Shown here piece by piece: positions 1-64,000 of a stretch of DNA of 64,000 nt. Location: contig NZ_CP118632.1 of the NCBI RefSeq assembly GCF_028993615.1, positions 2,790,001-2,854,000 of the forward strand. The letters are read 5' to 3'. The notes beneath the pieces were generated by a model. It did no database searches and was not told the origin of the DNA. It worked only from the letters and a program-made list of their open reading frames with translations. Origin of the DNA: Herbaspirillum sp. WKF16. GTDB lineage: Bacteria; Pseudomonadota; Gammaproteobacteria; Burkholderiales; Burkholderiaceae_D. Both the position numbers and the translations under genes were made by a program. How positions within the stretch are numbered: the first letter of the stretch is position 1; each line of letters begins with the position of its first letter.

Positions 1-197
1 GAAATCCATTGCAGGCCCGAGTCCTGCGCCAGTTGCAGGTCGATGGTGGCGTAGTCGAAGGCCTCGCGCCGCGCCGCCGCCAGCGCTTCCTCGCCGCTGC
101 GGGCGACGGTGGCGCGAAAGCCCCGGCGCACCAGCGAACGCGCCAGCGTGTCGGCGAACACATCGTTGTCGTCAAGAATCAGGAAGGCCGCGCTCAT
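1..197 (-). CDS. regA: RegA/PrrA/ActR-type response regulator, 3' end outside window
   Basis: Partial gene: 65 codons of the N-terminus are present and the C-terminus lies beyond base 1. The start is the ATG at 197. The translation begins MSAAFLILDDNDVFADTLAR, with the acidic pair of a receiver domain, followed by a beta3-like segment ending in FDYATIDLQLAQDSGL, where the D of TIDLQL is the expected phosphoacceptor. Receivers of this wording belong to RegA/PrrA/ActR, global redox regulators with a short Fis-type C-terminal helix-turn-helix, which is not visible here. It lies 28 bases downstream of the regB stop, so the two are surely one operon. Confidence 0.85.
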   Translation of the reverse strand, partial: MSAAFLILDDNDVFADTLARSLVRRGFRATVARSGEEALAAARREAFDYATIDLQLAQDSGLQWI

Positions 198-225
198 GGG
201 ATCTCAGCGTCTCACATCAAAAGGG

Positions 226-1557
226 TCAGGATACGGGAAACTGCAATTCGGCCACCGTGCCCGCGCCTACCGCCGAGCGCAGGCGCAGCTTGCCGCCCAT
301 GTGGGCGGCGGCGGCAAAGGCCAGCAGCAGGCCGATGCCCTTGCCGCCCGAGCTGCTGGCGACCGGCGCATGGCCCAGCCGCGCCAGCAGTTCCGGAGCG
401 ATACCGCTGCCGTTGTCGGCAATCCGGATGATCGCGGCGCGCGGCCGCTCCTGCGCATCGGCGCCGTCGCCGGCATCGGTTTCCAGCGACAGGCGCACCT
501 CGCCCTCATGGCCGTGCTGGCGGATCGCCTGCGCGGCATTGTCGAGCAAGGTCAACAGGATCTGCGACAGGTCCTGCAACTGGCCGGCGCACACGCCCTC
601 CTGCCTCAGGTCGGCCGCCAGCAGCACGGCCGGATGGCGCAGCCGCCAGCCGTCGATCAGCGTGGCCAGCCACGGCCCCAGCGGCGCGCTGCGGTCGTCC
701 GGGGCGTCGGCGTCCAGGCGCATGCTCTCCAGCGCGGCCTTGCACACCGCGATCTGCTCCTCGACCACCCGCAGGTCTTCCTCATACAGCGCCAGCGCGG
801 CATTGCCGGCCATGTCGCGTCGCATCTCGCCGGCGATCACGGCCACCGTCGACAGCGGCGTATTGAGCGCATGCGCCGCGCCCGCCGCCTGCGTGCCCAG
901 CGCCAGGATGCGCTGGCCCTGCAGCTGGCGCTCGCGCGCCTGCGCCAGCTGGCCGTCGCGCGAGCGCACGGCGGCGGCGATGCGGGTGACGAACCAGGTG
1001 ATCAGCAGCGCCGAGATCGAGAAGTTGATCCACATCCCGGCCAGGTGGTAGGCCATTGCCTGGCCGTGGTCGTGGATATGCAGCGGCTCGTAGAAATAGA
1101 CCAGCCCCGAATACGCGGCCAGCGCGCACAGCGCCAGCGACAGCGCATAAGGCCAGGCCAGCGTGGCCGCGCCCGCCGCCAACGCCGGCAGGTAGAAGGA
1201 GACGAAGGGATTGGTGGCGCCGCCCGAGAAATACAGCAGCGCCGACAGCAGCGCCAGGTCCAGCAGCAGTTGCAGGAACAGCTCGCCCTGCCCGGCCGGC
1301 CGCGCCCAGCGCATGCGCCCCAGCGTGACGATGTTGAGCGCCGCCTGCAGGAGGATCAAGGCCAGCAAAACCGGCAGCGGCAAGGCGATCTCCAGCCAGA
1401 AATGCGCGCCCGCCAGCACCACCAGCTCGCCGGCGATGGTGGCCCAGCGCAGCCAGAACAGGCGGGACAGCAACTGATGCTGCGGCAGCGCGCCGGAGGA
1501 GGATGCGTTCAGCGTCGGTCCGATGACGGATTGGACGGCCTGGAAGGATGACTGCAT
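226..1557 (-). CDS. regB: RegB/PrrB-type membrane redox sensor histidine kinase
   Basis: 443 residues from the ATG at 1557; longer in-frame upstream starts would overlap the next gene. The first ~170 residues hold about six hydrophobic segments. Between them is GGATNPF, the ubiquinone-binding heptapeptide of RegB/PrrB. The H-box reads LGTQAAGAAHALNTPLSTV, the family form of the phosphorylated His. About 55 residues on is a lone Cys in EEQIAVCKAALES, where RegB carries its redox-active dimer-interface Cys. The ATPase domain has NAAQAIRQHG (N-box), ADNGSGI (G1) and GGKGIGLLLA (G2). It should phosphorylate the adjacent RegA according to quinone-pool or redox state. Family assignment is firm; its targets here are unknown. 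Confidence 0.9.
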   Translation of the reverse strand: MQSSFQAVQSVIGPTLNASSSGALPQHQLLSRLFWLRWATIAGELVVLAGAHFWLEIALPLPVLLALILLQAALNIVTLGRMRWARPAGQGELFLQLLLDLALLSALLYFSGGATNPFVSFYLPALAAGAATLAWPYALSLALCALAAYSGLVYFYEPLHIHDHGQAMAYHLAGMWINFSISALLITWFVTRIAAAVRSRDGQLAQARERQLQGQRILALGTQAAGAAHALNTPLSTVAVIAGEMRRDMAGNAALALYEEDLRVVEEQIAVCKAALESMRLDADAPDDRSAPLGPWLATLIDGWRLRHPAVLLAADLRQEGVCAGQLQDLSQILLTLLDNAAQAIRQHGHEGEVRLSLETDAGDGADAQERPRAAIIRIADNGSGIAPELLARLGHAPVASSSGGKGIGLLLAFAAAAHMGGKLRLRSAVGAGTVAELQFPVS

Positions 1558-1577
1558 GGCGTGATTGGACAGGCCGC

Positions 1578-1784
1578 TCAACCGCGCCCGTCCGCGCCCG
1601 CCTCGCGCTTGCACAGGTGATACGCCATCACCGCAATCGGCGTGGCGATGGCCGCCCACGCCAGCCAGTGCCATACGCCCTGGCCCAGCAAGGCGGCCAG
1701 CAGCCCGAAGGCGGTCAATACGCCCAGCAGGATGGGCATGCCCCACAGGCGCAGGAATTCGGATTGTCCGGATTGGGGGTTCAT
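1578..1784 (-). CDS. small two-helix membrane protein
   Basis: 68 residues, MNPQSGQSEFLRLWG..., with two hydrophobic stretches (roughly residues 15-35 and 37-57) and a charged C-terminus. It lies between the PepSY protein gene (70 bases upstream) and regB (20 bases downstream) on the same strand. No motif was recognised. Small membrane proteins next to PepSY/PiuB proteins and TonB receptors are common in iron-uptake loci, so a part in siderophore handling is possible but is inferred only from position. Confidence 0.65.
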   Translation of the reverse strand: MNPQSGQSEFLRLWGMPILLGVLTAFGLLAALLGQGVWHWLAWAAIATPIAVMAYHLCKREAGADGRG

Positions 1785-1854
1785 GAGCGCAAACTCTTTC
1801 TCAGTATTTCTCAGTATTGGATGCAGGATGGGCGCGCAATGGCAACGCGCGCCC

Positions 1855-3006
1855 TCATTTTACCGCCAGCGGCGGCGCGGCTTTGGCGTGCAGCATCTCC
1901 AGCCGCCGGCGCGACTGCCCGCGCCGCGCGAACCACAGGTAGACGCCGCTGCCCAGCACCGCCAGCGTGGCCAGGTCGAGCGCGGCCCACATCAGTTTCA
2001 AGGGCATGCCGGCATAGTCGCCGAAATGCAGCGGCTTGGCCACCAGCACCGCCGTCACATACCAGGGCAGCTCGCGGCTCTCGGTCAGTTGCCCGCTCTC
2101 GGCATCCACCAGCACCGGGCGCAGCAGGTTGGAGGTCAGCGCGGTATCGCCGCGCATGAAGATGGCGTAGTGGTGGCCGCTGGAGAAATTGGTGCCGGGG
2201 AAGGCGATGAAGGACGGCACCATACCCGGCGTCGCCGCCCGCGCGCTGGCCACCGAGACATCCAGCGAAGCCAGGTGTGAAGGCGGCGGCAGGTTCTTGT
2301 ACGGCGCCACCATCTCGGCCAGTTGGTCGTTGCGCCAGGCCGTCAGCAGCACGTCTGCCAGCGTGCAGACCACGCCGGTCAGGCCGACCACCATCACCCA
2401 CACCAGCGTGGCCGCGCCCAGCAGGTTGTGGATATCCAGCCAGCGCAGGCGGCGCCCCTTGCGGCGGCGGATGGCGCCGAAATCCAGCTTGCGCATCAGC
2501 GGCCCGTAGACCACCGCGCCCGAGACGATCGACACCACGAACAGCAGCCCCATGAACCCCAGGAAGAGCTTGCCCGGCAACCCGGCAAACATGTCGGTAT
2601 GCAGCTTGAGCAGGATGAACACCAGTCCGCGCGACGGCGGCTGGCCCAGCACGGCGCCGCTGCGGGTGTCCGAGACCAGGCTCTGGGTGCTGTCGGGATG
2701 GGTGTCGGGGCGCGGCGCCATGACCAGCGTGGCGGTCTCCTCCTCGCCGCGCTCCCAGATCATGTACTGGATCACCTCGCCCGGCCGATGGGTGCGGGCC
2801 TGTTCGGCCAGCTTGTCCAGCGCCGCCGGCGGCGTGCCGGGCGCCATCTCGGGCGCGGCGATGTGGTTGCCCAGCAGGTCGTCGAGCTCATGGTTGAAGA
2901 TCAGCGGCAGCCCGGTCAGGCACAGCAACAGCAGGAACACCGTGCAGATGAGGCTGCTCCAGGTGTGGATGAAATGCCAGCGTTTGAAGGACGTGTTGGA
3001 GGACAT
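1855..3006 (-). CDS. PepSY-associated transmembrane protein (PiuB-like)
   Basis: 383 residues. The N-terminus SFKRWHFIHTWSSLICTVFL is the first helix typical of PepSY_TM proteins. Further helices lie near residues 145-165 (FLGFMGLLFVVSIVSGAVVY), 195-220 (LLGAATLVWVMVVGLTGVV) and 335-355, with a periplasmic loop (HTDMFAGLPGKLFLGF) between. Family members in siderophore loci are inner-membrane proteins thought to help reduce or release ferric siderophores after import. The divergent gene is a TonB-dependent siderophore receptor, which supports that role. A Fur-like box lies in the shared spacer. The exact reaction is not shown by the sequence. Confidence 0.85.
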   Translation of the reverse strand: MSSNTSFKRWHFIHTWSSLICTVFLLLLCLTGLPLIFNHELDDLLGNHIAAPEMAPGTPPAALDKLAEQARTHRPGEVIQYMIWERGEEETATLVMAPRPDTHPDSTQSLVSDTRSGAVLGQPPSRGLVFILLKLHTDMFAGLPGKLFLGFMGLLFVVSIVSGAVVYGPLMRKLDFGAIRRRKGRRLRWLDIHNLLGAATLVWVMVVGLTGVVCTLADVLLTAWRNDQLAEMVAPYKNLPPPSHLASLDVSVASARAATPGMVPSFIAFPGTNFSSGHHYAIFMRGDTALTSNLLRPVLVDAESGQLTESRELPWYVTAVLVAKPLHFGDYAGMPLKLMWAALDLATLAVLGSGVYLWFARRGQSRRRLEMLHAKAAPPLAVK

Positions 3007-3152
3007 CGGGAATCAATAAAAAATAAGCAAGGCCCGATACGGCGAGCCAGCCTCTTCGGGCAATGAGGTTTGAAGAGGAATGCAGAGTCATTGGTGTTTT
3101 CACAACATATAACTGAGCTAAAGTAAATTATCCACTCAAATTGAGATCGATA

Positions 3153-3182
3153 TTACAAATAGTAACCATTCTCAATTATAAT
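3153..3182 (+). promoter_or_regulatory. promoter with Fur-like box for the siderophore receptor
   Basis: A -35-like TTACAA (3153-3158) and a perfect -10 TATAAT (3177-3182) are 18 bases apart. The spacer is filled by AATAGTAACCATTCTCAAT (3158-3176), which matches about 15 of 19 positions of the Fur box form AATGATAATCATTCTCATT. Fur bound here would block RNA polymerase, giving expression in low iron. The divergent PepSY gene may share the control. This is pattern matching by eye; binding is not shown. Confidence 0.7.
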
Positions 3183-3254
3183 TTCTCGCGATTTAGTATC
3201 ATTCCGATCCACATAACAGAACGCCAAGTTCCTGTCCGCTCCCAGACAAAAAAC

Positions 3255-5462
3255 ATGTCCCTTCGCCTTACCCCGCTCACTACCGCCCTGGCGCTCGCCT
3301 TCATCGCCCCCGTCACCACCTTCGCACAGACCGCCGGCAACAATGCCGCCGAACAGAAGGATGGGCAGGCGCTCCCGACCGTGACCGTCAATGCTTCCGC
3401 AGATGCTTCAGCGGAAGGCCTGCAGACGCCGTATGCCGGCGGCCAGGTCGCGCGCGGCGGCCGAGTCGGCATTTTAGGCAATAAGGATTTCCTGGACACG
3501 CCGTTCAACAGCATCGCCTACACCGAACAGCTGATCAAGGACCAGCAGGCAAAAGGCGTGGGCGACGTGCTGCTGAACGACCCGACCATTCGCGTCACCC
3601 GCGGTTACGGCAACTACCAGGAGTCGTATATGATCCGCGGCTTCATCACCAACTCCGACGACCTGGCCTACAACGGCCTGTACGGCCTGCTGCCGCGTCA
3701 ATATGTGGCGGCTGAAATGCTGGAGCGCGTGGAAGTATTCCGTGGCGCCAGCGCCTTCCTCAACGGCGCCACGCCCGGCGGCAACGCCATCGGCGGCACT
3801 ATCAACCTGCTGCCCAAGCGCGCGGGAACCGATCCGATTACCTCCGTCAGCCTGGGCGTCGAGTCGGGCGGCCAGCTTTATGCTGCGGCCGATATCGGCC
3901 GCCGCTTCGGTCCCGAAGACCGCGTCGGTCTGCGTGTGAATGCTGTGCGTCGTGCCGGCGGCACCGCCATCAGCAATGAAAACCGCGAACTGAACATGGG
4001 CACCATCGGCCTGGACTACCGGGGCAACAGCTTCCGCCTGTCGGCCGACATCGGGGTGCAGGAATACGACCTCACCTCGACCCGCCCCAGCGTACGTATC
4101 GCCACCGCGCCGGCAGGATACGTGCCTGCGGCCCCTAGCGCATCGTCGAACTACGGCCAGAAGTGGTTCTATTCGAATGAGCGCGACATTTTCGGCACCG
4201 TGCGCGGTGAATGGGACCTCAGCGACAACATCACCTCCTGGTTCGCGCTAGGCATGCGCCAAGGCACCGAGAACAACAGCTTGGCGACGCCCAATGTGAA
4301 CAGCACCAACGGTAATTTCACCTCCAATCGCTTTGACAACTCGCGTGAAGACCAGGTGTGGACCGGCGAAGTCGGTGTGCGCGGAAAATTCAACACAGGC
4401 GGCGTCAAGCATAGTGTGAGCGCCAGCGCGTCCAGCTATTGGCAGGATTCGCGCAACGCCTATGCGATGGCCCTGGGCACAGCGACCACCGGCAACCTGT
4501 ATTCACCGACCCAATCGGCCCAACCCTCCCTCGACTTCTTCGGCGGCAGCTTGGCCAGCCCGCAGACCACTATCAAGACCCAGCTGTCCAGCATCGCGCT
4601 GGCAGACACGCTGTCGGTCCTGGATGAGCGCCTGCAGCTTAGCTTGGGCGCGCGTTACCAGCGTCTGAAGACGATCAACTACGACTACAACACCCACCTG
4701 CAGAGCGACTACTACAACGACGGCACCGTTACCCCAGTGGCAGGCCTGCTCTACAAGCTGACCAAGGAAGTCTCACTGTACGGCAACTACATCGAAGGCT
4801 TGCAACCGGGCACCAAGGTGTCTGACACCACGGCGACCAACTTCGGCGCCATGCTGGCCCCCTACAAGTCCAAGCAAAAGGAAATCGGCGTCAAATATGA
4901 TGCAGGCAAGGTCGGCCTGACGGTGGCGCTGTTCACCATCGAGAAGCCGAACGTCATCACGACCGGGCCTACTGCAACGCCGACCTACACGACCAGTGGC
5001 AAGCAGGAAAACAATGGCGTAGAAATCGGCGCCTTCGGCGAACCGATGCGTGGCCTGCGCCTGCTGGCCGGTCTGACCCTACTGGATGCGAAGCAAAAGC
5101 GCACCCAGAACGGCACCTATGACGGAAAGGATGCGATCGGCACCGCCAAGACCATGGCCAACGTCGGCGCGGACTGGGACATCCCCGGCGTCCACGGACT
5201 GACCGTGAACAGCCGCGTGATCTACACGTCCAAGCAATATGCCGATTCGGCCAACACCCAAGCTATCCCGGCATGGACCCGTATTGACCTGGGCGCCCGC
5301 TACATGGCCGAAATCGGCGGCAAGGTGGTGACCCTGCGCGGCGGCATCCAGAACGTCGCCAACCGCAACTACTGGGAATCGGCTGGTGGTTCTTCGGCAC
5401 TGGGCTACCTCGTCCAGGGAGCGCCGCGTACCTTCGTGACCTCCGCTTCCGTCGATTTCTAA
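3255..5462 (+). CDS. TonB-dependent siderophore receptor
   Basis: 735 residues from the ATG at 3255, chosen because a signal peptide follows directly (MSLRLTPLTTALALAFIAPV..., cleavage after TFAQ). The upstream in-frame ATG at 3141 would lie in the promoter. After the signal is a TonB-box-like ALPTVTVNA. The plug domain spans about residues 80-200 (ESYMIRGF, LERVEVFRGASAFLNGATPG, GTINLLPKRA). The rest is a beta-barrel ending in the outer-membrane-type Phe, SASVDF. Plug wording matches siderophore receptors of the FhuA/FpvA superfamily, but the ligand cannot be told. Bases at third positions are less GC-rich than in neighbouring genes. The SD before the start is weak. Confidence 0.92.
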   Translation: MSLRLTPLTTALALAFIAPVTTFAQTAGNNAAEQKDGQALPTVTVNASADASAEGLQTPYAGGQVARGGRVGILGNKDFLDTPFNSIAYTEQLIKDQQAKGVGDVLLNDPTIRVTRGYGNYQESYMIRGFITNSDDLAYNGLYGLLPRQYVAAEMLERVEVFRGASAFLNGATPGGNAIGGTINLLPKRAGTDPITSVSLGVESGGQLYAAADIGRRFGPEDRVGLRVNAVRRAGGTAISNENRELNMGTIGLDYRGNSFRLSADIGVQEYDLTSTRPSVRIATAPAGYVPAAPSASSNYGQKWFYSNERDIFGTVRGEWDLSDNITSWFALGMRQGTENNSLATPNVNSTNGNFTSNRFDNSREDQVWTGEVGVRGKFNTGGVKHSVSASASSYWQDSRNAYAMALGTATTGNLYSPTQSAQPSLDFFGGSLASPQTTIKTQLSSIALADTLSVLDERLQLSLGARYQRLKTINYDYNTHLQSDYYNDGTVTPVAGLLYKLTKEVSLYGNYIEGLQPGTKVSDTTATNFGAMLAPYKSKQKEIGVKYDAGKVGLTVALFTIEKPNVITTGPTATPTYTTSGKQENNGVEIGAFGEPMRGLRLLAGLTLLDAKQKRTQNGTYDGKDAIGTAKTMANVGADWDIPGVHGLTVNSRVIYTSKQYADSANTQAIPAWTRIDLGARYMAEIGGKVVTLRGGIQNVANRNYWESAGGSSALGYLVQGAPRTFVTSASVDF

Positions 5463-5481
5463 GACAGGAAGCAGTGCAGGA

Positions 5482-5510
5482 AAAAGGGAAGCCTCGGCTT
5501 CCCTTTTTTC
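5482..5510 (+). terminator. rho-independent terminator after the siderophore receptor
   Basis: AAGGGAAGC and GCTTCCCTT form a 9-bp stem closed by a CTCG loop, followed directly by a T run. It lies 20 bases after the receptor stop codon. Confidence 0.9.
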
Positions 5511-5531
5511 ATTCCTGCATCCGCAAGCGCC

Positions 5532-5836
5532 TCATCCCACCCGCTTACCCAGAATCACGTTCCATCCCATCCTGCGTACCCACGCGCGGCGTATGCGCCA
5601 AGCGACCAAATGCAAAGGGCTCGAACAGCTTCGGCTCCGTTCATTGTGGCCGAACACGAAGCTCAGCAGCGTATACAGTTTGACGTTAGGAGCGTGGACT
5701 ATAGCCAGTTCCGGGCAGTAGCGTCCAAGTCCTGTCGGCGGTCACCGGAAGCGAGGCGATGGTGCTGTTGTAGATGGCGATGATGGCCGGCAGCTCGGCT
5801 TGACGGCCAGCCGACAAGTGCCCGGGTAGTGCTCAT
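5532..5836 (-). pseudogene. decayed GNAT (phosphinothricin-type) N-acetyltransferase remnant
   Basis: The minus strand carries pieces of one acetyltransferase in different frames. After an ATG at 5836 and a one-base frame shift comes GRQAELPAIIAIYNSTIASL then PVTAD, the start of the phosphinothricin/methionine-sulfoximine acetyltransferase family. It then jumps to LYTLLSFVFGHNE, next KLFEPFAFGRLAHTPRV in another frame, and finally VILGKRVG before a TGA at 5532-5534. These are the family's C-terminal blocks in order. The acetyl-CoA-binding centre is missing: about 300 bases remain of the expected ~500. Clearly non-functional. Confidence 0.8.
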
Positions 5837-5884
5837 GGATAAAGAAAACTCAGGTGGTAGTGAATTGCGTGACAAAACGGAGAA

Positions 5885-6919
5885 TCAGTCAAACACCCCC
5901 GCATAATCCATCAGCATCTCCTCGATGAACAGCTTGGCCGACAAGGGATGATCGGCGATCGCCCGACGCTCGCCCATGCCCTTGATGGCGCGCGAGATGG
6001 TGATGACGTCGGCGCGTTCGGCCAGGCGGCCCAGTTCCTTGGCGTAGCGCGGGTAGTAGCGGATGACGCCGGCGGACTTCAGCGAGAGCAGGTCGTACAG
6101 CCAGCGCTGCACCCAGCCGACCAGCTCCGATACCTGGACCTTCTGCAGCTTGTCGGCGGTGCGCAGGACGCCGTCGACGCCGGGCTGGGCCAGGTGGCGC
6201 AGCAGTTCGTCAAGCACATCCCGGCTGTCGCCCTGGGCCGCTTCCAGCGCCGCCAGCGGCGCGCCGCCCTGCTCGGCCAACCAGGCGTCGGCGTCCTTGA
6301 CGCCCTGGGCCTTGAGCCAGGCCAGGCCGGCCTCGTGCGAAGGGCCGGCCAGCGCGAACTTGCGGCAGCGCGAGAGGATGGTGGGCAGCAGGCGGTCCAG
6401 GCGGTTGGAGAGCAGCAGGAACATGGTGCCCGGCGGCGGCTCTTCCAGCGTCTTCAGGAGCGCGTTGGCGGCGGCGGTGTTGAGCGCCTCGGCCGGATAC
6501 AGCATCACCACGCGCAGGCCCGAGCGGTGCGTGGAGACATTCATGAAATCGGCCAGCGCACGGATCTGGTCGATCTTGATTTCCTTGGATGGCGTCTTGC
6601 TGGCCTTGGCGGTCTTCTTGTCCTCGCCGCCCTCCTCGTCGGCCAGCTCGTCTTCCAGCGCCTCGGGGCGCACGCGGCGATAGTCGGGATGGTTGTACTG
6701 CGCGAACCAGTTGCAGGAAGCGCAGGCGCCGCAGGCGTGCGCCTCGGGCGTCGGGGCCTCGCACAGCAGCGACTTGGCGAAGGCTTCGACGAAGGCGGTC
6801 TTGCCGGTGCCGGCCGCGCCGTAGAACAGCAAGGCGTGCGGCAGGCGCTCGCGCAGCTGCTGCAGCTGTCGCCAGCTGTCGTGCTGCCAGGGCAGCAGTG
6901 AAGAATCGGATGAACTCAT
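5885..6919 (-). CDS. holB: DNA polymerase III subunit delta'
   Basis: 344 residues. Clamp-loader subunit that sits with tau/gamma and delta to load the beta clamp. Walker A-like GAAGTGKTA is at residues ~34-42. A four-Cys zinc module follows (C in LLCEAP, then ACGACASCNW). The segment LLKTLEEPPPGTMFLLLSN and the SRC motif (TILSRCRKF) are diagnostic. An acidic-to-basic low-complexity insert (about residues 98-115) precedes IKIDQIRAL, as in other betaproteobacteria. The start at 6919 lies 13 bases after the tmk stop, giving an mltG-tmk-holB operon. Downstream is a pseudogene rather than the pilZ/tatD genes often found there. Confidence 0.95.
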   Translation of the reverse strand: MSSSDSSLLPWQHDSWRQLQQLRERLPHALLFYGAAGTGKTAFVEAFAKSLLCEAPTPEAHACGACASCNWFAQYNHPDYRRVRPEALEDELADEEGGEDKKTAKASKTPSKEIKIDQIRALADFMNVSTHRSGLRVVMLYPAEALNTAAANALLKTLEEPPPGTMFLLLSNRLDRLLPTILSRCRKFALAGPSHEAGLAWLKAQGVKDADAWLAEQGGAPLAALEAAQGDSRDVLDELLRHLAQPGVDGVLRTADKLQKVQVSELVGWVQRWLYDLLSLKSAGVIRYYPRYAKELGRLAERADVITISRAIKGMGERRAIADHPLSAKLFIEEMLMDYAGVFD

Positions 6920-6931
6920 GGCGCTCGTCAG

Positions 6932-7540
6932 TTACAGGGCCGCAATGATGCCGCGCAGCTCCTGCTGGATCTCGGGAATCGGCCGGGTGGAGTCGATGAT
7001 GCGAAAACGCGCCGGGAATTCGGCCGCGCGGCGCAGGTATTCGCCGCGGGTGGCGGCGAAGAAATCGGCCTTCTCCTGCTCGAACTTGTCGGGGGTGCGC
7101 TCGGCGTCCAGGCGCGCGCGCGCCACTTCCAGCGGGACATCGAACAGCAGCGTCAGGTCCGGCTGCAGGTGCGGGTGCACCCAGCGCTCCAGCGCTTCCA
7201 GCTTGTCCAGCGCCAGCCGGCGGCCGCCGCCCTGGTAGGCGAAGCTGGCGTCGGTGAAGCGGTCGGAAATGACCCAGTCGCCGCGCGCCAGCGCCGGCTC
7301 GATCACCTGGGCCAGGTGCTCGCGGCGTGAGGCGAACATCAGCAAGGCTTCCGTTTCCAGGTGCATTTTCTGGTGCAGCAGCAGCTCGCGCAGGCCCTCG
7401 CCCAGTTCGGTGCCGCCGGGTTCGCGCGTGGCGACCACGGTCAGGCCGCGCGCGCGCAGCAGCTCGGCGACGAAGGAGATATGGGTCGATTTGCCGGCGC
7501 CGTCGATGCCTTCGAAGGTGATGAATTTGCCTGATGCCAT
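6932..7540 (-). CDS. tmk: thymidylate kinase
   Basis: 202 residues, the normal family length. Phosphorylates dTMP to dTDP for DNA synthesis. P-loop [10 protein letters not shown] is at residues ~10-19, the DR-type motif is [16 protein letters not shown], and the lid region holds [13 protein letters not shown]. It lies between mltG and holB on the same strand (30 and 12 base gaps), the usual bacterial order. Confidence 0.97.
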
Positions 7541-7570
7541 GAAGGAATCGCTAAAAGGTAAGTGAGCAGG

Positions 7571-8551
7571 TCAGCGCTGGTAGCGGTTGACGGCCTGGTT
7601 GTGTTCGTTGAGGCTGCTGGAGAAATGGCTGGTGCCGTCGCCGCGCGCCACGAAGTATAAGGCGTCGGTCTTGTCCGGGTTCATCGCCGCGGCCAGCGAG
7701 GCGGCGCCGGGCAGTGCGATCGGCGTGGGCGGCAGGCCGGCGCGGGTGTAGGTGTTGTAGGGCGTGTCGGTCAGCAGGTCGACCTTGCGGATCTTGCCCT
7801 GGTAGCGCTCGCCCATGCCGTAGATCACCGTGGGATCGGTCTGCAGCAGCATGCCCACGCGCAGGCGGTTGGCGAACACCCCGGCCACCATGCCGCGCTC
7901 GGACTTCTGGCCGGTCTCCTTCTCGACGATGGAGGCCATGACCAGCGCCTCGTAGGGCGTACGGTATGGCAGCGACAGGTCGCGCCGGCTCCAGGCCTCG
8001 TTGAGCTTCTTGTTCATCAGCGCGAAGGCCTGCTTGTAGATCTGCATGTCGCTCGCGCCCTTGGCGAACAGATAGGTATCGGGGAAGAACAGGCCTTCCG
8101 GGAAAGCGTATTCGGTGGTCAGCTTCTGCAGCACCTGCTGGTCGGTCCAGCTGACGGTGTCGTGCTTCAGCGAGGGCTGCTCGGCGATGGCGCGGCGCAT
8201 TTGCTTGAAGCTCCAGCCTTCGATCACCGTCAGCGCCTCCTGGGCGAACTCGCCGCGCACCAGCTGCAGCAAGAGGCGCTGCGGCGTGTAGCCGGGCTTG
8301 AGCTCATAGCTGCCGGCCTTGATGCGGGCGCCCTCGCCCGACAGCCGCGCATACAACGCGAACAGGTCGGGGTTGACCGGCACGCCGGCCGCCGCGATCT
8401 CCTGGGCCGCGCCGTTGACGCCGGCGCCTGGCGTGACCGTGAAGGCGATGTTCTGGCCGCCCGCGGCGACGATGGGCTGCTTCGACCAATAATAGCCGGC
8501 GCCCGCCACCAGGGCCGCCAGCAGGAGCAATGTCACAAATAACTTCTTCAT
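7571..8551 (-). CDS. mltG: endolytic murein transglycosylase MltG (YceG)
   Basis: 326 residues with an N-terminal signal anchor (MKKLFVTLLLLAALVAGAGY). The LysM-like part is followed by the YceG catalytic domain: LPYRTPYEALVMASIVEKE, where the Glu of VEKETG is the catalytic acid, then LQTDPTVIYG and TPYNTYTRAGLPPTPI. MltG cuts nascent glycan strands at the inner membrane and acts as a terminase of peptidoglycan elongation. It heads the mltG-tmk-holB operon. Confidence 0.95.
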   Translation of the reverse strand: MKKLFVTLLLLAALVAGAGYYWSKQPIVAAGGQNIAFTVTPGAGVNGAAQEIAAAGVPVNPDLFALYARLSGEGARIKAGSYELKPGYTPQRLLLQLVRGEFAQEALTVIEGWSFKQMRRAIAEQPSLKHDTVSWTDQQVLQKLTTEYAFPEGLFFPDTYLFAKGASDMQIYKQAFALMNKKLNEAWSRRDLSLPYRTPYEALVMASIVEKETGQKSERGMVAGVFANRLRVGMLLQTDPTVIYGMGERYQGKIRKVDLLTDTPYNTYTRAGLPPTPIALPGAASLAAAMNPDKTDALYFVARGDGTSHFSSSLNEHNQAVNRYQR

Positions 8552-8598
8552 ACCGGATGCAAAATCCCCATTCCCCGACGCGATTTTTCGGAGATCAC

Positions 8599-8604
8599 TA
8601 TAAT
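8599..8604 (+). promoter_or_regulatory. candidate -10 element upstream of ygfZ
   Basis: A perfect TATAAT lies about 124 bases before the ygfZ start in the mltG/ygfZ divergent spacer. No good -35 was found at 16-18 bases. Only a candidate. Confidence 0.35.
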
Positions 8605-8727
8605 CGAGGCATCAATGATAATCGCTGGCACGAGAGTTGCCTAATTTGCTTCGCGGCCAGCGGATTTTCAGGCGCCATTCCGGCAATTCCGCCGGCTGCG
8701 CCCGCATCCGACAACGCGTAAATATCT

Positions 8728-9792
8728 ATGACCGAACTGACCGCCTCGACCTCCGTCTGGCTCGACTTCCTCAAACAGAACGGCGCCCGCTTCGATGCCG
8801 ACGGCGCCGAGCTGCTGGGCTTCGGCCCCACCGCGCCCGCGCCGGAGACCCTGGAGAGCTTCATGGCGCCGCTCACCGGGCTGGGCCTCATCGGCGTGGC
8901 CGGCGACGACGCCGCCAGCTTCCTGCACAGCCAGCTGACCAACGACGTCGAGCGCCTCGACACCTCGGCCGCGCGCCTGGCCGGCTATTGCTCGCCCAAG
9001 GGGCGCCTGCTGGCCAGCTTCCTGGTCTGGCGCAATGCGGAAACCATTTTCCTGCAGCTGCCGCGCGCGCTGCAGCCGGCCATCCAGAAGCGACTGCAGA
9101 TGTTCGTGCTGCGCGCCAAGGCCAAGCTGTCCGACCAGGGCGCCGCCACTGCGGTCATCGGCCTGGCCGGCCCGGCGGCCAGGAACTCGCTGGCCGAGTG
9201 GTATCCGGTGCTGCCGGCCGAACCCTACGCCAAGATCGACAACGCCAACGGCACGCTGATCCGCGTGGCCGATGCCTCCGGCAGCGCCCGCTACCAGTGG
9301 ATCACCACGCCCGAGCTGGCCATCGCAGCCTGGCCCAAGCTGGCCCAGCACCTCACGCCGACGTCGCCGCAAGCCTGGCGCCTGTCCGAGATCCGCTCCG
9401 GCGTGCCCGGCATCACGGCGGCAACGCAGGAGCAGTTCGTGCCGCAGATGGTCAATTTCGAGCTGGTCGGCGGCGTGAACTTCAAGAAGGGCTGCTACCC
9501 CGGCCAGGAAATCGTGGCGCGCAGCCAATACCTGGGCAAGCTCAAGCGCCGCACCATGCTGGCCACCATCGACAGCGACGCCGCGCTGGCCGGCAACGAG
9601 GTGTTTTCCTCGGCCGATCCGCAGCAGCCGTGCGGCATGGTGGTCAACGCCGAGCGCGCCGGCGAGGGGCGCTCGCTGGCGCTGGTGGAGATGAAGCTGG
9701 CGGCCGCCGACGGCGAAGTGCACCTGGGCTCGGCCACCGGCCCGGCCCTGCACTTCCACGACCTGCCCTACGAACTGGCCGATCCGCAGTAA
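8728..9792 (+). CDS. ygfZ: folate-binding tRNA-modifying/Fe-S repair protein YgfZ
   Basis: 354 residues, GcvT-like fold. The family signature is intact: KGCYPGQEIVARSQYLGKLK, including the conserved Cys, near residues 253-272. YgfZ uses tetrahydrofolate and supports assembly or repair of certain iron-sulfur enzymes such as MiaB. The start ATG at 8728 has only a weak SD. It is followed by DUF4936 and NRDE genes on the same strand with small gaps, so probably one transcript. Confidence 0.93.
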   Translation: MTELTASTSVWLDFLKQNGARFDADGAELLGFGPTAPAPETLESFMAPLTGLGLIGVAGDDAASFLHSQLTNDVERLDTSAARLAGYCSPKGRLLASFLVWRNAETIFLQLPRALQPAIQKRLQMFVLRAKAKLSDQGAATAVIGLAGPAARNSLAEWYPVLPAEPYAKIDNANGTLIRVADASGSARYQWITTPELAIAAWPKLAQHLTPTSPQAWRLSEIRSGVPGITAATQEQFVPQMVNFELVGGVNFKKGCYPGQEIVARSQYLGKLKRRTMLATIDSDAALAGNEVFSSADPQQPCGMVVNAERAGEGRSLALVEMKLAAADGEVHLGSATGPALHFHDLPYELADPQ

Positions 9793-9805
9793 GCGGCAGC
9801 GACCC

Positions 9806-10105
9806 ATGGATCTCTATATCTACTACCGCGTCGCCGCCGCGCACACGCAGCAGCTGCACGGCAAGCTCAAGGCCGTGCAGGCGGTGCTGCAGGGCCGCTT
9901 CGGCATCGCCGGCGGCTTGAAGCGCCGCCCCGGCGAGCAGGACGGCCTGCAGACCTGGATGGAAGTGTACGAACGCATCGCCCCAGGCCAGGAGGACGAG
10001 TTCGGCCGCGCGCTGGAGCGGGCCTTGAAGGATGCCTGCATCGCCGCCCTGATCGAGGGAGAACGCCATGTCGAGCGTTTCGAGGATGTCGCCACATGTG
10101 CCTGA
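9806..10105 (+). CDS. DUF4936 family protein
   Basis: 99 residues: MDLYIYYRV..., a short alpha/beta protein with [19 protein letters not shown] in the middle. This matches the small DUF4936 family that commonly follows ygfZ in betaproteobacteria. Function unknown. Its last 10 bases overlap the start of the NRDE gene, so translation is probably coupled. Confidence 0.85.
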
Positions 10106-10968
10106 TCATCTTCGCCTGGAAAGTCATCCCCGGCATGCCGCTGATCCTGGCGGCCAACCGTGACGAGTTCTACGCCCGCCCGGCCGCCGATGCCGGCTGG
10201 TGGAGCGATTACCCGCAGGTCTTCGCCGGGCGCGACCTGCAAGGCGGCGGCACCTGGCTGGGCGTGACCCGCGAGGGGCGCTTCGCCGCCCTGACCAACG
10301 TGCGCTCGCCCTCGGAGCGGCGCGCGGACGCGCCCACGCGCGGGCAACTGGTCTCGGATTACCTGAGCGGCGGCATGGATCCAGCCGCCTACCTTCGCCA
10401 CATCGAGCCCAAGGCGCAGGAGTTCAACGGCTTCAACCTGATCGTCGGCGACCGCGAGACCATGCTCTGGTATTCCAACCGCGGCGAAGGCGACGCCCGC
10501 AACGGCAAGCCGCTGGAGTACGGCGTCTACGGCCTCTCCAACGCCCAGCTGGACACGCCCTGGCCCAAGGTCACGCGCGCCAAGGCGCAATTCGCCAGCC
10601 TGTTGTGCCAGGGCGCGCCGGAGGAAACCTTCTTCGAGATGCTGACCGACGCCACGCATGCCAACGACTGCCGCCTGCCCGATACCGGCGTCGGCATCGA
10701 GAAGGAACGCATGCTGTCGCCCATCTTCATCCGCTCACCCGACTACGGCACCCGCTGCTCGACCGTGCTGCGCGTGCCCATCCTGGGCGAGCCGGTCCTG
10801 ACCGAGCATGTGGCCGATCCCATGGCGGTGCAATATTCGGCCGAGTCCAAAAGCGACTCGAAATGCAAGATCCCCTGCAAGCCCAAGACGCAGGAAGAGA
10901 CCACGGGATACGCGCAGGACCAGGAGGGATCGGGCGCAAAGGCGCCAGGGACGGGACGCATCGACTGA
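10096..10968 (+). CDS. NRDE family protein (TANGO2-like)
   Basis: 290 residues. Starts [10 protein letters not shown] with the N-terminal Cys-2 typical of this family, then the name-giving NRDE in [12 protein letters not shown], and [19 protein letters not shown]. Members are Ntn-hydrolase-like proteins of uncertain biochemical role; the eukaryotic homologue TANGO2 is linked to membrane lipid or heme handling. The last ~40 residues, with a Lys/Cys/Gln-rich stretch ([14 protein letters not shown]), are not part of the family core and may be a lineage-specific tail. Confidence 0.88.
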
Positions 10969-11058
10969 TGCCGGGCGGGATATCGATATCGGCAAGAAAT
11001 AAACAAAGCGTATATCTGATATTTGTAAGATAAATTGGCCTGATTTGATGCGGAGCAG

Positions 11059-11139
11059 TAAAGTAGCACCTGTCTCCTCCAATTTCCTCCTTAAAGAATT
11101 GGATTGAAGCCCACACCGCAAGGTCGTGGGCTTTTTTTT
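11059..11139 (+). ncRNA. candidate small RNA with anti-Shine-Dalgarno loop
   Basis: A -10-like TAAAGT (11059-11064) has TTGGCC (11035-11040) 18 bases upstream. The transcript would start near 11071, carry two CCTCC runs complementary to Shine-Dalgarno sequences, one of them in the loop of the hairpin CCAATT/AATTGG, and end in an excellent terminator. This is the layout of several trans-acting sRNAs. It may instead be only the 3' UTR of the NRDE gene. Confidence 0.35.
11107..11139 (+). terminator. rho-independent terminator
   Basis: AAGCCCAC pairs with GTGGGCTT; the inner ACC/GGT pairs close a GCAA tetraloop. A run of eight or more T follows. Confidence 0.92.
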
Positions 11140-11225
11140 CGCCGGTACCCGGCGCCTCTTCCCGCACATACCCCAAGCGATCCGCCCGGCCTTGCCCGGT
11201 CGGCCGATCACGCGCACCCGACGCA

Positions 11226-11252
11226 AAAAGAAAAAGCGGACCGAAGTCCGCC
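11226..11252 (-). terminator. terminator of dctA
   Basis: On the minus strand GCGGAC-TTCG-GTCCGC, a stable UUCG-type tetraloop hairpin, is followed by TTTTTCTTTTT. It lies 60 bases after the dctA stop codon. Confidence 0.85.
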
Positions 11253-11310
11253 TTTTCCTTTTCCGGCGTCATCCCGGCGGCCGTCGCCGGCCGCCTGCGG
11301 ATGCGCTCTT

Positions 11311-12636
11311 TTAATGATGCATCTTCGATTCCGTGCGATCCAGCACGGTTTCAGGTGCATTTGCCTCCTCGACGGTCTCGTTGTTCAGCACGGCATTCAA
11401 GCGCTTGGTGTCGAGCTCGCCGCTCCACTTGGCCACCACCAGGGTCGCCACGCCGTTGCCGATGGTGTTGGTCAGCGCGCGCGCCTCGGACATGAAGCGG
11501 TCGATGCCCAGGATCAGCGCCAGGCCCGCCACCGGCAGGTGACCGACCGCCGACAGCGTCGCCGCCAGCACGATGAAGCCGGAGCCGGTGATGCCCGCCG
11601 CGCCCTTGGAGGTCAGCAGCAGCACGCCCAGCAGCGTCAGCTCCTGCACGAAGGTCATCGGGGTGTTGGTCGCCTGGGCGATGAACACGGCCGCCATGGT
11701 CAGGTAGATCGCGGTGCCGTCCAGGTTGAAGGAGTAGCCGGTGGGGATCACCAGGCCGACCACGGTCTTCTTGGCGCCGGCGTTTTCCATCTTGGCCAGC
11801 ATGCGCGGCAGCACCGATTCAGAGGACGAGGTGCCCAGCACGATCAGCAGCTCTTCCTTGATGTACTTGACGAACTTCCAGACCGAGAAGCCATGCAGGC
11901 GGGTGATGATGCCCAGCACGACGAAGATGAACAGCAGGCAGGTCAGGTAGAAGGTGCCCATCAGCTTGGCCAGCGAGAACAGCGAGCCGACGCCGTACTT
12001 GCCGATGGTGAAGGCCATCGCGCCGAACGCGCCGATCGGCGCCACCTTCATGATGGTGCCCACCACGGCGAACAGCACGTGCGAGATCTTCTCGATGAAG
12101 TCGAAGATCAGGGTGCCGCGGCCGCCGAACTTGTGCAGCGCGAAGCCGAACAGGACCGCCACCAGCAGCACCTGCAGCACGTCGCCCTTGGCGAACGCGT
12201 CGACCATGCTGGTCGGGATCACCGACAGGACGAAATCGGTCACCGTGCCCAGCTTGCCGGGAGCGGTATAGGAGGCGATCGACTTGGTGTCCAGCGAGGC
12301 CGGGTCGATGTTCATGCCCACGCCGGGCTGCAGCACATTGACCAGCACCAGGCCGATGATCAGCGCCAGGGTGCTGACCACTTCAAAGTACAGCAGCGCC
12401 AGGCCGCCGGTCTTGCCGACCTTCTTCATGTCTTCCATGCCCGCGATGCCGGTGACCACGGTGCAGAAGATGACGGGCGCGATGATCATCTTGATCAGCT
12501 TGACGAAGCCGTCGCCGAGCGGCTTCATCGCCTCGCCGGTGGAAGGATAGAAGTGTCCCAGCAGGACGCCGATCACGATCGCGACCAGAACCTGGAAGTA
12601 CAGGGATTTGTAGATAGGCTGCTTCGCCGTTGTCAT
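11311..12636 (-). CDS. dctA: C4-dicarboxylate:cation symporter DctA
   Basis: 441 residues, family-typical length. Inner-membrane uptake of succinate, fumarate and malate with protons or sodium. Visible DAACS motifs: the serine-rich hairpin [32 protein letters not shown] with the transport-motif N and D, and the [20 protein letters not shown] block near the C-terminus. N-terminus [20 protein letters not shown] is the first helix. No dctBD-type regulator is nearby in this window. Confidence 0.95.
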
Positions 12637-12941
12637 TTTTCATTCTCCATAAACATCAATCTCCAGCCTGCCCCGGTGTGGATAGGCGCTTGCGCGCCGG
12701 GCAGACCGCTGGCCGTATGCGGATCGTCGTCCGCTCAGGCATTTTTTTGTCCGGGAGACTCCCCCTCCCCGGTTCGGGCGCAAGTATGAACCAGAGCACC
12801 TCCCGTTTGTATTGTGGGAAACCACATGCGCGGGAGAAAGGCCGCTTGCAGGCCGTTTTTTTCCCTTTATTCTGCGTTCTGGACGGCAACAAGGCGCGGT
12901 ATAGTCGGCTACCCGTGGGAAGGGATAACAAGGAAAATATT
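12637..12941. other. spacer between dctA and the chemoreceptor gene
   Basis: 305 bases, divergent promoters expected. It holds a nested inverted repeat (12800-12836): outer CTCCCG/CGGGAG, inner TGTGG-GAAA-CCACA. A short GGCC hairpin followed by seven T comes next (12840-12861). A -10-like TATAGT (12900-12905) precedes the chemoreceptor start. No sigma54 -24/-12 pair was seen for dctA. Confidence 0.55.
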
Positions 12942-14525
12942 GTGCAAGGGAAACTGACGGTCACCGTCCGCCTGGGGATACTGGTGGCGGTGCTGTGCGC
13001 CAGCGTGGTCCTGGTGGCCTGGTACGGCACGCTGGGCATGGCCTCCAGCAATGAAAAACTGCGCTTCGTCTACGAAGACCGCACACTGGCGCTGATCCAG
13101 CTCTCCAGGGTGCGCGACGCGCTCTACAGCAACCGCGACGTCATGGGGCGCGCGCTGATGCTGGCCAACGTGCCGGACGGCCCGGTGCGCGACGGCCTGT
13201 CGCCGCAGCAGCAGATTCCGGAGTTGCTGTCCCGGCTGGCCGCCCTGGACGCGGCCTGCAAGGAAAGCTGGAAGGCCTACATGTCGACCCGCATGACCGG
13301 CGAGGAAAGCGCCGCCGCCGCCCGCTTCGAACGCGACTGGCGCCAGTACCTGGAGCAGCGCACCCGCGTCGCCGAGCTGATCGGTTCCGGCGAGGTCAGC
13401 CAGGCCAACCAGATGTGGCCGCAAATCACGCCGCTGCTGGGCACCTTGGCCACGCAACTGGCCGGCCTCGGCCAGTTGCAGGAACAGTTGACCCGCATCG
13501 CCTATGGCGACGCCACCGCCGAATACCGGCGCCTGCGCCAGCACAACCTGCAACTGGCCGGCGCCAGCCTGCTGCTGGGCATCGCGCTGGCGGTGTGGAT
13601 CATCGTCGGCCTGCGCCGCGAGCTGGGCGGCGAACCCGGCTATGCCGCCCATATCGTGCGCCAGATCGCCGACGGCAACCTCGGCATCGAGGTCAGGCTG
13701 CGCCGCAACGACGAAAGCAGCCTGCTGCACGCCATGCACTCGATGCGCGGCCGCCTGACCGAGATCATGCAGCGCGTCACCCTCTCGACCCATTCGCTGG
13801 GCAACTCCTCGCACCAGTTGAACGCCACCGCCCAGGCGCTGGCGCACGCTTCCAGCGAACAGGCCGCCGCCGTGGAAGAAGTCCACGCCGCCATCTCGGG
13901 CGTGAGCGAAGCCATCCAGGAAACCGGCGAACACGCGCGCCGCACCGACCTCATCGCCGAGGCCGCCGCGGCCGACGCCGACAAGAGCGGCGCGGCGGTG
14001 CAATCCACGGTCTCGGCCATGCGCGGCATCGCGCGCCAGGTCGGCGTGATCGACGACATTGCCTACCAGACCAACCTGCTGGCGCTCAACGCTGCCATCG
14101 AAGCCTCGCGCGCCGGCGAACACGGACGCGGCTTCTCGGTCGTGGCGGCGGAAATCCGCAAGCTGGCCGAACGCAGCCAGGACAGCGCGCGCGAGATCAG
14201 CGAGATCGCCGAGCAAAGCGTGAACATGGCTGAAGAAACCAGCCAGCGGCTGCTGGAAGGCACGCTGCAAGGCATCCGCCAGGCGTCGCAGCAGATCAAC
14301 CGCATCACCCTCTCCACCGGCACGCAGGAAGAAGGCGTGCGCGAAATCGGCATGGCTGTCATGCAGCTCAACGAAACCACCCAGCGCAACGCCGCCGCGT
14401 CCGAAGAGCTGGCCTCGACGGCCGAGCTGGTGGCCGAGCATGCGCGCGAACTGGGGGCGCAACTGTGCTACTTCCGCCTGGCAGATACGCACGAAGAAGC
14501 CCTGGCGCTGGCCCGCCAGCGCTGA
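12942..14525 (+). CDS. methyl-accepting chemotaxis protein
   Basis: 527 residues from the GTG at 12942, chosen because AAGGA lies 7 bases upstream and the first TM helix ([19 protein letters not shown]) then begins at residue ~11. The periplasmic part (about 35-190) looks like a four-helix-bundle Tar-type sensor. TM2 is [15 protein letters not shown], then a HAMP-like region ([20 protein letters not shown]). The signalling domain has the hallmark tip [20 protein letters not shown] then [20 protein letters not shown]. It lacks a CheR-binding pentapeptide at the C-terminus. The ligand is unknown. Confidence 0.93.
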
Positions 14526-14536
14526 AAAATCCGCAA

Positions 14537-14577
14537 AGAAAAAACAAGGCGCCGCCCGTCCGCAGTGCGGGCGAGCG
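14537..14577 (-). terminator. terminator of the GNAT operon
   Basis: On the minus strand GCCGCTCGCCCG pairs with CGGGCGGC around a short loop, followed by GCCTTGTTTTTTC. It lies 12 bases after the GNAT stop and 12 bases after the convergent chemoreceptor gene. Confidence 0.65.
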
Positions 14578-14588
14578 GCCGGGGATGC

Positions 14589-15008
14589 CTACGCCAGGCT
14601 GGCGCGCATGGTGATGTGGGGAATGCCGGCTTCCATGAACTCGCCGCCCTCGCGGGCGAAGCCATGGGCGGCGTAGAACTTCTCGGCGTGGGTCTGGGCG
14701 TTGAGGATCACCTCGCCGTCGCCGCGCTCGCGCGCCGCCTTGATCAGCGCCTGCAGCACCGCGCCGCCGACGCCCTTGCCGCGTCCCGCCTTCTTCACCG
14801 CCATGCGGCCGATGTGACCGTCCGGCAGCAGGCGGCCGGTGGCCAGGGGCGAGCCGTCTTCGGCATAGGCCACGGCGTGCACGCAGACCGCGTCCATCTC
14901 GTCGAGCTCGATCTCGGCCGGCACCTGCTGCTCGTCGACGAAGACTTCAAAACGGATCGGCTGCGCGTGCGCGCGCAAGTCGTCCCAATTGCCCACGATG
15001 ATTTTCAT
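14589..15008 (-). CDS. GNAT family N-acetyltransferase
   Basis: 139 residues from the ATG at 15008, which follows an AGAAGGA SD; the upstream ATG has none and overlaps the next gene. Acetyl-CoA loop GRMAVKKAGRGKGVGGAVLQ (motif A, R/Q-x-x-G-x-G) is followed by LNAQTHAEKFYAAHGF (motif B). The N-terminus MKIIVGNWDDLRAHAQPIRF with VFVDEQQVP resembles the ElaA/YjcF-type subgroup. Acceptor unknown. Third gene of an operon with the thioesterase and Dabb genes. Confidence 0.88.
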   Translation of the reverse strand: MKIIVGNWDDLRAHAQPIRFEVFVDEQQVPAEIELDEMDAVCVHAVAYAEDGSPLATGRLLPDGHIGRMAVKKAGRGKGVGGAVLQALIKAARERGDGEVILNAQTHAEKFYAAHGFAREGGEFMEAGIPHITMRASLA

Positions 15009-15054
15009 TTGGCGTTCCTTCTGTATGTTCTGTTGTACCTGGCAGCCCTGCCGC

Positions 15055-15486
15055 TCACTCGTGCTCAAGCTTCTTTGAAATGTCGAGGCGGCGCACCAGC
15101 TTGAACGTGCCCATGGCCTTGGCCACCAGCTTCTCGCCGTTCCACAGCTCGGCCTGGCAGAAGCACAGCGTGGTGGAGCGGTGGTAGGTATGCCCGCGCG
15201 CGACCAGGGTGTCGCCGGCGCGACCGGCCGGCTGCAGGAAGCTGCTGTTCATCTCCACCGTGGCCGACGACTTGGCGTCGGTGCCGGCGCGCGCGGCCAG
15301 GCCCATGGCCACGTCCATCAGCGTCATCGAAATGCCGCCCTGCGCCACCTGCCAGCTGTTCATGAACTCGGGCTTGAGCAGCAGCGCCATCACGGCGCGG
15401 TCGTCGCCGTAGTCCAGCACTTGCACGCCCAGCTCTTGCAAATAGGGATTCCCCTGCGGGAAGACGTCGGTCAGGGCCAGGCTCAT
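15055..15486 (-). CDS. PaaI-type hotdog thioesterase
   Basis: 143 residues from the ATG at 15486. Hotdog features: FMNSWQVAQGGISMTLMDVA, where the conserved helix carries the Q-G-G and D of the active site region, and ATVEMNSSFLQPAGRAGDTL. Family members hydrolyse acyl-CoA esters. The specific thioester is not shown. It lies 11 bases after the Dabb gene on the same strand. Confidence 0.85.
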   Translation of the reverse strand: MSLALTDVFPQGNPYLQELGVQVLDYGDDRAVMALLLKPEFMNSWQVAQGGISMTLMDVAMGLAARAGTDAKSSATVEMNSSFLQPAGRAGDTLVARGHTYHRSTTLCFCQAELWNGEKLVAKAMGTFKLVRRLDISKKLEHE

Positions 15487-15497
15487 CGCGCTTCCGA

Positions 15498-15800
15498 TCA
15501 GATCTCGTAGTCCATGCACTGGCGCGCCTCGCGCACCGCGCCGATGAAGGGTTTGATGGCGACGTGGTCGGGATGGTCCTGGTAGGCGTCCAGCGCCGCG
15601 CGCGATGCGAACTCCGAATACAGCACCACGTCGTAGGTGGCTTCCAGGCCGGGCTGGGCCACCACGGCCTCGAATTTGAGGATGCCGGGCACGATGTCGG
15701 CGCAGCTGTCGAGCAGCGCTTTCATCTTGGCGATATTGGTGGCCTTGTCGCCGCCTTCGGCCTGATCCTTCAACTTCCACATCACGATATGCTTGATCAC
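15498..15800 (-). CDS. Dabb (stress-responsive A/B barrel) family protein
   Basis: 100 residues. MIKHIVMWKLKDQAEGG is the typical first strand of the dimeric alpha/beta-barrel Dabb domain; VLYSEFASRAALDAYQDHPD and HVAIKPFI form the second half. Function in bacteria is mostly unknown. First gene of the three-gene operon with the thioesterase and GNAT genes. Confidence 0.88.
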   Translation of the reverse strand: MIKHIVMWKLKDQAEGGDKATNIAKMKALLDSCADIVPGILKFEAVVAQPGLEATYDVVLYSEFASRAALDAYQDHPDHVAIKPFIGAVREARQCMDYEI

Positions 15801-15873
15801 ACGGGTCTCCGATTGCTTGAAAATTTGGGCAAACCGTAATGATAAGCCAAAGGCCCGCTTCAGGCAGGCCGCC

Positions 15874-16734
15874 TCAGGCGCGCGCGGCGATCTTCATGAA
15901 CGAGCCCACCAGTCGCCCCTCGCGCCGCTCGGCCAGGCAGTAGACGTAGGTGTGCGTGCTGATCGGGTCGCCCTGGATGCGCACCATGCGAAAGCTTGGA
16001 TCCGGCACGTACTCCGCCTCCGACACCGCGCCCAGCCCCAGGCCGCGCGCCACCGCTTCGCGCAGCGCCTCGCGGCTGCCGATTTCCATCACCACCTGCG
16101 GGCTCACGCCGGCCTCCTGCATCACCTGCTCCAGCGCCAGGCGGGTGGTCGAGCCGCGCTCGCGCATGAGCATGGGCTGGCCTGCCAGCTCGGCCAGCGC
16201 CACCGATTCGCGCTTGAAGAAAGGATGGCTGCGGTGGGCGAACAGCACCACCGCGTGGTCGGCATAGGGCACGGCGTGGAAACGCGCGTCGTCGTTGAAA
16301 CTGGCCAGCACCGCGACATCGGTGACGTAGTTCTCCAGGTCCGCCAGCGACTGCTTGGAGTTGCCCAGCTTGATCGACAGCTCCACCTTGGGATAGCGCG
16401 CGCGGTAGGCATCCACCATCTCGATCACGTGGAACGGCCCGACTGCGCCGATGCGCAGGTGGCCCACATGCAGCGCGCCCGAATTGACCAGCAGGTTGAG
16501 CGCATCGAGCTCCAGCTCGGCGATGTTCTGGGCGATCGGCAGCAGGCGCTGCGCGGTCTCCGACAGGTCCAGGCGACGCCCGCGGCGGAAGAACAGCTCG
16601 ACGTTGTGCTCGCGCTCCAGCGATTGCACCTGGGTGGTCAGGGTCGGCTGGCTCACGCCCAGGGCGCGCGCGGCGGCGGAAAAGCCGCGATGGCGGGCCA
16701 CGGCGAGGAAGGCGCGGAGCTGGGAGGGCGTCAT
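15874..16734 (-). CDS. LysR-family regulator of the phosphonate operon
   Basis: 286 residues. The N-terminal winged HTH reads MTPSQLRAFLAVARHRGFSA then AARALGVSQPTLTTQVQSLE, followed by the LysR substrate-binding domain. Divergent from phnDCE with a 190-base spacer. LysR proteins are known regulators of aminoethylphosphonate operons in proteobacteria, so it probably senses a phosphonate or its breakdown product and activates phnD onward. The ligand is inference. Confidence 0.9.
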   Translation of the reverse strand: MTPSQLRAFLAVARHRGFSAAARALGVSQPTLTTQVQSLEREHNVELFFRRGRRLDLSETAQRLLPIAQNIAELELDALNLLVNSGALHVGHLRIGAVGPFHVIEMVDAYRARYPKVELSIKLGNSKQSLADLENYVTDVAVLASFNDDARFHAVPYADHAVVLFAHRSHPFFKRESVALAELAGQPMLMRERGSTTRLALEQVMQEAGVSPQVVMEIGSREALREAVARGLGLGAVSEAEYVPDPSFRMVRIQGDPISTHTYVYCLAERREGRLVGSFMKIAARA

Positions 16735-16771
16735 CTATAGATCCAATCAATAGTTTCCAAACGTTTTTGGG

Positions 16772-16799
16772 ATTATATCGATAATACAGCCGTCACAAA
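16772..16799 (-). promoter_or_regulatory. candidate promoter of the LysR gene
   Basis: On the minus strand TTTGTG (16794-16799) and TATAAT (16772-16777) are 16 bases apart. A dyad-rich stretch around ATCGAT (16777-16782) and a 10-base palindrome ATCTATAGAT (16733-16742) at the LysR start could be regulator sites for autoregulation and phn activation. Confidence 0.5.
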
Positions 16800-16924
16800 G
16801 CCTCATTAATCTTCTCCCTGTCCGGACCAAAAGCCTTTCCCACTGGGCTTGATTGCCTGTTTTGCATTGTTGCCCCCGCCTTGCGCGCCACCGACCGATA
16901 CCAAACTCCGAACAAAGGATGAAC

Positions 16925-17797
16925 ATGAAACGACGCTCCCTCCTCGCCCTGTGCCTGGCCGCCTTCGCCGGCGCGCTGCCGGCCCTGCCCGCCCTGGCCG
17001 CCCAGCCGCAGATCCTGACCGTGGGCCTGATCCCCGCGGAGGATTCCCAGGCCATGCTGGAAAACAGCAAGGCCGTCATCGACAGCCTGCAAAAGCAATT
17101 GGGCGTGACCGTCAAGCCCTTCATCGCCACCGACTACAACGGCATCATCGAAGCGCTGCGCTCCAAAAAGCTGGACGTGGCCTACCTCGGCCCCTTCTCC
17201 TACGTGCTGGCGACCACCGTGGCCAACGTCGAGGCCTTCTCGGTGGCCGAGACCAAGAAGAGCGGCAAGAGCTACTACAAGAGCCTGATCATCACCCGCA
17301 AGGACAGCGGCATCCAGAATGTCGAGCAGCTCAAGGGCCGCACCATGGCCTTCGTCGATCCCTCGTCGGCCTCCGGCCACCTGTTCCCCAGCGCCGGCCT
17401 GCAAAAGCTCAACATCGATCCCAACAAGTATTTCTCGCGGGTGATCTTCTCGGGCTCGCATGACGCCAGCATCCTGGCCGTGGCCAACAAGAAGGTGGAC
17501 GCCGCCGCAGTGGCCGACCGCATCCTGGCCGCGGCCGTCGCCAAGGGCGTGGTGCAGCAGTCCGACCTGAACGTGGTGTGGACCTCGCCCGACATCCCGG
17601 AGTCGCCCATGGTCTGGCGCCGCGACCTCGATCCGGCCTTCAAGCAGAAGATCGCCGCCGCCTTCGCATCCATCAAGGACGTGCAATGGGGCGACCAGGG
17701 CGTGCTCAACGGCTTCGTGCCCACCAGCGACGCCGCCTACGATGTGGTGCGCGATACCGCCAAGATCCTCAACCTCGACCTCAAGGCGATGAAATGA
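16925..17797 (+). CDS. phnD: phosphonate ABC transporter substrate-binding protein
   Basis: 290 residues from the ATG at 16925, which has AAAGGA five bases upstream; an ATG two codons earlier overlaps that SD. Signal peptide MKRRSLLALCLAAFAGALPA ending in ALAA. The mature part has VGLIPAEDSQAMLENSKAVI and DVAYLGPFSYVLA, the phosphonate-pocket blocks of PhnD. SASGHLFPSAGL is the typical hinge region. Binds phosphonates in the periplasm and delivers them to PhnE/PhnC. Stop overlaps the phnC start (ATGA). Confidence 0.94.
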   Translation: MKRRSLLALCLAAFAGALPALPALAAQPQILTVGLIPAEDSQAMLENSKAVIDSLQKQLGVTVKPFIATDYNGIIEALRSKKLDVAYLGPFSYVLATTVANVEAFSVAETKKSGKSYYKSLIITRKDSGIQNVEQLKGRTMAFVDPSSASGHLFPSAGLQKLNIDPNKYFSRVIFSGSHDASILAVANKKVDAAAVADRILAAAVAKGVVQQSDLNVVWTSPDIPESPMVWRRDLDPAFKQKIAAAFASIKDVQWGDQGVLNGFVPTSDAAYDVVRDTAKILNLDLKAMK

Positions 17798-18594
17798 TCC
17801 GGATCCGTTCGCTCACCAAGCAATACGGCAGCAATGCCGTGCTGCGCGGCATCGACCTCGATGTCGCCGCCGGCGAGTTCCTGGTGGTGCTGGGCCCCTC
17901 GGGCGCCGGCAAATCGACCCTGCTGCGCTGTATCAACGGCCTGGTCGCACCGAGCTCCGGCGAGCTGGTGGCGGCCGGATTCGACGCCACCGACACGCGC
18001 AAGCAACGCGCCCTGCGCCGCAACGTGGCCATGATCTTCCAGCATCACAACGTGGTGCCGCGCCTGTCGGTGCTCAAGAACGTGCTGACCGGCCGGCTCG
18101 GCCAGGTGTCCACGCCGGCCTCGCTGCTGCAGCTGTTCTCGCGGCAGGACGTGGCGCTGGCGATGGATTGCCTGCGCCGCGTCGAGCTCGACCACAAGGC
18201 GCATGAACGCACCGACGCCCTCTCCGGCGGCCAGCGCCAGCGCGTGGGCATCGCCCGCGCCCTGGCCCAGCGGCCGCAGGTGATCCTGGCCGACGAGCCG
18301 GTAGCCAGCCTCGACCCCAAGACCTCGCGCCTGGTGCTGCACTACCTGCGCGCGGCCTGCCGCGAGCTGGGCATCACGGTGGTGTGCAACCTGCACCAGG
18401 TCGACTACGCCCGCGAGTTCGGCGACCGCATCGTGGGTCTCGCCGGCGGCAAGCTGGTGTTCGACGGCCGCGGCGACGAGCTGCGCGAGGCCCACCTCAA
18501 CCTGATCTACGCCGGCCTGGACCAGGTCCAGAACGCCGAAGCGCCGGCCGCGCGCATGCCGGCGCCGGAACTGGCCACGCAAGGAGCCCTGTGA
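17794..18594 (+). CDS. phnC: phosphonate ABC transporter ATP-binding protein
   Basis: 266 residues. Walker A LGPSGAGKSTLLRC, Q-loop IFQHHNVVPR, signature LSGGQRQRVGIARAL, Walker B VILADEPVASLDP and H-loop CNLHQVDYA are all intact. Starts within the phnD stop (4-base overlap) and its own stop shares one base with the phnE start, so the three are translationally coupled. PhnC-specific wording (NVLTGRLG) supports the assignment. Confidence 0.95.
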   Translation: MIRIRSLTKQYGSNAVLRGIDLDVAAGEFLVVLGPSGAGKSTLLRCINGLVAPSSGELVAAGFDATDTRKQRALRRNVAMIFQHHNVVPRLSVLKNVLTGRLGQVSTPASLLQLFSRQDVALAMDCLRRVELDHKAHERTDALSGGQRQRVGIARALAQRPQVILADEPVASLDPKTSRLVLHYLRAACRELGITVVCNLHQVDYAREFGDRIVGLAGGKLVFDGRGDELREAHLNLIYAGLDQVQNAEAPAARMPAPELATQGAL

Positions 18595-19442
18595 TGAACG
18601 CCCCGAACCAATCCAACGCCCATGGCAGCTACCACGACTACGTCTGGACCGGCCCGCGCCCGTTGAACCTGCGCGCCTGGCTGCTGTGCGTGGCGGCGGT
18701 CGCGCTGGCCGCCTTCGTGCTGGCCTGGAGCGCGCAAGGCACGCAGCTCTCGTGGGGCGAACTGGCCGACGGCCTGCCGCAGATCGGCGACTTCATCGCG
18801 CGCTCCTTCCCGCCCAACTGGAGCATCCTCGGCAGGCTGGTGACGCCGGCCGTCGAGACCGTGCAGATCGCCCTGTGGGGCACGCTGCTGGGCGTGCTCG
18901 GCGCCATTCCCGTGTCCTTCCTGGCGGCGCGCAACCTGAACCGCAACCGCGCCGTCTACCAGGCGGTGCGCCAGGCCCTGAACGTCACGCGCAGCATCAA
19001 CGAGCTGATCCTGGCGCTGGTGTTTGTCTCGGCGGTCGGCCTGGGGCCCTTCCCCGGCGTGCTGGCGCTGGCGCTGCACGGCGTGGGCATGGTCGGCAAG
19101 TTCTTCGCCGAGAGCATCGAGGAGATCGACGACGGCCCGCTGGAAGCGCTGCGCGCCACCGGCGCCCGGCCGCTGCAGGTGATCGCCTTCGGCGTGCTGC
19201 CGCAGGTGATCACCGCCTGGATCGCCACCGTGCTGTACCGCTTCGAGGTCAACCTGCGCCAGGCCACCGTGCTGGGCATGGTCGGCGCCGGCGGCCTCGG
19301 TTTCGAGCTGGTCAACAGCCTCAAGCTGTTCAAGTACCAGGACACCGCCACCTGCATCGTCGTCGTGACGCTGATGGTGGTGATCGCCGACGCCGTCTCC
19401 AGCCGCCTGCGCCAGTCCATCCAGGACGGCCGCGCGCACTGA
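18594..19442 (+). CDS. phnE: phosphonate ABC transporter permease
   Basis: 282 residues from the ATG at 18594 that overlaps the phnC TGA by one base. About six helices; the coupling EAA loop is EALRATGARPLQVIAFGVLP. RSINELILALVFVSAVGLGP and GVGMVGKFFAESIEEIDDGP are typical PhnE segments. Forms the inner-membrane channel with PhnC and PhnD. Confidence 0.94.
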   Translation: MNAPNQSNAHGSYHDYVWTGPRPLNLRAWLLCVAAVALAAFVLAWSAQGTQLSWGELADGLPQIGDFIARSFPPNWSILGRLVTPAVETVQIALWGTLLGVLGAIPVSFLAARNLNRNRAVYQAVRQALNVTRSINELILALVFVSAVGLGPFPGVLALALHGVGMVGKFFAESIEEIDDGPLEALRATGARPLQVIAFGVLPQVITAWIATVLYRFEVNLRQATVLGMVGAGGLGFELVNSLKLFKYQDTATCIVVVTLMVVIADAVSSRLRQSIQDGRAH

Positions 19443-19470
19443 ACCCGTAACTTTTTCAAGAAACAAGCCC

Positions 19471-20556
19471 ATGTGGAATTTTCACAATCCGGTCGCCGTG
19501 CACGCCGGCGCCGGCAGCCTGGAACGCCTTCCCGCCCTGCTGGCCGGCCGCCGCGCGCTGCTGGTCACCTTCCCCGAAGCGCGCGCGCTGGGATTGGAGC
19601 AATACCTGGCCAACCTGCTCGGCGCGCAGCTGGCCGGCATCGAGAACGCGGTCCGGCCCAACCCCGACGTCAGCTGGCTGTCGGCCATGTATGAACGCGT
19701 GTGGACGCAGCACCGCGAGGTCGAGTGCGTGGTCGCCTTCGGCGGCGGCAGCGTGATCGACTGCGCCAAGGCCATGCTGGCCCCCACGCCCTCGGGCCGC
19801 TTCGACGAGCTGCTGGCGCACCTGCGCGACGGCGCGCCGCTGGACGGCGCCGGCGCCAAGGCGCTGGTCGCCATCCCCACCACCGCCGGCACCGGCAGCG
19901 AAGTCACGCCCTGGGCCACCATCTGGGATGCCGCCGCCGGCAGCAAGTATTCGCTGCACCGCCCCTGGACCTGGCCCGAGGCCGCCATCGTCGACGCCAA
20001 GCTGATGCTCTCGCTGCCGCCCGGCGTCACGCTGGCCAGCGGCCTGGACGCGCTGTCGCATGCGCTGGAGGCGATCTGGAACGTCAACCGCAATCCGGTC
20101 TCGTCCAACCTGGCGGCCTGCGCCGCGCGCGAGATCATCGCCACGCTGCCGCCGCTCATGCGCAAGCCCAACGACGTCGCCCTGCGCGAACGCATGGCGG
20201 TGGCCGCGCTGCAGGCCGGCCTGGCCTTCTCCAACACCAAGACCGCGCTGGCGCATTCGCTCTCCTACGACATCACGCTGCACCACGGCGTGGCGCACGG
20301 CATCGCCTGCTCCTTCTCGCTGCCGCATGTGATGCGCCTGGCCTTCGGCCGCGACGCCGCCGTCGACGCCCTGCTGCTGCAGATCTTCGGCGCCGCCGAC
20401 AAGGACGGTGCCGTCGCCCGCCTGTCCGGCTTCCTGGAAGACCTCGGCGTCTCCACCGACCCCGCCCGCTACGGCATCGCCGACGCCTGGGACGCGCTGG
20501 TGCAGCGCGCCCTGCAAGGCCCGCGCGGACGCAACTTCATCGCCGCCGCGCACTGA
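19471..20556 (+). CDS. phosphonate-associated iron-containing alcohol dehydrogenase
   Basis: 361 residues. NAD-binding GGGSVIDCAKAM, and the metal ligands of group III alcohol dehydrogenases: D in PPGVTLASGLDALSHALEA plus its His, then HSLSYDITLHHGVAHGIACS. This is the subfamily found in phosphonate operons. It probably interconverts 2-hydroxyethylphosphonate and phosphonoacetaldehyde; the direction is not shown. In this operon it would feed phosphonoacetaldehyde to PhnX. No phnW transaminase gene is present beside it. Confidence 0.85.
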   Translation: MWNFHNPVAVHAGAGSLERLPALLAGRRALLVTFPEARALGLEQYLANLLGAQLAGIENAVRPNPDVSWLSAMYERVWTQHREVECVVAFGGGSVIDCAKAMLAPTPSGRFDELLAHLRDGAPLDGAGAKALVAIPTTAGTGSEVTPWATIWDAAAGSKYSLHRPWTWPEAAIVDAKLMLSLPPGVTLASGLDALSHALEAIWNVNRNPVSSNLAACAAREIIATLPPLMRKPNDVALRERMAVAALQAGLAFSNTKTALAHSLSYDITLHHGVAHGIACSFSLPHVMRLAFGRDAAVDALLLQIFGAADKDGAVARLSGFLEDLGVSTDPARYGIADAWDALVQRALQGPRGRNFIAAAH

Positions 20557-20592
20557 CTCCCCCGACTCCGCCCCATGAACAAGGAACCCCAC

Positions 20593-21417
20593 ATGTCCGC
20601 CATCCGCCCCGCCATCGCCCTGCAAGCCGTGATCTTCGACTGGGCCGGCACCCTGGTCGACTTCGGCTCGCTGGCGCCGACCCAGATCTTCGTCGACGCC
20701 TTCAAGAGCTTCGACATCGCCATCACGCTGGAACAGGCGCGCGGCCCGATGGGCCTGTCCAAGTGGCAGCACATCCGCACGCTGCTGGACGACGCGTCGA
20801 TCGCCGCGCAATGGCAGCGCCACACCGGCCGCGCGCCGACCGACCAGGACGTCGACGCCATCTACGCGCGCTTCATGCCGATGCAGATCGCCAAGGTCGG
20901 CGAGTACTCGCAGCCGATCCCCGGCGCCGCCGACATGCTGGCGCAGCTGCGCGCGCGCGGCCTGAAGGTGGGCTCCTGCTCGGGTTATCCGCGCGTGGTG
21001 CTGGACGTGCTGCTGCCGCTGGCCGCGCGCGACGGCATCGCCCCCGATCATGTGGTGGCCGGCGACGAACTGGCCGCCGGCGGCCGTCCCGGCCCGTTCA
21101 TGGCGCTGGCCAATGTGCTGGCGCTGAAGATCGGCGACGTGGCCGGCTGCGTCAAGGTGGACGACACCGTGCCGGGCATCGAGGAAGGCATCCGCGCCGG
21201 CATGTGGAGCGTAGGCGTGACGCTCTCAGGCAACGAGGTCGGCCAGACGCCGGCGCAACTGGCGGCGCTGGCGCCGGCCGAGGCGGCGGCGCTGAAGGCC
21301 CGCGCCGAAGAGCGGCTGCGCGCGGCGGGTGCGCATTACGTGATCGATTCGGTGGCGGACTTGCCGGGCGTGCTGGCGCAGATCGAGAAGCGACTGGCGG
21401 CGGGCGGGCGCCCGTAA
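20593..21417 (+). CDS. phnX: phosphonoacetaldehyde hydrolase (phosphonatase)
   Basis: 274 residues from the ATG at 20593, which has AAGGA seven bases upstream; the ATG at 20575 lacks one. HAD-superfamily enzyme that splits phosphonoacetaldehyde into acetaldehyde and phosphate. Nucleophile Asp in AVIFDWAGTLVDFGS; Schiff-base Lys in GPMGLSKWQHIR; VKVDDTVPGIEEGIRAG is the metal-binding Asp loop. Last gene of the phn operon, 36 bases after the alcohol dehydrogenase. Confidence 0.96.
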   Translation: MSAIRPAIALQAVIFDWAGTLVDFGSLAPTQIFVDAFKSFDIAITLEQARGPMGLSKWQHIRTLLDDASIAAQWQRHTGRAPTDQDVDAIYARFMPMQIAKVGEYSQPIPGAADMLAQLRARGLKVGSCSGYPRVVLDVLLPLAARDGIAPDHVVAGDELAAGGRPGPFMALANVLALKIGDVAGCVKVDDTVPGIEEGIRAGMWSVGVTLSGNEVGQTPAQLAALAPAEAAALKARAEERLRAAGAHYVIDSVADLPGVLAQIEKRLAAGGRP

Positions 21418-21425
21418 AGCCACCT

Positions 21426-21602
21426 CCGTCATCCCGGCGCAGGCCGGGATCCAGTGGCGTTCCTGGTGACGCAACGTCCACGGAACGACACTGGGTTCCT
21501 GCTTTCGCAGGAACGACAAGCTGGAAGTTGCAAACACCTCCGTGGGCTCAAACACCCCACTCCCTGTCGTCCCGGCGCAGGCCGGGACCCAGCGTCGTTC
21601 GT
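21426..21602. repeat. cluster of three REP-like palindromes
   Basis: Three imperfect palindromic units: around 21427-21462 (CCCGGCGCAGGCCGGGATCC core), 21484-21519 (TTCCTGCTTTCGCAGGAA core, opposite orientation) and 21564-21602 (CCCGGCGCAGGCCGGGACCC core). They share the flank wording CGTC...CCAGTG/CCAGCG. Related copies lie at 48767-48860 and 61258-61352. Typical of chromosomal REP/BIME elements in the 3' flank of operons. Confidence 0.8.
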
Positions 21603-21636
21603 CGCACTCCTGCAACCGCTGAACAGCGCCGGCTTC

Positions 21637-21642
21637 TATAAT
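21637..21642 (+). promoter_or_regulatory. candidate -10 element of the TauE/SafE gene
   Basis: Perfect TATAAT 30 bases before the GTG start at 21672; no convincing -35. The leader would be about 22 bases and lacks a Shine-Dalgarno sequence. Confidence 0.4.
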
Positions 21643-21671
21643 TCCCCCACCACCAACCACAACAACACCCC

Positions 21672-22403
21672 GTGGCAGCCTACCTCTTCGTCCTCGCCGT
21701 CGGCCTGCTGACCGGCATGATCAGCGGCGTCATCGGCACCGGCTCTTCCATCATGCTGCTGCCGGTGCTGGTCTACAACTTCGGGCCCAAGCGGGCCGTG
21801 CCCATCATGGCCGTGGCGGCGGTGATGGCGAACCTGTCGCGCGTGATGGCGTGGTGGCGGGCGGTCGACTGGCGCGCCTTCGCCGCCTATTCCGTCACCG
21901 GCGTGCCGGCCGCCATCCTCGGCGCGCGCACGCTGCTGCGCCTGCCTGCTCACTGGATCGACATCGGCCTGGGCGTGTTCTTCCTCGCGATGGTGCCGGT
22001 GCGGCACTGGCTCAAGCGGCGCAATGTCACGCTGAAGCTGTGGCAACTCTCCCTGTGCGGCGCCGTCATCGGCTACCTCACCGGCATCGTGCTCTCCACC
22101 GGCCCGCTGAGCGTGCCCGCCTTCACCTCCTATGGCCTGGCCAAGGGCGCGTTCCTGTCCACCGAGGCGGCCAGTTCGCTGGCGCTGTACGTGAGCAAGG
22201 TGCTGACCTTCCGCGAGCTCGGCGCGATGCCGCTGGATGTCTTCCTGCAAGGAGTGCTGGTGGGATCGTCGCTGATGGCCGGCACCTTCGCCGGCCGCGC
22301 CTTCGTCATGAAGATGAGCGAGCGCCACCACCAGCGCCTGCTGGATGCGCTGCTGGTGGCCTCGGGACTGTCGCTGCTATGGGCGGCGATACACGGCGCC
22401 TGA
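21672..22403 (+). CDS. TauE/SafE-family membrane transporter
   Basis: 243 residues from a GTG start. About eight hydrophobic helices; the two repeat halves start GLLTGMISGVIGTGSSIMLL and GAVIGYLTGIVLSTGPLSVP, the family's signature. Members export sulfite, sulfoacetate or similar organosulfur anions, but substrates vary widely. No sulfur-metabolism gene is adjacent, so the substrate is open. No SD is visible before the GTG. Confidence 0.85.
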   Translation: MAAYLFVLAVGLLTGMISGVIGTGSSIMLLPVLVYNFGPKRAVPIMAVAAVMANLSRVMAWWRAVDWRAFAAYSVTGVPAAILGARTLLRLPAHWIDIGLGVFFLAMVPVRHWLKRRNVTLKLWQLSLCGAVIGYLTGIVLSTGPLSVPAFTSYGLAKGAFLSTEAASSLALYVSKVLTFRELGAMPLDVFLQGVLVGSSLMAGTFAGRAFVMKMSERHHQRLLDALLVASGLSLLWAAIHGA

Positions 22404-24833
22404 TCAGGCCGCCGCCTTCCTCGCGCGCGCCGGACGGCTTGGCGCTTTCTTCGCCACGGCTTTCTTCACTACCGTTTTCTTCGCTGGCGGCTTGACCGCG
22501 GCCTTGGCTGGCGCCGCCTTGCGCGCCGGCGCCTTCACCGGCTTGGCCGCGGCGCTCTTCCTGGCCGGCAGGCGGATCTCGTCGGGCTGCTCGCCGATGG
22601 CGCTGGTGAGCTTGCGCGCCAGCGCGATCACCTTGTCCGGATCCACGCCCAGCGTGCCGATCAGGAATTCGATGATCTCCGAACGCGGGTTGGCCAGCGT
22701 CGGCTCGATCATCATCACCGCCGCCGCCAGCGCCAGCGCGCGTTCGCGGGTGGCGGTGTCGGGCAGCATGCGTTCCAGCGCATTGAGCGCCTCCACCGGC
22801 GCCACCGCGGTGATGCGCGCCTGGTCCTTCAGCAGCTGCACCCAATTGGTCTGCGGCGAGACGCTGGCGTGCATGTTGGGCAACTGCGCCAGCAAGCGCG
22901 CCAGGCGCAGGCTGCGGCGCTCGAAGGCGCCGATGGAGACCATGCCGGCGATCACGATGCGACACACCGCCTCGGCAAAGCCGCCCTGCCCGATGTCCTG
23001 CAGCACGGTATCGCGATAGGCGCCAAGGTCGGCCAGCGCGCGGCGATGCGCCACCTCGGCGTCGGGCTCGCGCGGCGGCAGCCAGGCGCCCAGGCCGTTG
23101 GGGCCGAACAGTTGGCGCGTGGTCTTCACGGTGCGGGCGTCGCGCTGGTCGCGGAAGGCGTTGAGCTCGTCGGTGATGCGCTGGGCCATCTTGCGCTCGA
23201 ATTGCTTGAGCGGATGGTCCTCGGCCAGCTGCACCCGCTTGGCGCGCGCCTCGGCCGCCTGCTGGCGGATGAAGGCGGCGGCCGGATGGGTGTCGGAGAA
23301 CAGCTGGCGCTGCATGCGCAGCGGATTGAATTTCATCAGCGCGCCGGCGGTGGCCGGCGTGGAGGCCATGCGCACCCAGGGGCGCAGCCAGGTCTTGTAG
23401 AACTGCGAATTGATCTCCGACCACTGGCTGATGGTGGAGAACACCTGCTCCTCCTCGCGCCCCTCCGGATTGATCTTGCGGATGTCGTCCATGGTGCGGT
23501 GCTCGTAGTGCACCGTGTAGTCGCCCGGTTCCAGCTCGTCCCAGCGCTGCGCCTGCAGGCCGTCCTTGCGCTCCAGCTTCATCTCGTAGAGGCCGGGCGG
23601 CAGGCTCTCGATCACGTCCAGGGAGCTCACCAGCTGGTCGTGCTCCTTCAGCGCCACCGAGCCGCCTACGAAGATGCCGAGGTGGCCCACGCTCTCATGC
23701 AGCACGTAGATGATGGTGCGGCCGGCGGCGGCGATGGCCCGCTCGTCGCCCCAGGTGTCGACGATCCAGTTCAGCGCCTGTGGCGGCGGCGTGATGTTGT
23801 CGCCCCAGGAGGCGAACACCACGATGGGCGCGGTGATGTCGCGCAGGTTCACCGCGCGGCCCTTGACCATCAGCTCGCCGCGCGCCAGCTTGTTGCCCAC
23901 GAACAGGTTCTCGGTGATCGACTCGATCTCGGCGCCGGTCATGCGGAAGAAGCCGCCCCACCAGCGCTCGAACTCCAGGAAGCGCGGGCCTTCGGTATCG
24001 ACCGCCGACCACAGGCTGTAGTACTTGTTCCACAGGGTGTTGGCGGGATTGAGCTTCTCGAAGTTCTCCACCAGGTAGGCGCCGTCGAAACGGTCGGCGC
24101 CGAGGTCGGCCGCCAGCGAGGCCAGCCAGGTGCCGCCCAGCGTGGCGCCGCTGTAGCGCATCGGGTTCAGGGTCGAGCTGCCGGCCCAGTACGAGGCCGG
24201 CGCGCCGACCATCATCAGCGGGCCGAACAGCTCGGGCCGAACCGCGTCCAGCGTCATCATGGCCCAGCCGGCCTGGCAGTTGCCGATCACCACCGGCTTG
24301 GCCTTGCATTGCGGATGGCGGCGGATCACCTCTTCCAGGAAGCTGGCCTCGGCGTCCATCACCGAGGTCAGCGTCTGGCCGTCTTCCGGCTCCGGGCGGA
24401 AGGTGACGAAATACACCGTGTGGCCGGCCTTCATCGCCATGCCCACCTCGGAATCGAACTTGAAGCCGCCGATGCCGGGGCCGTGGCCGGCGCGCGGATC
24501 GACCACCACCACCGGCCGCGCCTGCGCATCGACCGGCAAGCCGGGCGGCGGCTGCAGCCGCAGCAGCGCATAGTTGCAGGGTTGCGGCAGGTCGTGGCCG
24601 TCGACCACCAGTTCATGCCCGAACTTGAGCAGCGGCGGCGTGCCCTGCTCCAGGTGCTCCAGGTAGGCGTTGCCGCGATCCAACAAGGTGTCCAGGAACA
24701 GGAAGGTCCGCTGCAGGGAATCGGTCAGGTAGGCGTTGACGTCGCCCCAGCCGGCGGTGTCGGTTGCTGCGGCTGTTGCGGTTGCGGTGGCGCGGTCGGT
24801 TGCGGGTTCGACGGGTTTCTTGCGGCTTGCCAT
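22404..24833 (-). CDS. DUF3141 PhaC-like alpha/beta hydrolase with basic Ala/Lys/Pro tail
   Basis: 809 residues from the ATG at 24833 (SD GGGAGGGAG). The N-terminal half (about 60-400) is an alpha/beta hydrolase with a polyhydroxyalkanoate-synthase-like box, VVIGNCQAGWAMM, giving a Cys nucleophile. A likely catalytic Asp is in VFASWGDNITPP and a His in HESVGHLGIFVGG. The last ~70 residues are Lys/Ala/Pro repeats (AAPAKAAVKPPAKK) like histone H1 or the tail of PhaF-type phasins, which can bind DNA. The reaction is unknown. No phaA, phaB or phaR gene is nearby. Confidence 0.85.
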   Translation of the reverse strand: MASRKKPVEPATDRATATATAAATDTAGWGDVNAYLTDSLQRTFLFLDTLLDRGNAYLEHLEQGTPPLLKFGHELVVDGHDLPQPCNYALLRLQPPPGLPVDAQARPVVVVDPRAGHGPGIGGFKFDSEVGMAMKAGHTVYFVTFRPEPEDGQTLTSVMDAEASFLEEVIRRHPQCKAKPVVIGNCQAGWAMMTLDAVRPELFGPLMMVGAPASYWAGSSTLNPMRYSGATLGGTWLASLAADLGADRFDGAYLVENFEKLNPANTLWNKYYSLWSAVDTEGPRFLEFERWWGGFFRMTGAEIESITENLFVGNKLARGELMVKGRAVNLRDITAPIVVFASWGDNITPPPQALNWIVDTWGDERAIAAAGRTIIYVLHESVGHLGIFVGGSVALKEHDQLVSSLDVIESLPPGLYEMKLERKDGLQAQRWDELEPGDYTVHYEHRTMDDIRKINPEGREEEQVFSTISQWSEINSQFYKTWLRPWVRMASTPATAGALMKFNPLRMQRQLFSDTHPAAAFIRQQAAEARAKRVQLAEDHPLKQFERKMAQRITDELNAFRDQRDARTVKTTRQLFGPNGLGAWLPPREPDAEVAHRRALADLGAYRDTVLQDIGQGGFAEAVCRIVIAGMVSIGAFERRSLRLARLLAQLPNMHASVSPQTNWVQLLKDQARITAVAPVEALNALERMLPDTATRERALALAAAVMMIEPTLANPRSEIIEFLIGTLGVDPDKVIALARKLTSAIGEQPDEIRLPARKSAAAKPVKAPARKAAPAKAAVKPPAKKTVVKKAVAKKAPSRPARARKAAA

Positions 24834-24963
24834 GTACTCCCTCCCAGGGTGTTGGTCGACTCCATCATACGGAGAAAGGGAGCGGCAAATCGTTCGATCT
24901 CTGCGACAATGGAACCGCATTTCCCGGTATTGACCGTAAAACAATTACATGGAGGAAATCTTG

Positions 24964-25836
24964 ATGGAGCTCAAAAGCCTGGTCGACCAGCCCGGCAAGT
25001 TGCCCACTGTTCCCAAGGTAGTCCAGCAACTGATTGCCAGCTTCAATTCCGAAGACGTCTCCTCCGCCGACATCGCGCGCCAGCTGGCGGCCGATCCGGC
25101 GCTCTCGGCCAAGCTCCTGCGGCTGGCCAACTCCGCCTTCTTCCACGTCTCGCGCACCGTCGGCACGGTCGACGACGCGCTGCGCATGCTGGGCTTCGTC
25201 ATGGTGCGCAACCTGGTGCTGGGCAACGGCATGGTGGCCGCCTTCAAGAATACAAAGGGCATGGACCTGCCGCAGTTCTGGCGGCACAACCTCTACACAG
25301 CGGTGGCCGCGCGCTGGCTGGCGATGCACGCCGGCAACCATGGCGACGACAACGGCGACGCCGTCTTCACCGTCGGCATGATGCACGGTATCGGCCAGCT
25401 GCAGCTGCACGCGGTCGCCGCGGCCGAGGCGGCGCCGCTGGACAAGCAGGTCAACGTGCTCGACGCGTCCCGCGCCGGGAAAGAAAAGGAACACTGGGGC
25501 TTCCACTACGCCGACGTCTCCGCCGAACTGGCGCGCATCTGGAACTTCCCCGAACCGCTGGCCGCCGCCCTGCGCGACGTTCCCGATCCGCTGGCCTCGG
25601 GCAAGCTCGACCGCGCCGCCGGCTGGGTGCATCTGGGCGCATGGATCGCCCGCGTGGAAGTGCTCAAGCTGGACGATGAGGCCGCGCGCGCCTGCTATCC
25701 GGCGCAGGTGGCCAAGAAGCTGGGCGTCGATCCGGCCTGGGCGCCGGTGATGGTGAAGCATGCGCAGGACAAGGCCGGGCTGGCGATGCCGGCGCTCAAG
25801 GAACTCTCGGCCGGCCTGGACGCGATGCTGGAATAA
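24964..25836 (+). CDS. HDOD domain protein
   Basis: 290 residues from the ATG at 24964, seven bases after GGAGGA; an ATG at 24949 lies before that SD. HDOD core: LPTVPKVVQQLIASFNSED, then LAADPALSAKLLRLANSAFF and GTVDDALRMLGFVMVRNLV. HDOD proteins lack the catalytic HD residues of the related HD-GYP enzymes and act in signalling, often near cyclic-di-GMP or chemotaxis systems. No partner is visible nearby. Confidence 0.9.
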   Translation: MELKSLVDQPGKLPTVPKVVQQLIASFNSEDVSSADIARQLAADPALSAKLLRLANSAFFHVSRTVGTVDDALRMLGFVMVRNLVLGNGMVAAFKNTKGMDLPQFWRHNLYTAVAARWLAMHAGNHGDDNGDAVFTVGMMHGIGQLQLHAVAAAEAAPLDKQVNVLDASRAGKEKEHWGFHYADVSAELARIWNFPEPLAAALRDVPDPLASGKLDRAAGWVHLGAWIARVEVLKLDDEAARACYPAQVAKKLGVDPAWAPVMVKHAQDKAGLAMPALKELSAGLDAMLE

Positions 25837-25846
25837 GGAGGCCGCC

Positions 25847-26077
25847 GTGGACACGATGCTGGGACTGTTCGGCGGCCTGCTGCGCTGGCTGGCCTTCCAG
25901 GGCGTGTTCTACGCCATTGGCAACGCCGTCCTCAAGCTGCTGACGCTGGGCCGCTACCCGCGCGCGCGGCACCTGCGCGAGAACGCGCGCCAGGGCTTCT
26001 CCGAGCTCGAGCTGGTGGCGATCTTCGGCCTGCTGTGCACGGTCGGGCTGGCGGTTCTGTTGAACCGCCTCGCCTGA
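25847..26077 (+). CDS. small membrane protein
   Basis: 76 residues from the GTG at 25847, six bases after the AAGGAG that overlaps the HDOD stop. Two hydrophobic stretches (residues ~5-30 and ~55-75) flank a basic loop RYPRARHLRENARQGF. No family was recognised. Translationally linked to the HDOD gene by spacing. Confidence 0.6.
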   Translation: MDTMLGLFGGLLRWLAFQGVFYAIGNAVLKLLTLGRYPRARHLRENARQGFSELELVAIFGLLCTVGLAVLLNRLA

Positions 26078-26102
26078 CACCTTCCCTTTTAACTCTCCCG
26101 GC

Positions 26103-26399
26103 TCAAGTCGCGCAGATGCTGCAGCTGTGCCCCTTGCAGTTGTGCAGCACGCTGCTGCGCGCGGCGCCCGCGTGCGCGCCGGGGCCGGCCGCGCCCTGTC
26201 CCGCCAGTTGCTGGGCGCCGTTGCGCGGCCGCCAGCGCTCCCTCACCTCCACTCCCACGCGCCCGCCCGAGAGCATCGGCGCGGCCGCAGTCTGCTGCCG
26301 GCAATAGGGACAGGCGAGCTCGCCGCCCAGCGCCTGCATGCTGAGCAATTTCTCGAAGATGCCTTCGCAATGGCTGCAGCGGATATCGTATAGCGGCAT
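26103..26399 (-). CDS. fmdB: FmdB-type zinc ribbon protein
   Basis: 98 residues. MPLYDIRCSHCEGIFEKL and ELACPYCRQQ give the two CxxC knuckles of the FmdB zinc ribbon. A second Cys/His group ends the protein (HNCKGHSCSICAT). FmdB was first described as a putative regulator in the Methylophilus formamidase cluster. Here it follows fmdA by 83 bases, last gene of the amide operon. Confidence 0.88.
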   Translation of the reverse strand: MPLYDIRCSHCEGIFEKLLSMQALGGELACPYCRQQTAAAPMLSGGRVGVEVRERWRPRNGAQQLAGQGAAGPGAHAGAARSSVLHNCKGHSCSICAT

Positions 26400-26482
26400 G
26401 TCTGCTCCGATCTGGCAATGAATCCCGATGATGTGACCGATGCGGCGGCCAATGCCCCGGCCGCCGCCTTCCCGCGCCCGCG

Positions 26483-27661
26483 CTATGGCTTGCGTCCCCA
26501 ATACGACTTGTCGTTGAGCATGCCCTTGGGCGTGATGTCCTGGTCGAAGATCGAAGTCGGCAAGGCCACCGTGCAGGCGCAGTTCGGGATATCGACGATG
26601 CCGCCGATGCGCCCTTCCACGGGCGCCGCCGTCAGCAGCATGTAGGCCTGGCTGCCGGTGTAGCCGAAGTGCGTGAGGTAATCGATCGCCTTGAGGCAGG
26701 CCTGGCGATAGGCCACGGTGGCGTCGAGGTAATAGTTGGTGCCGTTCTCGACGCTGATGCCTTCGAAGGTCAGCCACTGCTCGTAGTGCGGCTTGACGAT
26801 GCTGGGCATGAAGATCGGCGAGGTGATGTTGTACTTCGCCATGCCGCCCTTGATCAGGTCGAAGCCGACGTGGCTCACGCCGTCCATCTCGATGGCGCCG
26901 CAGAAGCCGATCTCGCCGTCGCCCTGCGAGAAGTGCAGGTCGCCCATCGAGAAGCCCGCGCCCTTCACGTACACCGGGAAGAAGATGCGGGTGCCGGCCG
27001 AGAGATCCTTGATGTCGGTATTGCCGCCATGCTCGCGCGGCGGCACGGTGCGCGCGGCGATCTTGGCCATCTCGTCGAACTTGGCGCCGGTCAGGCCGCG
27101 CAGCACCGCGGTGGATGGATCGGGCGGCTTGGCCAGGCCCTTGGCGGCCAGCGGCGCCTCGCGGCGGTTCCATTCGGCCAGCAGGTCGTGCGACGGCAGG
27201 CAGCCCATCAGGCCCGGGTGCGTGAGGCCGGCGATGCGCACGCCGGGAATGTGGCGCGAGGTGGCGTAGAGGCCCTTGAGGTCCCAGATCGCCTTATCCG
27301 CATCCGGGAAGTAATCGGCCAGGAAACCGCCGCCGTTCTCCTTGGCGAACACGCCCGAGAAGCCCACCGGCGTCACCGGCTTGATGTCCAGCAGGTCGAT
27401 CACCAACAGGTCGCCCGGCTCGGCGCCTTCGACGTGGAACGGCCCGGTCAGCGGATGGGCGCGCGTGAGGTCGACGTTCTTGACGTCGGAGACGTCGTCG
27501 GTGTCCTTGATCTGGGCGTCCAGGAAATCCAGCGATTCGATCAATATCGATTCGCCCGGCTTGACCGAGGACAGGAACGGCAGGTCCGGGTGCCAACGGT
27601 TGTGGCCGAGTTCAGGCTGCTCCGCCAGCGGAACGCCGGGCTTGATCTTGAAGTGTTGCAT
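26483..27661 (-). CDS. fmdA: formamidase (acetamidase/formamidase family)
   Basis: 392 residues. Hydrolyses formamide (and perhaps acetamide) to ammonia and the acid in the cytoplasm. Family blocks: LGHNRWHPDLPFLSSVKPGE, LLVIDLLDIKPV, HPGLMGCLPSHDLLAEWN, GDLHFSQGDGEIGFCGAIEM. The CPYC-type zinc protein fmdB follows and an aliphatic amidase precedes, so ammonia release from short amides is the operon's purpose. Confidence 0.93.
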   Translation of the reverse strand: MQHFKIKPGVPLAEQPELGHNRWHPDLPFLSSVKPGESILIESLDFLDAQIKDTDDVSDVKNVDLTRAHPLTGPFHVEGAEPGDLLVIDLLDIKPVTPVGFSGVFAKENGGGFLADYFPDADKAIWDLKGLYATSRHIPGVRIAGLTHPGLMGCLPSHDLLAEWNRREAPLAAKGLAKPPDPSTAVLRGLTGAKFDEMAKIAARTVPPREHGGNTDIKDLSAGTRIFFPVYVKGAGFSMGDLHFSQGDGEIGFCGAIEMDGVSHVGFDLIKGGMAKYNITSPIFMPSIVKPHYEQWLTFEGISVENGTNYYLDATVAYRQACLKAIDYLTHFGYTGSQAYMLLTAAPVEGRIGGIVDIPNCACTVALPTSIFDQDITPKGMLNDKSYWGRKP

Positions 27662-27759
27662 GCGAGCTCCTTGGTGGTAGGTAGGTTCCTTGAATACTGC
27701 CCGCAGAAAATCACCCGGATCAGTCCTCTCTTCTCCGAGTTTTTCCTGCGTTTCTCCTC

Positions 27760-27867
27760 CCGTTCGGACTGAGTAGCCGCATAGCGGCGTATCGAAGATG
27801 CTCCAGCCCCTGGCGAACTGTCTGTACGCCTTCGATACGCCCCTTCGGGCCTACTCAGTCCGAACGG
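27760..27867. repeat. 108-base inverted-repeat element
   Basis: The outer arms are perfect: CCGTTCGGACTGAGTAG at the left and its complement CTACTCAGTCCGAACGG at the right. Inside, CGTATCGAAG is answered by CTTCGATACG, and small hairpins sit in each arm (CCGCATAGCGG; CCCCTTCGGG). The centre (about 30 bases) is unpaired. It lies between the amidase and formamidase genes, so it is transcribed. It looks like a miniature mobile or REP-type element; no target duplication was identified. Confidence 0.75.
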
Positions 27868-27903
27868 AATTCCGGTCTCCAGAAGCGGGAGACTGTTCGT
27901 CGA

Positions 27904-28935
27904 TCAATCGGCCGGCCCGGCCGGGATGCCCGGCACCGGGCACTCCGGCGTGCCGGCGGTCTTGCGCGTGATGGCCTCGGCCGCGGCGCGCGCGGCCTGC
28001 GGGTCGTTGACCCAGGTCTTGTAGAAATCGAAGGGGCAATCGGCCACGCCGGCGGGCGCCTCGCCGGAATTGATCTTGCCGGTGTAGCCGCGGTGCAGCA
28101 GCTTGAACAGGTGGTTCTGCGACTGCCAGTTGCGGCGGGCGTCGCGGATGGCGGAAACCGACAGCTCGGCGTACTGGATGCCCATCTCCTCGGTGCCGCA
28201 TTCGCCCAGCGTGCGGCCGTCGAAACCGACGATGGCAGAGTGGCCGAAGTACGAATACACGCCGTCGAAACCGGCCGCGTTGGCCACGGCCACATACACG
28301 TTGTTCATCCAGGCCATGGCTTTGGCCACCAGCACCTGCTGCTCCTTGGCCGGGTACATGTAGCCCTGGCAGCGCACCACCAGCTCGGCGCCCTTCATGG
28401 CGCAGTCGCGCCAGATTTCGGGATAGTTGCCGTCGTCGCAGATGATCAGGCTGATCTTCAGGCCCTTGGGGCCGTCGCAGACATAGGTCGCGTCGCCGGG
28501 ATACCAGCCTTCGATGGGCGTCCACGGCATGATCTTGCGGTACTTCTGCACGATCTCGCCCTGGTCGTTGATCAGGATCAGCGTGTTGTACGGCGCCTTG
28601 CGCGGATGCTCCTCGTGGCGCTCGCCGGTCAGCGAGAACACGCCCCATACGCCGGCGATGCGGCAAGCCTCGGAGAAGATGCGCGTCTCGTCTCCCGGCA
28701 CGGCGGCGGCGGTCTCGTACATTTCCTTCTCGTCGTACATGATGCCGTGCGTCGAATACTCGGGGAACACCACCAGGTCCAGCCCCGGCAGGCCCTGCTT
28801 CATCCCCACCAGCATGGCGGCGATCTTGCGGGCGTTGTCCAGCACTTCGCCGCGGGTATGCAGGCGCGGCATCTTGTAATTGACCACCGCCACGCCGACT
28901 GCGTCCTTGCTACTCGATATGTCTCCATGCCTCAT
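27904..28935 (-). CDS. amiE: aliphatic amidase
   Basis: 343 residues, nitrilase superfamily, hydrolysing short aliphatic amides. The catalytic triad is intact: Glu-59 in [10 protein letters not shown] (the same number as in Pseudomonas AmiE), Lys in QKYRKIMPW and Cys in [11 protein letters not shown]. Family segment [20 protein letters not shown] is present. Lies 38 bases downstream of urtE and 242 bases upstream of fmdA, in the same direction. Which amide is preferred is not shown. Confidence 0.95.
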
Positions 28936-28973
28936 GGCCTTGCTCCTTTGCAGAACGGAAAACGAAAACGGAA

Positions 28974-29663
28974 TTACACGGACAGGTACTTGCTGATGGT
29001 GGGCGCGTCGACGTTGTCGCGCGTGTCTTCATAGACGAAGCGGCCCTTGTCGATCACCAGGAAACGATCGGCGATCTCCAGCGTGAAGCTCAGCACCTGC
29101 TCCGAGACGATGATGGTGAGCTGGCGGATCTTGCGGATCTCCTTCAGGCTGCGCGCGATGTCCTTGATGATGGACGGCTGGATGCCCTCGGTCGGCTCGT
29201 CCAGCAGCAGCACCCGCGGGTTGGTCGCCAGCGCGCGGGCGATCGCCAGCTGCTGCTGCTGCCCGCCCGACAGGTTGCCGCCCTTGCGGGTGCGCATGTC
29301 GTAGAGCACGGGGAACAGCGCGTACAGCTCGTCGGGCACCTTGCCGCGGGCGGCCGGGCCGAGTCCGGTCTGGATGTTTTCCAGCACCGTCATGCCGGGG
29401 AAGATCATGCGTCCCTGCGGCACATAGGCCACGCCGCGCGAGACGCGCTGGTGGCTCTCCATGCCGCCCAGCTCGACGCCATCGATGGCGATGCTGCCGT
29501 CGCGCAGCGGCAGGATCCCCATCAGGGTCTTGAACAGCGTGGTCTTGCCCATGCCGTTGCGGCCCATGACGGCGACGATTTCCTCCCTGGCGACCGACAG
29601 GTTGATGTCGTGGATGACCGCGCTCTGGCCGTAGCCGGAGGCGAGGTTTGAGACTTTGAACAT
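28974..29663 (-). CDS. urtE: urea/short-chain amide ABC transporter ATP-binding protein UrtE
   Basis: 229 residues from the ATG at 29663 (GGAG six bases before); a longer TTG-started form would overlap urtD. Walker [15 protein letters not shown], signature [15 protein letters not shown], Walker [16 protein letters not shown], typical of UrtE/LivF proteins. Partner of UrtD in energising branched-chain-type uptake of urea or amides. Confidence 0.9.
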
Positions 29664-29691
29664 GGCGGGCTCCGCGAATGATGGATGGTGG

Positions 29692-30459
29692 TCAGTGGCC
29701 AAGGTAGACGTCGATCACGCGCGGGTCCGACTGCACCGTCTCCATGTTGCCTTCGGCCAGGATCTTGCCCTGGTGCAGCACGGTCACCTTGTGCGCGATG
29801 CTCTTGACGAAATCCATGTCGTGCTCGATCACCACCACCGAGCGGCCCTGGCTGATGCGGCCCAGCAGCTGCGCCGTCTTCTCGCGCTCGGACACGCTCA
29901 TGCCGGCCACCGGCTCGTCCAGCATCAGCAGCTCAGGCTCCTGCATGAGCAGCATGCCGATCTCCAGCCACTGCTTCTGGCCGTGCGAAAGCAGGTCGGC
30001 CTGGGTGTGCAGGTGCGCGTCGAGGAAGATCTCGGCGGCCACCGACTCGACCCGCGCCACCACGTCGGGCGAGCGCTTGAAGGTCAGCGCGCCGAACACC
30101 TTGCGCCCGCGCGGGAAGGACATCTCCAGGTTCTCGAACACGGAGAGGTTCTCGTAAATCGACGGCGTCTGGAACTTGCGGCCGACGCCGGCGCGCACGA
30201 TGGCGTGCTCGCTCATCCTGGTCAGCTCGTGGTCGTTGAAGCGGATGCTGCCCGAGGTGGCGCGCGTCTTGCCGCAGATCAGGTCCAGCACCGTGGTCTT
30301 GCCGGCGCCGTTGGGGCCGATCACCACCCGCACCTCGTTGCGGTGCACGTACAGGTTGAGCTTGTCGACCGCCTTGAAGCCGTCGAAGGAAACGGTCAGG
30401 TCTTCGATCGCCAGTACCGGGTGGGCATCCGATTGGAATCCGATGGGTGCGTCGCTCAT
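29692..30459 (-). CDS. urtD: urea/short-chain amide ABC transporter ATP-binding protein UrtD
   Basis: 255 residues. Walker A IGPNGAGKTTVLDLICG, the UrtD-type signature LSHGQKQWLEIGMLLMQ (SHGQ instead of SGGQ, characteristic of this subfamily), and Walker B LLMLDEPVAGMS. Starts inside the urtC stop (4-base overlap). Confidence 0.93.
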   Translation of the reverse strand: MSDAPIGFQSDAHPVLAIEDLTVSFDGFKAVDKLNLYVHRNEVRVVIGPNGAGKTTVLDLICGKTRATSGSIRFNDHELTRMSEHAIVRAGVGRKFQTPSIYENLSVFENLEMSFPRGRKVFGALTFKRSPDVVARVESVAAEIFLDAHLHTQADLLSHGQKQWLEIGMLLMQEPELLMLDEPVAGMSVSEREKTAQLLGRISQGRSVVVIEHDMDFVKSIAHKVTVLHQGKILAEGNMETVQSDPRVIDVYLGH

Positions 30460-31652
30460 TTGCTGGCCTCCAGGGTGGCGCCGGGCTCGATGCCGTCGCG
30501 GGTGGTGTCGGCGGGCGCCGCTTTGGCCGGCGCCTTGGGCTTGGTGCTGTCGGGGCCGGCGGGCTGGCGGCGCAGGCGCGCCAGCAGTCGCTTGCCCTGG
30601 CTCTGGTACAGGCCGGCCAGGCCGTTGGGGAAGTACATCACCACCGCGATGAACAGGCCGCCCATCAGGAACAGCCACAGTTCGGGGAAGGTCTCGGAGA
30701 AGTAGGTCTTGCCGAAGTTCACCAGCAGCGTGCCGTACACCGCTCCCAGGAGCGACATGCGCCCGCCGACCGCGGCGTAGATCACCATCTCGATGGACGG
30801 CACGATGCCCACGAAGGACGGCGACATGAAGCCCACCTGCAGCGTGAACATGGCGCCGCCGATGGCCGAGAACATGGCCGCGGCGCAGAACACGAAGACC
30901 TTGAAGCTGGCCACGTCGTAGCCCGAGAAGCGCACCCGCTCTTCCTTGTCGCGCATCGCCACCAGCAGGCGCCCGAGCTTGGAGGAGAGGATGTAGCGGC
31001 CCAGCAGGATGCAGGCGAACAGCAGACCGGCGTTGACGAAGTACAGGATCAGCTTGGCGCTGTCGGTGCGGATGTCCCAGCCCAGCATCGTCTTCAGGTC
31101 GGTGATGCCGTTGACGCCGCCGGTCAGGCCCTGCTGGCCGATGATCAGGATCGCCAGGATGGCGGCGATGGCCTGGGTCACGATGGAGAAATACACGTCC
31201 CCCACGCGCCGCTTGAACATCGCGATGCCGATCAGGAAAGCCAGCAGCGTGGGCACCGCCAGCACCGCCAGCACGGTGAAGCCCAGGCTGTGGAAGGGTT
31301 GCCACATGGCCGGCAAGGCGGTGATCTGGTTCCAGTCCATGAAGTCGGGAATGCCCGGGGTCGACTGGATCTTGGTGCTGATCGGGTCGGACGCTTCCAG
31401 CTTCAGGAACATCGCCATGCAGTAGCCGCCCAGGCCGAAGAACACGCCCTGCCCCAGGCTCAGGATGCCGCCGTAGCCCCAGCACAGCACCAGGCCCACC
31501 GCCACGAAGGCGTAGGACAGGTACTTGCCCACCAGGTTGAGGCGGAACATGTCCATCGTCAGCGGGAACACCACCAGCAGCAGCGCCGCCATCACCAGCA
31601 GCCCCGTCAGCCCGGACCTGCCGCCCAATATCTTTTCGTATGCCGCATTCAT
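30456..31652 (-). CDS. urtC: urea/short-chain amide ABC transporter permease UrtC
   Basis: 398 residues with about ten hydrophobic helices. YAFVAVGLVLCWGYGGILSL and GQGVFFGLGGYCMAMFLKLE are the LivM/UrtC hallmark. The C-terminal ~45 residues are a polar Pro/Ala/Lys tail. Overlaps urtD by 4 bases and follows urtB by 40 bases. Confidence 0.92.
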   Translation of the reverse strand: MNAAYEKILGGRSGLTGLLVMAALLLVVFPLTMDMFRLNLVGKYLSYAFVAVGLVLCWGYGGILSLGQGVFFGLGGYCMAMFLKLEASDPISTKIQSTPGIPDFMDWNQITALPAMWQPFHSLGFTVLAVLAVPTLLAFLIGIAMFKRRVGDVYFSIVTQAIAAILAILIIGQQGLTGGVNGITDLKTMLGWDIRTDSAKLILYFVNAGLLFACILLGRYILSSKLGRLLVAMRDKEERVRFSGYDVASFKVFVFCAAAMFSAIGGAMFTLQVGFMSPSFVGIVPSIEMVIYAAVGGRMSLLGAVYGTLLVNFGKTYFSETFPELWLFLMGGLFIAVVMYFPNGLAGLYQSQGKRLLARLRRQPAGPDSTKPKAPAKAAPADTTRDGIEPGATLEASK

Positions 31653-31692
31653 GGTCTGACCTCGTTGGTGAAATCTGTGGGAGCCGCCGGCG

Positions 31693-32610
31693 TCACTTGC
31701 GCACCTTGGACGAGAACAGTCCCTGCGGGCGCAGCATCAGGATCAGGATCACCGCCGACAGGGTCAGCACCTTGGCCATCGATCCGGTCAGGAAGAACTC
31801 GGCGGTGGATTGCGTCTGGGCGATCGAGAAGGCCGAGGCGATAGTGCCGATCAGGCTCTGGGCGCCGCCGAAGACCACCACCAGGAAGGTGTCGACGATG
31901 TACAGCGATCCGCTGGTGGGGCCGGTCGAACCGATGGTGGTGAACGCCGCGCCGGCCACGCCCGCCACGCCGCAACCCAGCGCGAAGGTGGTGCGGTCGA
32001 CCTTGCGGGTGTTGATGCCCACGGCGCCGCTCATGACCCGGTTCTGCATCGTGGCCCGCACCTGCAAGCCCCAGCGCGAGCGGAACAGCAGCACGAAGAT
32101 GGCGCCGGTGAGCAGCACCGTCAGTCCCATCATGAACAGGCCGTTGATCGGGATGTCGATGTCCTCGGTCGGCTTGAACGAGCCCAGCAGCCAGTCCGGC
32201 AGCGTCGCGCTCACCTCCTTGGCGCCGAAGATGGAACGGAAGGTCTGCTGCATCGCCAGCGACAGTCCCCAGGTCGCCAGGAGCGTATCCAGCGGGCGCT
32301 TGTAGAGGCGGCTGATCAGGAGCAGCTCGGTCAGGTAGCCCACGCCGTAGGCCACGATGAAGGACAGCACGACCGCGCCGAAGAAATAGAACGGCTGCAG
32401 GCTGGGCGCGTAGGTGGTGGTCAGGTGCGACAGCAGGTAGGTGATGTAGGCGCCGATGGTGAGGAACTCGCCATGCGCCATGTTGATCACGCCCATCTGG
32501 CCGAAGATGATGGCCAGGCCCAATGCCATGAGCAGCAGCACGCAGAACACCGAGAGGCCGTTGAAGCCCTGCATGGCGAAGATGGCGCCGAATTCGGATA
32601 GAGAAACCAT
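31693..32610 (-). CDS. urtB: urea/short-chain amide ABC transporter permease UrtB
   Basis: 305 residues from the ATG at 32610 (SD GGGAG). LMALGLAIIFGQMGVINMAH and GEFLTIGAYITYLL are the LivH/UrtB hallmark; IGSTGPTSGSLYIVDTFLVV lies near the C-terminus. Pairs with UrtC in the membrane channel. Confidence 0.92.
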   Translation of the reverse strand: MVSLSEFGAIFAMQGFNGLSVFCVLLLMALGLAIIFGQMGVINMAHGEFLTIGAYITYLLSHLTTTYAPSLQPFYFFGAVVLSFIVAYGVGYLTELLLISRLYKRPLDTLLATWGLSLAMQQTFRSIFGAKEVSATLPDWLLGSFKPTEDIDIPINGLFMMGLTVLLTGAIFVLLFRSRWGLQVRATMQNRVMSGAVGINTRKVDRTTFALGCGVAGVAGAAFTTIGSTGPTSGSLYIVDTFLVVVFGGAQSLIGTIASAFSIAQTQSTAEFFLTGSMAKVLTLSAVILILMLRPQGLFSSKVRK

Positions 32611-32717
32611 GTTGACTCCCGACGTGGGATGAATCGGAGGGCGGCAGCGCCCGCATGTCACTACAGGCGCCGCCGCTTTGCTGCGAGGTAGCCGGACGCG
32701 CGGGTCCGGCGCCGGTC

Positions 32718-33974
32718 TTACTGGTAGCCCTTGGGGAAGGGATTGGGTTCGATCAGGTCGGACTCGTAGATGACCTTGAACTGGCCGTCCTTCTGCGCCT
32801 GGCCGATGCGCGTCTTGCTCCACAGGTGATGGTTCTCGTGCACCTTGACGTAGCCTTCCGGCGCGGTCTTCAACTCGATGCCTGGCGAGGCCGCGACCAC
32901 CTTGTCGACGTCGAAGCTGCCGGCCTTCTCGACCGCCGCCTTCCACAGCCAGGGGCCGAGGTAAGCGGCCTGGGTGACGTCGCCGATGACCGAGTTGGCG
33001 CCAAACTTGGCCTTGAACTCGGCCACGAATTTCTTGTTGTTGGCGTTGTCCAGGCTCTGGAAATACTTCATCGAGGCGAAGAAGCCTTCCACGTTCTCGC
33101 CGCCGATGCCCAGCATCTCATCCTCGGTCACCGAGATGGTCAGCAGGTTCTGGGTCTTGGCGGTGACGCCGGCGGCCTTCAACTGCTTGTAGAAGGCCAC
33201 GTTGCTACCGCCGACCACGTCGGCGAAGATGACGTCGGGCTTCTTCAGCTTGATCTTGTTGATCAGCGAGCCGAACTGGGTATTGCCCAGCGGGTAGTAC
33301 TCCTCGCCCACCACCGAACCCTTGAGCACGTTCTCGATGTGCTTGCGGGCGATCTTGTTGGAGGTGCGCGGCCAGATGTAGTCCGAACCGACCAGGAAGA
33401 AGGTCTTGGCCTTCTTTTCCTTGGCCACCCAGTTCAGGCCCGCCAGCACCTGCTGCGTCGCCTCCTGCCCCGTGTAGAACACGTTCTTCGATTGTTCCAG
33501 GCCTTCGTAGAAGGTCGGGTAGTAGAGCAGGCCGTTGTCCTTCTCGAACACCGGCAGCACCGCCTTGCGCGAGGCCGAGGTCCAGCAGCCGAAGACCGCC
33601 GCGACGCGGTCGTTCTCCAGCAGCTTCTTGGCCTTCTCGGCGAAGGTGGGCCAGTCGCTGGCGCCGTCTTCCTGGATGATCTTGATCTTGCGGCCGAGGA
33701 TGCCGCCCATGGAATTGATCTGGTCGATGGCCAGGCGCTCGGCCTGGATCGAACCGGTCTCGCTGATGGCCATGGTGCCGGTGGCCGAGTGCAGCTGGCC
33801 GACGGTGACTTCGGTGTCGGTGATGGCCAGCTTGGTGGTGTTGACCTTGGCGGTCGGGAACTGCTGCGCCGAAGCGATCCCCGGCAGCGCCGCGGCAGCC
33901 GCACCGGCGGCCAGCCCCATCAGGATCTTGCGCCGTTGGGACGAGGGTGGTCTGGAAGAGGAACGGTGCGACAT
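32718..33974 (-). CDS. urtA: urea/short-chain amide substrate-binding protein (UrtA/FmdD type)
   Basis: 418 residues from the ATG at 33974. The N-terminus has a Tat-type signal, SQRRKILMGLAAGAAAAALP, ending GIASA. The mature part reads VTVGQLHSATGTMAISE, GCWTSASRKAVLPVFEKDNG and LLYYPTFYEG, as in UrtA and in FmdD of the Methylophilus amide transporter. With amidase and formamidase in the same operon, the ligand may be a short amide rather than urea; urease genes are not in this window. Confidence 0.92.
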   Translation of the reverse strand: MSHRSSSRPPSSQRRKILMGLAAGAAAAALPGIASAQQFPTAKVNTTKLAITDTEVTVGQLHSATGTMAISETGSIQAERLAIDQINSMGGILGRKIKIIQEDGASDWPTFAEKAKKLLENDRVAAVFGCWTSASRKAVLPVFEKDNGLLYYPTFYEGLEQSKNVFYTGQEATQQVLAGLNWVAKEKKAKTFFLVGSDYIWPRTSNKIARKHIENVLKGSVVGEEYYPLGNTQFGSLINKIKLKKPDVIFADVVGGSNVAFYKQLKAAGVTAKTQNLLTISVTEDEMLGIGGENVEGFFASMKYFQSLDNANNKKFVAEFKAKFGANSVIGDVTQAAYLGPWLWKAAVEKAGSFDVDKVVAASPGIELKTAPEGYVKVHENHHLWSKTRIGQAQKDGQFKVIYESDLIEPNPFPKGYQ

Positions 33975-34143
33975 GCGGTACTCCTTTCGGGCATTGTTGG
34001 ACGTCATTGGACGCGATCGTGGCGTGATGGACCGAACAAGAGCGGTCGGAACGGACATGCGAGCTTTTTCTTCTGCCGCTGACGGGCCTTGCTTCGCCGT
34101 TCGTTCTGGGACGAAGAATAGGATTGGCGATGCGGCGCAACAA

Positions 34144-34159
34144 TACGTTGTTTGACGTA
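34144..34159. promoter_or_regulatory. candidate operator A for the LuxR-type regulator
   Basis: TACGTTGTTTGACGTA: arms TACGT and ACGTA around a 6-base centre. It differs at two positions from the second site 174 bases away. It lies 170 bases upstream of the urtA start. Dyads with TACGT arms are the kind of site used by LuxR-type regulators; binding is inferred. Confidence 0.55.
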
Positions 34160-34317
34160 ACGCCCGCGCCGCTCCCGCCGCGACCGCATGCACAGCTTTC
34201 GCACACGGCCGGCATGGTATTGGTGCGCGCCGACGCGCACCTCCCCCATTGCGGCGAACCGCGCGCCCCGCGACGTGCCGCCTTTTGGTGAAACGCCGCG
34301 CAAGCGCCTTCGCGCAG

Positions 34318-34333
34318 TACGTCATTTGACGTA
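34318..34333. promoter_or_regulatory. candidate operator B for the LuxR-type regulator
   Basis: TACGTCATTTGACGTA: a near-perfect palindrome (TACGTCA/TGACGTA with a TT centre). It lies 147 bases upstream of the chosen kinase start. Same arms as site A, so both divergent units could be controlled together. Confidence 0.6.
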
Positions 34334-34479
34334 TGCCATCGGCCGCCGATTGGTTTGAAAATTGCTTTCAGAAGAGGCTGAGCGGCCGGCCCCGGGCGCC
34401 ATGCCGTGGCGCGCCATCCGGCCGGCCGCGCAAGCCGCGCCGGGCGGCCGCGCGCCGTCCACCAGAACACGAGCTAAAT

Positions 34480-37400
34480 GTGAGCAATCCCGCCATACAA
34501 CGGATCGTCAAGGTCCGGCGCGACTACAACACCTGGGTCGCCAACGAGACGCTGGAAGACTACGCGCTGCGCTACACGCCGCGCTCGTTCCGGCGCTGGT
34601 CGGAATTCCGCCTGGCCAACACGGCCCTGGGCGCGACCTCGTTCCTGGCGCTGGAGGCCATCAGCGGCGCCATCACCCTGAGCTACGGTTTCACCAATAC
34701 CTTCTGGGCGATCGCCTGCGTGGTGCTGCTGTTCTTCCTGACCGGATTGCCGATCAGCTACTACGCCGCCCGCTACGGCGTCGACATGGACCTGTTGACG
34801 CGCGGCGCCGGCTTCGGCTACATCGGCTCGACCGTGACCTCGCTGATCTACGCCAGCTTCACCTTCATCTTCTTCGCGCTGGAAGCGGCGATCATGGCGC
34901 AGGCCATCGAGATGTATTTCAAGCTGCCGCTGGTCTACGGCTACGTGCTGTGCTCCCTGATCATCATCCCCATGGTGGCCTACGGCATCACCTTGATCAA
35001 CCGCCTGCAGATGTGGACCCAGCCGCTGTGGATCGTCTTGCTGGCCCTGCCCTTCATCTGCGTGCTGTACAAGGAGCCGGAGGCGCTCTCCAACCTGATC
35101 ACCTTCGCCGGCCGCGCCGAGGACGGCAGCTCGTTCAACCTGCTGCTGTTCGGCGCCGCCGCCACGGTGGCCTTCTCGCTGATCGCGCAGATCGGCGAGC
35201 AGGTCGACTTCCTGCGCTTCCTGCCCGAGAAGACCGCCGCCAACCGCGTGCGCTGGTGGAGCGCCCTGCTGCTGGCCGGGCCCGGCTGGATCCTGCTGGG
35301 CGGCGCCAAGATGCTGGGCGGCGCCCTGCTGGCCTTCCTGGCGATCCAGCACGAGATCCCGATGGACAAGGCGGTGGAGCCGACGCGCATGTACCTGGTC
35401 GGCTACCAGTACGTGTTCGGCAATCCGGCGCTGGCGCTGGGCGCGGTGGTGCTGTTCGTGGTGGTGTCGCAGATCAAGATCAACGTCACCAACGCCTACG
35501 CCGGCTCGCTGGCCTGGTCCAACTTCTTTGCGCGGCTCACGCACAGCCACCCGGGCCGCGTGGTGTGGCTGGTGTTCAATGTGCTCATCGCCGTGCTGCT
35601 CATGGAGCTGGGCGTGTTCAATGCGCTCGAGCACGTGCTGGCGCTGTACAGCCTGGTGGCGATCTCATGGATAGGCGCGGTGGTCTCGGACCTGGTGATC
35701 AACAAGCCGCTCAAGCTCTCGCCGGCCCACATCGAGTTCAAGCGCGCCCACCTGTACGATGTCAATCCGGTGGGCGTCGGTTCGATGGCGATCGCCTCGG
35801 CGCTGTCGGCGGTGGCCATGTCGGGCGTGCTGGGCAGGACGGCGGCGGCGATGGCGCCCTTCATCGCGCTGGGCACCGCGCTGCTGTGCGCGCCGCTGAT
35901 CGCGCTGGCCACCGGCAGCCGCTACTACATTGCGCGGCGCGACACGCTCTCCGACCATGAGCACGCGCAGGGCCAGCTCGACTGCGTGATCTGCGGCAAC
36001 CGCTTCGAGACGCCCGACATGGCGCACTGCCCGGCCTACCAGGGCGCGATCTGCTCGCTGTGCTGCTCGCTCGACGCGCGCTGCAACGACCGCTGCAAGA
36101 CGCCGGCGGCGCGCCTGCCCAACCAGATCTTCCTCACGCTGCGCAGCCTGATGCCGGCGCGCTTCTCGCTCAAGCTCAACACCCGCATCGGCCATTACCT
36201 GATCGTCTTCGGCGTGCTGGCCGGCGGCCTGGCGATCATGCTGTGGATGCTGTATTTCCAGCAGATGGCGGATCTCTCCGGCGTGGCGCCGGGCTCGCCC
36301 GACTCGATCCGGGCGGTTTTCATCAAGCTGTTCTGCATGCTGCTGGTGGTGCTGGGCGTGGGCGCCTGGTGGCTGGTGCTGACCAACGAGAGCCGCACCG
36401 TGGCGCAGGAAGAATCGGAGCGCCAGACCAACCTGCTGCTGCAGGAAATCGAGGCGCACAAGCAGACCGACGCCGAACTGCAGCGCGCCAAGGAAGCCGC
36501 CGAATCGGCCAACCTGGCCAAGAGCCGCTTCGTGGCCGGCATGAGCCACGAGCTGCGCACCCCGCTCAACAGCATCCTCGGCTACGCCCAGATCCTGCAC
36601 GTGGACGCCACCATCCCGCCGGCGCGCAAGGACGCCATCGCCATCATCCGGCGCAGCGGCGAGCACCTTCTGAGCCTGATCGACGGCCTGCTCGACATCG
36701 CCAAGATCGAGGCCGGCAAGATGCGCCTGGCCTCCGATGAAGTCGCGCTGCCGGCCCTGCTGGAGCAGATCGCCGGCATGTTCGCGCCGCAGGCCGAGCA
36801 GAAGGGGCTGGCATTTCGCTTCGAGCAGGTCGGCCGCCTGCCGGCGATCGTCCACGCCGACCAGAAGCGCCTGCGCCAGATCCTGATCAACCTGCTGGGC
36901 AACGCGGTCAAGTTCACCGACTGCGGCAGCGTCACCCTGCAGGTGCGCTACGCGCGCGAGATCGCCTATTTCGATATTGTCGACACCGGCATCGGCATCG
37001 CCGGCGACGACCTGGAGCGCATCTTCCTGCCCTTCGAGCGCAGCAGCGCGGCCAACCTGCGCGGCGACATCGGCACCGGCCTGGGCCTGGCCATCAGCCG
37101 CATGCTGACCCACATCATGGGCGGCGAGCTGGCGGTGGACAGCGAAGTCGGCCGCGGCAGCAGCTTCCACCTCAAGCTCTATTTGCCGGAGGTGCACGTG
37201 CCGCGCCCCAGCCTGAAACTGGAAGACCAGATGCCGGGCTACCTCGGCCCCTCCAAGCGGGTGCTGGTGGTGGACGACCAGGCCTCGCAGCGGCAGATCC
37301 TCAAGGAGATGCTGCTGCCGCTGGGATTCGAGGTGCGCGAGGCGGCCGGCGGCATCGCCTGCATGGAGGCGCTGGGACGCGAGGTGCCGGACCTGGTGCT

Positions 37401-37902
37401 GCTCGACATCGCCATGCCGCAGATGGACGGCTGGTCGGTGGCGCGCGCCATCCGCGCGCGCGGCCTGACGCGCCTGCCGGTGATCTTCGTCTCGGCCGAC
37501 GCCTTCGAGAACGCGCATGAGCGCGCCGATCCGCCGCTGTACAACGACTTCGTGGTCAAGCCGGTCTCCTACAACGAGCTGCTGGCCAAGATCAAGCAGC
37601 AGCTGCGCATCGAGTGGCTGCCGGCGGCGGCCCTGCCCGCAGCCTCTGCCGCCGCTTCCGGCCCCGCCGCGCAGCCGCTGATGCTGGTGCCGGCGCAGAA
37701 GAAGCTGCGCGCGCTGCTGGAGCTGGGCAGCATCGGCTACGCCAAGGAAATCCTCAGGCAGCTGGACGACATGGAGCGCCAGAATCCGGCCTACCTGCCC
37801 TTCACCACCGAGCTCAGGCAGCTGGTCAAGCAGTTCCGCCTCAACGAATATGTCACCCGCATCAAGGAGATGATCCGCCATGATCTCAACGACGTTCGAT
37901 AG
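34480..37902 (+). CDS. NCS1-like permease fused to Cys-rich module and hybrid histidine kinase
   Basis: 1140 residues from the GTG at 34480, chosen because VRRDYNTWVANETLEDYALR, the conserved start of this family, follows at once. Residues ~20-490: permease of the cytosine/purine (NCS1) type with about twelve helices. Residues 502-539: eight Cys (Cx2C-x11-C-x7-C-x2-CC-x5-C-x3-C), a likely zinc or Fe-S site. Two more helices follow (~568-640), then a coiled linker. HisKA has MSHELRTPLNSI with His-690, then NLLGNAVKF, DTGIGI and GTGLGLAISRML. The receiver has Asp-976 in LVLLDIAMPQMDGW, then a ~100-residue C-terminal part. Overlaps the LuxR-type regulator by 23 bases. It probably senses an amide, urea or related compound; the ligand is inference. 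Confidence 0.88.
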   Translation: MSNPAIQRIVKVRRDYNTWVANETLEDYALRYTPRSFRRWSEFRLANTALGATSFLALEAISGAITLSYGFTNTFWAIACVVLLFFLTGLPISYYAARYGVDMDLLTRGAGFGYIGSTVTSLIYASFTFIFFALEAAIMAQAIEMYFKLPLVYGYVLCSLIIIPMVAYGITLINRLQMWTQPLWIVLLALPFICVLYKEPEALSNLITFAGRAEDGSSFNLLLFGAAATVAFSLIAQIGEQVDFLRFLPEKTAANRVRWWSALLLAGPGWILLGGAKMLGGALLAFLAIQHEIPMDKAVEPTRMYLVGYQYVFGNPALALGAVVLFVVVSQIKINVTNAYAGSLAWSNFFARLTHSHPGRVVWLVFNVLIAVLLMELGVFNALEHVLALYSLVAISWIGAVVSDLVINKPLKLSPAHIEFKRAHLYDVNPVGVGSMAIASALSAVAMSGVLGRTAAAMAPFIALGTALLCAPLIALATGSRYYIARRDTLSDHEHAQGQLDCVICGNRFETPDMAHCPAYQGAICSLCCSLDARCNDRCKTPAARLPNQIFLTLRSLMPARFSLKLNTRIGHYLIVFGVLAGGLAIMLWMLYFQQMADLSGVAPGSPDSIRAVFIKLFCMLLVVLGVGAWWLVLTNESRTVAQEESERQTNLLLQEIEAHKQTDAELQRAKEAAESANLAKSRFVAGMSHELRTPLNSILGYAQILHVDATIPPARKDAIAIIRRSGEHLLSLIDGLLDIAKIEAGKMRLASDEVALPALLEQIAGMFAPQAEQKGLAFRFEQVGRLPAIVHADQKRLRQILINLLGNAVKFTDCGSVTLQVRYAREIAYFDIVDTGIGIAGDDLERIFLPFERSSAANLRGDIGTGLGLAISRMLTHIMGGELAVDSEVGRGSSFHLKLYLPEVHVPRPSLKLEDQMPGYLGPSKRVLVVDDQASQRQILKEMLLPLGFEVREAAGGIACMEALGREVPDLVLLDIAMPQMDGWSVARAIRARGLTRLPVIFVSADAFENAHERADPPLYNDFVVKPVSYNELLAKIKQQLRIEWLPAAALPAASAAASGPAAQPLMLVPAQKKLRALLELGSIGYAKEILRQLDDMERQNPAYLPFTTELRQLVKQFRLNEYVTRIKEMIRHDLNDVR

Positions 37903-38878
37903 GCATGTCGTCCTCATCGTCGACGACATGCCTGACAACCTGTCCATGCTCTCGGACTCGCTCGACGACAGCGGCCACATCGTGCTGGTCGCCACCGACG
38001 GCATGAGCGCGCTGGAGCGCCTGGACTGCGTCACGCCCGACCTGATCCTGCTGGACGCGATGATGCCCGGGATCGACGGCTTCGAGACCTGCCGCCGCAT
38101 CAAGCTGATCAAGAGCGTGAGCCATGTGCCGGTGGTGTTCATGACCGGCCTGTCCGAGACCGAACACGTGGTGCGCGGCTTCGAGGTCGGCGGCATCGAC
38201 TACGTGACCAAGCCGATCCGCCCGCAGGAAGTGATGGCGCGCATCGGCTCGCACATCCGCACCGCGCGCATGATGTCGCAGACGCGCGGCGTGCTGGAGC
38301 AGGCCGCGCACGCCGTCATCGTGCTCGGCGGCAACGGCTTGCCGCTGTGGCAAACCAGCAAGGCCTCGCTGTGGCTGGAACGCTATTTCCCGGCAAGCGC
38401 CGGCGCGCCCTCCGGCCACAAGCTGCCGCCCCGGCTGCAGTCCTGGCTCAACGACAGCCTGGCGCGCCAGCGCCAGGGCGGCCTGGGCGGCGTCGCCGAG
38501 ATCGCCCCGCTGGTGGTCAGGGATGAGCAAGGCGAACTCAGCATCGCCATCTCCCCGGGCGGGCAAGGCCACGGCATCACATTGTTGCTGGAAGAAAAAC
38601 GCATCGCCGCCGGCGCGCCGCCGATGGCCCCCGCGACGGAGGACGCCGCCGCCGCGCCGGGCGAAAACTTCCGCCTGACGCCGCGCGAGAACGACGTGCT
38701 GATGTGGCTGGGCAAGGGCAAGACCAACCGCGACATCGCCGACATCCTCGGCATGAGCCCGCGCACCGTGAACAAGCACCTGGAGCACATCTTCGTGAAG
38801 CTCGGCGTGGAAACGCGCTCGGCCGCCGCCGTCATGGCCAGCGCCATGGCCCAGCCGGCCGGCGGCCTGCTGCAATAG
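37880..38878 (+). CDS. LuxR-family response regulator
   Basis: 332 residues. Receiver domain at residues 1-125 with Asp pair VDDMPDN and phosphoacceptor Asp-59 in LILLDAMMPGIDGFE. A ~130-residue middle part of unknown fold follows. The LuxR/GerE HTH is at ~265-325: LTPRENDVLMWLGKGKTNRD then IADILGMSPRTVNKHLEHIF. Starts inside the kinase gene, so it is almost surely its partner. Expected to bind the paired palindromes in the divergent spacer and control the amide operon. Confidence 0.92.
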   Translation: MISTTFDRHVVLIVDDMPDNLSMLSDSLDDSGHIVLVATDGMSALERLDCVTPDLILLDAMMPGIDGFETCRRIKLIKSVSHVPVVFMTGLSETEHVVRGFEVGGIDYVTKPIRPQEVMARIGSHIRTARMMSQTRGVLEQAAHAVIVLGGNGLPLWQTSKASLWLERYFPASAGAPSGHKLPPRLQSWLNDSLARQRQGGLGGVAEIAPLVVRDEQGELSIAISPGGQGHGITLLLEEKRIAAGAPPMAPATEDAAAAPGENFRLTPRENDVLMWLGKGKTNRDIADILGMSPRTVNKHLEHIFVKLGVETRSAAAVMASAMAQPAGGLLQ

Positions 38879-38997
38879 CGGCGGAGATAGTCCGGCGCGA
38901 TCGCCGCGTTTGGCATATCCTTGCAAGGCGCGGCGCACCTTGCCTCATCCCCCGTGCGACGCGTCGAAGCTGTAACTCAACGACGCAAGGAAATATC

Positions 38998-39198
38998 ATG
39001 CCAAAGAAAGAAGAGAAGCTGGATCCGGAAACCGAAGCCCTGATCCAGTGGTGCACCGAAGTCGAACAGTTCCTGGTCAAGGGCGGCGCCACGCTGGACC
39101 AGGCCCAGGAACACATCGAGGAAGAAGTGGAATGGTTTACCGACATGTTCTACGACGGTCTTACCCCTGAAGAGGCGGCCAAGGAAGCATTGGCCTGA
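38998..39198 (+). CDS. small acidic protein
   Basis: 66 residues: MPKKEEKLDPETEALIQWCT..., strongly acidic and predicted helical, with ...GLTPEEAAKEALA at the end. Good SD (AAGGA) before the ATG at 38998. Followed by a terminator. No function recognised. Probably its own unit, 119 bases after the regulator gene. Confidence 0.7.
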   Translation: MPKKEEKLDPETEALIQWCTEVEQFLVKGGATLDQAQEHIEEEVEWFTDMFYDGLTPEEAAKEALA

Positions 39199-39221
39199 GC
39201 CGGCTCCGACTCTCCCCCCAA

Positions 39222-39248
39222 TCCCGGCTTCGCGCCGGGAATTTTTTC
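39222..39248 (+). terminator. rho-independent terminator after the small acidic protein
   Basis: CCCGGC-TTCGC-GCCGGG hairpin followed by AATTTTTT, 24 bases after the stop codon. Confidence 0.88.
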
Positions 39249-39307
39249 CCGCAAGCCGTATGCGAAGTCATCCGGCAGCCCCTCCAGCCTGCCGGCGATC
39301 TCAGCTT

Positions 39308-39362
39308 CTGTTCACTGTTTTTTATCGTTCATTTTTTATGAACACCGCAATTTACTGAACAG
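39308..39362. repeat. AT-rich nested palindrome at the end of the cobalamin operon
   Basis: Outer arms CTGTTCA (39308-39314) and TGAACAG (39356-39362), inner arms GTTCAT and ATGAAC around a T run (39327-39343). Abuts the cobQ stop codon. Much lower GC than the surroundings. It may act as the 3' end or terminator of the operon, or be a protein-binding site. Confidence 0.55.
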
Positions 39363-40844
39363 TCAGGCTGTGGATGGGTTCTTTTCCCCAACCCCGCACA
39401 GCGCCTCATACAAGGGCCGCGTCGCATCCGCCAGCCGCTCCAGGCTGGCCTCGCGCAGTTCATTGAGGTCGACCGCCTCGGCGCCACCCAGTCCGGCCCA
39501 GGCCATCAGCGCCGCGAATGCCTGCGGCGTGTCGAACATGCCATGCAGGTAGCTGCCGAGGATCTGCCCGTCTTCGGAACACGCGCCTTCGGCGCGGCCG
39601 TCGATGACAAAGGCCGGCCGCTGCAGCGCCGCGCCTGAAGACACGCCCATGTGGATCTCGTAGCCGCTGACGGTGGCGGCCTCGCCCTCTTGCGCGAAGG
39701 CGCAATGTCCCGACACCTGCAGCAGGCGCTTGTCGCGCGTGAGCTCGGTGCGCATGGCCAGCAGGCCCAGGCCGACGCTTTCACCGGGCGCGCCTTCCAC
39801 GCCGTGCGGGTCGTCCACGCCTTGGCCCAGCATCTGGAAGCCGCCGCAGATGCCGATCAGCTTGCCGCCGTAGCGCAGGTGCTTGCGCAGGGCGCCGGGC
39901 CAGCCGTTGTCCTTCAGCCATTGCAGGTCGCCGCGGGTGTTCTTGCTGCCGGGCAGGATGATCAGGTCAGCCGGCGGGATCGCCTGGCCGGAGCCGATGA
40001 ATTGCAGGTCGATGTCGGGATGCGCGCGCAGCGCGTCGAAGTCGGTGTGGTTGCTGATGCGCGGCAGCACCGGCACCAGCACGCGGAACGCGCCGCGCGC
40101 GCTTTGCGCCGGCGCGATGGCATCCTCAGCGTCCAGGTGCAGGCCGTGCAGGTATGGCAGCACCGCCAGCACCGGCTTGCCGGTGCGTTGCTCCAGCCAC
40201 TCCAGGCCGGGCTGCAGCAGGCCGATGTCGCCGCGGAAACGGTTGATGACGAAGCCGATCACACGCGCCCGCTCGCTCTCGGAGAGGCAGTCCAGCGTGC
40301 CCGTGAGGTGCGCGAAGACGCCGCCGCGGTCGATGTCGGCGACGATGATGACCGGGCAATCCACCGCCTCGGCGAAGCCCATGTTGGCGATGTCGCGCGC
40401 GCGCAGGTTGATCTCGGCCGGGCTGCCGGCGCCCTCGACGACGATGGTGCTGTATTGCGCGCGCAGGCGATGATAGGACTCCAGCACCGCCTGCATGGCC
40501 TGGGTCTTGTAGCGGTGGTAGTCGCGCGCGTTCATGTCGGCGCGCACGCGGCCGTGCACGATGACCTGCGCGCCGGTGTCGCTCGAGGGTTTCAGCAACA
40601 CCGGGTTCATGTCGGTGTGCGGCGCGATGCCGGCGGCCTGCGCCTGCAGCGCCTGGGCCCGGCCGATCTCGCCGCCGTCGGCGGTGACCGCGCTGTTCAG
40701 GGCCATGTTCTGCGGCTTGAATGGCGCCACCGCAATGCCGTCGCGCCTGAGCAGCCGGCACAAGGCCGCCGCCAGCGTGCTCTTGCCGGCGTCCGAGGTG
40801 GTGCCCTGGATCATCAGGGTGTGGAAGGGAAACTCAGCGGCCAT
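39363..40844 (-). CDS. cobQ: cobyric acid synthase
   Basis: 493 residues from the ATG at 40844. Amidates side chains b, d, e and g of adenosyl-cobyrinic a,c-diamide using glutamine and ATP. N-terminal P-loop [20 protein letters not shown]; central [21 protein letters not shown]-terminal glutaminase Cys in [13 protein letters not shown] and His in YLHGMFD. Last gene of the operon. Overlaps cobC by 11 bases. Confidence 0.96.
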
Positions 40845-41844
40845 GCGCGCTCCATTGTTGCAGGGCCTGTTCAAGCCGCTGCCATCCCGCTTCATCCGGC
40901 GGCAGGCCGATGCGGATGCCGCCGGCGCCGCGCGTGAACAGGCGCACCCACACGCCTTGGCGCGCCATCGCTTCATGGAACTGCGCCGCGCGCGGTTCCG
41001 GCCACCATTGGAACAAGGCGCTGCCGGCCGCGGCGATGCCGTGCCGCGCCAGCGTGGCGCGCAGCCGCTCGCCCTCGCCCTGCAGGCGGATCAGGGTAGC
41101 GCGCTGCCATGCGGCGTCGCGCAAGGCGGCAATCCCGACCTGCTGCGCGGGGCCGGCCACCGTCCATGGCCCGAGCCAGTCGGCCAGCGCGTCGAGCAAG
41201 TCTTGCGCGGCAGCGACGAAGCCCAGCCGCAACCCGGCCAGGCCGAAGAACTTGCCCACCGAGCGCAGCACGATCAGGCCCTCCTGCCCGGCTTGCGCCG
41301 CCACGCTGGCCTCGCGCACGGTGTCACCGAAGGCCTCGTCCACCACCAGCCAGCCGCCGCGCGCATGCAACTGCCGCGCCCAGCGCAGCAGGCGTTGCGG
41401 CTCGACCATGGCGCCGGTCGGGTTGTTGGGATTGCACAGCACCAGCACCTCGCAGTCGCCGGCGGCGGCCTCGTCCAGCTGCGCGTAGGGGACTTCGCGC
41501 ACCGCATGCCCGGCGCGCCGCCAGCAATGCGCGTGCTCGGCGTAGATGGGCGCGGCCACCGCCACGCGCGCGGGCTTGCCGTCCTGGCGCAGGCGCAGTT
41601 GCGGCAGCGCCTGGATCGCCGCCTGGGTGCCGGCCACCGGCAGCAGGCGCGGCGCGCCGTAATAGTCGCAGGCGGCACGCGCCAGTTCGGTCGACGGTTC
41701 CGGCAGGCGGTGCCAGGCATCGGCGGCGGGCGCCGGCGCCGGATAGGGCACCGGGTTGATGCCGGTCGACAGGTCCAGCCACTCGCCGCGCGGGCGGCCG
41801 TAGCGCAGCGCGGCGTCGTTGAGGTTGCCGCCGTGTTCAAGCAT
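40834..41844 (-). CDS. cobC: threonine-phosphate decarboxylase (CobC/CobD type)
   Basis: 336 residues. PLP enzyme of aminotransferase class I/II that makes (R)-1-aminopropan-2-ol phosphate for the nucleotide-loop arm. Starts [16 protein letters not shown] with the family [28 protein letters not shown]-Lys in [18 protein letters not shown]. Overlaps cbiB by 8 bases and cobQ by 11. Confidence 0.93.
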
Positions 41845-42784
41845 GGAAGACTCCGAAGGAAACCACGGCCAGCGCCGATACGACCGCCAGCCACAAGGCG
41901 GTGGACATGGCCACCAGCCGCCAGGCGCGCACGATATCGGCGCCCTGCGCCGGCTGCCCGCGACCCAGCGGCGGACGCTGTTCAAGCTCGCCGTCGTAGA
42001 TCGCCGGGCCGCCCAGCGCCACACCCAGCGCGCCGGCGCCGGCGGCCATCACCGGCCCGGCGTTGGGGCTGCCCCAGGCCGGCGCCTGCTCCTTCCAGCA
42101 GGCCAGCGCGACGGTGTGGTCGCCCAGCCAGGCGTAGCTGAAGGCAGTGAGGCGCGCGGGAATCCAGTTCAGCACATCGTCGATGCGCGCCGCCGCCCAG
42201 CCGAAATAAAAGAAGCGTTCGTTGCGGTAGCCCCACATCGCATCCAGCGTGTTGGCCAACCGGAACAACAGTGCGCCGGGGCCGCCCGCCAGCGCGAACC
42301 AGAACAGCGTGCCGAACACGGCGTCGTTGCCGTTCTCCAGCAGCGACTCCACGCCGGCTTTGGCGAGATCGGCCTCGTCGGCGGCGCGCGTGTCACGGCT
42401 GACGATGAACGAGGTCAGCATGCGCGCCGCAGGCAGGTCTCCCAGCGCCAACGCGCGGGCGATCGGCATGGTGTGCTCGCGCAGGCTGCGCAGGCCGATG
42501 CAGAAGTACAGCAGCGCCGCATGCAGCAGGCAGGCCAGCCACCACGGCGCCAGATGGATGATCCAGGCCGCCAGCGCCACGCCCGGCAACACCGCCAGCG
42601 CCCAGGCCAGCAGGCCGCGCAGGCGCAATCCTGGCGCGCGGTTGAGAGTGTGCTCGATGCGCTTGGCCAGGCTGCCGAAGCCCACCAGCGGATGCCAGCG
42701 CCGCGCCTCGCCCAGCAGCAGGTCGAGCCCGATGCCGGCGGCCATCAGCAGCGCCAGCCAGGGCCAGGACAGGCCGGCTAGCAC
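41837..42784 (-). CDS. cbiB: adenosylcobinamide-phosphate synthase CbiB
   Basis: 315 residues from the GTG at 42784, which overlaps the cobU stop by 7 bases. Membrane protein joining aminopropanol (phosphate) to adenosylcobyric acid. Family blocks [60 protein letters not shown] and [12 protein letters not shown] are all present. Confidence 0.95.
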
Positions 42785-43383
42785 GCCGTATCCTTGAAGG
42801 TCAGCGGCAAGCCGGCCGCCACCCACTGCACCCGTTCGCACAGCGCCGCCGCCGATTGGTTCAGCCGCCCGGCCTCGTCCACGAACCAGCGCGACACCGC
42901 GCCCATCGGCACGATGCCCATGCCGACCTCGTTGGACACCAGGATCACGGTGCCCTTTGCCTCCTGCAGCGCGCGCAGGAAATCCACCCGCTGCAGCGTG
43001 AAGTCGGCCGGCGCCTCGATCGGCCCCGATTCGGGGAAGTCATGGCCCTGGACGAACAGCAGGTTGGACAGCCACACCGTGAGGCAATCGACCAGCACCA
43101 CGCGCCCCGGCCCGGCGTGCTCACGCAGCGCCCGGCCCAGCGCCAGAGGTTCCTCCACCGTGCGCCAGCGGCCGCCCTGCGCCTCGCGGCGCTGGCGATG
43201 GTGCGCGATGCGCGCGCTCATCTCGGCGTCGCCGGCGCTGGCCCGGTTGCCGGCGGTGGCGATGTAGACGATCTCGCCGCCATCGCCCTGCAACGCCGCC
43301 AGCGCCTCCTTCTCGGCGTAGGCGCTCTTGCCGGAACGGGCGCCGCCGAACACCAGCGTGCGGCGCGTGGTCGCTGTAGTCAT
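42778..43383 (-). CDS. cobU: adenosylcobinamide kinase / guanylyltransferase
   Basis: 201 residues from the ATG at 43383 (SD GGAGGGGA; shares ATGA with the bluB stop). P-loop [14 protein letters not shown], the guanylylated His region [20 protein letters not shown], and [20 protein letters not shown]. Phosphorylates adenosylcobinamide and adds GMP. Confidence 0.95.
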
Positions 43384-44042
43384 TCTTCCCCTCCCGGCCA
43401 TTTGTCGTCGGACACCAGTTCATGCAAGGACCGGCGCGCGGCCCAGTTCTGCTGCTCCAGCATCGGTTTTTCATAGAAGGCGGGCACGTGGCCCAGGCAC
43501 ACCACCGCCACCGGTTCGGCGCCGGCCGGCATGGCCAGCAGCCGCGCCAGCTGGGTCGGCTCGAACAGCGACACCCAGCCCATGCCCAACCCTTCGGCGC
43601 GCGCCGCCAGCCACATGTTTTGCAGCGCGCAGGCCAGCGAGGCCAGGTCCATCTGCGGCATGGTGCGGCGGCCGAACACGTGCGGCGCGCGACCATCCAT
43701 CAACCCGGCCACCAGCAGCTCGCCGCAATCGAGGATGCCCTCGACCTTGAGCTTCATGAATTCGTCCTCGCGCTCACCCAGCGCCTGCGCCGTCGCCACA
43801 CGCTCTTCTTCCACCAGCGCGTGGATGCGCCGGCGCAGGCCGTCGTCGCGGATACGGATGAAGCGCCACGGTTGCATGAAGCCCACGCTGGGCGCGTGAT
43901 GCGCCGCCTGCAGCAGGCGCTCCAGCAACGCCGGATCGACCGCGTCCGGCAGGAAGTGACGCATGTCGCGCCGCTCGCGGATGGCGCGGTAGAGCGCGTC
44001 GATCTCGGCTTGCGGATAACGGTGCGGCATGCCGGCGCTCAT
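43380..44042 (-). CDS. bluB: 5,6-dimethylbenzimidazole synthase BluB
   Basis: 220 residues. Flavin-destroying nitroreductase-like enzyme that makes the lower ligand DMB from FMNH2 and O2. Family blocks RERRDMRHFLPDAVDP, HHAPSVGFMQPWRFIRI and GRRTMPQMDLASLACALQN. Oxygen-dependent, so this host makes DMB aerobically. ATGA overlaps on both sides. Confidence 0.94.
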   Translation of the reverse strand: MSAGMPHRYPQAEIDALYRAIRERRDMRHFLPDAVDPALLERLLQAAHHAPSVGFMQPWRFIRIRDDGLRRRIHALVEEERVATAQALGEREDEFMKLKVEGILDCGELLVAGLMDGRAPHVFGRRTMPQMDLASLACALQNMWLAARAEGLGMGWVSLFEPTQLARLLAMPAGAEPVAVVCLGHVPAFYEKPMLEQQNWAARRSLHELVSDDKWPGGEE

Positions 44043-45373
44043 GAGGAAGCGCCGCCGAACAGGGCCGCCACGGTGCGCGGCGCCGAGCGGAAATAGGCGT
44101 GCAGGTAGCTCGCCACCACCTTGTCGCGGCGATACACCACCTCGCCCTCGGAGGAGTCGAACAGGCGCTCGCCGCGCGCCATGAACTGGGCGCCGACTGC
44201 CGCGCGCGAGTAATGGAAGGTGTGGCAGCGCAGGTGCTCGCCGGCCGCGCCCGGCAGGTTCAGCGACAGCGTCTGGTAGCCCAGCCCCTGCAGCCGCGGC
44301 TGCACCGCAGCCTGCCCCGGCAACACGCCGCACATGCGCCCGCTGGCGCCGTCCTGGCCGGTGACCGTCTCCAGCAGGTAGAGCATGCCGCCGCACTCGG
44401 CGTACAGCGGCTTGCCGGCGTCGGCATGCGCGCGCAGCGATTGCCCGGTGGCGTCGGCCTCCTGCAGCTGTCCCAGGTACAGCTCGGGATAGCCGCCGGG
44501 CAGCCACACGGCGTCGCACGGCGGCAGCGGCTGGTTGGCCAGCGGCGAGAAGAAGGCCAGCTGCGCCCCCATGCTTTCCAGCAGCGCCAGGTTGGCGGTG
44601 TAGATGAAGGAGAACGCCAGGTCGCGCGCCACGGCGATGGTCTTGCCGGCCAGCAGGCGCGGGAACTCGCGCTCCGGCGGCGGCGCGCCGAACTCCACCG
44701 GTTCCGGCAGGCCGGCCAGCGAGGTGCTGGCCATGCGGTCGGCGATGGCGTCCAGGCGCGCGTCGAGGTCGGCGATCTCGGGCGCGGCCACCAGGCCGAG
44801 GTGGCGCTCCGGCAGCGCGAACTGCATGTCGCGCTGCAAGCCGGTCAGCAACTGCACCGAAGGGCGCGCGTTCTGCAGGCCCTGGCGCAGCATCTGCGCG
44901 TGGCGCGGGCTGGCCACGCCGTTGGCCAGCACGCCGGCAAACTTCAGCTCGGGGCGGTAGGCCATCAGCCCCTGCGCCAGCGCGCCCACGGTCTGGCCCA
45001 TGCCGCGCGCGTTGATCACCGTCATCACCGGAATGCCCAGCAACTGCGCCAGGTCGGCGCTGCTGGGCTCGCCGTCGTACAGCCCCATCACGCCTTCGAC
45101 CAGCACCACGTCGGCCTCGCGCGCGGCCAGCGCGACCTGGCGCCGGCAATGGTCTTCGCCGCCCAGCCAGAGGTCGAGGTTGACCACTGGATGGCCGCTG
45201 GCCTGCGCCAGCACCATCGGGTCGAGGAAATCGGGACCGGTCTTGAACACCCGCACCCGCTTGCCGTCGCGCCGATACAGCCGCGCCAGCGCGGCGGTGA
45301 TGGTGGTCTTGCCGTGGCCGGAGGCCGGCGCCGAGATGAACAGCGCCGGGCTGCGGTACTCGCTCGCCTGCAT
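44039..45373 (-). CDS. cobB: cobyrinic acid a,c-diamide synthase
   Basis: 444 residues. P-loop SAPASGHGKTTITAALARL, VEGVMGLYDG, and a C-terminal glutaminase with Cys in YAECGGMLYL and a late SYLHAYF His. Uses glutamine and ATP to amidate the a and c side chains. CobB and CbiA differ in whether cobalt is already present; sequence alone does not settle it. Confidence 0.94.
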   Translation of the reverse strand: MQASEYRSPALFISAPASGHGKTTITAALARLYRRDGKRVRVFKTGPDFLDPMVLAQASGHPVVNLDLWLGGEDHCRRQVALAAREADVVLVEGVMGLYDGEPSSADLAQLLGIPVMTVINARGMGQTVGALAQGLMAYRPELKFAGVLANGVASPRHAQMLRQGLQNARPSVQLLTGLQRDMQFALPERHLGLVAAPEIADLDARLDAIADRMASTSLAGLPEPVEFGAPPPEREFPRLLAGKTIAVARDLAFSFIYTANLALLESMGAQLAFFSPLANQPLPPCDAVWLPGGYPELYLGQLQEADATGQSLRAHADAGKPLYAECGGMLYLLETVTGQDGASGRMCGVLPGQAAVQPRLQGLGYQTLSLNLPGAAGEHLRCHTFHYSRAAVGAQFMARGERLFDSSEGEVVYRRDKVVASYLHAYFRSAPRTVAALFGGASS

Positions 45374-45975
45374 CAGAACTCCACGCCTTTCTGGGCCTTC
45401 ACCCCTTGTTCCTTGTACGGGTGCTTGAGCGGGCGCATCTCGCTGACCAGGTCGGCCTGCTCGATCAGCGCCTCCGGCGCGTGGCGCCCGGTGACCACGA
45501 TGTGCAGCATCTCGCGCCGGCCGGCGAAGGCGCTCAGCACCTCCTCCAGGTCGAGGTACTGGTACTTGAGGACGATGTTGAGCTCGTCGAGGATCACCAT
45601 GTCGTAGCTCGGGTCGGCAATCATGCGTTGCGCCTCGGCCCAGCCGCGACGGGCGGTGCGGGTGTCGGCCTCGCGGTCCTGGGTGTCCCAGGTATAGCCC
45701 TCGCCCACCACGTGGAAATCGCAGTTGGCGTGGCCGCCCAGGAAGTCGCGCTCGGCGCTGTAGAGCGCGCCCTTGATGAACTGCACCACGCCCAGCTTCA
45801 TGCCGTGGCCGAGGATGCGCATGCCCATGCCGAAGGCGGCGCTGGACTTGCCCTTGCCGGTGCCGGTGTTGACGATCAGCAGGCCCTTCTCGTTCTGGGC
45901 CGCGGCCTTCTTCTTCTCGAAGCCCTCTTTATGGCGCTGGGTCATGCGCTTGTGCGATTCCGGATCGGTCTTCAT
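45373..45975 (-). CDS. cobO: cob(I)yrinic acid a,c-diamide adenosyltransferase
   Basis: 200 residues, ATP:corrinoid adenosyltransferase of the CobA/CobO/BtuR type. P-loop-like NTGTGKGKSSAAFGMGMRIL; GEGYTWDTQDREADTRTARR; VILDELNIVLKY; VTGRHAPEALIEQADLVSEM. Adds the upper axial 5'-deoxyadenosyl ligand. Good SD (AGAGGAG). Confidence 0.95.
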   Translation of the reverse strand: MKTDPESHKRMTQRHKEGFEKKKAAAQNEKGLLIVNTGTGKGKSSAAFGMGMRILGHGMKLGVVQFIKGALYSAERDFLGGHANCDFHVVGEGYTWDTQDREADTRTARRGWAEAQRMIADPSYDMVILDELNIVLKYQYLDLEEVLSAFAGRREMLHIVVTGRHAPEALIEQADLVSEMRPLKHPYKEQGVKAQKGVEF

Positions 45976-45994
45976 TGCTTGCTCCTCTGTGCGT

Positions 45995-47146
45995 TCATTT
46001 CCACTCTGTTCCCGTCATCTCGCTCAGCAGCTGCGCAACCCGGGTGCGGCTGGGGTGGTAGCCGATGAACACCAGTTCCGAACAGGCCGAGACCACCTTG
46101 TTGCCGTCGTTGGCCGCGCCCTCGCCGCCGGCCACCGCGACCCGCGCGCGCACGCCCTGCACCAGCAGCGGCGTCGCGCCCGGGCCGGCATGCACGAAGC
46201 CCTTGGCGCGCAGGATGGGCTCGGCCAGCGCGGCGGCGGCCACCGCGCCGCGCACCCGTTCGCCGCTCTGCGGCTCGCTGCTGCGCAGGGTGAACGACAA
46301 CCAGCCCGGATCCTGTTCATGGAAGTGCTTGTGCGTGGCCAGCCCGTGGCTGTGCGCGCCCAGGCCGGAATGCGCGTGGCCGTTGAAGCGCCCCTGGTCG
46401 GCCGCCGGCGCCGCGCGTTCGCCGGGCATGGCCAGCGGCGTGTAGTGGCGGTGCACCGTCGCGCCCGCCTGGTGCAGGCGCAGGCCCAGCGCCAGGCGGA
46501 TATCCAGCCGCGCGCCGTAGGCCAGCTCAAGGAAGCGCACGTTGGGCGCCAGCGCCCGCACGCGCCCTTCGGCCTGCAGCAGCTGCGGCTCGTCCATGGC
46601 GTCGATCTTGTTCAGGACCACCACATCGGCGCATTCCAGCTGCTGGCGAAACAGCTGCGCGGTGGCGCCGGCGGCAGCCTGCGCGCCCTCGAAGGCGTCT
46701 TCCAGCAGCAACGGCGTATCGACCACGGCCAGCGTGGCATCCAGCACGAAGTGCGGCGCCAGCTGCTCCGATTGCAGCACCTCCATCACCGCGCTGGGCA
46801 GCGCCAGGCCGGAGGTCTCGATCAGCACATGGTCGATCTGCGCCCGGTGATGCGGCGCCGCCAGCGCCAGCATGGCCGGCACGAAGTGCACATCGTCGCC
46901 ATAGGCGATCAGGCCGTGCGCGAAATCCTGGACCTGCACCTGGCCGCGCCCGCCTTCGTCGGCGCGCAACAACGCGCCGTCGATCGCCACCTCGCCGAAC
47001 TCGTTGATCAGCAAGGCCAGCCGCCGCGACTGCCGGCTTTTCACCAGGCCGCGCAAGAGCGTGGTCTTGCCGGCGCCGAGAAAGCCGGTCACCACCGTCA
47101 CCGGGATCGGCGGCAGCTGCGGCGGCGGCAGGTCTTGCGTCGGCAT
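45995..47146 (-). CDS. cobW: CobW-type metal-chaperone GTPase (COG0523), variant lacking CxCC
   Basis: 383 residues from the ATG at 47146. G1 TGFLGAGKTTLL, switch INEFGEVAIDGALL, ETSGLALPSAVME, G4 VVLNKID. A His-rich stretch near residue ~250-270 (HAHSGLGAHSHGLATHKHFH) could bind cobalt. The CxCC motif normally found after the first switch (NGCxCC) is absent: the region reads GRGQVQVQDFAHGLIAYG. Probably delivers or handles cobalt for the corrin chelatase; this is inferred from the operon. Confidence 0.9.
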   Translation of the reverse strand: MPTQDLPPPQLPPIPVTVVTGFLGAGKTTLLRGLVKSRQSRRLALLINEFGEVAIDGALLRADEGGRGQVQVQDFAHGLIAYGDDVHFVPAMLALAAPHHRAQIDHVLIETSGLALPSAVMEVLQSEQLAPHFVLDATLAVVDTPLLLEDAFEGAQAAAGATAQLFRQQLECADVVVLNKIDAMDEPQLLQAEGRVRALAPNVRFLELAYGARLDIRLALGLRLHQAGATVHRHYTPLAMPGERAAPAADQGRFNGHAHSGLGAHSHGLATHKHFHEQDPGWLSFTLRSSEPQSGERVRGAVAAAALAEPILRAKGFVHAGPGATPLLVQGVRARVAVAGGEGAANDGNKVVSACSELVFIGYHPSRTRVAQLLSEMTGTEWK

Positions 47147-47148
47147 GC

Positions 47149-48717
47149 TCAGGCTCCCGGCCACTGCGCCAGTTGCGCGCGCACCGCATCGAAATCCCGC
47201 GCCACGCGCGGATACGCCAGCTGCGGACGGCGCACCGTCAGCAGCGGGATGCCCAGCGCGCGCGCGGCATCGGCCTTGGCGCGATAGCCGCCGGCCTCGC
47301 CCGAATCCTTGGTCACCACGCAGTCGATACCCCAGTCGCGCCACAGCGCTTCGTTGAAGGCTTGCGAGAACGGCCCCTGCATGGCGCACAGGTTGGCGTG
47401 CGGCACGCCCAGCTCCAGCGCGCGCCGCACGAAGTCCGGATCGGCCGTGACGCGGGCGAACCATTGGCGCTGGCCGGCGCCCGGCGCCTGCAGGAAGCCG
47501 GCCAGGTCCTTGGAGCCGGTGGCGAGGAAGATGCGCTTGCCCGCTGCGATGGCGCGGCGCGCGGCCTCCTCCATGTCGGCGCAGGCGCCGGCGTCATCGG
47601 CGGCCAGTTCGCTGGAGCGTTCATAGCGCAGGTAGGGAATGCCGAGCTCCTGCGACAGCTCGATGAGCTGCTGCGACATCTGCGTGGCGAAGGGATGCGT
47701 GGCGTCCACCAGCACGCGCGCCCCGGCCGCGCGCAGCGCCTGGCGACGCGCTTCCACGCCCTGGCGGCCGGCCCAGACGAAGGCGCCGGGGCAATCCCGC
47801 CGCGCCAGTTCGCCGCCGTAGCCGGTGGCCGCCGAGATCACCACGCGCTGCCCCGCGGCCGCCAACTCCGCCGCCAGCGCGTTGCCGTCGCCGGTGCCCG
47901 AGAACACCCACGCGGCCTGGCGCGGCAGCTCGGCGGCGGCCGCCGCCTGCGAATCCTCGCTCCAGTCGTTGTAGCCGCGCGGGGTGAAGATCCAGTCGCG
48001 CTTCCTCTGCGTGAAGCGGTTGCCGATGACGATCGAGGTCAGCATGTCGAAGCGCAGCGCCGGCAGTTCGTCCAGGCGATGGATGGAGACCTCCTGGCCG
48101 GGCCGGTAGGCGTTCTTGACCACGCCGCACAGCGTGTGCGGCGCCTTGTGTTCCAGCATCAGCTGGAGGATGCGGTAGACGCCTTCCTGGCGCCCGGCGC
48201 TCTGCACGTTGTAGAGCACGCAGGCCAGGTCGGCCTGGGCGATGTGGCTGGCGCGCTGCTCGATCCACTCCCAGGGGCACAGCAGGTTGGACAGCGACAG
48301 CGTGGCGAAGTCGTGCGACAGCGGCGAGCCCAGCAGCGAGGCGCAGGCGTTGGCCGAGGTGACGCCCGGGATGACGTTGACCTCATAAGTGTCGTCGTGC
48401 TGCATGTCGTCGAAGGCCAGCGCGGCCATGGCGTAGATGCCGATGTCGCCGCTGGAGATCAGGGCCACCTTGCGGCCGGCGCGGGCGTGCTCGATGGCCA
48501 GCAGCGCGCGTTCGCGTTCCTGCGTCAGCGGCGGGGTATGGATTTCCTTTCCGGCGATGTGAGGCTGGATCCAGCGCAGGTAGAGCTCGTAGGCGACGAT
48601 CACGTCGCTGTCGCGCAATGCTTCGATCGCGCGCGGGATGATCATTTCCTCGAAGCCGGGGCCGACCGAGACCAGGTTTAGTACGCCTTTGTTCACTGCT
48701 TGTTCCTTGTTCGTCAT
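47149..48717 (-). CDS. cobJ/cobK: CobJ-CobK fusion: precorrin-3B C17-methyltransferase and precorrin-6A reductase
   Basis: 522 residues from the ATG at 48717; a GTG at 48696 with AAGGA seven bases before is an equally good start. N-terminal ~250 residues: SAM methyltransferase with VSVGPGFEEMIIPRAIEAL, ISSGDIGIYAMAAL and NVIPGVTSANACASLLG (CobJ/CbiH). C-terminal ~245 residues: reductase with WVFSGTGDGNALAAELAAAG, VLVDATHPFATQMSQQL and VVTKDSGEAGGYRAKADAAR (CobK/CbiJ). Two non-adjacent pathway steps in one chain. Confidence 0.92.
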   Translation of the reverse strand: MTNKEQAVNKGVLNLVSVGPGFEEMIIPRAIEALRDSDVIVAYELYLRWIQPHIAGKEIHTPPLTQERERALLAIEHARAGRKVALISSGDIGIYAMAALAFDDMQHDDTYEVNVIPGVTSANACASLLGSPLSHDFATLSLSNLLCPWEWIEQRASHIAQADLACVLYNVQSAGRQEGVYRILQLMLEHKAPHTLCGVVKNAYRPGQEVSIHRLDELPALRFDMLTSIVIGNRFTQRKRDWIFTPRGYNDWSEDSQAAAAAELPRQAAWVFSGTGDGNALAAELAAAGQRVVISAATGYGGELARRDCPGAFVWAGRQGVEARRQALRAAGARVLVDATHPFATQMSQQLIELSQELGIPYLRYERSSELAADDAGACADMEEAARRAIAAGKRIFLATGSKDLAGFLQAPGAGQRQWFARVTADPDFVRRALELGVPHANLCAMQGPFSQAFNEALWRDWGIDCVVTKDSGEAGGYRAKADAARALGIPLLTVRRPQLAYPRVARDFDAVRAQLAQWPGA

Positions 48718-48766
48718 TCTGGATGCTCGCTCTTGCGTGAGCCGCACCATACTTCAAGCTGCCGTT

Positions 48767-48860
48767 GACGTCGCTGGGTCCCTGCTTTCGCAGGGACGAC
48801 AGGCAAACCGCTATTGCACCGCTGTCGCCCCTGCGAAAGCAGGGGCCCAGTGTCGTCCGG
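48767..48860. repeat. pair of REP-like palindromes in the cobalamin operon
   Basis: Two inverted units in opposite orientation: GGGTCCCTGCTTTCGCAGGG (within 48776-48795) and CCCCTGCGAAAGCAGGGG (48828-48845), flanked by GACGTCGCT and CCAGTGTCGTC. Same paired design as at 61258-61352. Lies in the 147-base gap between cbiG and cobJ/cobK. Confidence 0.8.
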
Positions 48861-48864
48861 CGCC

Positions 48865-49665
48865 CTACATGCCTTCAAACGTGTCATCCACCACCGCCAC
48901 CGTCACGCCATCCAACGCCGTCTTGCCCAGCGCCAGCCGGCCGCGCGGCGAGGCGATCAGGGCCGCCGGTTCGCACACGCCGTCCACGCCGACATTCTGT
49001 TTCACCCATTCCGACGGCTTGCCGACCCAGGCGCGCTGCGCGATCTGCCGGGTGGAGATCACCCGCAGCGGCAAGTCGTGCGTGGCGCAAAAAGCCAGCA
49101 GGCCCGGCTCTTCCGCCTTGATGTCGATGGTGGCGACTTCCCTCACCTGCGCCAGCGTCGCGCCATCCAGCTGCGCCAGCGCATGGGCGACGGCTTGCGA
49201 GACCTGCCCGGCCGAGGCGTGCTTGCGGCAACCGATGCCCAGCACCAGCGGCTTGATCGCCTCGGTCGCCGTGCTCACCACCGGCTGCGCGCCGGTGAGC
49301 TGGGCCACGCGGTAGGCCAGGCGGTTGGCGCCGCCTTCGTGGCCGGCCAGCAGCGAGATGGCGAAACGCGCCGCCTCATCCAGCACCACGACCGCGGGGT
49401 CGCTGTGCTTGTCCTGCGGCTGGCCGTCCAGGAAGCGCACGGCGATGCCGGCCGCGCCGATCATGATCCAGCGGCGGTGGCGGCGATAGGCCAGCGCGAA
49501 CTGCTGGCGCTGCGTCAGCACCGCCTCGCCCTCGCCGGCTTCGCTGTTGAGCCACGGCCGGTACAGCGTGCCGCCCAGCGTCCCCTGCAAACGCGCGGCC
49601 AGCAACTCGGCCTCGGCGCGCACCGGCCAGATGCCCAGCTCGGCTTCGGCCAGCGGCGGCGTCAT
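48865..49665 (-). CDS. cbiG: cobalt-precorrin-5A hydrolase CbiG
   Basis: 266 residues from the ATG at 49665 (ATGA overlap with cobM). CbiG N-part: IMIGAAGIAVRFLDGQPQDK, PAVVVLDEAARFAISLLAGH, EGGANRLAYRVA. CobE/CbiG C-part: LVLGIGCRKHASAGQV and FCATHDLPLRVIST. Opens the delta-lactone and releases acetaldehyde in the early-cobalt (anaerobic) pathway. Confidence 0.93.
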   Translation of the reverse strand: MTPPLAEAELGIWPVRAEAELLAARLQGTLGGTLYRPWLNSEAGEGEAVLTQRQQFALAYRRHRRWIMIGAAGIAVRFLDGQPQDKHSDPAVVVLDEAARFAISLLAGHEGGANRLAYRVAQLTGAQPVVSTATEAIKPLVLGIGCRKHASAGQVSQAVAHALAQLDGATLAQVREVATIDIKAEEPGLLAFCATHDLPLRVISTRQIAQRAWVGKPSEWVKQNVGVDGVCEPAALIASPRGRLALGKTALDGVTVAVVDDTFEGM

Positions 49666-50465
49666 GATTGCGTCTCCTGTTCGGCCCGGGCCTGCTCCGC
49701 CTTGTTCTTCTTTACCACGCGAAACAGGTGCGTGAAGTCCTTGGAGTACAGGCTGGACTCCGCCACCTGCGCCTTGTCCAGCGCCGCGCCCACCAGCATC
49801 ATGGTGGTCAGGTTCCACTCGCCGCGCTTGTTCTCGTCCAGCACCTTTTCCAGCGTGCCCTGGTAGACCCGCTGCTCCGGCCAGCTGGCGCGGTACACCA
49901 GCGTCACCGGCGTGGCCGGCGGATAGTGCAGCAGCAGGTCGGCGACGATCTTCTTCAAGTGCGGTCCGGAGAGGAAGATGCACATGGTGGCGCGGTGCGC
50001 CGCCAGCGAAGCGATCGATTCCGACTCCGGCACCGCCGAGGCGCGACCGGAAACGCGGGTCAGGATCACGCTCTGCGAGACCTCCGGCTTGGTCAGCTCG
50101 GCGGCGACCGCCGCCGCCGCCGCCGTGAACGAAGACACGCCCGGCACCACCTCATAGGCGATGCCCAGCGCGTCCAGCCGGCGCATCTGCTCGGCCGTGG
50201 CGCCGTAGATCGCCGGGTCGCCGGAATGCAGGCGCACCACGTCGATGCCCATCTCCCGCGCGCGCAGGTAGCAGGCCTGCTGCTGCTCCAGGTCCAGCGC
50301 GGCGGTGTCGATCAGCTCGGCGTCGGCGCGGCAATGCTCCAGCATGGCGGCGGGCACCAGCGAGCCGGCGTACAGCACCATTTGCACCGCGCCGAGCAGG
50401 CGCGCGCCGCGCAGCGTGATCAGGTCGGCCGCGCCGGGGCCGGCGCCGATGAAATACACCTTCAT
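49662..50465 (-). CDS. cobM: precorrin-4 C11-methyltransferase
   Basis: 267 residues. Starts MKVYFIGAGPGAADLITLRG, then YAGSLVPAAML and RLHSGDPAIYGATAEQMRRL, all CobM/CbiF blocks; EVVPGVSSFTAAAAAVAAEL. SAM-dependent ring contraction chemistry continues from here. Overlaps cobI and cbiG by ATGA. Confidence 0.96.
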   Translation of the reverse strand: MKVYFIGAGPGAADLITLRGARLLGAVQMVLYAGSLVPAAMLEHCRADAELIDTAALDLEQQQACYLRAREMGIDVVRLHSGDPAIYGATAEQMRRLDALGIAYEVVPGVSSFTAAAAAVAAELTKPEVSQSVILTRVSGRASAVPESESIASLAAHRATMCIFLSGPHLKKIVADLLLHYPPATPVTLVYRASWPEQRVYQGTLEKVLDENKRGEWNLTTMMLVGAALDKAQVAESSLYSKDFTHLFRVVKKNKAEQARAEQETQS

Positions 50466-51214
50466 GCTTGTCCTTTCGCAGGCAAATGCCTCTTGTCTTG
50501 CGCGGTCTTGCGGATCAGCAGCACCGCCAGGTAGCCGCTGGCCTGCGCCCCGTCCAGCGTGGTGAGGTCGCTGGCCAGCACCTCGCCCTCCAGCCCGATG
50601 CGGCGGGCGAAGCCGCAATGGCGGGCGATGTCCATCTCGCGCAGCAGTTCCAGCACCCACGGCAGGCGCGCGCCGACCTTCATCAGCACCACGATGTCAT
50701 GGCTCTCGATCTCGGCGCGCAGCGCGGCCGCGTCTTCCGGGCACGGCAGGATCAGCGTGCGTTCCTTGCCCACGCCCAGCGGCCACTCCAGCGCCGAGGC
50801 GGCGGCCGCGTAGCTGGTGATGCCGGGATAGGTCGCGCAGTCGCAGTCCGGATACAGGTCGCGCACCGCCGCCAGCACGTAGCCGTAGGTCGAGTAGGTC
50901 AGCGAGTCGCCGATGGTCAGGTAGGCCACGTGCAGGCCCGCGCGCAATTGCGCCGCCAGCTCCGCGCCCAGCTGCGCATAGTGCTCCTGCAGCACCTGGC
51001 GGTCGGGGTCCATGTTGAACTCGATCTCGCGCAGGCGGGCGCGATCGAACTCCACGCCGTCCAGGCATTGCAGGGCCACCGACATGTCCGCGCCGCGCGC
51101 GCGCGGCAGATAGATCACGTCGGCCGCGCGCAGCGCGTCCAGCGCCGCCAGCGGCAGGTAGCCGGCCGGGCCGGGGCCGACGCCGATGCCGGAGAGTTTT
51201 CCTTTGCCGCTCAT
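50462..51214 (-). CDS. cobI: precorrin-2 C20-methyltransferase
   Basis: 250 residues. SGIGVGPGPAGYLPLAALDA (SAM loop), FNMDPDRQVLQEHYAQL, YLTIGDSLTYSTYGYVLAAV, ATYPGITSYAAAASALEWPL: CobI/CbiL hallmarks. First committed methylation of precorrin-2 or cobalt-sirohydrochlorin. ATGA overlaps both neighbours. Confidence 0.95.
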   Translation of the reverse strand: MSGKGKLSGIGVGPGPAGYLPLAALDALRAADVIYLPRARGADMSVALQCLDGVEFDRARLREIEFNMDPDRQVLQEHYAQLGAELAAQLRAGLHVAYLTIGDSLTYSTYGYVLAAVRDLYPDCDCATYPGITSYAAAASALEWPLGVGKERTLILPCPEDAAALRAEIESHDIVVLMKVGARLPWVLELLREMDIARHCGFARRIGLEGEVLASDLTTLDGAQASGYLAVLLIRKTAQDKRHLPAKGQA

Positions 51215-52419
51215 GCGCCCGCTCCCAGTTGCCGTCCGTCCAGGTCGAACAGGCGCACCTCCACCCGCTCCACGCTGGGCACGCGCGCCGCCGCCAGCGC
51301 CGCGATGCGCGCCTCGATTTCCGTCCAAAGCAGGCGCGAAAGGGACTCGTCCCGTCCGCGCACCAGATCGATTACCGCTTCCACCGTATTGGCTTCCTTC
51401 ATTTGCTGCACCAGCTCCGTATCGAATACGTAAAGCGGCGCGTTCATGTTCTGCGCCACGCGGGCCACGCCCTGCATGGCCATGTTGCTCTTGCTGGAGT
51501 GCGTGTCCCACACGCCGTCCAGCACCTTGGCCAGCTTGCCCGGATGGCCGGCCAGCCACAGCACCGGCAGGCGCCGCTTCTCTTCGGCCAGCGCCTGCTG
51601 GGTGAAGTCCAGCGCGTCGCCGAGGAAATTGGCGATCTGCACGCTGCGCTTGTCCGGCAGGCCCAGCTCCTGCGCCACGAAGGCGCGCCCGATCTTGCCG
51701 GGCAGGTAGGCCACCGTGCCGTCGTCGCCGCAATCGGCCAGCGCCACCCGGATATAGACCTCGATGGAGGCGATCCACGAGGCCATCGACATCGGCTCGA
51801 CGATGCCCGAGGTGCCCAGGATGGAAATCCCGCCGACGATGCCCAGCCTCGGATTGAAGGTCTTGGGCGCGATCGCGCGGCCCTCGCGGCAACCGATGGT
51901 CAGGTCGAAGCCCTGCGCCGGCCAGGCCTGGTCGCCGATACGTTCCGGCGGACGCAATTCCTCCAGCACCTCGGCCACCGCCGCGCGCATCATCGCGCGC
52001 GGCACCGGATTGATGGCCGGCTCGCCCACCGCCACCCGCAGGCCGGGCATGGTGGCCGTGCCCACGCCCTCGCCGGCGAAGAAGCGGATCTCGCCGGCGT
52101 CGTTGCGCCTGACCTGGGCGACGATGGTGGCGCCGTGGGTGTTGTCGGGGTCGTCGCCGCCGTCCTTCAATACCTCGGCCTGGACGACGCCGTCGCCCAG
52201 GTCGTCCACCCGTTCGACCGGCACCGAAATGAAATGCAGGCCGTCGGGCAGGCTCACTTCGGCGCGCTCCAGCCGGTTTCCGGCCAGCAGGCGGTACAGC
52301 GCCGCGCGCACCGCGGCGGTGGCGCAGCTGCCGGTGCTGCGGCCGCGCCGCAAGCCGTTGGGCGCGAGCACGGACAAGTCGTACTCGGCTCGCTGCAGCT
52401 CGCGCGCGACCGGATCCAT
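51211..52419 (-). CDS. cbiD: cobalt-precorrin-5B C1-methyltransferase CbiD
   Basis: 402 residues. RRGRSTGSCATAAVRAALYR is the diagnostic CbiD start; then DGGDDPDNTHGATIVAQV, GVGTATMPGLRVAVGEPAIN, NPRLGIVGGISILGTSGIVE, LWLAGHPGKLAKVLDGVWDT. Marker of the anaerobic branch, replacing CobF. Shares one base with the next gene. Confidence 0.96.
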   Translation of the reverse strand: MDPVARELQRAEYDLSVLAPNGLRRGRSTGSCATAAVRAALYRLLAGNRLERAEVSLPDGLHFISVPVERVDDLGDGVVQAEVLKDGGDDPDNTHGATIVAQVRRNDAGEIRFFAGEGVGTATMPGLRVAVGEPAINPVPRAMMRAAVAEVLEELRPPERIGDQAWPAQGFDLTIGCREGRAIAPKTFNPRLGIVGGISILGTSGIVEPMSMASWIASIEVYIRVALADCGDDGTVAYLPGKIGRAFVAQELGLPDKRSVQIANFLGDALDFTQQALAEEKRRLPVLWLAGHPGKLAKVLDGVWDTHSSKSNMAMQGVARVAQNMNAPLYVFDTELVQQMKEANTVEAVIDLVRGRDESLSRLLWTEIEARIAALAAARVPSVERVEVRLFDLDGRQLGAGA

Positions 52420-54005
52420 CAGGCCGCGCCCTCGGCGCCCTGCTCTTGCCCGATCAGCCAGGCGACGGCATCGATCATCAGCGCGTTCACCACCGTGGCC
52501 GCCCAAGGCGAGCCGCCGCGCGTGCCGGCATTGGTGATGCGCGGCACCTGCAGGCAGCGGCGCAATTCATCCTTGCTCTCGCGCGTGCCGACAAAGCCCA
52601 CCGGCAGGCCGACCACCAGTTGCGGGCGCCAGCCGTGCTCGCGGATCAGGCGCGTAGCCTCGACGATGGCGGTAGGCGCGTCGCCGATGGCCAGCACCAC
52701 GTCGTTGCCGAATTTCTGCCAGGCGCGGCGGATGCCGGCGGCCGAGCGCGTCATGCCCTGGGCCTGCGCCATGAGGTGCGACTCGGGATCGTGCACGCCG
52801 CACCAGGTCTCGATGCCCAGCTGCTCCAGCAACTGGCGCTTCAGGCCGGTTTGCACCATGGTGACGTCGGTCACCACGCGCTTGCAGCGCAGCAGCGCCA
52901 GCATGCCGGTCTGCGCCGCGCCGGCGGAGAAATACAGTTCGTCGGCGGCGGCAAAGTCGCCGCTGGTATGCACCAGGCGCTGCAGCACGGTCAGGTGCTC
53001 GGGCGGAAACACGCTCCAGTCGCGGCCCTCGCCGATGATGCGCATGCTCTCGGCCTCGATCGGGTGCGGCACGTAAGGCGCGGTGCGCGCCGCCACGGCC
53101 GCCGGCATCGCCATCTCGCGCGCCGACAGGTCGCGCACCTGCAGGTGATGCGCGCGCTGCGGCTCGCCCACCTGCTGCTCGAAGCCGACGATCTGCACCC
53201 GGTACTTGCACAGCGAGCAGTTCATCGCGGCGCGGCCCTGCACCGCCTCCCGGGCGCGCTCCAGCAGGACGTCGGCCACATGCGGATGCACGCCGAGGTA
53301 GCCGGCCTTGAGCACCTCCACGCCCGGCTCGCGCTGCGCCGCCTCGTCGGCGGCGGCGTAGATGCGCTTGACCAGCACGCCGTCGAACAGGAAGAACGGC
53401 AGCACCACCAGTCGCTGCCAACCCTGGCCGGCGGCCAGCGACAGGCCGTCGCGCACCAGCGGCGCGGCGGTGCCGGAGAAGCACAACTTCACGCCGCCGA
53501 AGCCCATGCCCTCCTGCAGCATGCGCGCCAGCTTGGCGACTTCGCCGTTGGCATCGGGATCGGTGGTGCCGCGCCCGACCAGCACCAGGCAGCTGTCCTG
53601 GCGATTGACGATCTCGCCCGATCCGGCCTCGGCCTCGACCACGCGTTGCTGCGCCAGCTGCAGCAGCAGCGGATGCAGGTCCATCGGCGCGCCGAAATGG
53701 AAATCGACCTGCGGATATTGTTGCGCCAGCGCCAGCAATTCGGCCGGCATGTCGTTCTTGGCGTGGCGCGCGCCCAGCAGCACGCCGGGCACCACCGAGA
53801 TCTCGGTGGCGCCCTCTGCCACGCAGGCGGCGGCGGCCTCGGCGATGGTCGGCGCGGCGAATTCCAGGTAGCCGTGGCGCACCATGCGTTCGCCCGCGCG
53901 TGCGCGCACCAATTCCACCAGCGCCTCGAACTCGCGCAGCGCATCCGGATCGCGGCTGCCGTGGCCGGCGATCACCACGGCCGATCTTTGCGCCGTGCCG
54001 CTCAT
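52419..54005 (-). CDS. cbiX/cobH: CbiX-CobH fusion: sirohydrochlorin cobaltochelatase and precorrin-8X methylmutase
   Basis: 528 residues. N-terminal ~285 residues: two CbiX repeats ([40 protein letters not shown]) with the chelatase His, and [20 protein letters not shown]; then a CSLCKYR cysteine pair. C-terminal ~215 residues: CobH/CbiC, with [59 protein letters not shown] and [15 protein letters not shown] single protein thus inserts cobalt early and performs the late methyl migration. Confidence 0.95.
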
Positions 54006-54715
54006 GCGCCTTCCTTGGCCGGCGGCGGCTCGATCTGGCTGGCCATCGGCGTGTGGGTGCGGATCAGCATGATGCTCATGTCGCTGAACTCCTGGTCGGC
54101 GCAGTCGGCCAGGCGGCCGTGCCATTCGGCGTCGCCGCGCGTGAGGTTCTCCCACACTTCGGTCGGATGGTCGGGAGCCACGCCCTGCTGCAACAAATAG
54201 GCCGCAATGTGGCGCGGCATGAAGGAGCGCGCGGCATCCCACGGGCAGGGGATGACGATGGCGTTGCGGCCGTCGTTCAGGACATGCACCAGGTGGCGCT
54301 TGAAGGGTTCCAGGTCGCCGCGGCGATGGAAGGTGATGAAGGTGGTCTCGTCGAAGCACACCCGCGCGCGCGAGGCCAGGATCTGCGCCGATGAAATCCC
54401 CGGCAGGGTCTCCACCCGATGGCCGCAGGCGCGCTCGACGCGCTCCAGGTACTGGAAGCCGCTGAAGTGGATGTCGCCCATGAAGACCACCACGCAGCGC
54501 TTGCCGGCATGGTGCATGGCGGCCACCTGGTCGAGCTGGGCCACCTGGTCGCGGTAGCCCATCAGCACCACTTCGGCGCTGGGCGGGATCAGCTCCTTCA
54601 CCACGTCCACCACGGCGTTGAAGCCGGCCACCACGTCGGCGTTGCGGATCAGCTCCGCGCCGCGCAGGGTCAGGTAAGAGTGGTCGCCGGGGCCGGCGCC
54701 GATGCAGATGATCAT
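54002..54715 (-). CDS. cbiE: cobalt-precorrin-7 C5-methyltransferase CbiE (no CbiT part)
   Basis: 237 residues: [80 protein letters not shown]. These are CbiE/CobL-N blocks. CobL would continue with a CbiT domain (C15 methylation and decarboxylation), but the gene stops after CbiE. No cbiT is found in the window. ATGA overlap with cbiX/cobH. Confidence 0.9.
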
Positions 54716-54736
54716 GTTGCGTTCTTCCTTGTTGGT

Positions 54737-56710
54737 TCAGCGCGCGCCCAGTTGCGCGCGCACCGTCAACGCCAGGGCGTCGCCGGTCAGTTGTTCCAGG
54801 GTCAGGCAAGGCGCGCCCAGCGCCTGGGCCAATTGCGCCGCGCGGCCCAGGCGGATGTAGCCGGTCTCGGTGTCCAGCACCAGCGCCGGCGTGCCGCGCG
54901 CGGCCAGAAGTTCGGCCGCGGCCAGGGTCTGCCGCCAGGGGTCGGATTCATCGCCGGGCAGGCCGACGTTGGCGCGGCCGTCCGACAGGATCACCAACAG
55001 CGGCGGCGCCTCCTGCTGCGCCGACTTCTCCAGCAAGCGCAACGCCAGCTGCAGAGCGTGCGGCAACGGCGTGCGCCCGCCGGTGGGCAGCTCGCGCAGG
55101 CCCTGCTCGGCGAGGTCGACGCTGCGCGTGGGTTCCAGCAGCAACTCGGCCGATTCGCCACGGAAGGCGATCACGGCCAGTTGGTCGCGCCGCTGGTAGG
55201 CGTCGGTCAGCAGCGCCAGCACCGCGCCCTTGACCGCTTCCATGCGGCGCTGCGCGGCCATGGAGCCGGAGGCGTCGACCACGAACACGATCAGGTTGGC
55301 GCTCTTTCCGCTGCGCACCTGGCGATGCAGGTCGGCCGGGGTGACGCGGATGGCGCCGCCCTGCGGCGCATCCTCGGCCAGCGCGCCGCGCACGGCGGCG
55401 CTGCGCAAGGTGGCGCCTACCGCCAGGCGGTCGGGATTGGCGTCCGGCACGGCGCGCAGGGCGCTGCCCCGCTTGGCGTCCTGCACGGCGCTGCGGCGGC
55501 CGGCGGCGGCCTGGGCCGGCGCCGGTGACGCCGGCATCGCCTCGACGCTGATCTTGCGCGCGGCGCCGGCGGCGGCAACGGCGAAGGTGCGTTCGCCGCC
55601 CTCGCCCTGGTCTTCGCCCTGCTCCGCTTCGTCGCGGGCATCGTCCGTCTCGGGTCGACCGCTTTCGCCGTCGTCCCGCTGCCGATCCGGTTGGTCCGGC
55701 GCGCGCGCCTGCTCGACCAGCTCGTCCAGCTTGTCCTGGTCCATGCCGGCCTGCTCGAAGGGCTTGCGGCGGCGGCGGTGCGGCAGCGCCAGTTGCGCCG
55801 CGGCCTTCACGTCGTCGGGCGTGACGCGGGATCGCTCTTGCAGCGCGGCGATGGCGCGCGCGGTCTTGTGCATGACGATGTCGGCGCGCAGGCTGGCGAC
55901 TTCGAATTCGCAACACAGGTGGCTGATCAGCTCCAGCATGGCGTCGTCCAGCGCCACCTGCGGCAGCAGGCGCTGGGCCTGCGCCACCTGCGCGCGCAGC
56001 GCGTCCTGCTGTTCCTGCCAGTGCGCGGCGAAGGCGGCCGGATCGGCTTCGTAGGCGATGCGCCGGCGCACCACGTCGGCGCGCACGGCCTTGTCCCGCG
56101 GCGCGGCCACTTCCACCATCAGGCCGAAGCGGTCCAGCAACTGCGGGCGCAGGTCGCCCTCTTCCAGGTTCATGGTGCCCACCAGCGTGAAGCGCGCCGG
56201 GTGCGACATCGACAGGCCTTCGCGCTGCACCGCGTTCACGCCCATGGCGGCCACGTCCAGCAGCACGTCGACCAGGTGGTCGGCCAGCAGGTTGACTTCA
56301 TCGATGTAGAGGATGCCGCGATGCGCCGCCGCCAGCAGGCCCGGCTGGAAGGCGCGCTGCGCCCCCTGCAAGGCCTTCTGCAGGTCCAGCGCGCCCAGCA
56401 CGCGGTCTTCGGTGGCGCCCAGCGGCAGCGTCACGAACGGCACCTCGCCGTCGAGCGCGCCGCCCTGGCCGGCCTGGCAGACTTCGCAGGCGGCAGCCGG
56501 CTGGCCCGGCGCGCAGTTGAAGGCGCAACCGGGCACGCGGGCGATGCCCGGCAGCACCTGCGTCAGGCCGCGCGCGGCGGTGCTCTTCGCCGTTCCCTTG
56601 TCGCCGCGGATCAGCACGCCGCCGATGCCGGGATCGACCGCGCACAGCAGCAGCGCCTGCTTCAACAGCGGCTGGCCGACGATGGCGGCGAACGGATAGA
56701 CGGCGCTCAT
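54737..56710 (-). CDS. chlID: ChlI-ChlD fusion, AAA+/VWA subunits of a CobN-type cobaltochelatase
   Basis: 657 residues from the ATG at 56710. N-terminal AAA+ ATPase: [20 protein letters not shown], Walker [16 protein letters not shown], Walker [17 protein letters not shown], and [20 protein letters not shown]. An acidic Pro/Asp/Glu linker (~residues 345-380) is followed by a VWA domain with [25 protein letters not shown] and [16 protein letters not shown]. In cobalamin operons without cobST this pair serves CobN. ATGA overlap with cobN. Confidence 0.94.
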
Positions 56711-59700
56711 GGCAGATCCTTGGCGTGCTCGCTGCCGCGCACGGTTTCGCCGCGCGCCTCCAGCAGCGTCTCGCTGTGCAGGTAGAGCTGGCGCAGCTGC
56801 TCCAGGGTCTGCTCGTCGGGCTTTTCCCACATGCCGCGCCCGGCCGCTTCCAGCAGCCGCTCGGCGATGGCGTTCTGGGCCCAGGGGTTGGCCTCTTCCA
56901 GGAACTCGCGCATGGCCGGGTCGAAGCCGTAGCTCTCGGCCAGTTGCTGGTACATCCAGTCGTCCAGCACCTGGGCGGTGGCGTCGTAGCCGAACAGGTA
57001 GTCGACGGTGGCCGTCAGTTCCAGCCCGCCCTTGTAGCCGTGGCGGCGGATGCCGGAGAGCCACTTGGGGTTGACCACGCGCGAGCGGAACACGCGCAGC
57101 GTCTCTTCCTTGAGGTCGCGCACCGCCGCGCGCGAGGGGTCGTGGCTGTCGCCGAAGTAGTGGCGCGGCTGCTGGCCGGACAAGGCGCGGATGGTGGCGA
57201 TCATGCCGCCGTGGTATTGCATGTAGTCGTCGCTGTCGAAGATGTCGTGCTCGCGGTTGTCCTGGTTGTGCAGCGCCACCTGCACGCCGGACAGCCGCTG
57301 GCGGAAGGCGTCGCGCTGGTCGGCGCCCTGCACCTTGCGGCCGTAGGCGTAGCCGCCCCAGTTGATGTAGGCCTCGGCGAAATCGGCCTGGTCCTGCCAG
57401 TTCTTTTCCTGGATCAGGGGCAGGACGCCGGCGCCGTAGCTGCCAGGCTTGGCGCCGAAGACGCGATACGAGGCCTGCGCCGTGGCCTCGGCCTGGCCCA
57501 GCCCGCCGGCCATGGCCTGCGCGACTTCTTCCAGGTAGTGCTTGCGCACGAAGTTCATGTCCGGCGGCTCGTCGGCGGCGATGGCCAGCTGCACGGCGTC
57601 GTCGATCAGGTCGATCAGCTGCGGGAAGGCGTCGCGGAAGAAGCCGCTGATGCGGGTGGTGACGTCGATGCGCGGGCGCTGCAGTTCATCCAACGGCACC
57701 AGCTCGACCCCCGCCACCTGGCGGTTGCCGGCGCGCCAGACCGGGCGCGCGCCCATCAGCGACAGGATCTGGGCGACGTCGTCGCCGTGGGTGCGCATGG
57801 CGCTGGTGCCCCAGATGCTGATGGCCACGCTGTCCGGGTAGCTGCCGGCTTCGCGCCGGTGCCGCTCCAGCACTTCGCGCGCCAGCTGCTGGCCGACGCG
57901 CCAGGCCGATTGCGAAGGCACGCTGCGCGGATCGACCGAATAGAAATTGCGCCCGGTCGGCAGGATGTGCGCCATGCCGCGCGTGGGCGAGCCGCTGGGG
58001 CCGGCCGGGATGTAGCCGCCGGACAGGCCCTTCAGCAGGTTGCCGACCTCGTCGCCGGTGCGGCGCAGGCGCGGCACCAGCTGGGCGCAGGCGAAGGACA
58101 GCACGCGGCGCAGGTCGTTGTAGTCGGAGGCGGGTTTCGCCAACGCCGGTTTCGGCGCGGCCGCCGGCTTCAGCAGCGCCGGACGCGCCATCGCGCGCAT
58201 GCCGCCCAATACGCTGCCGGAGGCTTTCGCGGCGGCCGGCTGCAGGCGCGGCTGGTCGTCGGCCGGGGCCTCTTCCAGCGCGGCGAAGACGCGCTTGAGC
58301 ACGCCGTCGACGGCCGCCTCGTCGAAGGCGGCGTCCTGCAGCGACTGCATCAGCGTCACGCACAAGGCGTCGATGGCTTCGATGGCGTCGGCGCGGGTAA
58401 CCACCGCGCGGCCGGCGCAGCGGGCCAGCGCATCGTTGATGTTGAGGCGCCGGCCCTTGTTCTCCAGCAGCATGTCCAGCGACAGGCCGAACAGCGCCGC
58501 GACCTCTTCCTGCAAGCCCGGCAAGTCCTGGTTGGGCAGGCGCGTCAGGGCCACCAGCATGTCGGGCATCTGCTGCGGGTCGGGCTCGCGCCCGAGGATG
58601 TGCAGGCCGTCGCGGATCTGCGCCGCGCCCAGCTCGCACAGGTAGCCGTCGAGATCCTCGATCAGGTGGGCCACGCCGGCGCCGTCGAGTTCTGTCAGCG
58701 CGTGCGGCAGTTCGCCGTCCTGATGGTGATGGTGTTCATGTCCGTGGTCATGGCCGTGGTCATGATGGTGATGGCCATGCGCATGGTGGTGGTCGTGATG
58801 GCCGTGATCGTGGCCGTGGTCATGATCATGGTCGTGATGCAGCAGCTTGAACTGCAGGTCGGTGTCCAGGTTGGTCTGGCGCACCAGCTCCCAGATCTGC
58901 TGCTGCAGCAGCGGCAGCTTGGACGGATCCAGCACCTCGACCTGGTAGTACTCGTCCACCAGCTGCGTCAGCTGGGCCAGCGCGCCGTAGCTGTCGGCGG
59001 TGGTCATCGGCGGCGTCAGGTGGTCGACCACCACGGCGTGGGCGCGGCGCTTGGCCTGCGAGCCCTCGCCCGGGTCGTTGATGATGAAGGGGTAGAACAG
59101 CGGCACGTCGCCCAGCAGCGCGTCGGGGAAGCACTCCTCCGACAGGCCCACGCCCTTGCCCGGCAACCACTCCAGCGTGCCGTGCTTGCCCACGTGGACG
59201 ATGGCGTCGGCGCCCCACTCCTCGTCCAGCCAGCGGTACAGCGCGTAGTAGTGGTGTGTGGGCGGCAGGTCGGGCTGGTGGTAGATGGCGTCCGGATCCA
59301 TGCCGTAGCCGCGCGGCGGCTGCAGCGCGACGAAGGCGTTGCCCAACGCCAGGCCGGCGATCACGAGATGTTTCTCGTGCACATAGGCCTGGCCCGGCGC
59401 CTCGCCCCACTGGCGCTGCATCTTCGCCTGCAGCGCGGCCGGCAAGGCGGCGAACCACTGCGCGTAGCGCGCCGCCGGGATGCGCGCGGCGGCGCGGCGC
59501 AGCTGGTCGTCGGAGAGGATGATGTCGTCGTAGGAGCAGCGGTCCACCAGCTCGTGGATCAGCTGCGTGCCGCTCTCGGGCAGTTCGCCGATGCGGTAGC
59601 CGTCCGCGGCCAGCGCGCGCAACACGTTCATCAGCGAGGCCGGCGCGTCCAGGCCGACGGCGTTGCCGATCTGCGAAGCCTTGCTGTTGGAGTTGGTGAA

Positions 59701-60858
59701 GATGAAGGCGATGCGCTTGTCGGCGTTGGGTTTCCTGCGCAGGCGCACGAAGCGCTCGGCCAGCCCGGCGATGCGGCGCACGCGGTCCGGCGGCGCTTGG
59801 TATTCGACGGCGCCGGAGTCGGTGGCCAGCTTGAAGGACAGCGGCACGCCGATGATGCGGCCGTCGAACTCGGGCAGCACCACGTTCATGGCGGCGTCCA
59901 GCGGATTCATGCCGCGCGTGGACTGCTCCCACTGGGCCCGGGTCATGCCGCTGGTCATGGCCTGCAGCACCGGCAGGCCCAGCCGTTCCAGCACCGACAC
60001 CGACCAGCCGGCCGGCGTGACGCCCCCGGCGGTGATCTCGCCCATGGCGAAGGAGGTGGTGTTGATCAGCAGGTCCACATGCGGCGCGGCGCCATCGGCG
60101 CCGCCGAAGTAGCGCAGCGCCGGCGGCAGTTCCTCGCGCCCGGCATTCGAGGCGCGCAACGACGAGGTGAACACCGGCAGCACGTCCATGCCACGCGCCT
60201 CCAGCGCCGCCGCCAGGGCCTCGACGAAGCGGGTGTTGCCCGACAGCCAGTGCGCGCGATAGAACACGATGCCCACTGCGGGCTTGCCGGCCGGCGCCCG
60301 GGCCCGCAGCGCCAGCCAGTCGTCCAGCGTGGCGCCCGGCTCCAGGTCGGGATGATGGATGCCGTGCTCGGGCAAGGCTTGCGCGGGTTCGTAGCCGTAG
60401 CCGCTCAAGAGCAGCCGGTCCGACAGGCAGCGCAGCAGTTGCGCCAGGTTGACGCTGCCGCCGCCGTTGAAATAGGCCAGCGCCTGCTGCTGGACATCGG
60501 CCGGCGCGGTCGAGGCGGCGGCCAGCTCGGCGTCGGGTTCGCCGGCGCCGGACAGCACGATCAGGTGACGTCCCTCGGCGCGCACGGTGCGCAGCAGCTC
60601 GGGGAAGCCGGCCACCGCGCCCAGGTTGCCCAGCACCCGCAGCACGATCACGCCGGCGCCGGCGAGCTCGCCGCGCAGCAGGCCGGCCAGGGTGCGGCGC
60701 GGATTGCCGTCGTCGTCGGTATCGCCCTGCAGGCGCTGCAGGTCATGACCGGCCACGGCCGGGAAGTCGTCGGGAAGCTGGGCGCGCGCGCTGGCCAGCA
60801 TGGACAGGTCGGTAGGCGCGTGCGTGAGCAGCGCGATGCGGGCCGAGGCATCAGGCAT
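56707..60858 (-). CDS. cobN: cobaltochelatase large subunit CobN with His-rich insert
   Basis: 1383 residues. Inserts cobalt into hydrogenobyrinic a,c-diamide with ATPase partners. CobN blocks: YHQPDLPPTHHYYALYRWLD, VGKHGTLEWLPGKGVGLSEE, NLLKGLSGGYIPAGPSGSPT, LPTGRNFYSVDPRSVPSQSA, YPDSVAISIWGTSAMRTHGD and EANPWAQNAIAERLLEAAGR. A ~40-residue insert near residues 670-712 has about 25 His with Asp and Gly, likely a metal store. The gene overlaps its neighbours on both sides. Confidence 0.96.
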   Translation of the reverse strand: MPDASARIALLTHAPTDLSMLASARAQLPDDFPAVAGHDLQRLQGDTDDDGNPRRTLAGLLRGELAGAGVIVLRVLGNLGAVAGFPELLRTVRAEGRHLIVLSGAGEPDAELAAASTAPADVQQQALAYFNGGGSVNLAQLLRCLSDRLLLSGYGYEPAQALPEHGIHHPDLEPGATLDDWLALRARAPAGKPAVGIVFYRAHWLSGNTRFVEALAAALEARGMDVLPVFTSSLRASNAGREELPPALRYFGGADGAAPHVDLLINTTSFAMGEITAGGVTPAGWSVSVLERLGLPVLQAMTSGMTRAQWEQSTRGMNPLDAAMNVVLPEFDGRIIGVPLSFKLATDSGAVEYQAPPDRVRRIAGLAERFVRLRRKPNADKRIAFIFTNSNSKASQIGNAVGLDAPASLMNVLRALAADGYRIGELPESGTQLIHELVDRCSYDDIILSDDQLRRAAARIPAARYAQWFAALPAALQAKMQRQWGEAPGQAYVHEKHLVIAGLALGNAFVALQPPRGYGMDPDAIYHQPDLPPTHHYYALYRWLDEEWGADAIVHVGKHGTLEWLPGKGVGLSEECFPDALLGDVPLFYPFIINDPGEGSQAKRRAHAVVVDHLTPPMTTADSYGALAQLTQLVDEYYQVEVLDPSKLPLLQQQIWELVRQTNLDTDLQFKLLHHDHDHDHGHDHGHHDHHHAHGHHHHDHGHDHGHEHHHHQDGELPHALTELDGAGVAHLIEDLDGYLCELGAAQIRDGLHILGREPDPQQMPDMLVALTRLPNQDLPGLQEEVAALFGLSLDMLLENKGRRLNINDALARCAGRAVVTRADAIEAIDALCVTLMQSLQDAAFDEAAVDGVLKRVFAALEEAPADDQPRLQPAAAKASGSVLGGMRAMARPALLKPAAAPKPALAKPASDYNDLRRVLSFACAQLVPRLRRTGDEVGNLLKGLSGGYIPAGPSGSPTRGMAHILPTGRNFYSVDPRSVPSQSAWRVGQQLAREVLERHRREAGSYPDSVAISIWGTSAMRTHGDDVAQILSLMGARPVWRAGNRQVAGVELVPLDELQRPRIDVTTRISGFFRDAFPQLIDLIDDAVQLAIAADEPPDMNFVRKHYLEEVAQAMAGGLGQAEATAQASYRVFGAKPGSYGAGVLPLIQEKNWQDQADFAEAYINWGGYAYGRKVQGADQRDAFRQRLSGVQVALHNQDNREHDIFDSDDYMQYHGGMIATIRALSGQQPRHYFGDSHDPSRAAVRDLKEETLRVFRSRVVNPKWLSGIRRHGYKGGLELTATVDYLFGYDATAQVLDDWMYQQLAESYGFDPAMREFLEEANPWAQNAIAERLLEAAGRGMWEKPDEQTLEQLRQLYLHSETLLEARGETVRGSEHAKDLP

Positions 60859-61192
60859 CGGTGTTCTCCGGTTCGGGATTGACGTCGCCCGTGCCCAGGC
60901 GGTGGAAGATCAGGTCGCTGACTTCGCGCCCGCCTTCAAGGTGTTCGACCACCACGCGCTCGACGGCGCGGGCATCCTCGCAGCGGTACCACACGCCTTC
61001 CGGATACACCACCACCACCGGCGCCTGCGCCTTGCAAGCCACCATGCAATGGGTGCGGGTGCGCTTGACGCGCAGCTCGGGACGGGCATCGATCTGCTCG
61101 CCCAGTACGGCGAACATGGACTCGGCCAGCACGCCGTTCTCGGTGCAGCGCGGGCCCACGCACATCAGCACGTGGCGGGTATGGGTTCTCAT
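60851..61192 (-). CDS. thioredoxin-like [2Fe-2S] ferredoxin domain protein
   Basis: 113 residues from the ATG at 61192. MCVGPRCTENGVLAE gives the first Cys pair and THCMVACKAQAPVVVVYPEG the second, the spacing of thioredoxin-fold 2Fe-2S ferredoxins. YPEGVWYRCEDARAVERVVV is the family's end. Such ferredoxins are common in cobalamin clusters, perhaps giving electrons for cobalt or ring reduction; that role is inferred. Overlaps cobN by 8 bases. Confidence 0.85.
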   Translation of the reverse strand: MRTHTRHVLMCVGPRCTENGVLAESMFAVLGEQIDARPELRVKRTRTHCMVACKAQAPVVVVYPEGVWYRCEDARAVERVVVEHLEGGREVSDLIFHRLGTGDVNPEPENTDA

Positions 61193-61257
61193 TGCGTCAA
61201 TCTTTAATAAAGGGGCTTGACCTGCTCTTGCTGCTTTCCTGCGCTGTTGCACCTGCC

Positions 61258-61352
61258 GTCAACGTCGCTGGGCCCCTGCTTTCGCAGGGACGACCGGTAG
61301 CCTGTCACCCGATCTCCGTCGCCCCTGCGAAAGCAGGGGGCCAGTGTCGTTC
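61258..61352. repeat. pair of REP-like palindromes in the cobalamin operon
   Basis: GGGCCCCTGCTTTCGCAGGG and, inverted 30 bases on, CCCCTGCGAAAGCAGGGG with flanks AACGTCGCT and CCAGTGTCGTT. Nearly the same as the pair at 48767-48860. Lies in the 263-base gap between cbtA and the ferredoxin gene. Confidence 0.8.
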
Positions 61353-61395
61353 AGCGCCATCAGGGCCTGCCGCAGCCATGCGCTCTCAAATGCGT

Positions 61396-61432
61396 TGCGG
61401 CGGCAGGAGCCACCAGGCCCCTTGCCGCCGCA
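61396..61432. repeat. 10-bp inverted repeat after cbtA
   Basis: TGCGGCGGCA and TGCCGCCGCA are exact complements 17 bases apart, 24 bases downstream of the cbtA stop. A stable hairpin in the operon transcript without a T run, so perhaps an RNA-processing or stability element rather than a terminator. Confidence 0.5.
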
Positions 61433-61455
61433 TCCGATGCAGCCGCCGGCTCGCT

Positions 61456-62181
61456 TCAGCCGAACCTGCGGTAGAAGAATCCGGTCAGCCCGCCCAGCGC
61501 CAGCCAGAACACGGCGTTGGCGATGGCGGTGGCGTGGATGAAGGCCTGCGCCAGTTCTTCCGGCGCGACGCCGCCGTGCGTTTCCGGCTGCGGCGCGCCG
61601 ATCACGTGCGGCACCACCAGCACCAGCGCGCCGAGCAACTTCCATGGCCAGGCGCGTGCATAGACGATGGCGCCCAGGCCGACGGCGGTCATGCCGGCGG
61701 TCATCACCCACCACAGCTGGCGCGCATGCAGGGGCGCTGCCAGCGTGCCCGGCACTTCCGGCGGCAGCCCCAGGGAAGGCGCGACGAAGAACACCAGGTA
61801 GCCGGCCAGGCCCCACAGCAGGCCGCTGCGCCAGCCGACCTGGCGGCCGCTGACGGCGATTGCCGCCACCAGCATCAGGGCAAAGCCGATCGCCATGCTG
61901 ACATTGGCCAGCACGGTGTAGCCGGTGCGCTCGGCGCCGTCGGCAGGCTCCCATTCGTCGGCGTCATGGCCGTGCTCATGCTCGTGGCCGGCCGCTGCCG
62001 CCGGGGCTGCTGCGTCATGCTGGTGCGCGTGCTCGGCGGCCTCGCCGGCCTTTTCGTACTCCTCGGCCTTGAGGATGATCTTTTCCACCTGCAGTTGCTG
62101 CACGCCCGAAAGCAGGATGCCCGACAGCGCGCCGGCAATGACCACGGCCGACGCCATGCGCCGGAAAATCGTCCAGTTCAT
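61456..62181 (-). CDS. cbtA: CbtA family cobalt transporter membrane protein
   Basis: 241 residues with five predicted helices: FRRMASAVVIAGALSGILLS at the N-terminus, then MAIGFALMLVAAIAVSG, LLWGLAGYLVFFVAPSLGLP, MTAGMTAVGLGAIVYARAW and a C-terminal pair. A His-rich loop (HAHQHD...HEHEHGHD) at residues ~51-72 could bind cobalt. CbtAB are proposed B12-regulated cobalt transporters. It follows cbtB by 9 bases and the riboswitch controls both. Confidence 0.93.
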   Translation of the reverse strand: MNWTIFRRMASAVVIAGALSGILLSGVQQLQVEKIILKAEEYEKAGEAAEHAHQHDAAAPAAAAGHEHEHGHDADEWEPADGAERTGYTVLANVSMAIGFALMLVAAIAVSGRQVGWRSGLLWGLAGYLVFFVAPSLGLPPEVPGTLAAPLHARQLWWVMTAGMTAVGLGAIVYARAWPWKLLGALVLVVPHVIGAPQPETHGGVAPEELAQAFIHATAIANAVFWLALGGLTGFFYRRFG

Positions 62182-62190
62182 GCGCGGTCC

Positions 62191-62397
62191 TCAGTGGCAG
62201 GGGAAGCCGGCCGAGTGGCGGCCGTCGTGGGCGGCGTTGTGCAGCTCGACCTTGGAGGCGAAGCCGGCGCCGTAGATCAGCGCCGCACCCAGGGCGAAAG
62301 CCAGCAGCGAAGGGGCGATGCGGTCGCGCAGGACATTGCCGCCGGCCTGCGCGTGATCGAGGGTGCTGCTCGGATTGATGCCGGATGTGCTGGCCAT
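62191..62397 (-). CDS. cbtB: CbtB family protein
   Basis: 68 residues, one transmembrane helix (IAPSLLAFALGAALIYGAGF) and the typical His-containing end VELHNAAHDGRHSAGFPCH. SD GGGAAGAAGA before the ATG at 62397. First gene behind the cobalamin riboswitch. Small partner of CbtA in cobalt uptake. Confidence 0.93.
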   Translation of the reverse strand: MASTSGINPSSTLDHAQAGGNVLRDRIAPSLLAFALGAALIYGAGFASKVELHNAAHDGRHSAGFPCH

Positions 62398-62556
62398 GTT
62401 CTTCTTCCCTAGTCTGGATGGGTGAAGCGAAAGGCCGACGGCGAAGGCGCCCATGTCCCGGTGCGCCGTCCATGCGGGGCGGCTGGGTGGATGTCACCGG
62501 GATAAGGGAAGCTGTCCGTACGATCGCCCTCCGCGATGCAATTCAGAATTCGCTTC

Positions 62557-62745
62557 GGGCCGGTCTCCGGGCTCGCGGGATGAAGCCTGGGGCTTCGCGG
62601 ACAAGCGCCTTCCCATGCGTGGGCACAGTGGCGTGCTGCGTGTCCTTCCTCGCTTACCGTTGCGGGGGCAGCGCCGGAATGGGCCGCCGCGTTCGGGCGG
62701 GCCGCACCGGCTTCCCGTTTCAATCCCTGGCGCGGCTGCGCGCGG
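62557..62745 (-). promoter_or_regulatory. cobalamin riboswitch
   Basis: On the minus strand the conserved blocks occur in order: GGGAAGCCGGTG (P3 side), GCTGCCCCCGCAACGGTAAG (core), GCCACTG (B12 box), TGGGAAGGC, GTCCGCGAAGCC and AGCCCGGAGACCGGCC. This is the full adenosylcobalamin-class aptamer. The following ~160 bases up to cbtB contain further hairpins, such as CCCGGTG/CACCGGG, that could be the expression platform. High B12 should shut off the whole downstream operon. Confidence 0.95.
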
Positions 62746-62772
62746 GATACCAGAAGCAATGCTATGGCGCGC

Positions 62773-62801
62773 AGTATAAAGGGCGCGGGGTGTTGGGGCA
62801 A
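62773..62801 (-). promoter_or_regulatory. sigma70-type promoter of the cobalamin operon
   Basis: On the minus strand TTGCCC (62796-62801) and TATACT (62773-62778) with an exact 17-base spacer. Start of transcription is expected near 62766, about 20 bases before the riboswitch aptamer. Confidence 0.75.
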
Positions 62802-62864
62802 CCGCAGACGGGAGCGCAGGCGACGAAAGATTGCCGCAAGGACAACAAAAAGATTCCCGGCGGC

Positions 62865-63143
62865 CTACCGTCCGCGGCTGCGCTCATGCTTGCGCACCGA
62901 ACGCTGCTGCGCGGCCAGGCGGCGCGCATCGTCGTCGACGATGTCGCGGCCGATCTCGTTGTCGGAGGCGACTTCGCGCACCTCGGGCTGGTGCGCGCTG
63001 TTGATGCGACGGATTTCCTTGTCGATGGGGCCGCCCGGCTGCGGCGCGGCCGCGCCGGGGGCGACCGGCGTCAACTCGACCGAGCCTACGCCGGCGCCGA
63101 AGATCTGGGCGAAATCCGGGATGGGGGAAGCAGGATGGCGCAT
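62865..63143 (-). CDS. small hypothetical protein
   Basis: 92 residues: MRHPASPIPDFAQIFGAGVG..., with a Pro/Gly/Ala-rich first half and a charged second half (DNEIGRDIVDDDARRLAAQQ), ending in basic RKHERSRGR. SD AGAGGAG six bases before the ATG. No family recognised. Last of four small genes on this strand, and the cobalamin promoter lies just downstream. Confidence 0.6.
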   Translation of the reverse strand: MRHPASPIPDFAQIFGAGVGSVELTPVAPGAAAPQPGGPIDKEIRRINSAHQPEVREVASDNEIGRDIVDDDARRLAAQQRSVRKHERSRGR

Positions 63144-63207
63144 GGCAAGCTCCTCTGTGCGGAACAGCGGCTGCCGGCAGCCGCGGCGCGGCGTGCCGGG
63201 TTTTCCA

Positions 63208-63354
63208 TTACATGCGGATAGGCTTGTCCGAGGGACGCGGGTTGAGCGGCGGATCCTCGACCGGAATGGGATCGTCGTCGGGCAACTCCGGCGGCGGCAG
63301 GTGAGGATCGTGCGTCGGCGGCGTCTCCTGGGGCGTGTGGAATGCTGGCTTCAA
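63208..63354 (-). CDS. tiny Pro-rich acidic protein with TTG start
   Basis: 48 residues from a TTG at 63354 that follows AGGAGG by seven bases. MKPAFHTPQETPPTHDPHLP continues with Pro/Asp/Glu repeats and ends PSDKPIRM. No helix or domain is expected. It resembles the 32-residue product of the neighbouring gene. Confidence 0.5.
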   Translation of the reverse strand: MKPAFHTPQETPPTHDPHLPPPELPDDDPIPVEDPPLNPRPSDKPIRM

Positions 63355-63385
63355 TGTGGGCCTCCTGCGTTGGCGGCTCGATGAC

Positions 63386-63484
63386 CTAAGCGCCGCTCGG
63401 ATGTTGATGGGGAATCGGGTCTTGCGGCGGCGTGGGATCCAGCGGCGGCACTTCGACCGGCGGCACGTCCTGTGGCTTGTGCAT
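63386..63484 (-). CDS. tiny Pro-rich protein
   Basis: 32 residues: MHKPQDVPPVEVPPLDPTPP..., with ATG at 63484 and AGGAG upstream. A third of residues are Pro. Composition and wording (PPLDP, QDPIP) resemble the 48-residue neighbour (PPLNP, DDPIP), so they are likely paralogues. Too short for a family call. Confidence 0.45.
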   Translation of the reverse strand: MHKPQDVPPVEVPPLDPTPPQDPIPHQHPSGA

Positions 63485-63525
63485 GTGCGTCTCCTGAAAA
63501 AGGGCGGCCGCTGGCGCCGCCAGGA

Positions 63526-63822
63526 TCAAGCGCCCTTGCGCCGCGGTCCGTCGACATCGTCGGCCGGCGGTTCGGGCCCAAGACCATCGTCGGCGCTGGC
63601 GCCCGGATCTTCCGAACCATCCGGTTCGACGACGCGGAATTCCTCGGTTTCCAGCACCGGCTTTTGCGGCGTACGGGGCAGATGCGACAACGGTATGCGC
63701 TCGGGGCGCGGGCCCTTCGCGACATCGACGCGCTCGTCGCGGCCCGGCAGCGGAATCCCGGGACGGCGCAGCAAAGCGGCTGCCGGTTGCGATGGTGCTG
63801 ATCCTTGCGCTTGATTATCCAT
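63526..63822 (-). CDS. small disordered acidic protein
   Basis: 98 residues: MDNQAQGSAPSQPAAALLRR..., later ETEEFRVVEPDGSEDPGASA, rich in Pro, Asp, Glu and Gly. GGAGGG seven bases before the ATG supports translation. No family recognised. First of four small genes in the same direction. Confidence 0.55.
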   Translation of the reverse strand: MDNQAQGSAPSQPAAALLRRPGIPLPGRDERVDVAKGPRPERIPLSHLPRTPQKPVLETEEFRVVEPDGSEDPGASADDGLGPEPPADDVDGPRRKGA

Positions 63823-64000
63823 GTCGGCCCTCCATGCCTCGATGTGTTCCAGCGAAGCGGCGCTGCGGCAAGTAGCCCGCCTGCGCCGGCGGATGTTTCG
63901 CTTCGTCCGGCCCTCCGCCCTCTCTGGCGATCCTGGACGGATGAGTCGGGATGAAAAGGAAACAACTTCATCTTACGAACGCGGCCCGGGCGCATCAGCC

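Follow-up and report, generated by a model that had tools for sequence, protein, structure and literature searches.

What might a membrane protein that joins a transporter-like domain and a cysteine cluster to a sensor kinase perceive, and how is it connected to the amide and urea genes transcribed away from it? This question is raised by a locus in a 64,000-nucleotide stretch of the Herbaspirillum sp. WKF16 genome (hereafter the window). The original prediction described a single 1140-residue protein combining an NCS1-like permease, an eight-cysteine module, two more helices, HisKA/HATPase and a receiver, accompanied by an overlapping LuxR-type regulator and a divergent urtABCDE-amiE-fmdA operon. 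Our analysis bears out each element of this architecture, and the features are as follows:

34480-37902, plus strand: hybrid of NCS1 permease, Cys8, sensor histidine kinase and receiver, 1140 aa, with GTG as putative start
34540-35919, plus strand: NCS1-fold permease domain (residues about 21-480)
35983-36096, plus strand: Cys8 module, C-x2-C-x11-C-x7-C-x2-C-C-x5-C-x3-C (residues 502-539)
36184-36417, plus strand: two extra long helices ahead of the kinase part (residues 569-646, AlphaFold2)
36517-36717, plus strand: HisKA (residues 680-746, Pfam)
36859-37185, plus strand: HATPase_c (residues 794-902, Pfam)
37261-37596, plus strand: receiver, Response_reg (residues 928-1039, Pfam)
37880-38878, plus strand: REC-GerE (LuxR/NarL-type) response regulator (REC 11-122, GerE 266-320)
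32718-34007, minus strand: urtA (NCBIfam; start uncertain, 34058, 34007 or 33974)
31693-32574, minus strand: urtB (NCBIfam profile span; the true start may be further upstream)
30456-31652, minus strand: urtC (NCBIfam)
29692-30498, minus strand: urtD (NCBIfam; 5' end approximate)
28974-29702, minus strand: urtE (NCBIfam)
27904-28935, minus strand: amiE, aliphatic amidase (NCBIfam)
26483-27661, minus strand: fmdA, formamidase (NCBIfam; the sole match to the formamidase model in its own genome)
26103-26399, minus strand: fmdB-like small gene (by eye, from likeness to the FmdB-type protein of relatives)

The open frame of the kinase spans 34333-37902, and the 1140 residues are counted from the GTG at 34480. 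Its HisKA (68.1 bits), HATPase_c (85.8 bits) and receiver (76.8 bits) domains all exceed the Pfam cut-offs, thereby defining a hybrid sensor histidine kinase; Pfam recovers no PAS domain in it and no match in the C-terminal ~100 residues past the receiver. A PAS domain is present in a cyanobacterial relative (L082). The regulator gene overlaps that of the kinase by 23 bases and its product, with REC and GerE domains scoring 93.2 and 63.1 bits in Pfam, is of the NarL/LuxR type. On the other side, urtA-E, amiE and fmdA all (7/7) score above the curated NCBIfam cut-offs, and the urease alpha gene of this genome lies elsewhere, at 4.86 Mb. Given that each of the 96 other kinase matches in the same genome starts at residue 612 or beyond, kinship within the genome is limited to the kinase half. 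Among the matches listed in a protein search, that of Herbaspirillum sp. LeCh32-8 is 95% identical to the window kinase.

The identity of the N-terminal half is less readily recognized by standard profiles. The Pfam search of the permease and cysteine regions envisaged by the original prediction returned no match N-terminal to HisKA at E 0.01 when the 1140-aa protein was used, and none at E 1 with the 647-residue N-terminal part; likewise, none of 41 permease-Cys parts, including that of the window, matched PF02133 at E 1, although a match to this model marks a threshold of detection and does not define NCS1 membership. A PDB sequence search with the permease profile also gave nothing at E 1. 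The NCS1 type is backed instead by fold and profile-profile homology. An AlphaFold2 model of residues 1-647 (pLDDT 79.3, pTM 0.80) displays a helical permease fold up to ~480, which is that of NCS1 proteins, followed by a small beta/alpha Cys region and long helices at 569-598 and 610-646. Profile-profile comparison with NCS1 gave 99.2% at E 1.3e-19, the comparison profile comprising three sequences, namely CodB, a stand-alone NCS1 relative (L125) and a 604-aa open frame of L147 (taken as read). L125 does match PF02133 (36.4 bits vs 23.5). By these comparisons the permease domain is of the NCS1 type.

The Cys8 module follows the permease, and its eight cysteines (502, 505, 517, 525, 528, 529, 535 and 539) do not vary across an alignment of 41 sequences. 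A pattern search of the fetched loci recovered 162 modules (129 distinct) of a single length, the pattern leaving two gaps free and being blind to modules that break the others; a pattern-free alignment found all eight cysteines in 150/150 matches that reach the module. A model of the module by itself (pLDDT 77-86 for residues 11-50) shows a helix together with beta hairpins. Its best PDB fold matches, all weak, are mostly RING, FYVE, PHD and LIM zinc domains; a zinc treble clef is plausible. Pfam yielded sub-threshold matches only, most commonly to CRIPT (13/97 members, best E 0.0024). A PDB search with the Cys profile turned up mainly C2H2-type zinc fingers, matched via their CxxC; the best E, 0.00023, belonged to an entire chain of repeated fingers in which none of the individual stretches passed. 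Neither these matches nor that to CRIPT (E 0.058) were counted as relationships. Across 185 genomes of the class, the module had 13 strong matches (E below 1e-18). Their frames, 661-1272 aa long and not individually checked, are consistent with the permease-Cys8 family; two weak matches (4.3e-4 and 0.0098) lie in short frames with stops.

The original prediction held such a fusion to be uncommon. To the contrary, the permease-kinase is widespread: a protein search returned at least 8000 relatives, and at 1e-30 the family is present in 52/398 genomes (37/213 genera) drawn evenly from the phylum, Pseudomonadota. Every matched place in this draw, apart from the window's own locus, was fetched (57 loci), and setting L125 aside leaves 56 copies. 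Of these, 54 have urt, ure or fmdA within ~20 kb, in the combinations amiE+fmdA+urt (19), fmdA+urt (16), ure+urt (8), urt (5), ure (4) and fmdA (2); the two exceptions (L093, L124) are cut by contig ends. A LuxR-type regulator was likewise recognized in 54/56, and 37/56 have fmdA but no urease genes within the fetched stretch. Three arrangements occur: the divergent urt-amiE-fmdA order seen in the window; urt-ure-hupE/ureJ-kinase-regulator in line (L049, L083); and kinase-regulator followed by a second urt type (L036, L066). Among the best 80 loci of a longer match list, 62 have urt/ure/fmdA neighbors and 18 do not, the latter comprising 8 cyanobacteria, 3 Beggiatoa-like organisms and 7 others (four on contigs under 10 kb). 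A cyanobacterial draw contained the family in 10/194 genomes; the nine newly fetched copies (9/9) and the tenth, L034, have neither a urt/ure/fmdA neighbor nor a LuxR regulator. Thus, the anticipated association of homologs with these genes holds in the window's phylum and fails in the cyanobacterial draw.

Kinase-free versions extend the picture. Several stand-alone proteins (P0143, P0156, P0197 and L026:16833-18494) stop shortly past the last cysteine, indicating that Cys8 is not merely a kinase linker. In the class of the cyanobacterium Elainella (G398; 291 genomes), 34 match at 1e-100 and five of these have a kinase-free form of ~550 aa, with two further matches (G811, G790) being fragments that were left untyped. 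A formamidase gene directly follows the kinase-free permease-Cys8 gene in four of the five (L026, L171, L172 and L173, but not L170), the formamidase match in L171 covering 34 residues before the contig ends. Finally, downstream of L125 lie genes for a CN-hydrolase and a UrtA/AmiC-like binding protein, along with one encoding AmiR_N and ANTAR domains. This permease branch is thus connected to amide hydrolysis in three settings.

The region between the divergent genes contains candidate control elements, as follows:

34115-34143, minus strand: predicted urtA promoter TTGTTG-N17-TATTCT, adjoining operator 1
34144-34159, no strand assigned: operator 1, TACGTTGTTTGACGTA, abutting the predicted urtA -35 box
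34318-34333, no strand assigned: operator 2, TACGTCATTTGACGTA, ahead of the kinase gene, with perfect 7-base arms
34351-34366, plus strand: sigma-54-like -24/-12 element TGGTTTGAAAATTGCT, ahead of the kinase gene and below operator 2

In an alignment of 12 intergenic regions, that of the window and those of its closest relatives, the two operators are conspicuous, accompanied by the promoter sequence beside operator 1 on the urtA side and the sigma-54-like element below operator 2. The loose operator pattern TACG-N8-CGTA has 93 sites in 71/136 usable upstream regions, which are related to one another and exclude L124, whose match begins at a contig edge, as against 0.25 in shuffles that were first-order Markov simulations rather than exact dinucleotide shuffles. 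The stricter TACGT-N6-ACGTA has 79 sites in the 136 loci: 69 lie at most 700 bases upstream of a kinase, urtA, fmdA or amiE match, three fall inside matched spans (two close to a urtA start), and seven lie elsewhere, each preceding a urtA match by 1.2-1.5 kb. Before narrowing, the genome of the window had three operator sites, two of them at the locus, compared to six for a reversed control pattern; the third operator-like site is at G000:C1:2491259. The narrower pattern TACGTYRNNYRACGTA has exactly two sites in this genome, both at the locus. Across the 398 genomes it occurs in 21/52 with the kinase vs 23/346 without (p 1.2e-9), and in 18 of the 21 genomes having both, a site lies within ~14 kb of a kinase, the other three (G043, G360, G385) having their sites away from it. 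Since the reversed control is the commoner overall (73 genomes vs 44), the case for the operator rests on where its sites lie; the control shows no enrichment with the kinase (8/52 vs 65/346, p 0.70).

The operator and the regulator do not coincide at every locus. The loose operator is missing from the 500 bases before the kinase in 49/109 loci scored as regulator-positive (including L124, which is uninformative); some of these have an operator at the urt or fmdA promoter, some a one-mismatch version and others none. Conversely, 10 of the 36 loci (among 145) flagged as regulator-negative carry the operator: in L128, L131 and L133 the regulator appears as split matches, in L129, L055 and L068 a regulator match does exist, and in L040, L064, L069 and L070 the contig ends ahead of its expected place. 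Among the 26 flagged loci lacking the operator, a regulator match is in fact present in L052 and L077, L059 ends near the end of the kinase, and 23 have neither regulator nor operator, at least 17 of these being cyanobacteria. The geometry of operator 1 and the promoter recurs in 18/137 regions (L124 being in this sample), mostly in near relatives; if the usual promoter-to-start spacing holds, the operator would be centered near -44 of urtA, where an activator making contact with the polymerase is expected to sit. The sigma-54-like element is found in 26/137 regions, about half from near relatives; by comparison, shuffles of the same Markov kind gave 2.2 and the opposite strand 2, a hint that the sensor gene is under nitrogen control.

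Together these observations indicate that two helices join a predicted NCS1 fold and its Cys8 tail to a hybrid histidine kinase, that a LuxR-type regulator is encoded alongside this kinase, and that gene order and a shared putative palindromic operator tie this pair to genes for amide and urea uptake and hydrolysis. We therefore propose, as the quite probable reading, that the protein is a transporter-derived receptor kinase (a transceptor) for small amides and urea, which induces their uptake genes. An amide or urea would enter the NCS1 pocket and shift its alternating-access equilibrium; the shift would reach the HisKA helices by way of the Cys8 tail and the added helix pair, and phosphate would pass to the LuxR-type regulator. 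The latter would then bind TACGT-N6-ACGTA, bring RNA polymerase to the urtA promoter, and adjust the kinase gene via the second operator, while the sigma-54-like element suggests that the sensor might be made mainly under nitrogen limitation. The two ends of this chain, from ligand to operator and urtA, have support from sequence, and we infer its middle. Counting against this proposal are the loci without such neighbors, those without the operator, the presence of the operator in 23 kinase-free genomes and the lack of a PF02133 match. The earlier idea of a switch for amide or urea use fares well in the phylum, where neighbors recur and the operator would link regulator to targets, and poorly for the nine cyanobacterial copies devoid of such neighbors.

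The pocket itself bears on what the permease domain does. Its residues were mapped by alignment via the E. coli CodB sequence (anchors R216 to R246 and Y285 to Y340), the pocket having been described for the Proteus protein in the accessible text of PMC9379551. The Na2 ligands T278 and T279 of CodB correspond to K333 and I334, Trp108 of TM3 to F131, Phe204 to L234 and Asn280 to N335, whereas E135, four residues past F131, may match Gln121 after Trp117 in Mhp1. In 151 matches from 149 loci, E135, Q237, E240, Q241, D243, R246, Q331, K333, N335, N338 and Y340 are all 151/151; position 334 is I or V in 151/151, position 131 is F (120) or L (31), and position 234 is L (144) or M (7). The Na2 side-chain hydroxyls, a criterion that applies to sodium-coupled NCS1 members only, are thus not kept, and proton-coupled members exist according to the consulted part of PMC13390362. 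As a lysine replaces an Na2-site hydroxyl, any coupling is unlikely to involve sodium. Such a smaller, more polar, sodium-free pocket would fit a small amide or urea. The same substitutions could mean that transport has been given up and the domain serves purely as a receptor, as reported for Ks-Amt5, whose transport was lost when it turned into a sensor (PMC5764959, in the portion available). We regard this as rather unlikely: L125, the nearest relative lacking Cys8 and an apparent stand-alone permease, has an arginine at position 333; stand-alone permease-Cys8 proteins among the 151 keep the same residues, suggesting that transport is possible; and CbrA, also devoid of Na2 residues, still transports histidine with protons, as stated in the accessible text of PMC7918813.

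The transceptor could alternatively respond to another nitrogen compound (a nucleobase, allantoin or a ureide) or to general nitrogen status, with the amide operon as one output. The characterized NCS1 members named in the available portions of PMC13390362 and PMC9379551 take nitrogenous heterocycles or metformin. Nevertheless, the confinement of the narrower operator to this locus in its own genome, the recurrence of urease, formamidase and amidase as neighbors, and the replacement of the two aromatic residues flanking cytosine in CodB (W108, F204) by F/L131 and L/M234, which suits a smaller ligand, render it improbable. Urease requires nickel, and this, along with the invariance and fixed spacing of the eight cysteines, could be taken to mean that Cys8, responding to zinc, nickel or redox, is the true sensor, with the permease serving as an anchor. 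That appears quite improbable in light of the kinase-free permeases that also end in the module, which thus belongs to the permease, the equal invariance of the pocket positions, and the 37/56 copies with fmdA in the absence of nearby urease genes. It is very improbable that the kinase merely travels beside urt genes while controlling something else, for although the cyanobacterial copies are orphans, the three different arrangements each have operator-bearing members. Returning to the transceptor, a more elaborate version is possible but tentative: a large NCS1 transceptor-kinase family might register urea and short amides, as they are bound or turned over, via a two-metal Cys8 tail, so that the permease cycle itself, gated by metal or redox state, would serve a dedicated receptor kinase in switching on amide and urea uptake.

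Transporter-kinases as a kind are already known (CbrA, CrbS, RpuS and Ks-Amt5). The SLC5-STAC kinases CbrA (PMC7918813), RpuS (PMC9100948) and CrbS/MxtR (PMC13022988) likewise fuse a transporter domain of LeuT-type fold to a sensor kinase, as far as the accessible text of these sources describes them, and CbrA, equally without Na2 residues and proton-driven (PMC7918813), is the closest functional parallel. Unlike these, the window protein is closest in fold to NCS1 rather than SLC5, has Cys8 and two helices where they have STAC (a difference drawn from its description) and PAS, and occurs in the context of amides and urea rather than histidine, acetate or pyruvate. The ammonium sensor kinase Ks-Amt5 likewise reuses a nitrogen-source transporter as kinase input, but has an Amt fold and a response regulator still to be identified, and no Cys8 is mentioned in the part of PMC5764959 consulted. 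In contrast to CodB and Mhp1, the window permease lacks the PF02133 match, the Na2 hydroxyls and the TM3 Trp, and is fused to Cys8 and a kinase. An ammonia kinase of another architecture has also been described (PMC12918730, in part).

With respect to function, the AmiC-AmiR system also provides amide-responsive control of an amidase operon (available text of PMC13209695). AmiR is an RNA-binding antiterminator, whereas the system in the window comprises a membrane kinase and a predicted DNA-binding regulator. AmiC is a soluble sensor of the binding-protein type. Induction of fmdCABDEF of Methylophilus methylotrophus by formamide and urea has been reported, with no sensor kinase named for it in the accessible part of PMC10781810, and an fmdA-amiE-linked urt transporter has been proposed to carry amides (PMC3098086, likewise in part). 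A 2026 genome paper on Ectopseudomonas records urtABCDE with a hybrid kinase and a LuxR regulator as neighbors, with no domain analysis in the available text (PMC13296017). We found no published description of the NCS1-type kinase, the Cys8 tail or the operator in the open-access literature, most subscription journals being outside this search.

To our knowledge, few receptors have been named for the sensing of urea and short amides in bacteria ahead of urt, fmd and urease induction. The permease-kinase family offers a candidate receptor, regulator and exact operator that can be tested in one strain, and would bring NCS1 into the set of known transporter-kinase transceptors. The pairing of kinase-fused and kinase-free permease-Cys8 proteins allows one to ask which of the two, transport or binding, constitutes the signal, and the operator would provide a means of predicting amide and urea regulons.

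Two relatives of the permease-kinase fusion encode short forms, with open frames of 894 aa (L111) and 899 aa (L119), both without the LuxR-type regulator and both with fmdA a few kb away. The L119 form also lacks the receiver, and a separate gene coding for a receiver-kinase protein comes next.

Cyanobacterial members of the family show other partners or domains:
L026:9980-13940, kinase-family member followed by a MarR-type protein
L082:9989-13849, kinase-family member of 1287 aa with an extra PAS domain and a receiver
The partner in L026 has a DNA-binding domain of the MarR type and a receiver match that stays below threshold, which makes it an unusual regulator for such a kinase to be paired with. 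A similar case may be present at L171:3895-5043.

The locus of the stand-alone NCS1 relative is apparently an amide operon containing the permease:
L125:8949-13981, consecutive genes for the NCS1 permease, a CN-hydrolase, a UrtA/AmiC-like protein and an AmiR/ANTAR protein

Upstream of the kinase in L092-L094, L140 and L143-L145, all from genomes of family f48, TACGCAAGATCGCGTA or a close sequence takes the place of the TACGT arms, and is a predicted variant operator. Pattern matching also recovered a third site in the Herbaspirillum genome itself, which falls outside the narrower operator pattern:
G000:C1:2491259-2491274, TACGT-N6-ACGTA

After the LuxR-type regulator lies a small open frame:
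window 38998-39198, 66-aa acidic ORF
Searches of Pfam and NCBIfam returned no match for it. Relatives L009, L010 and L015 each have a copy with 94-97% identity, and the L013 counterpart sits at a different place.
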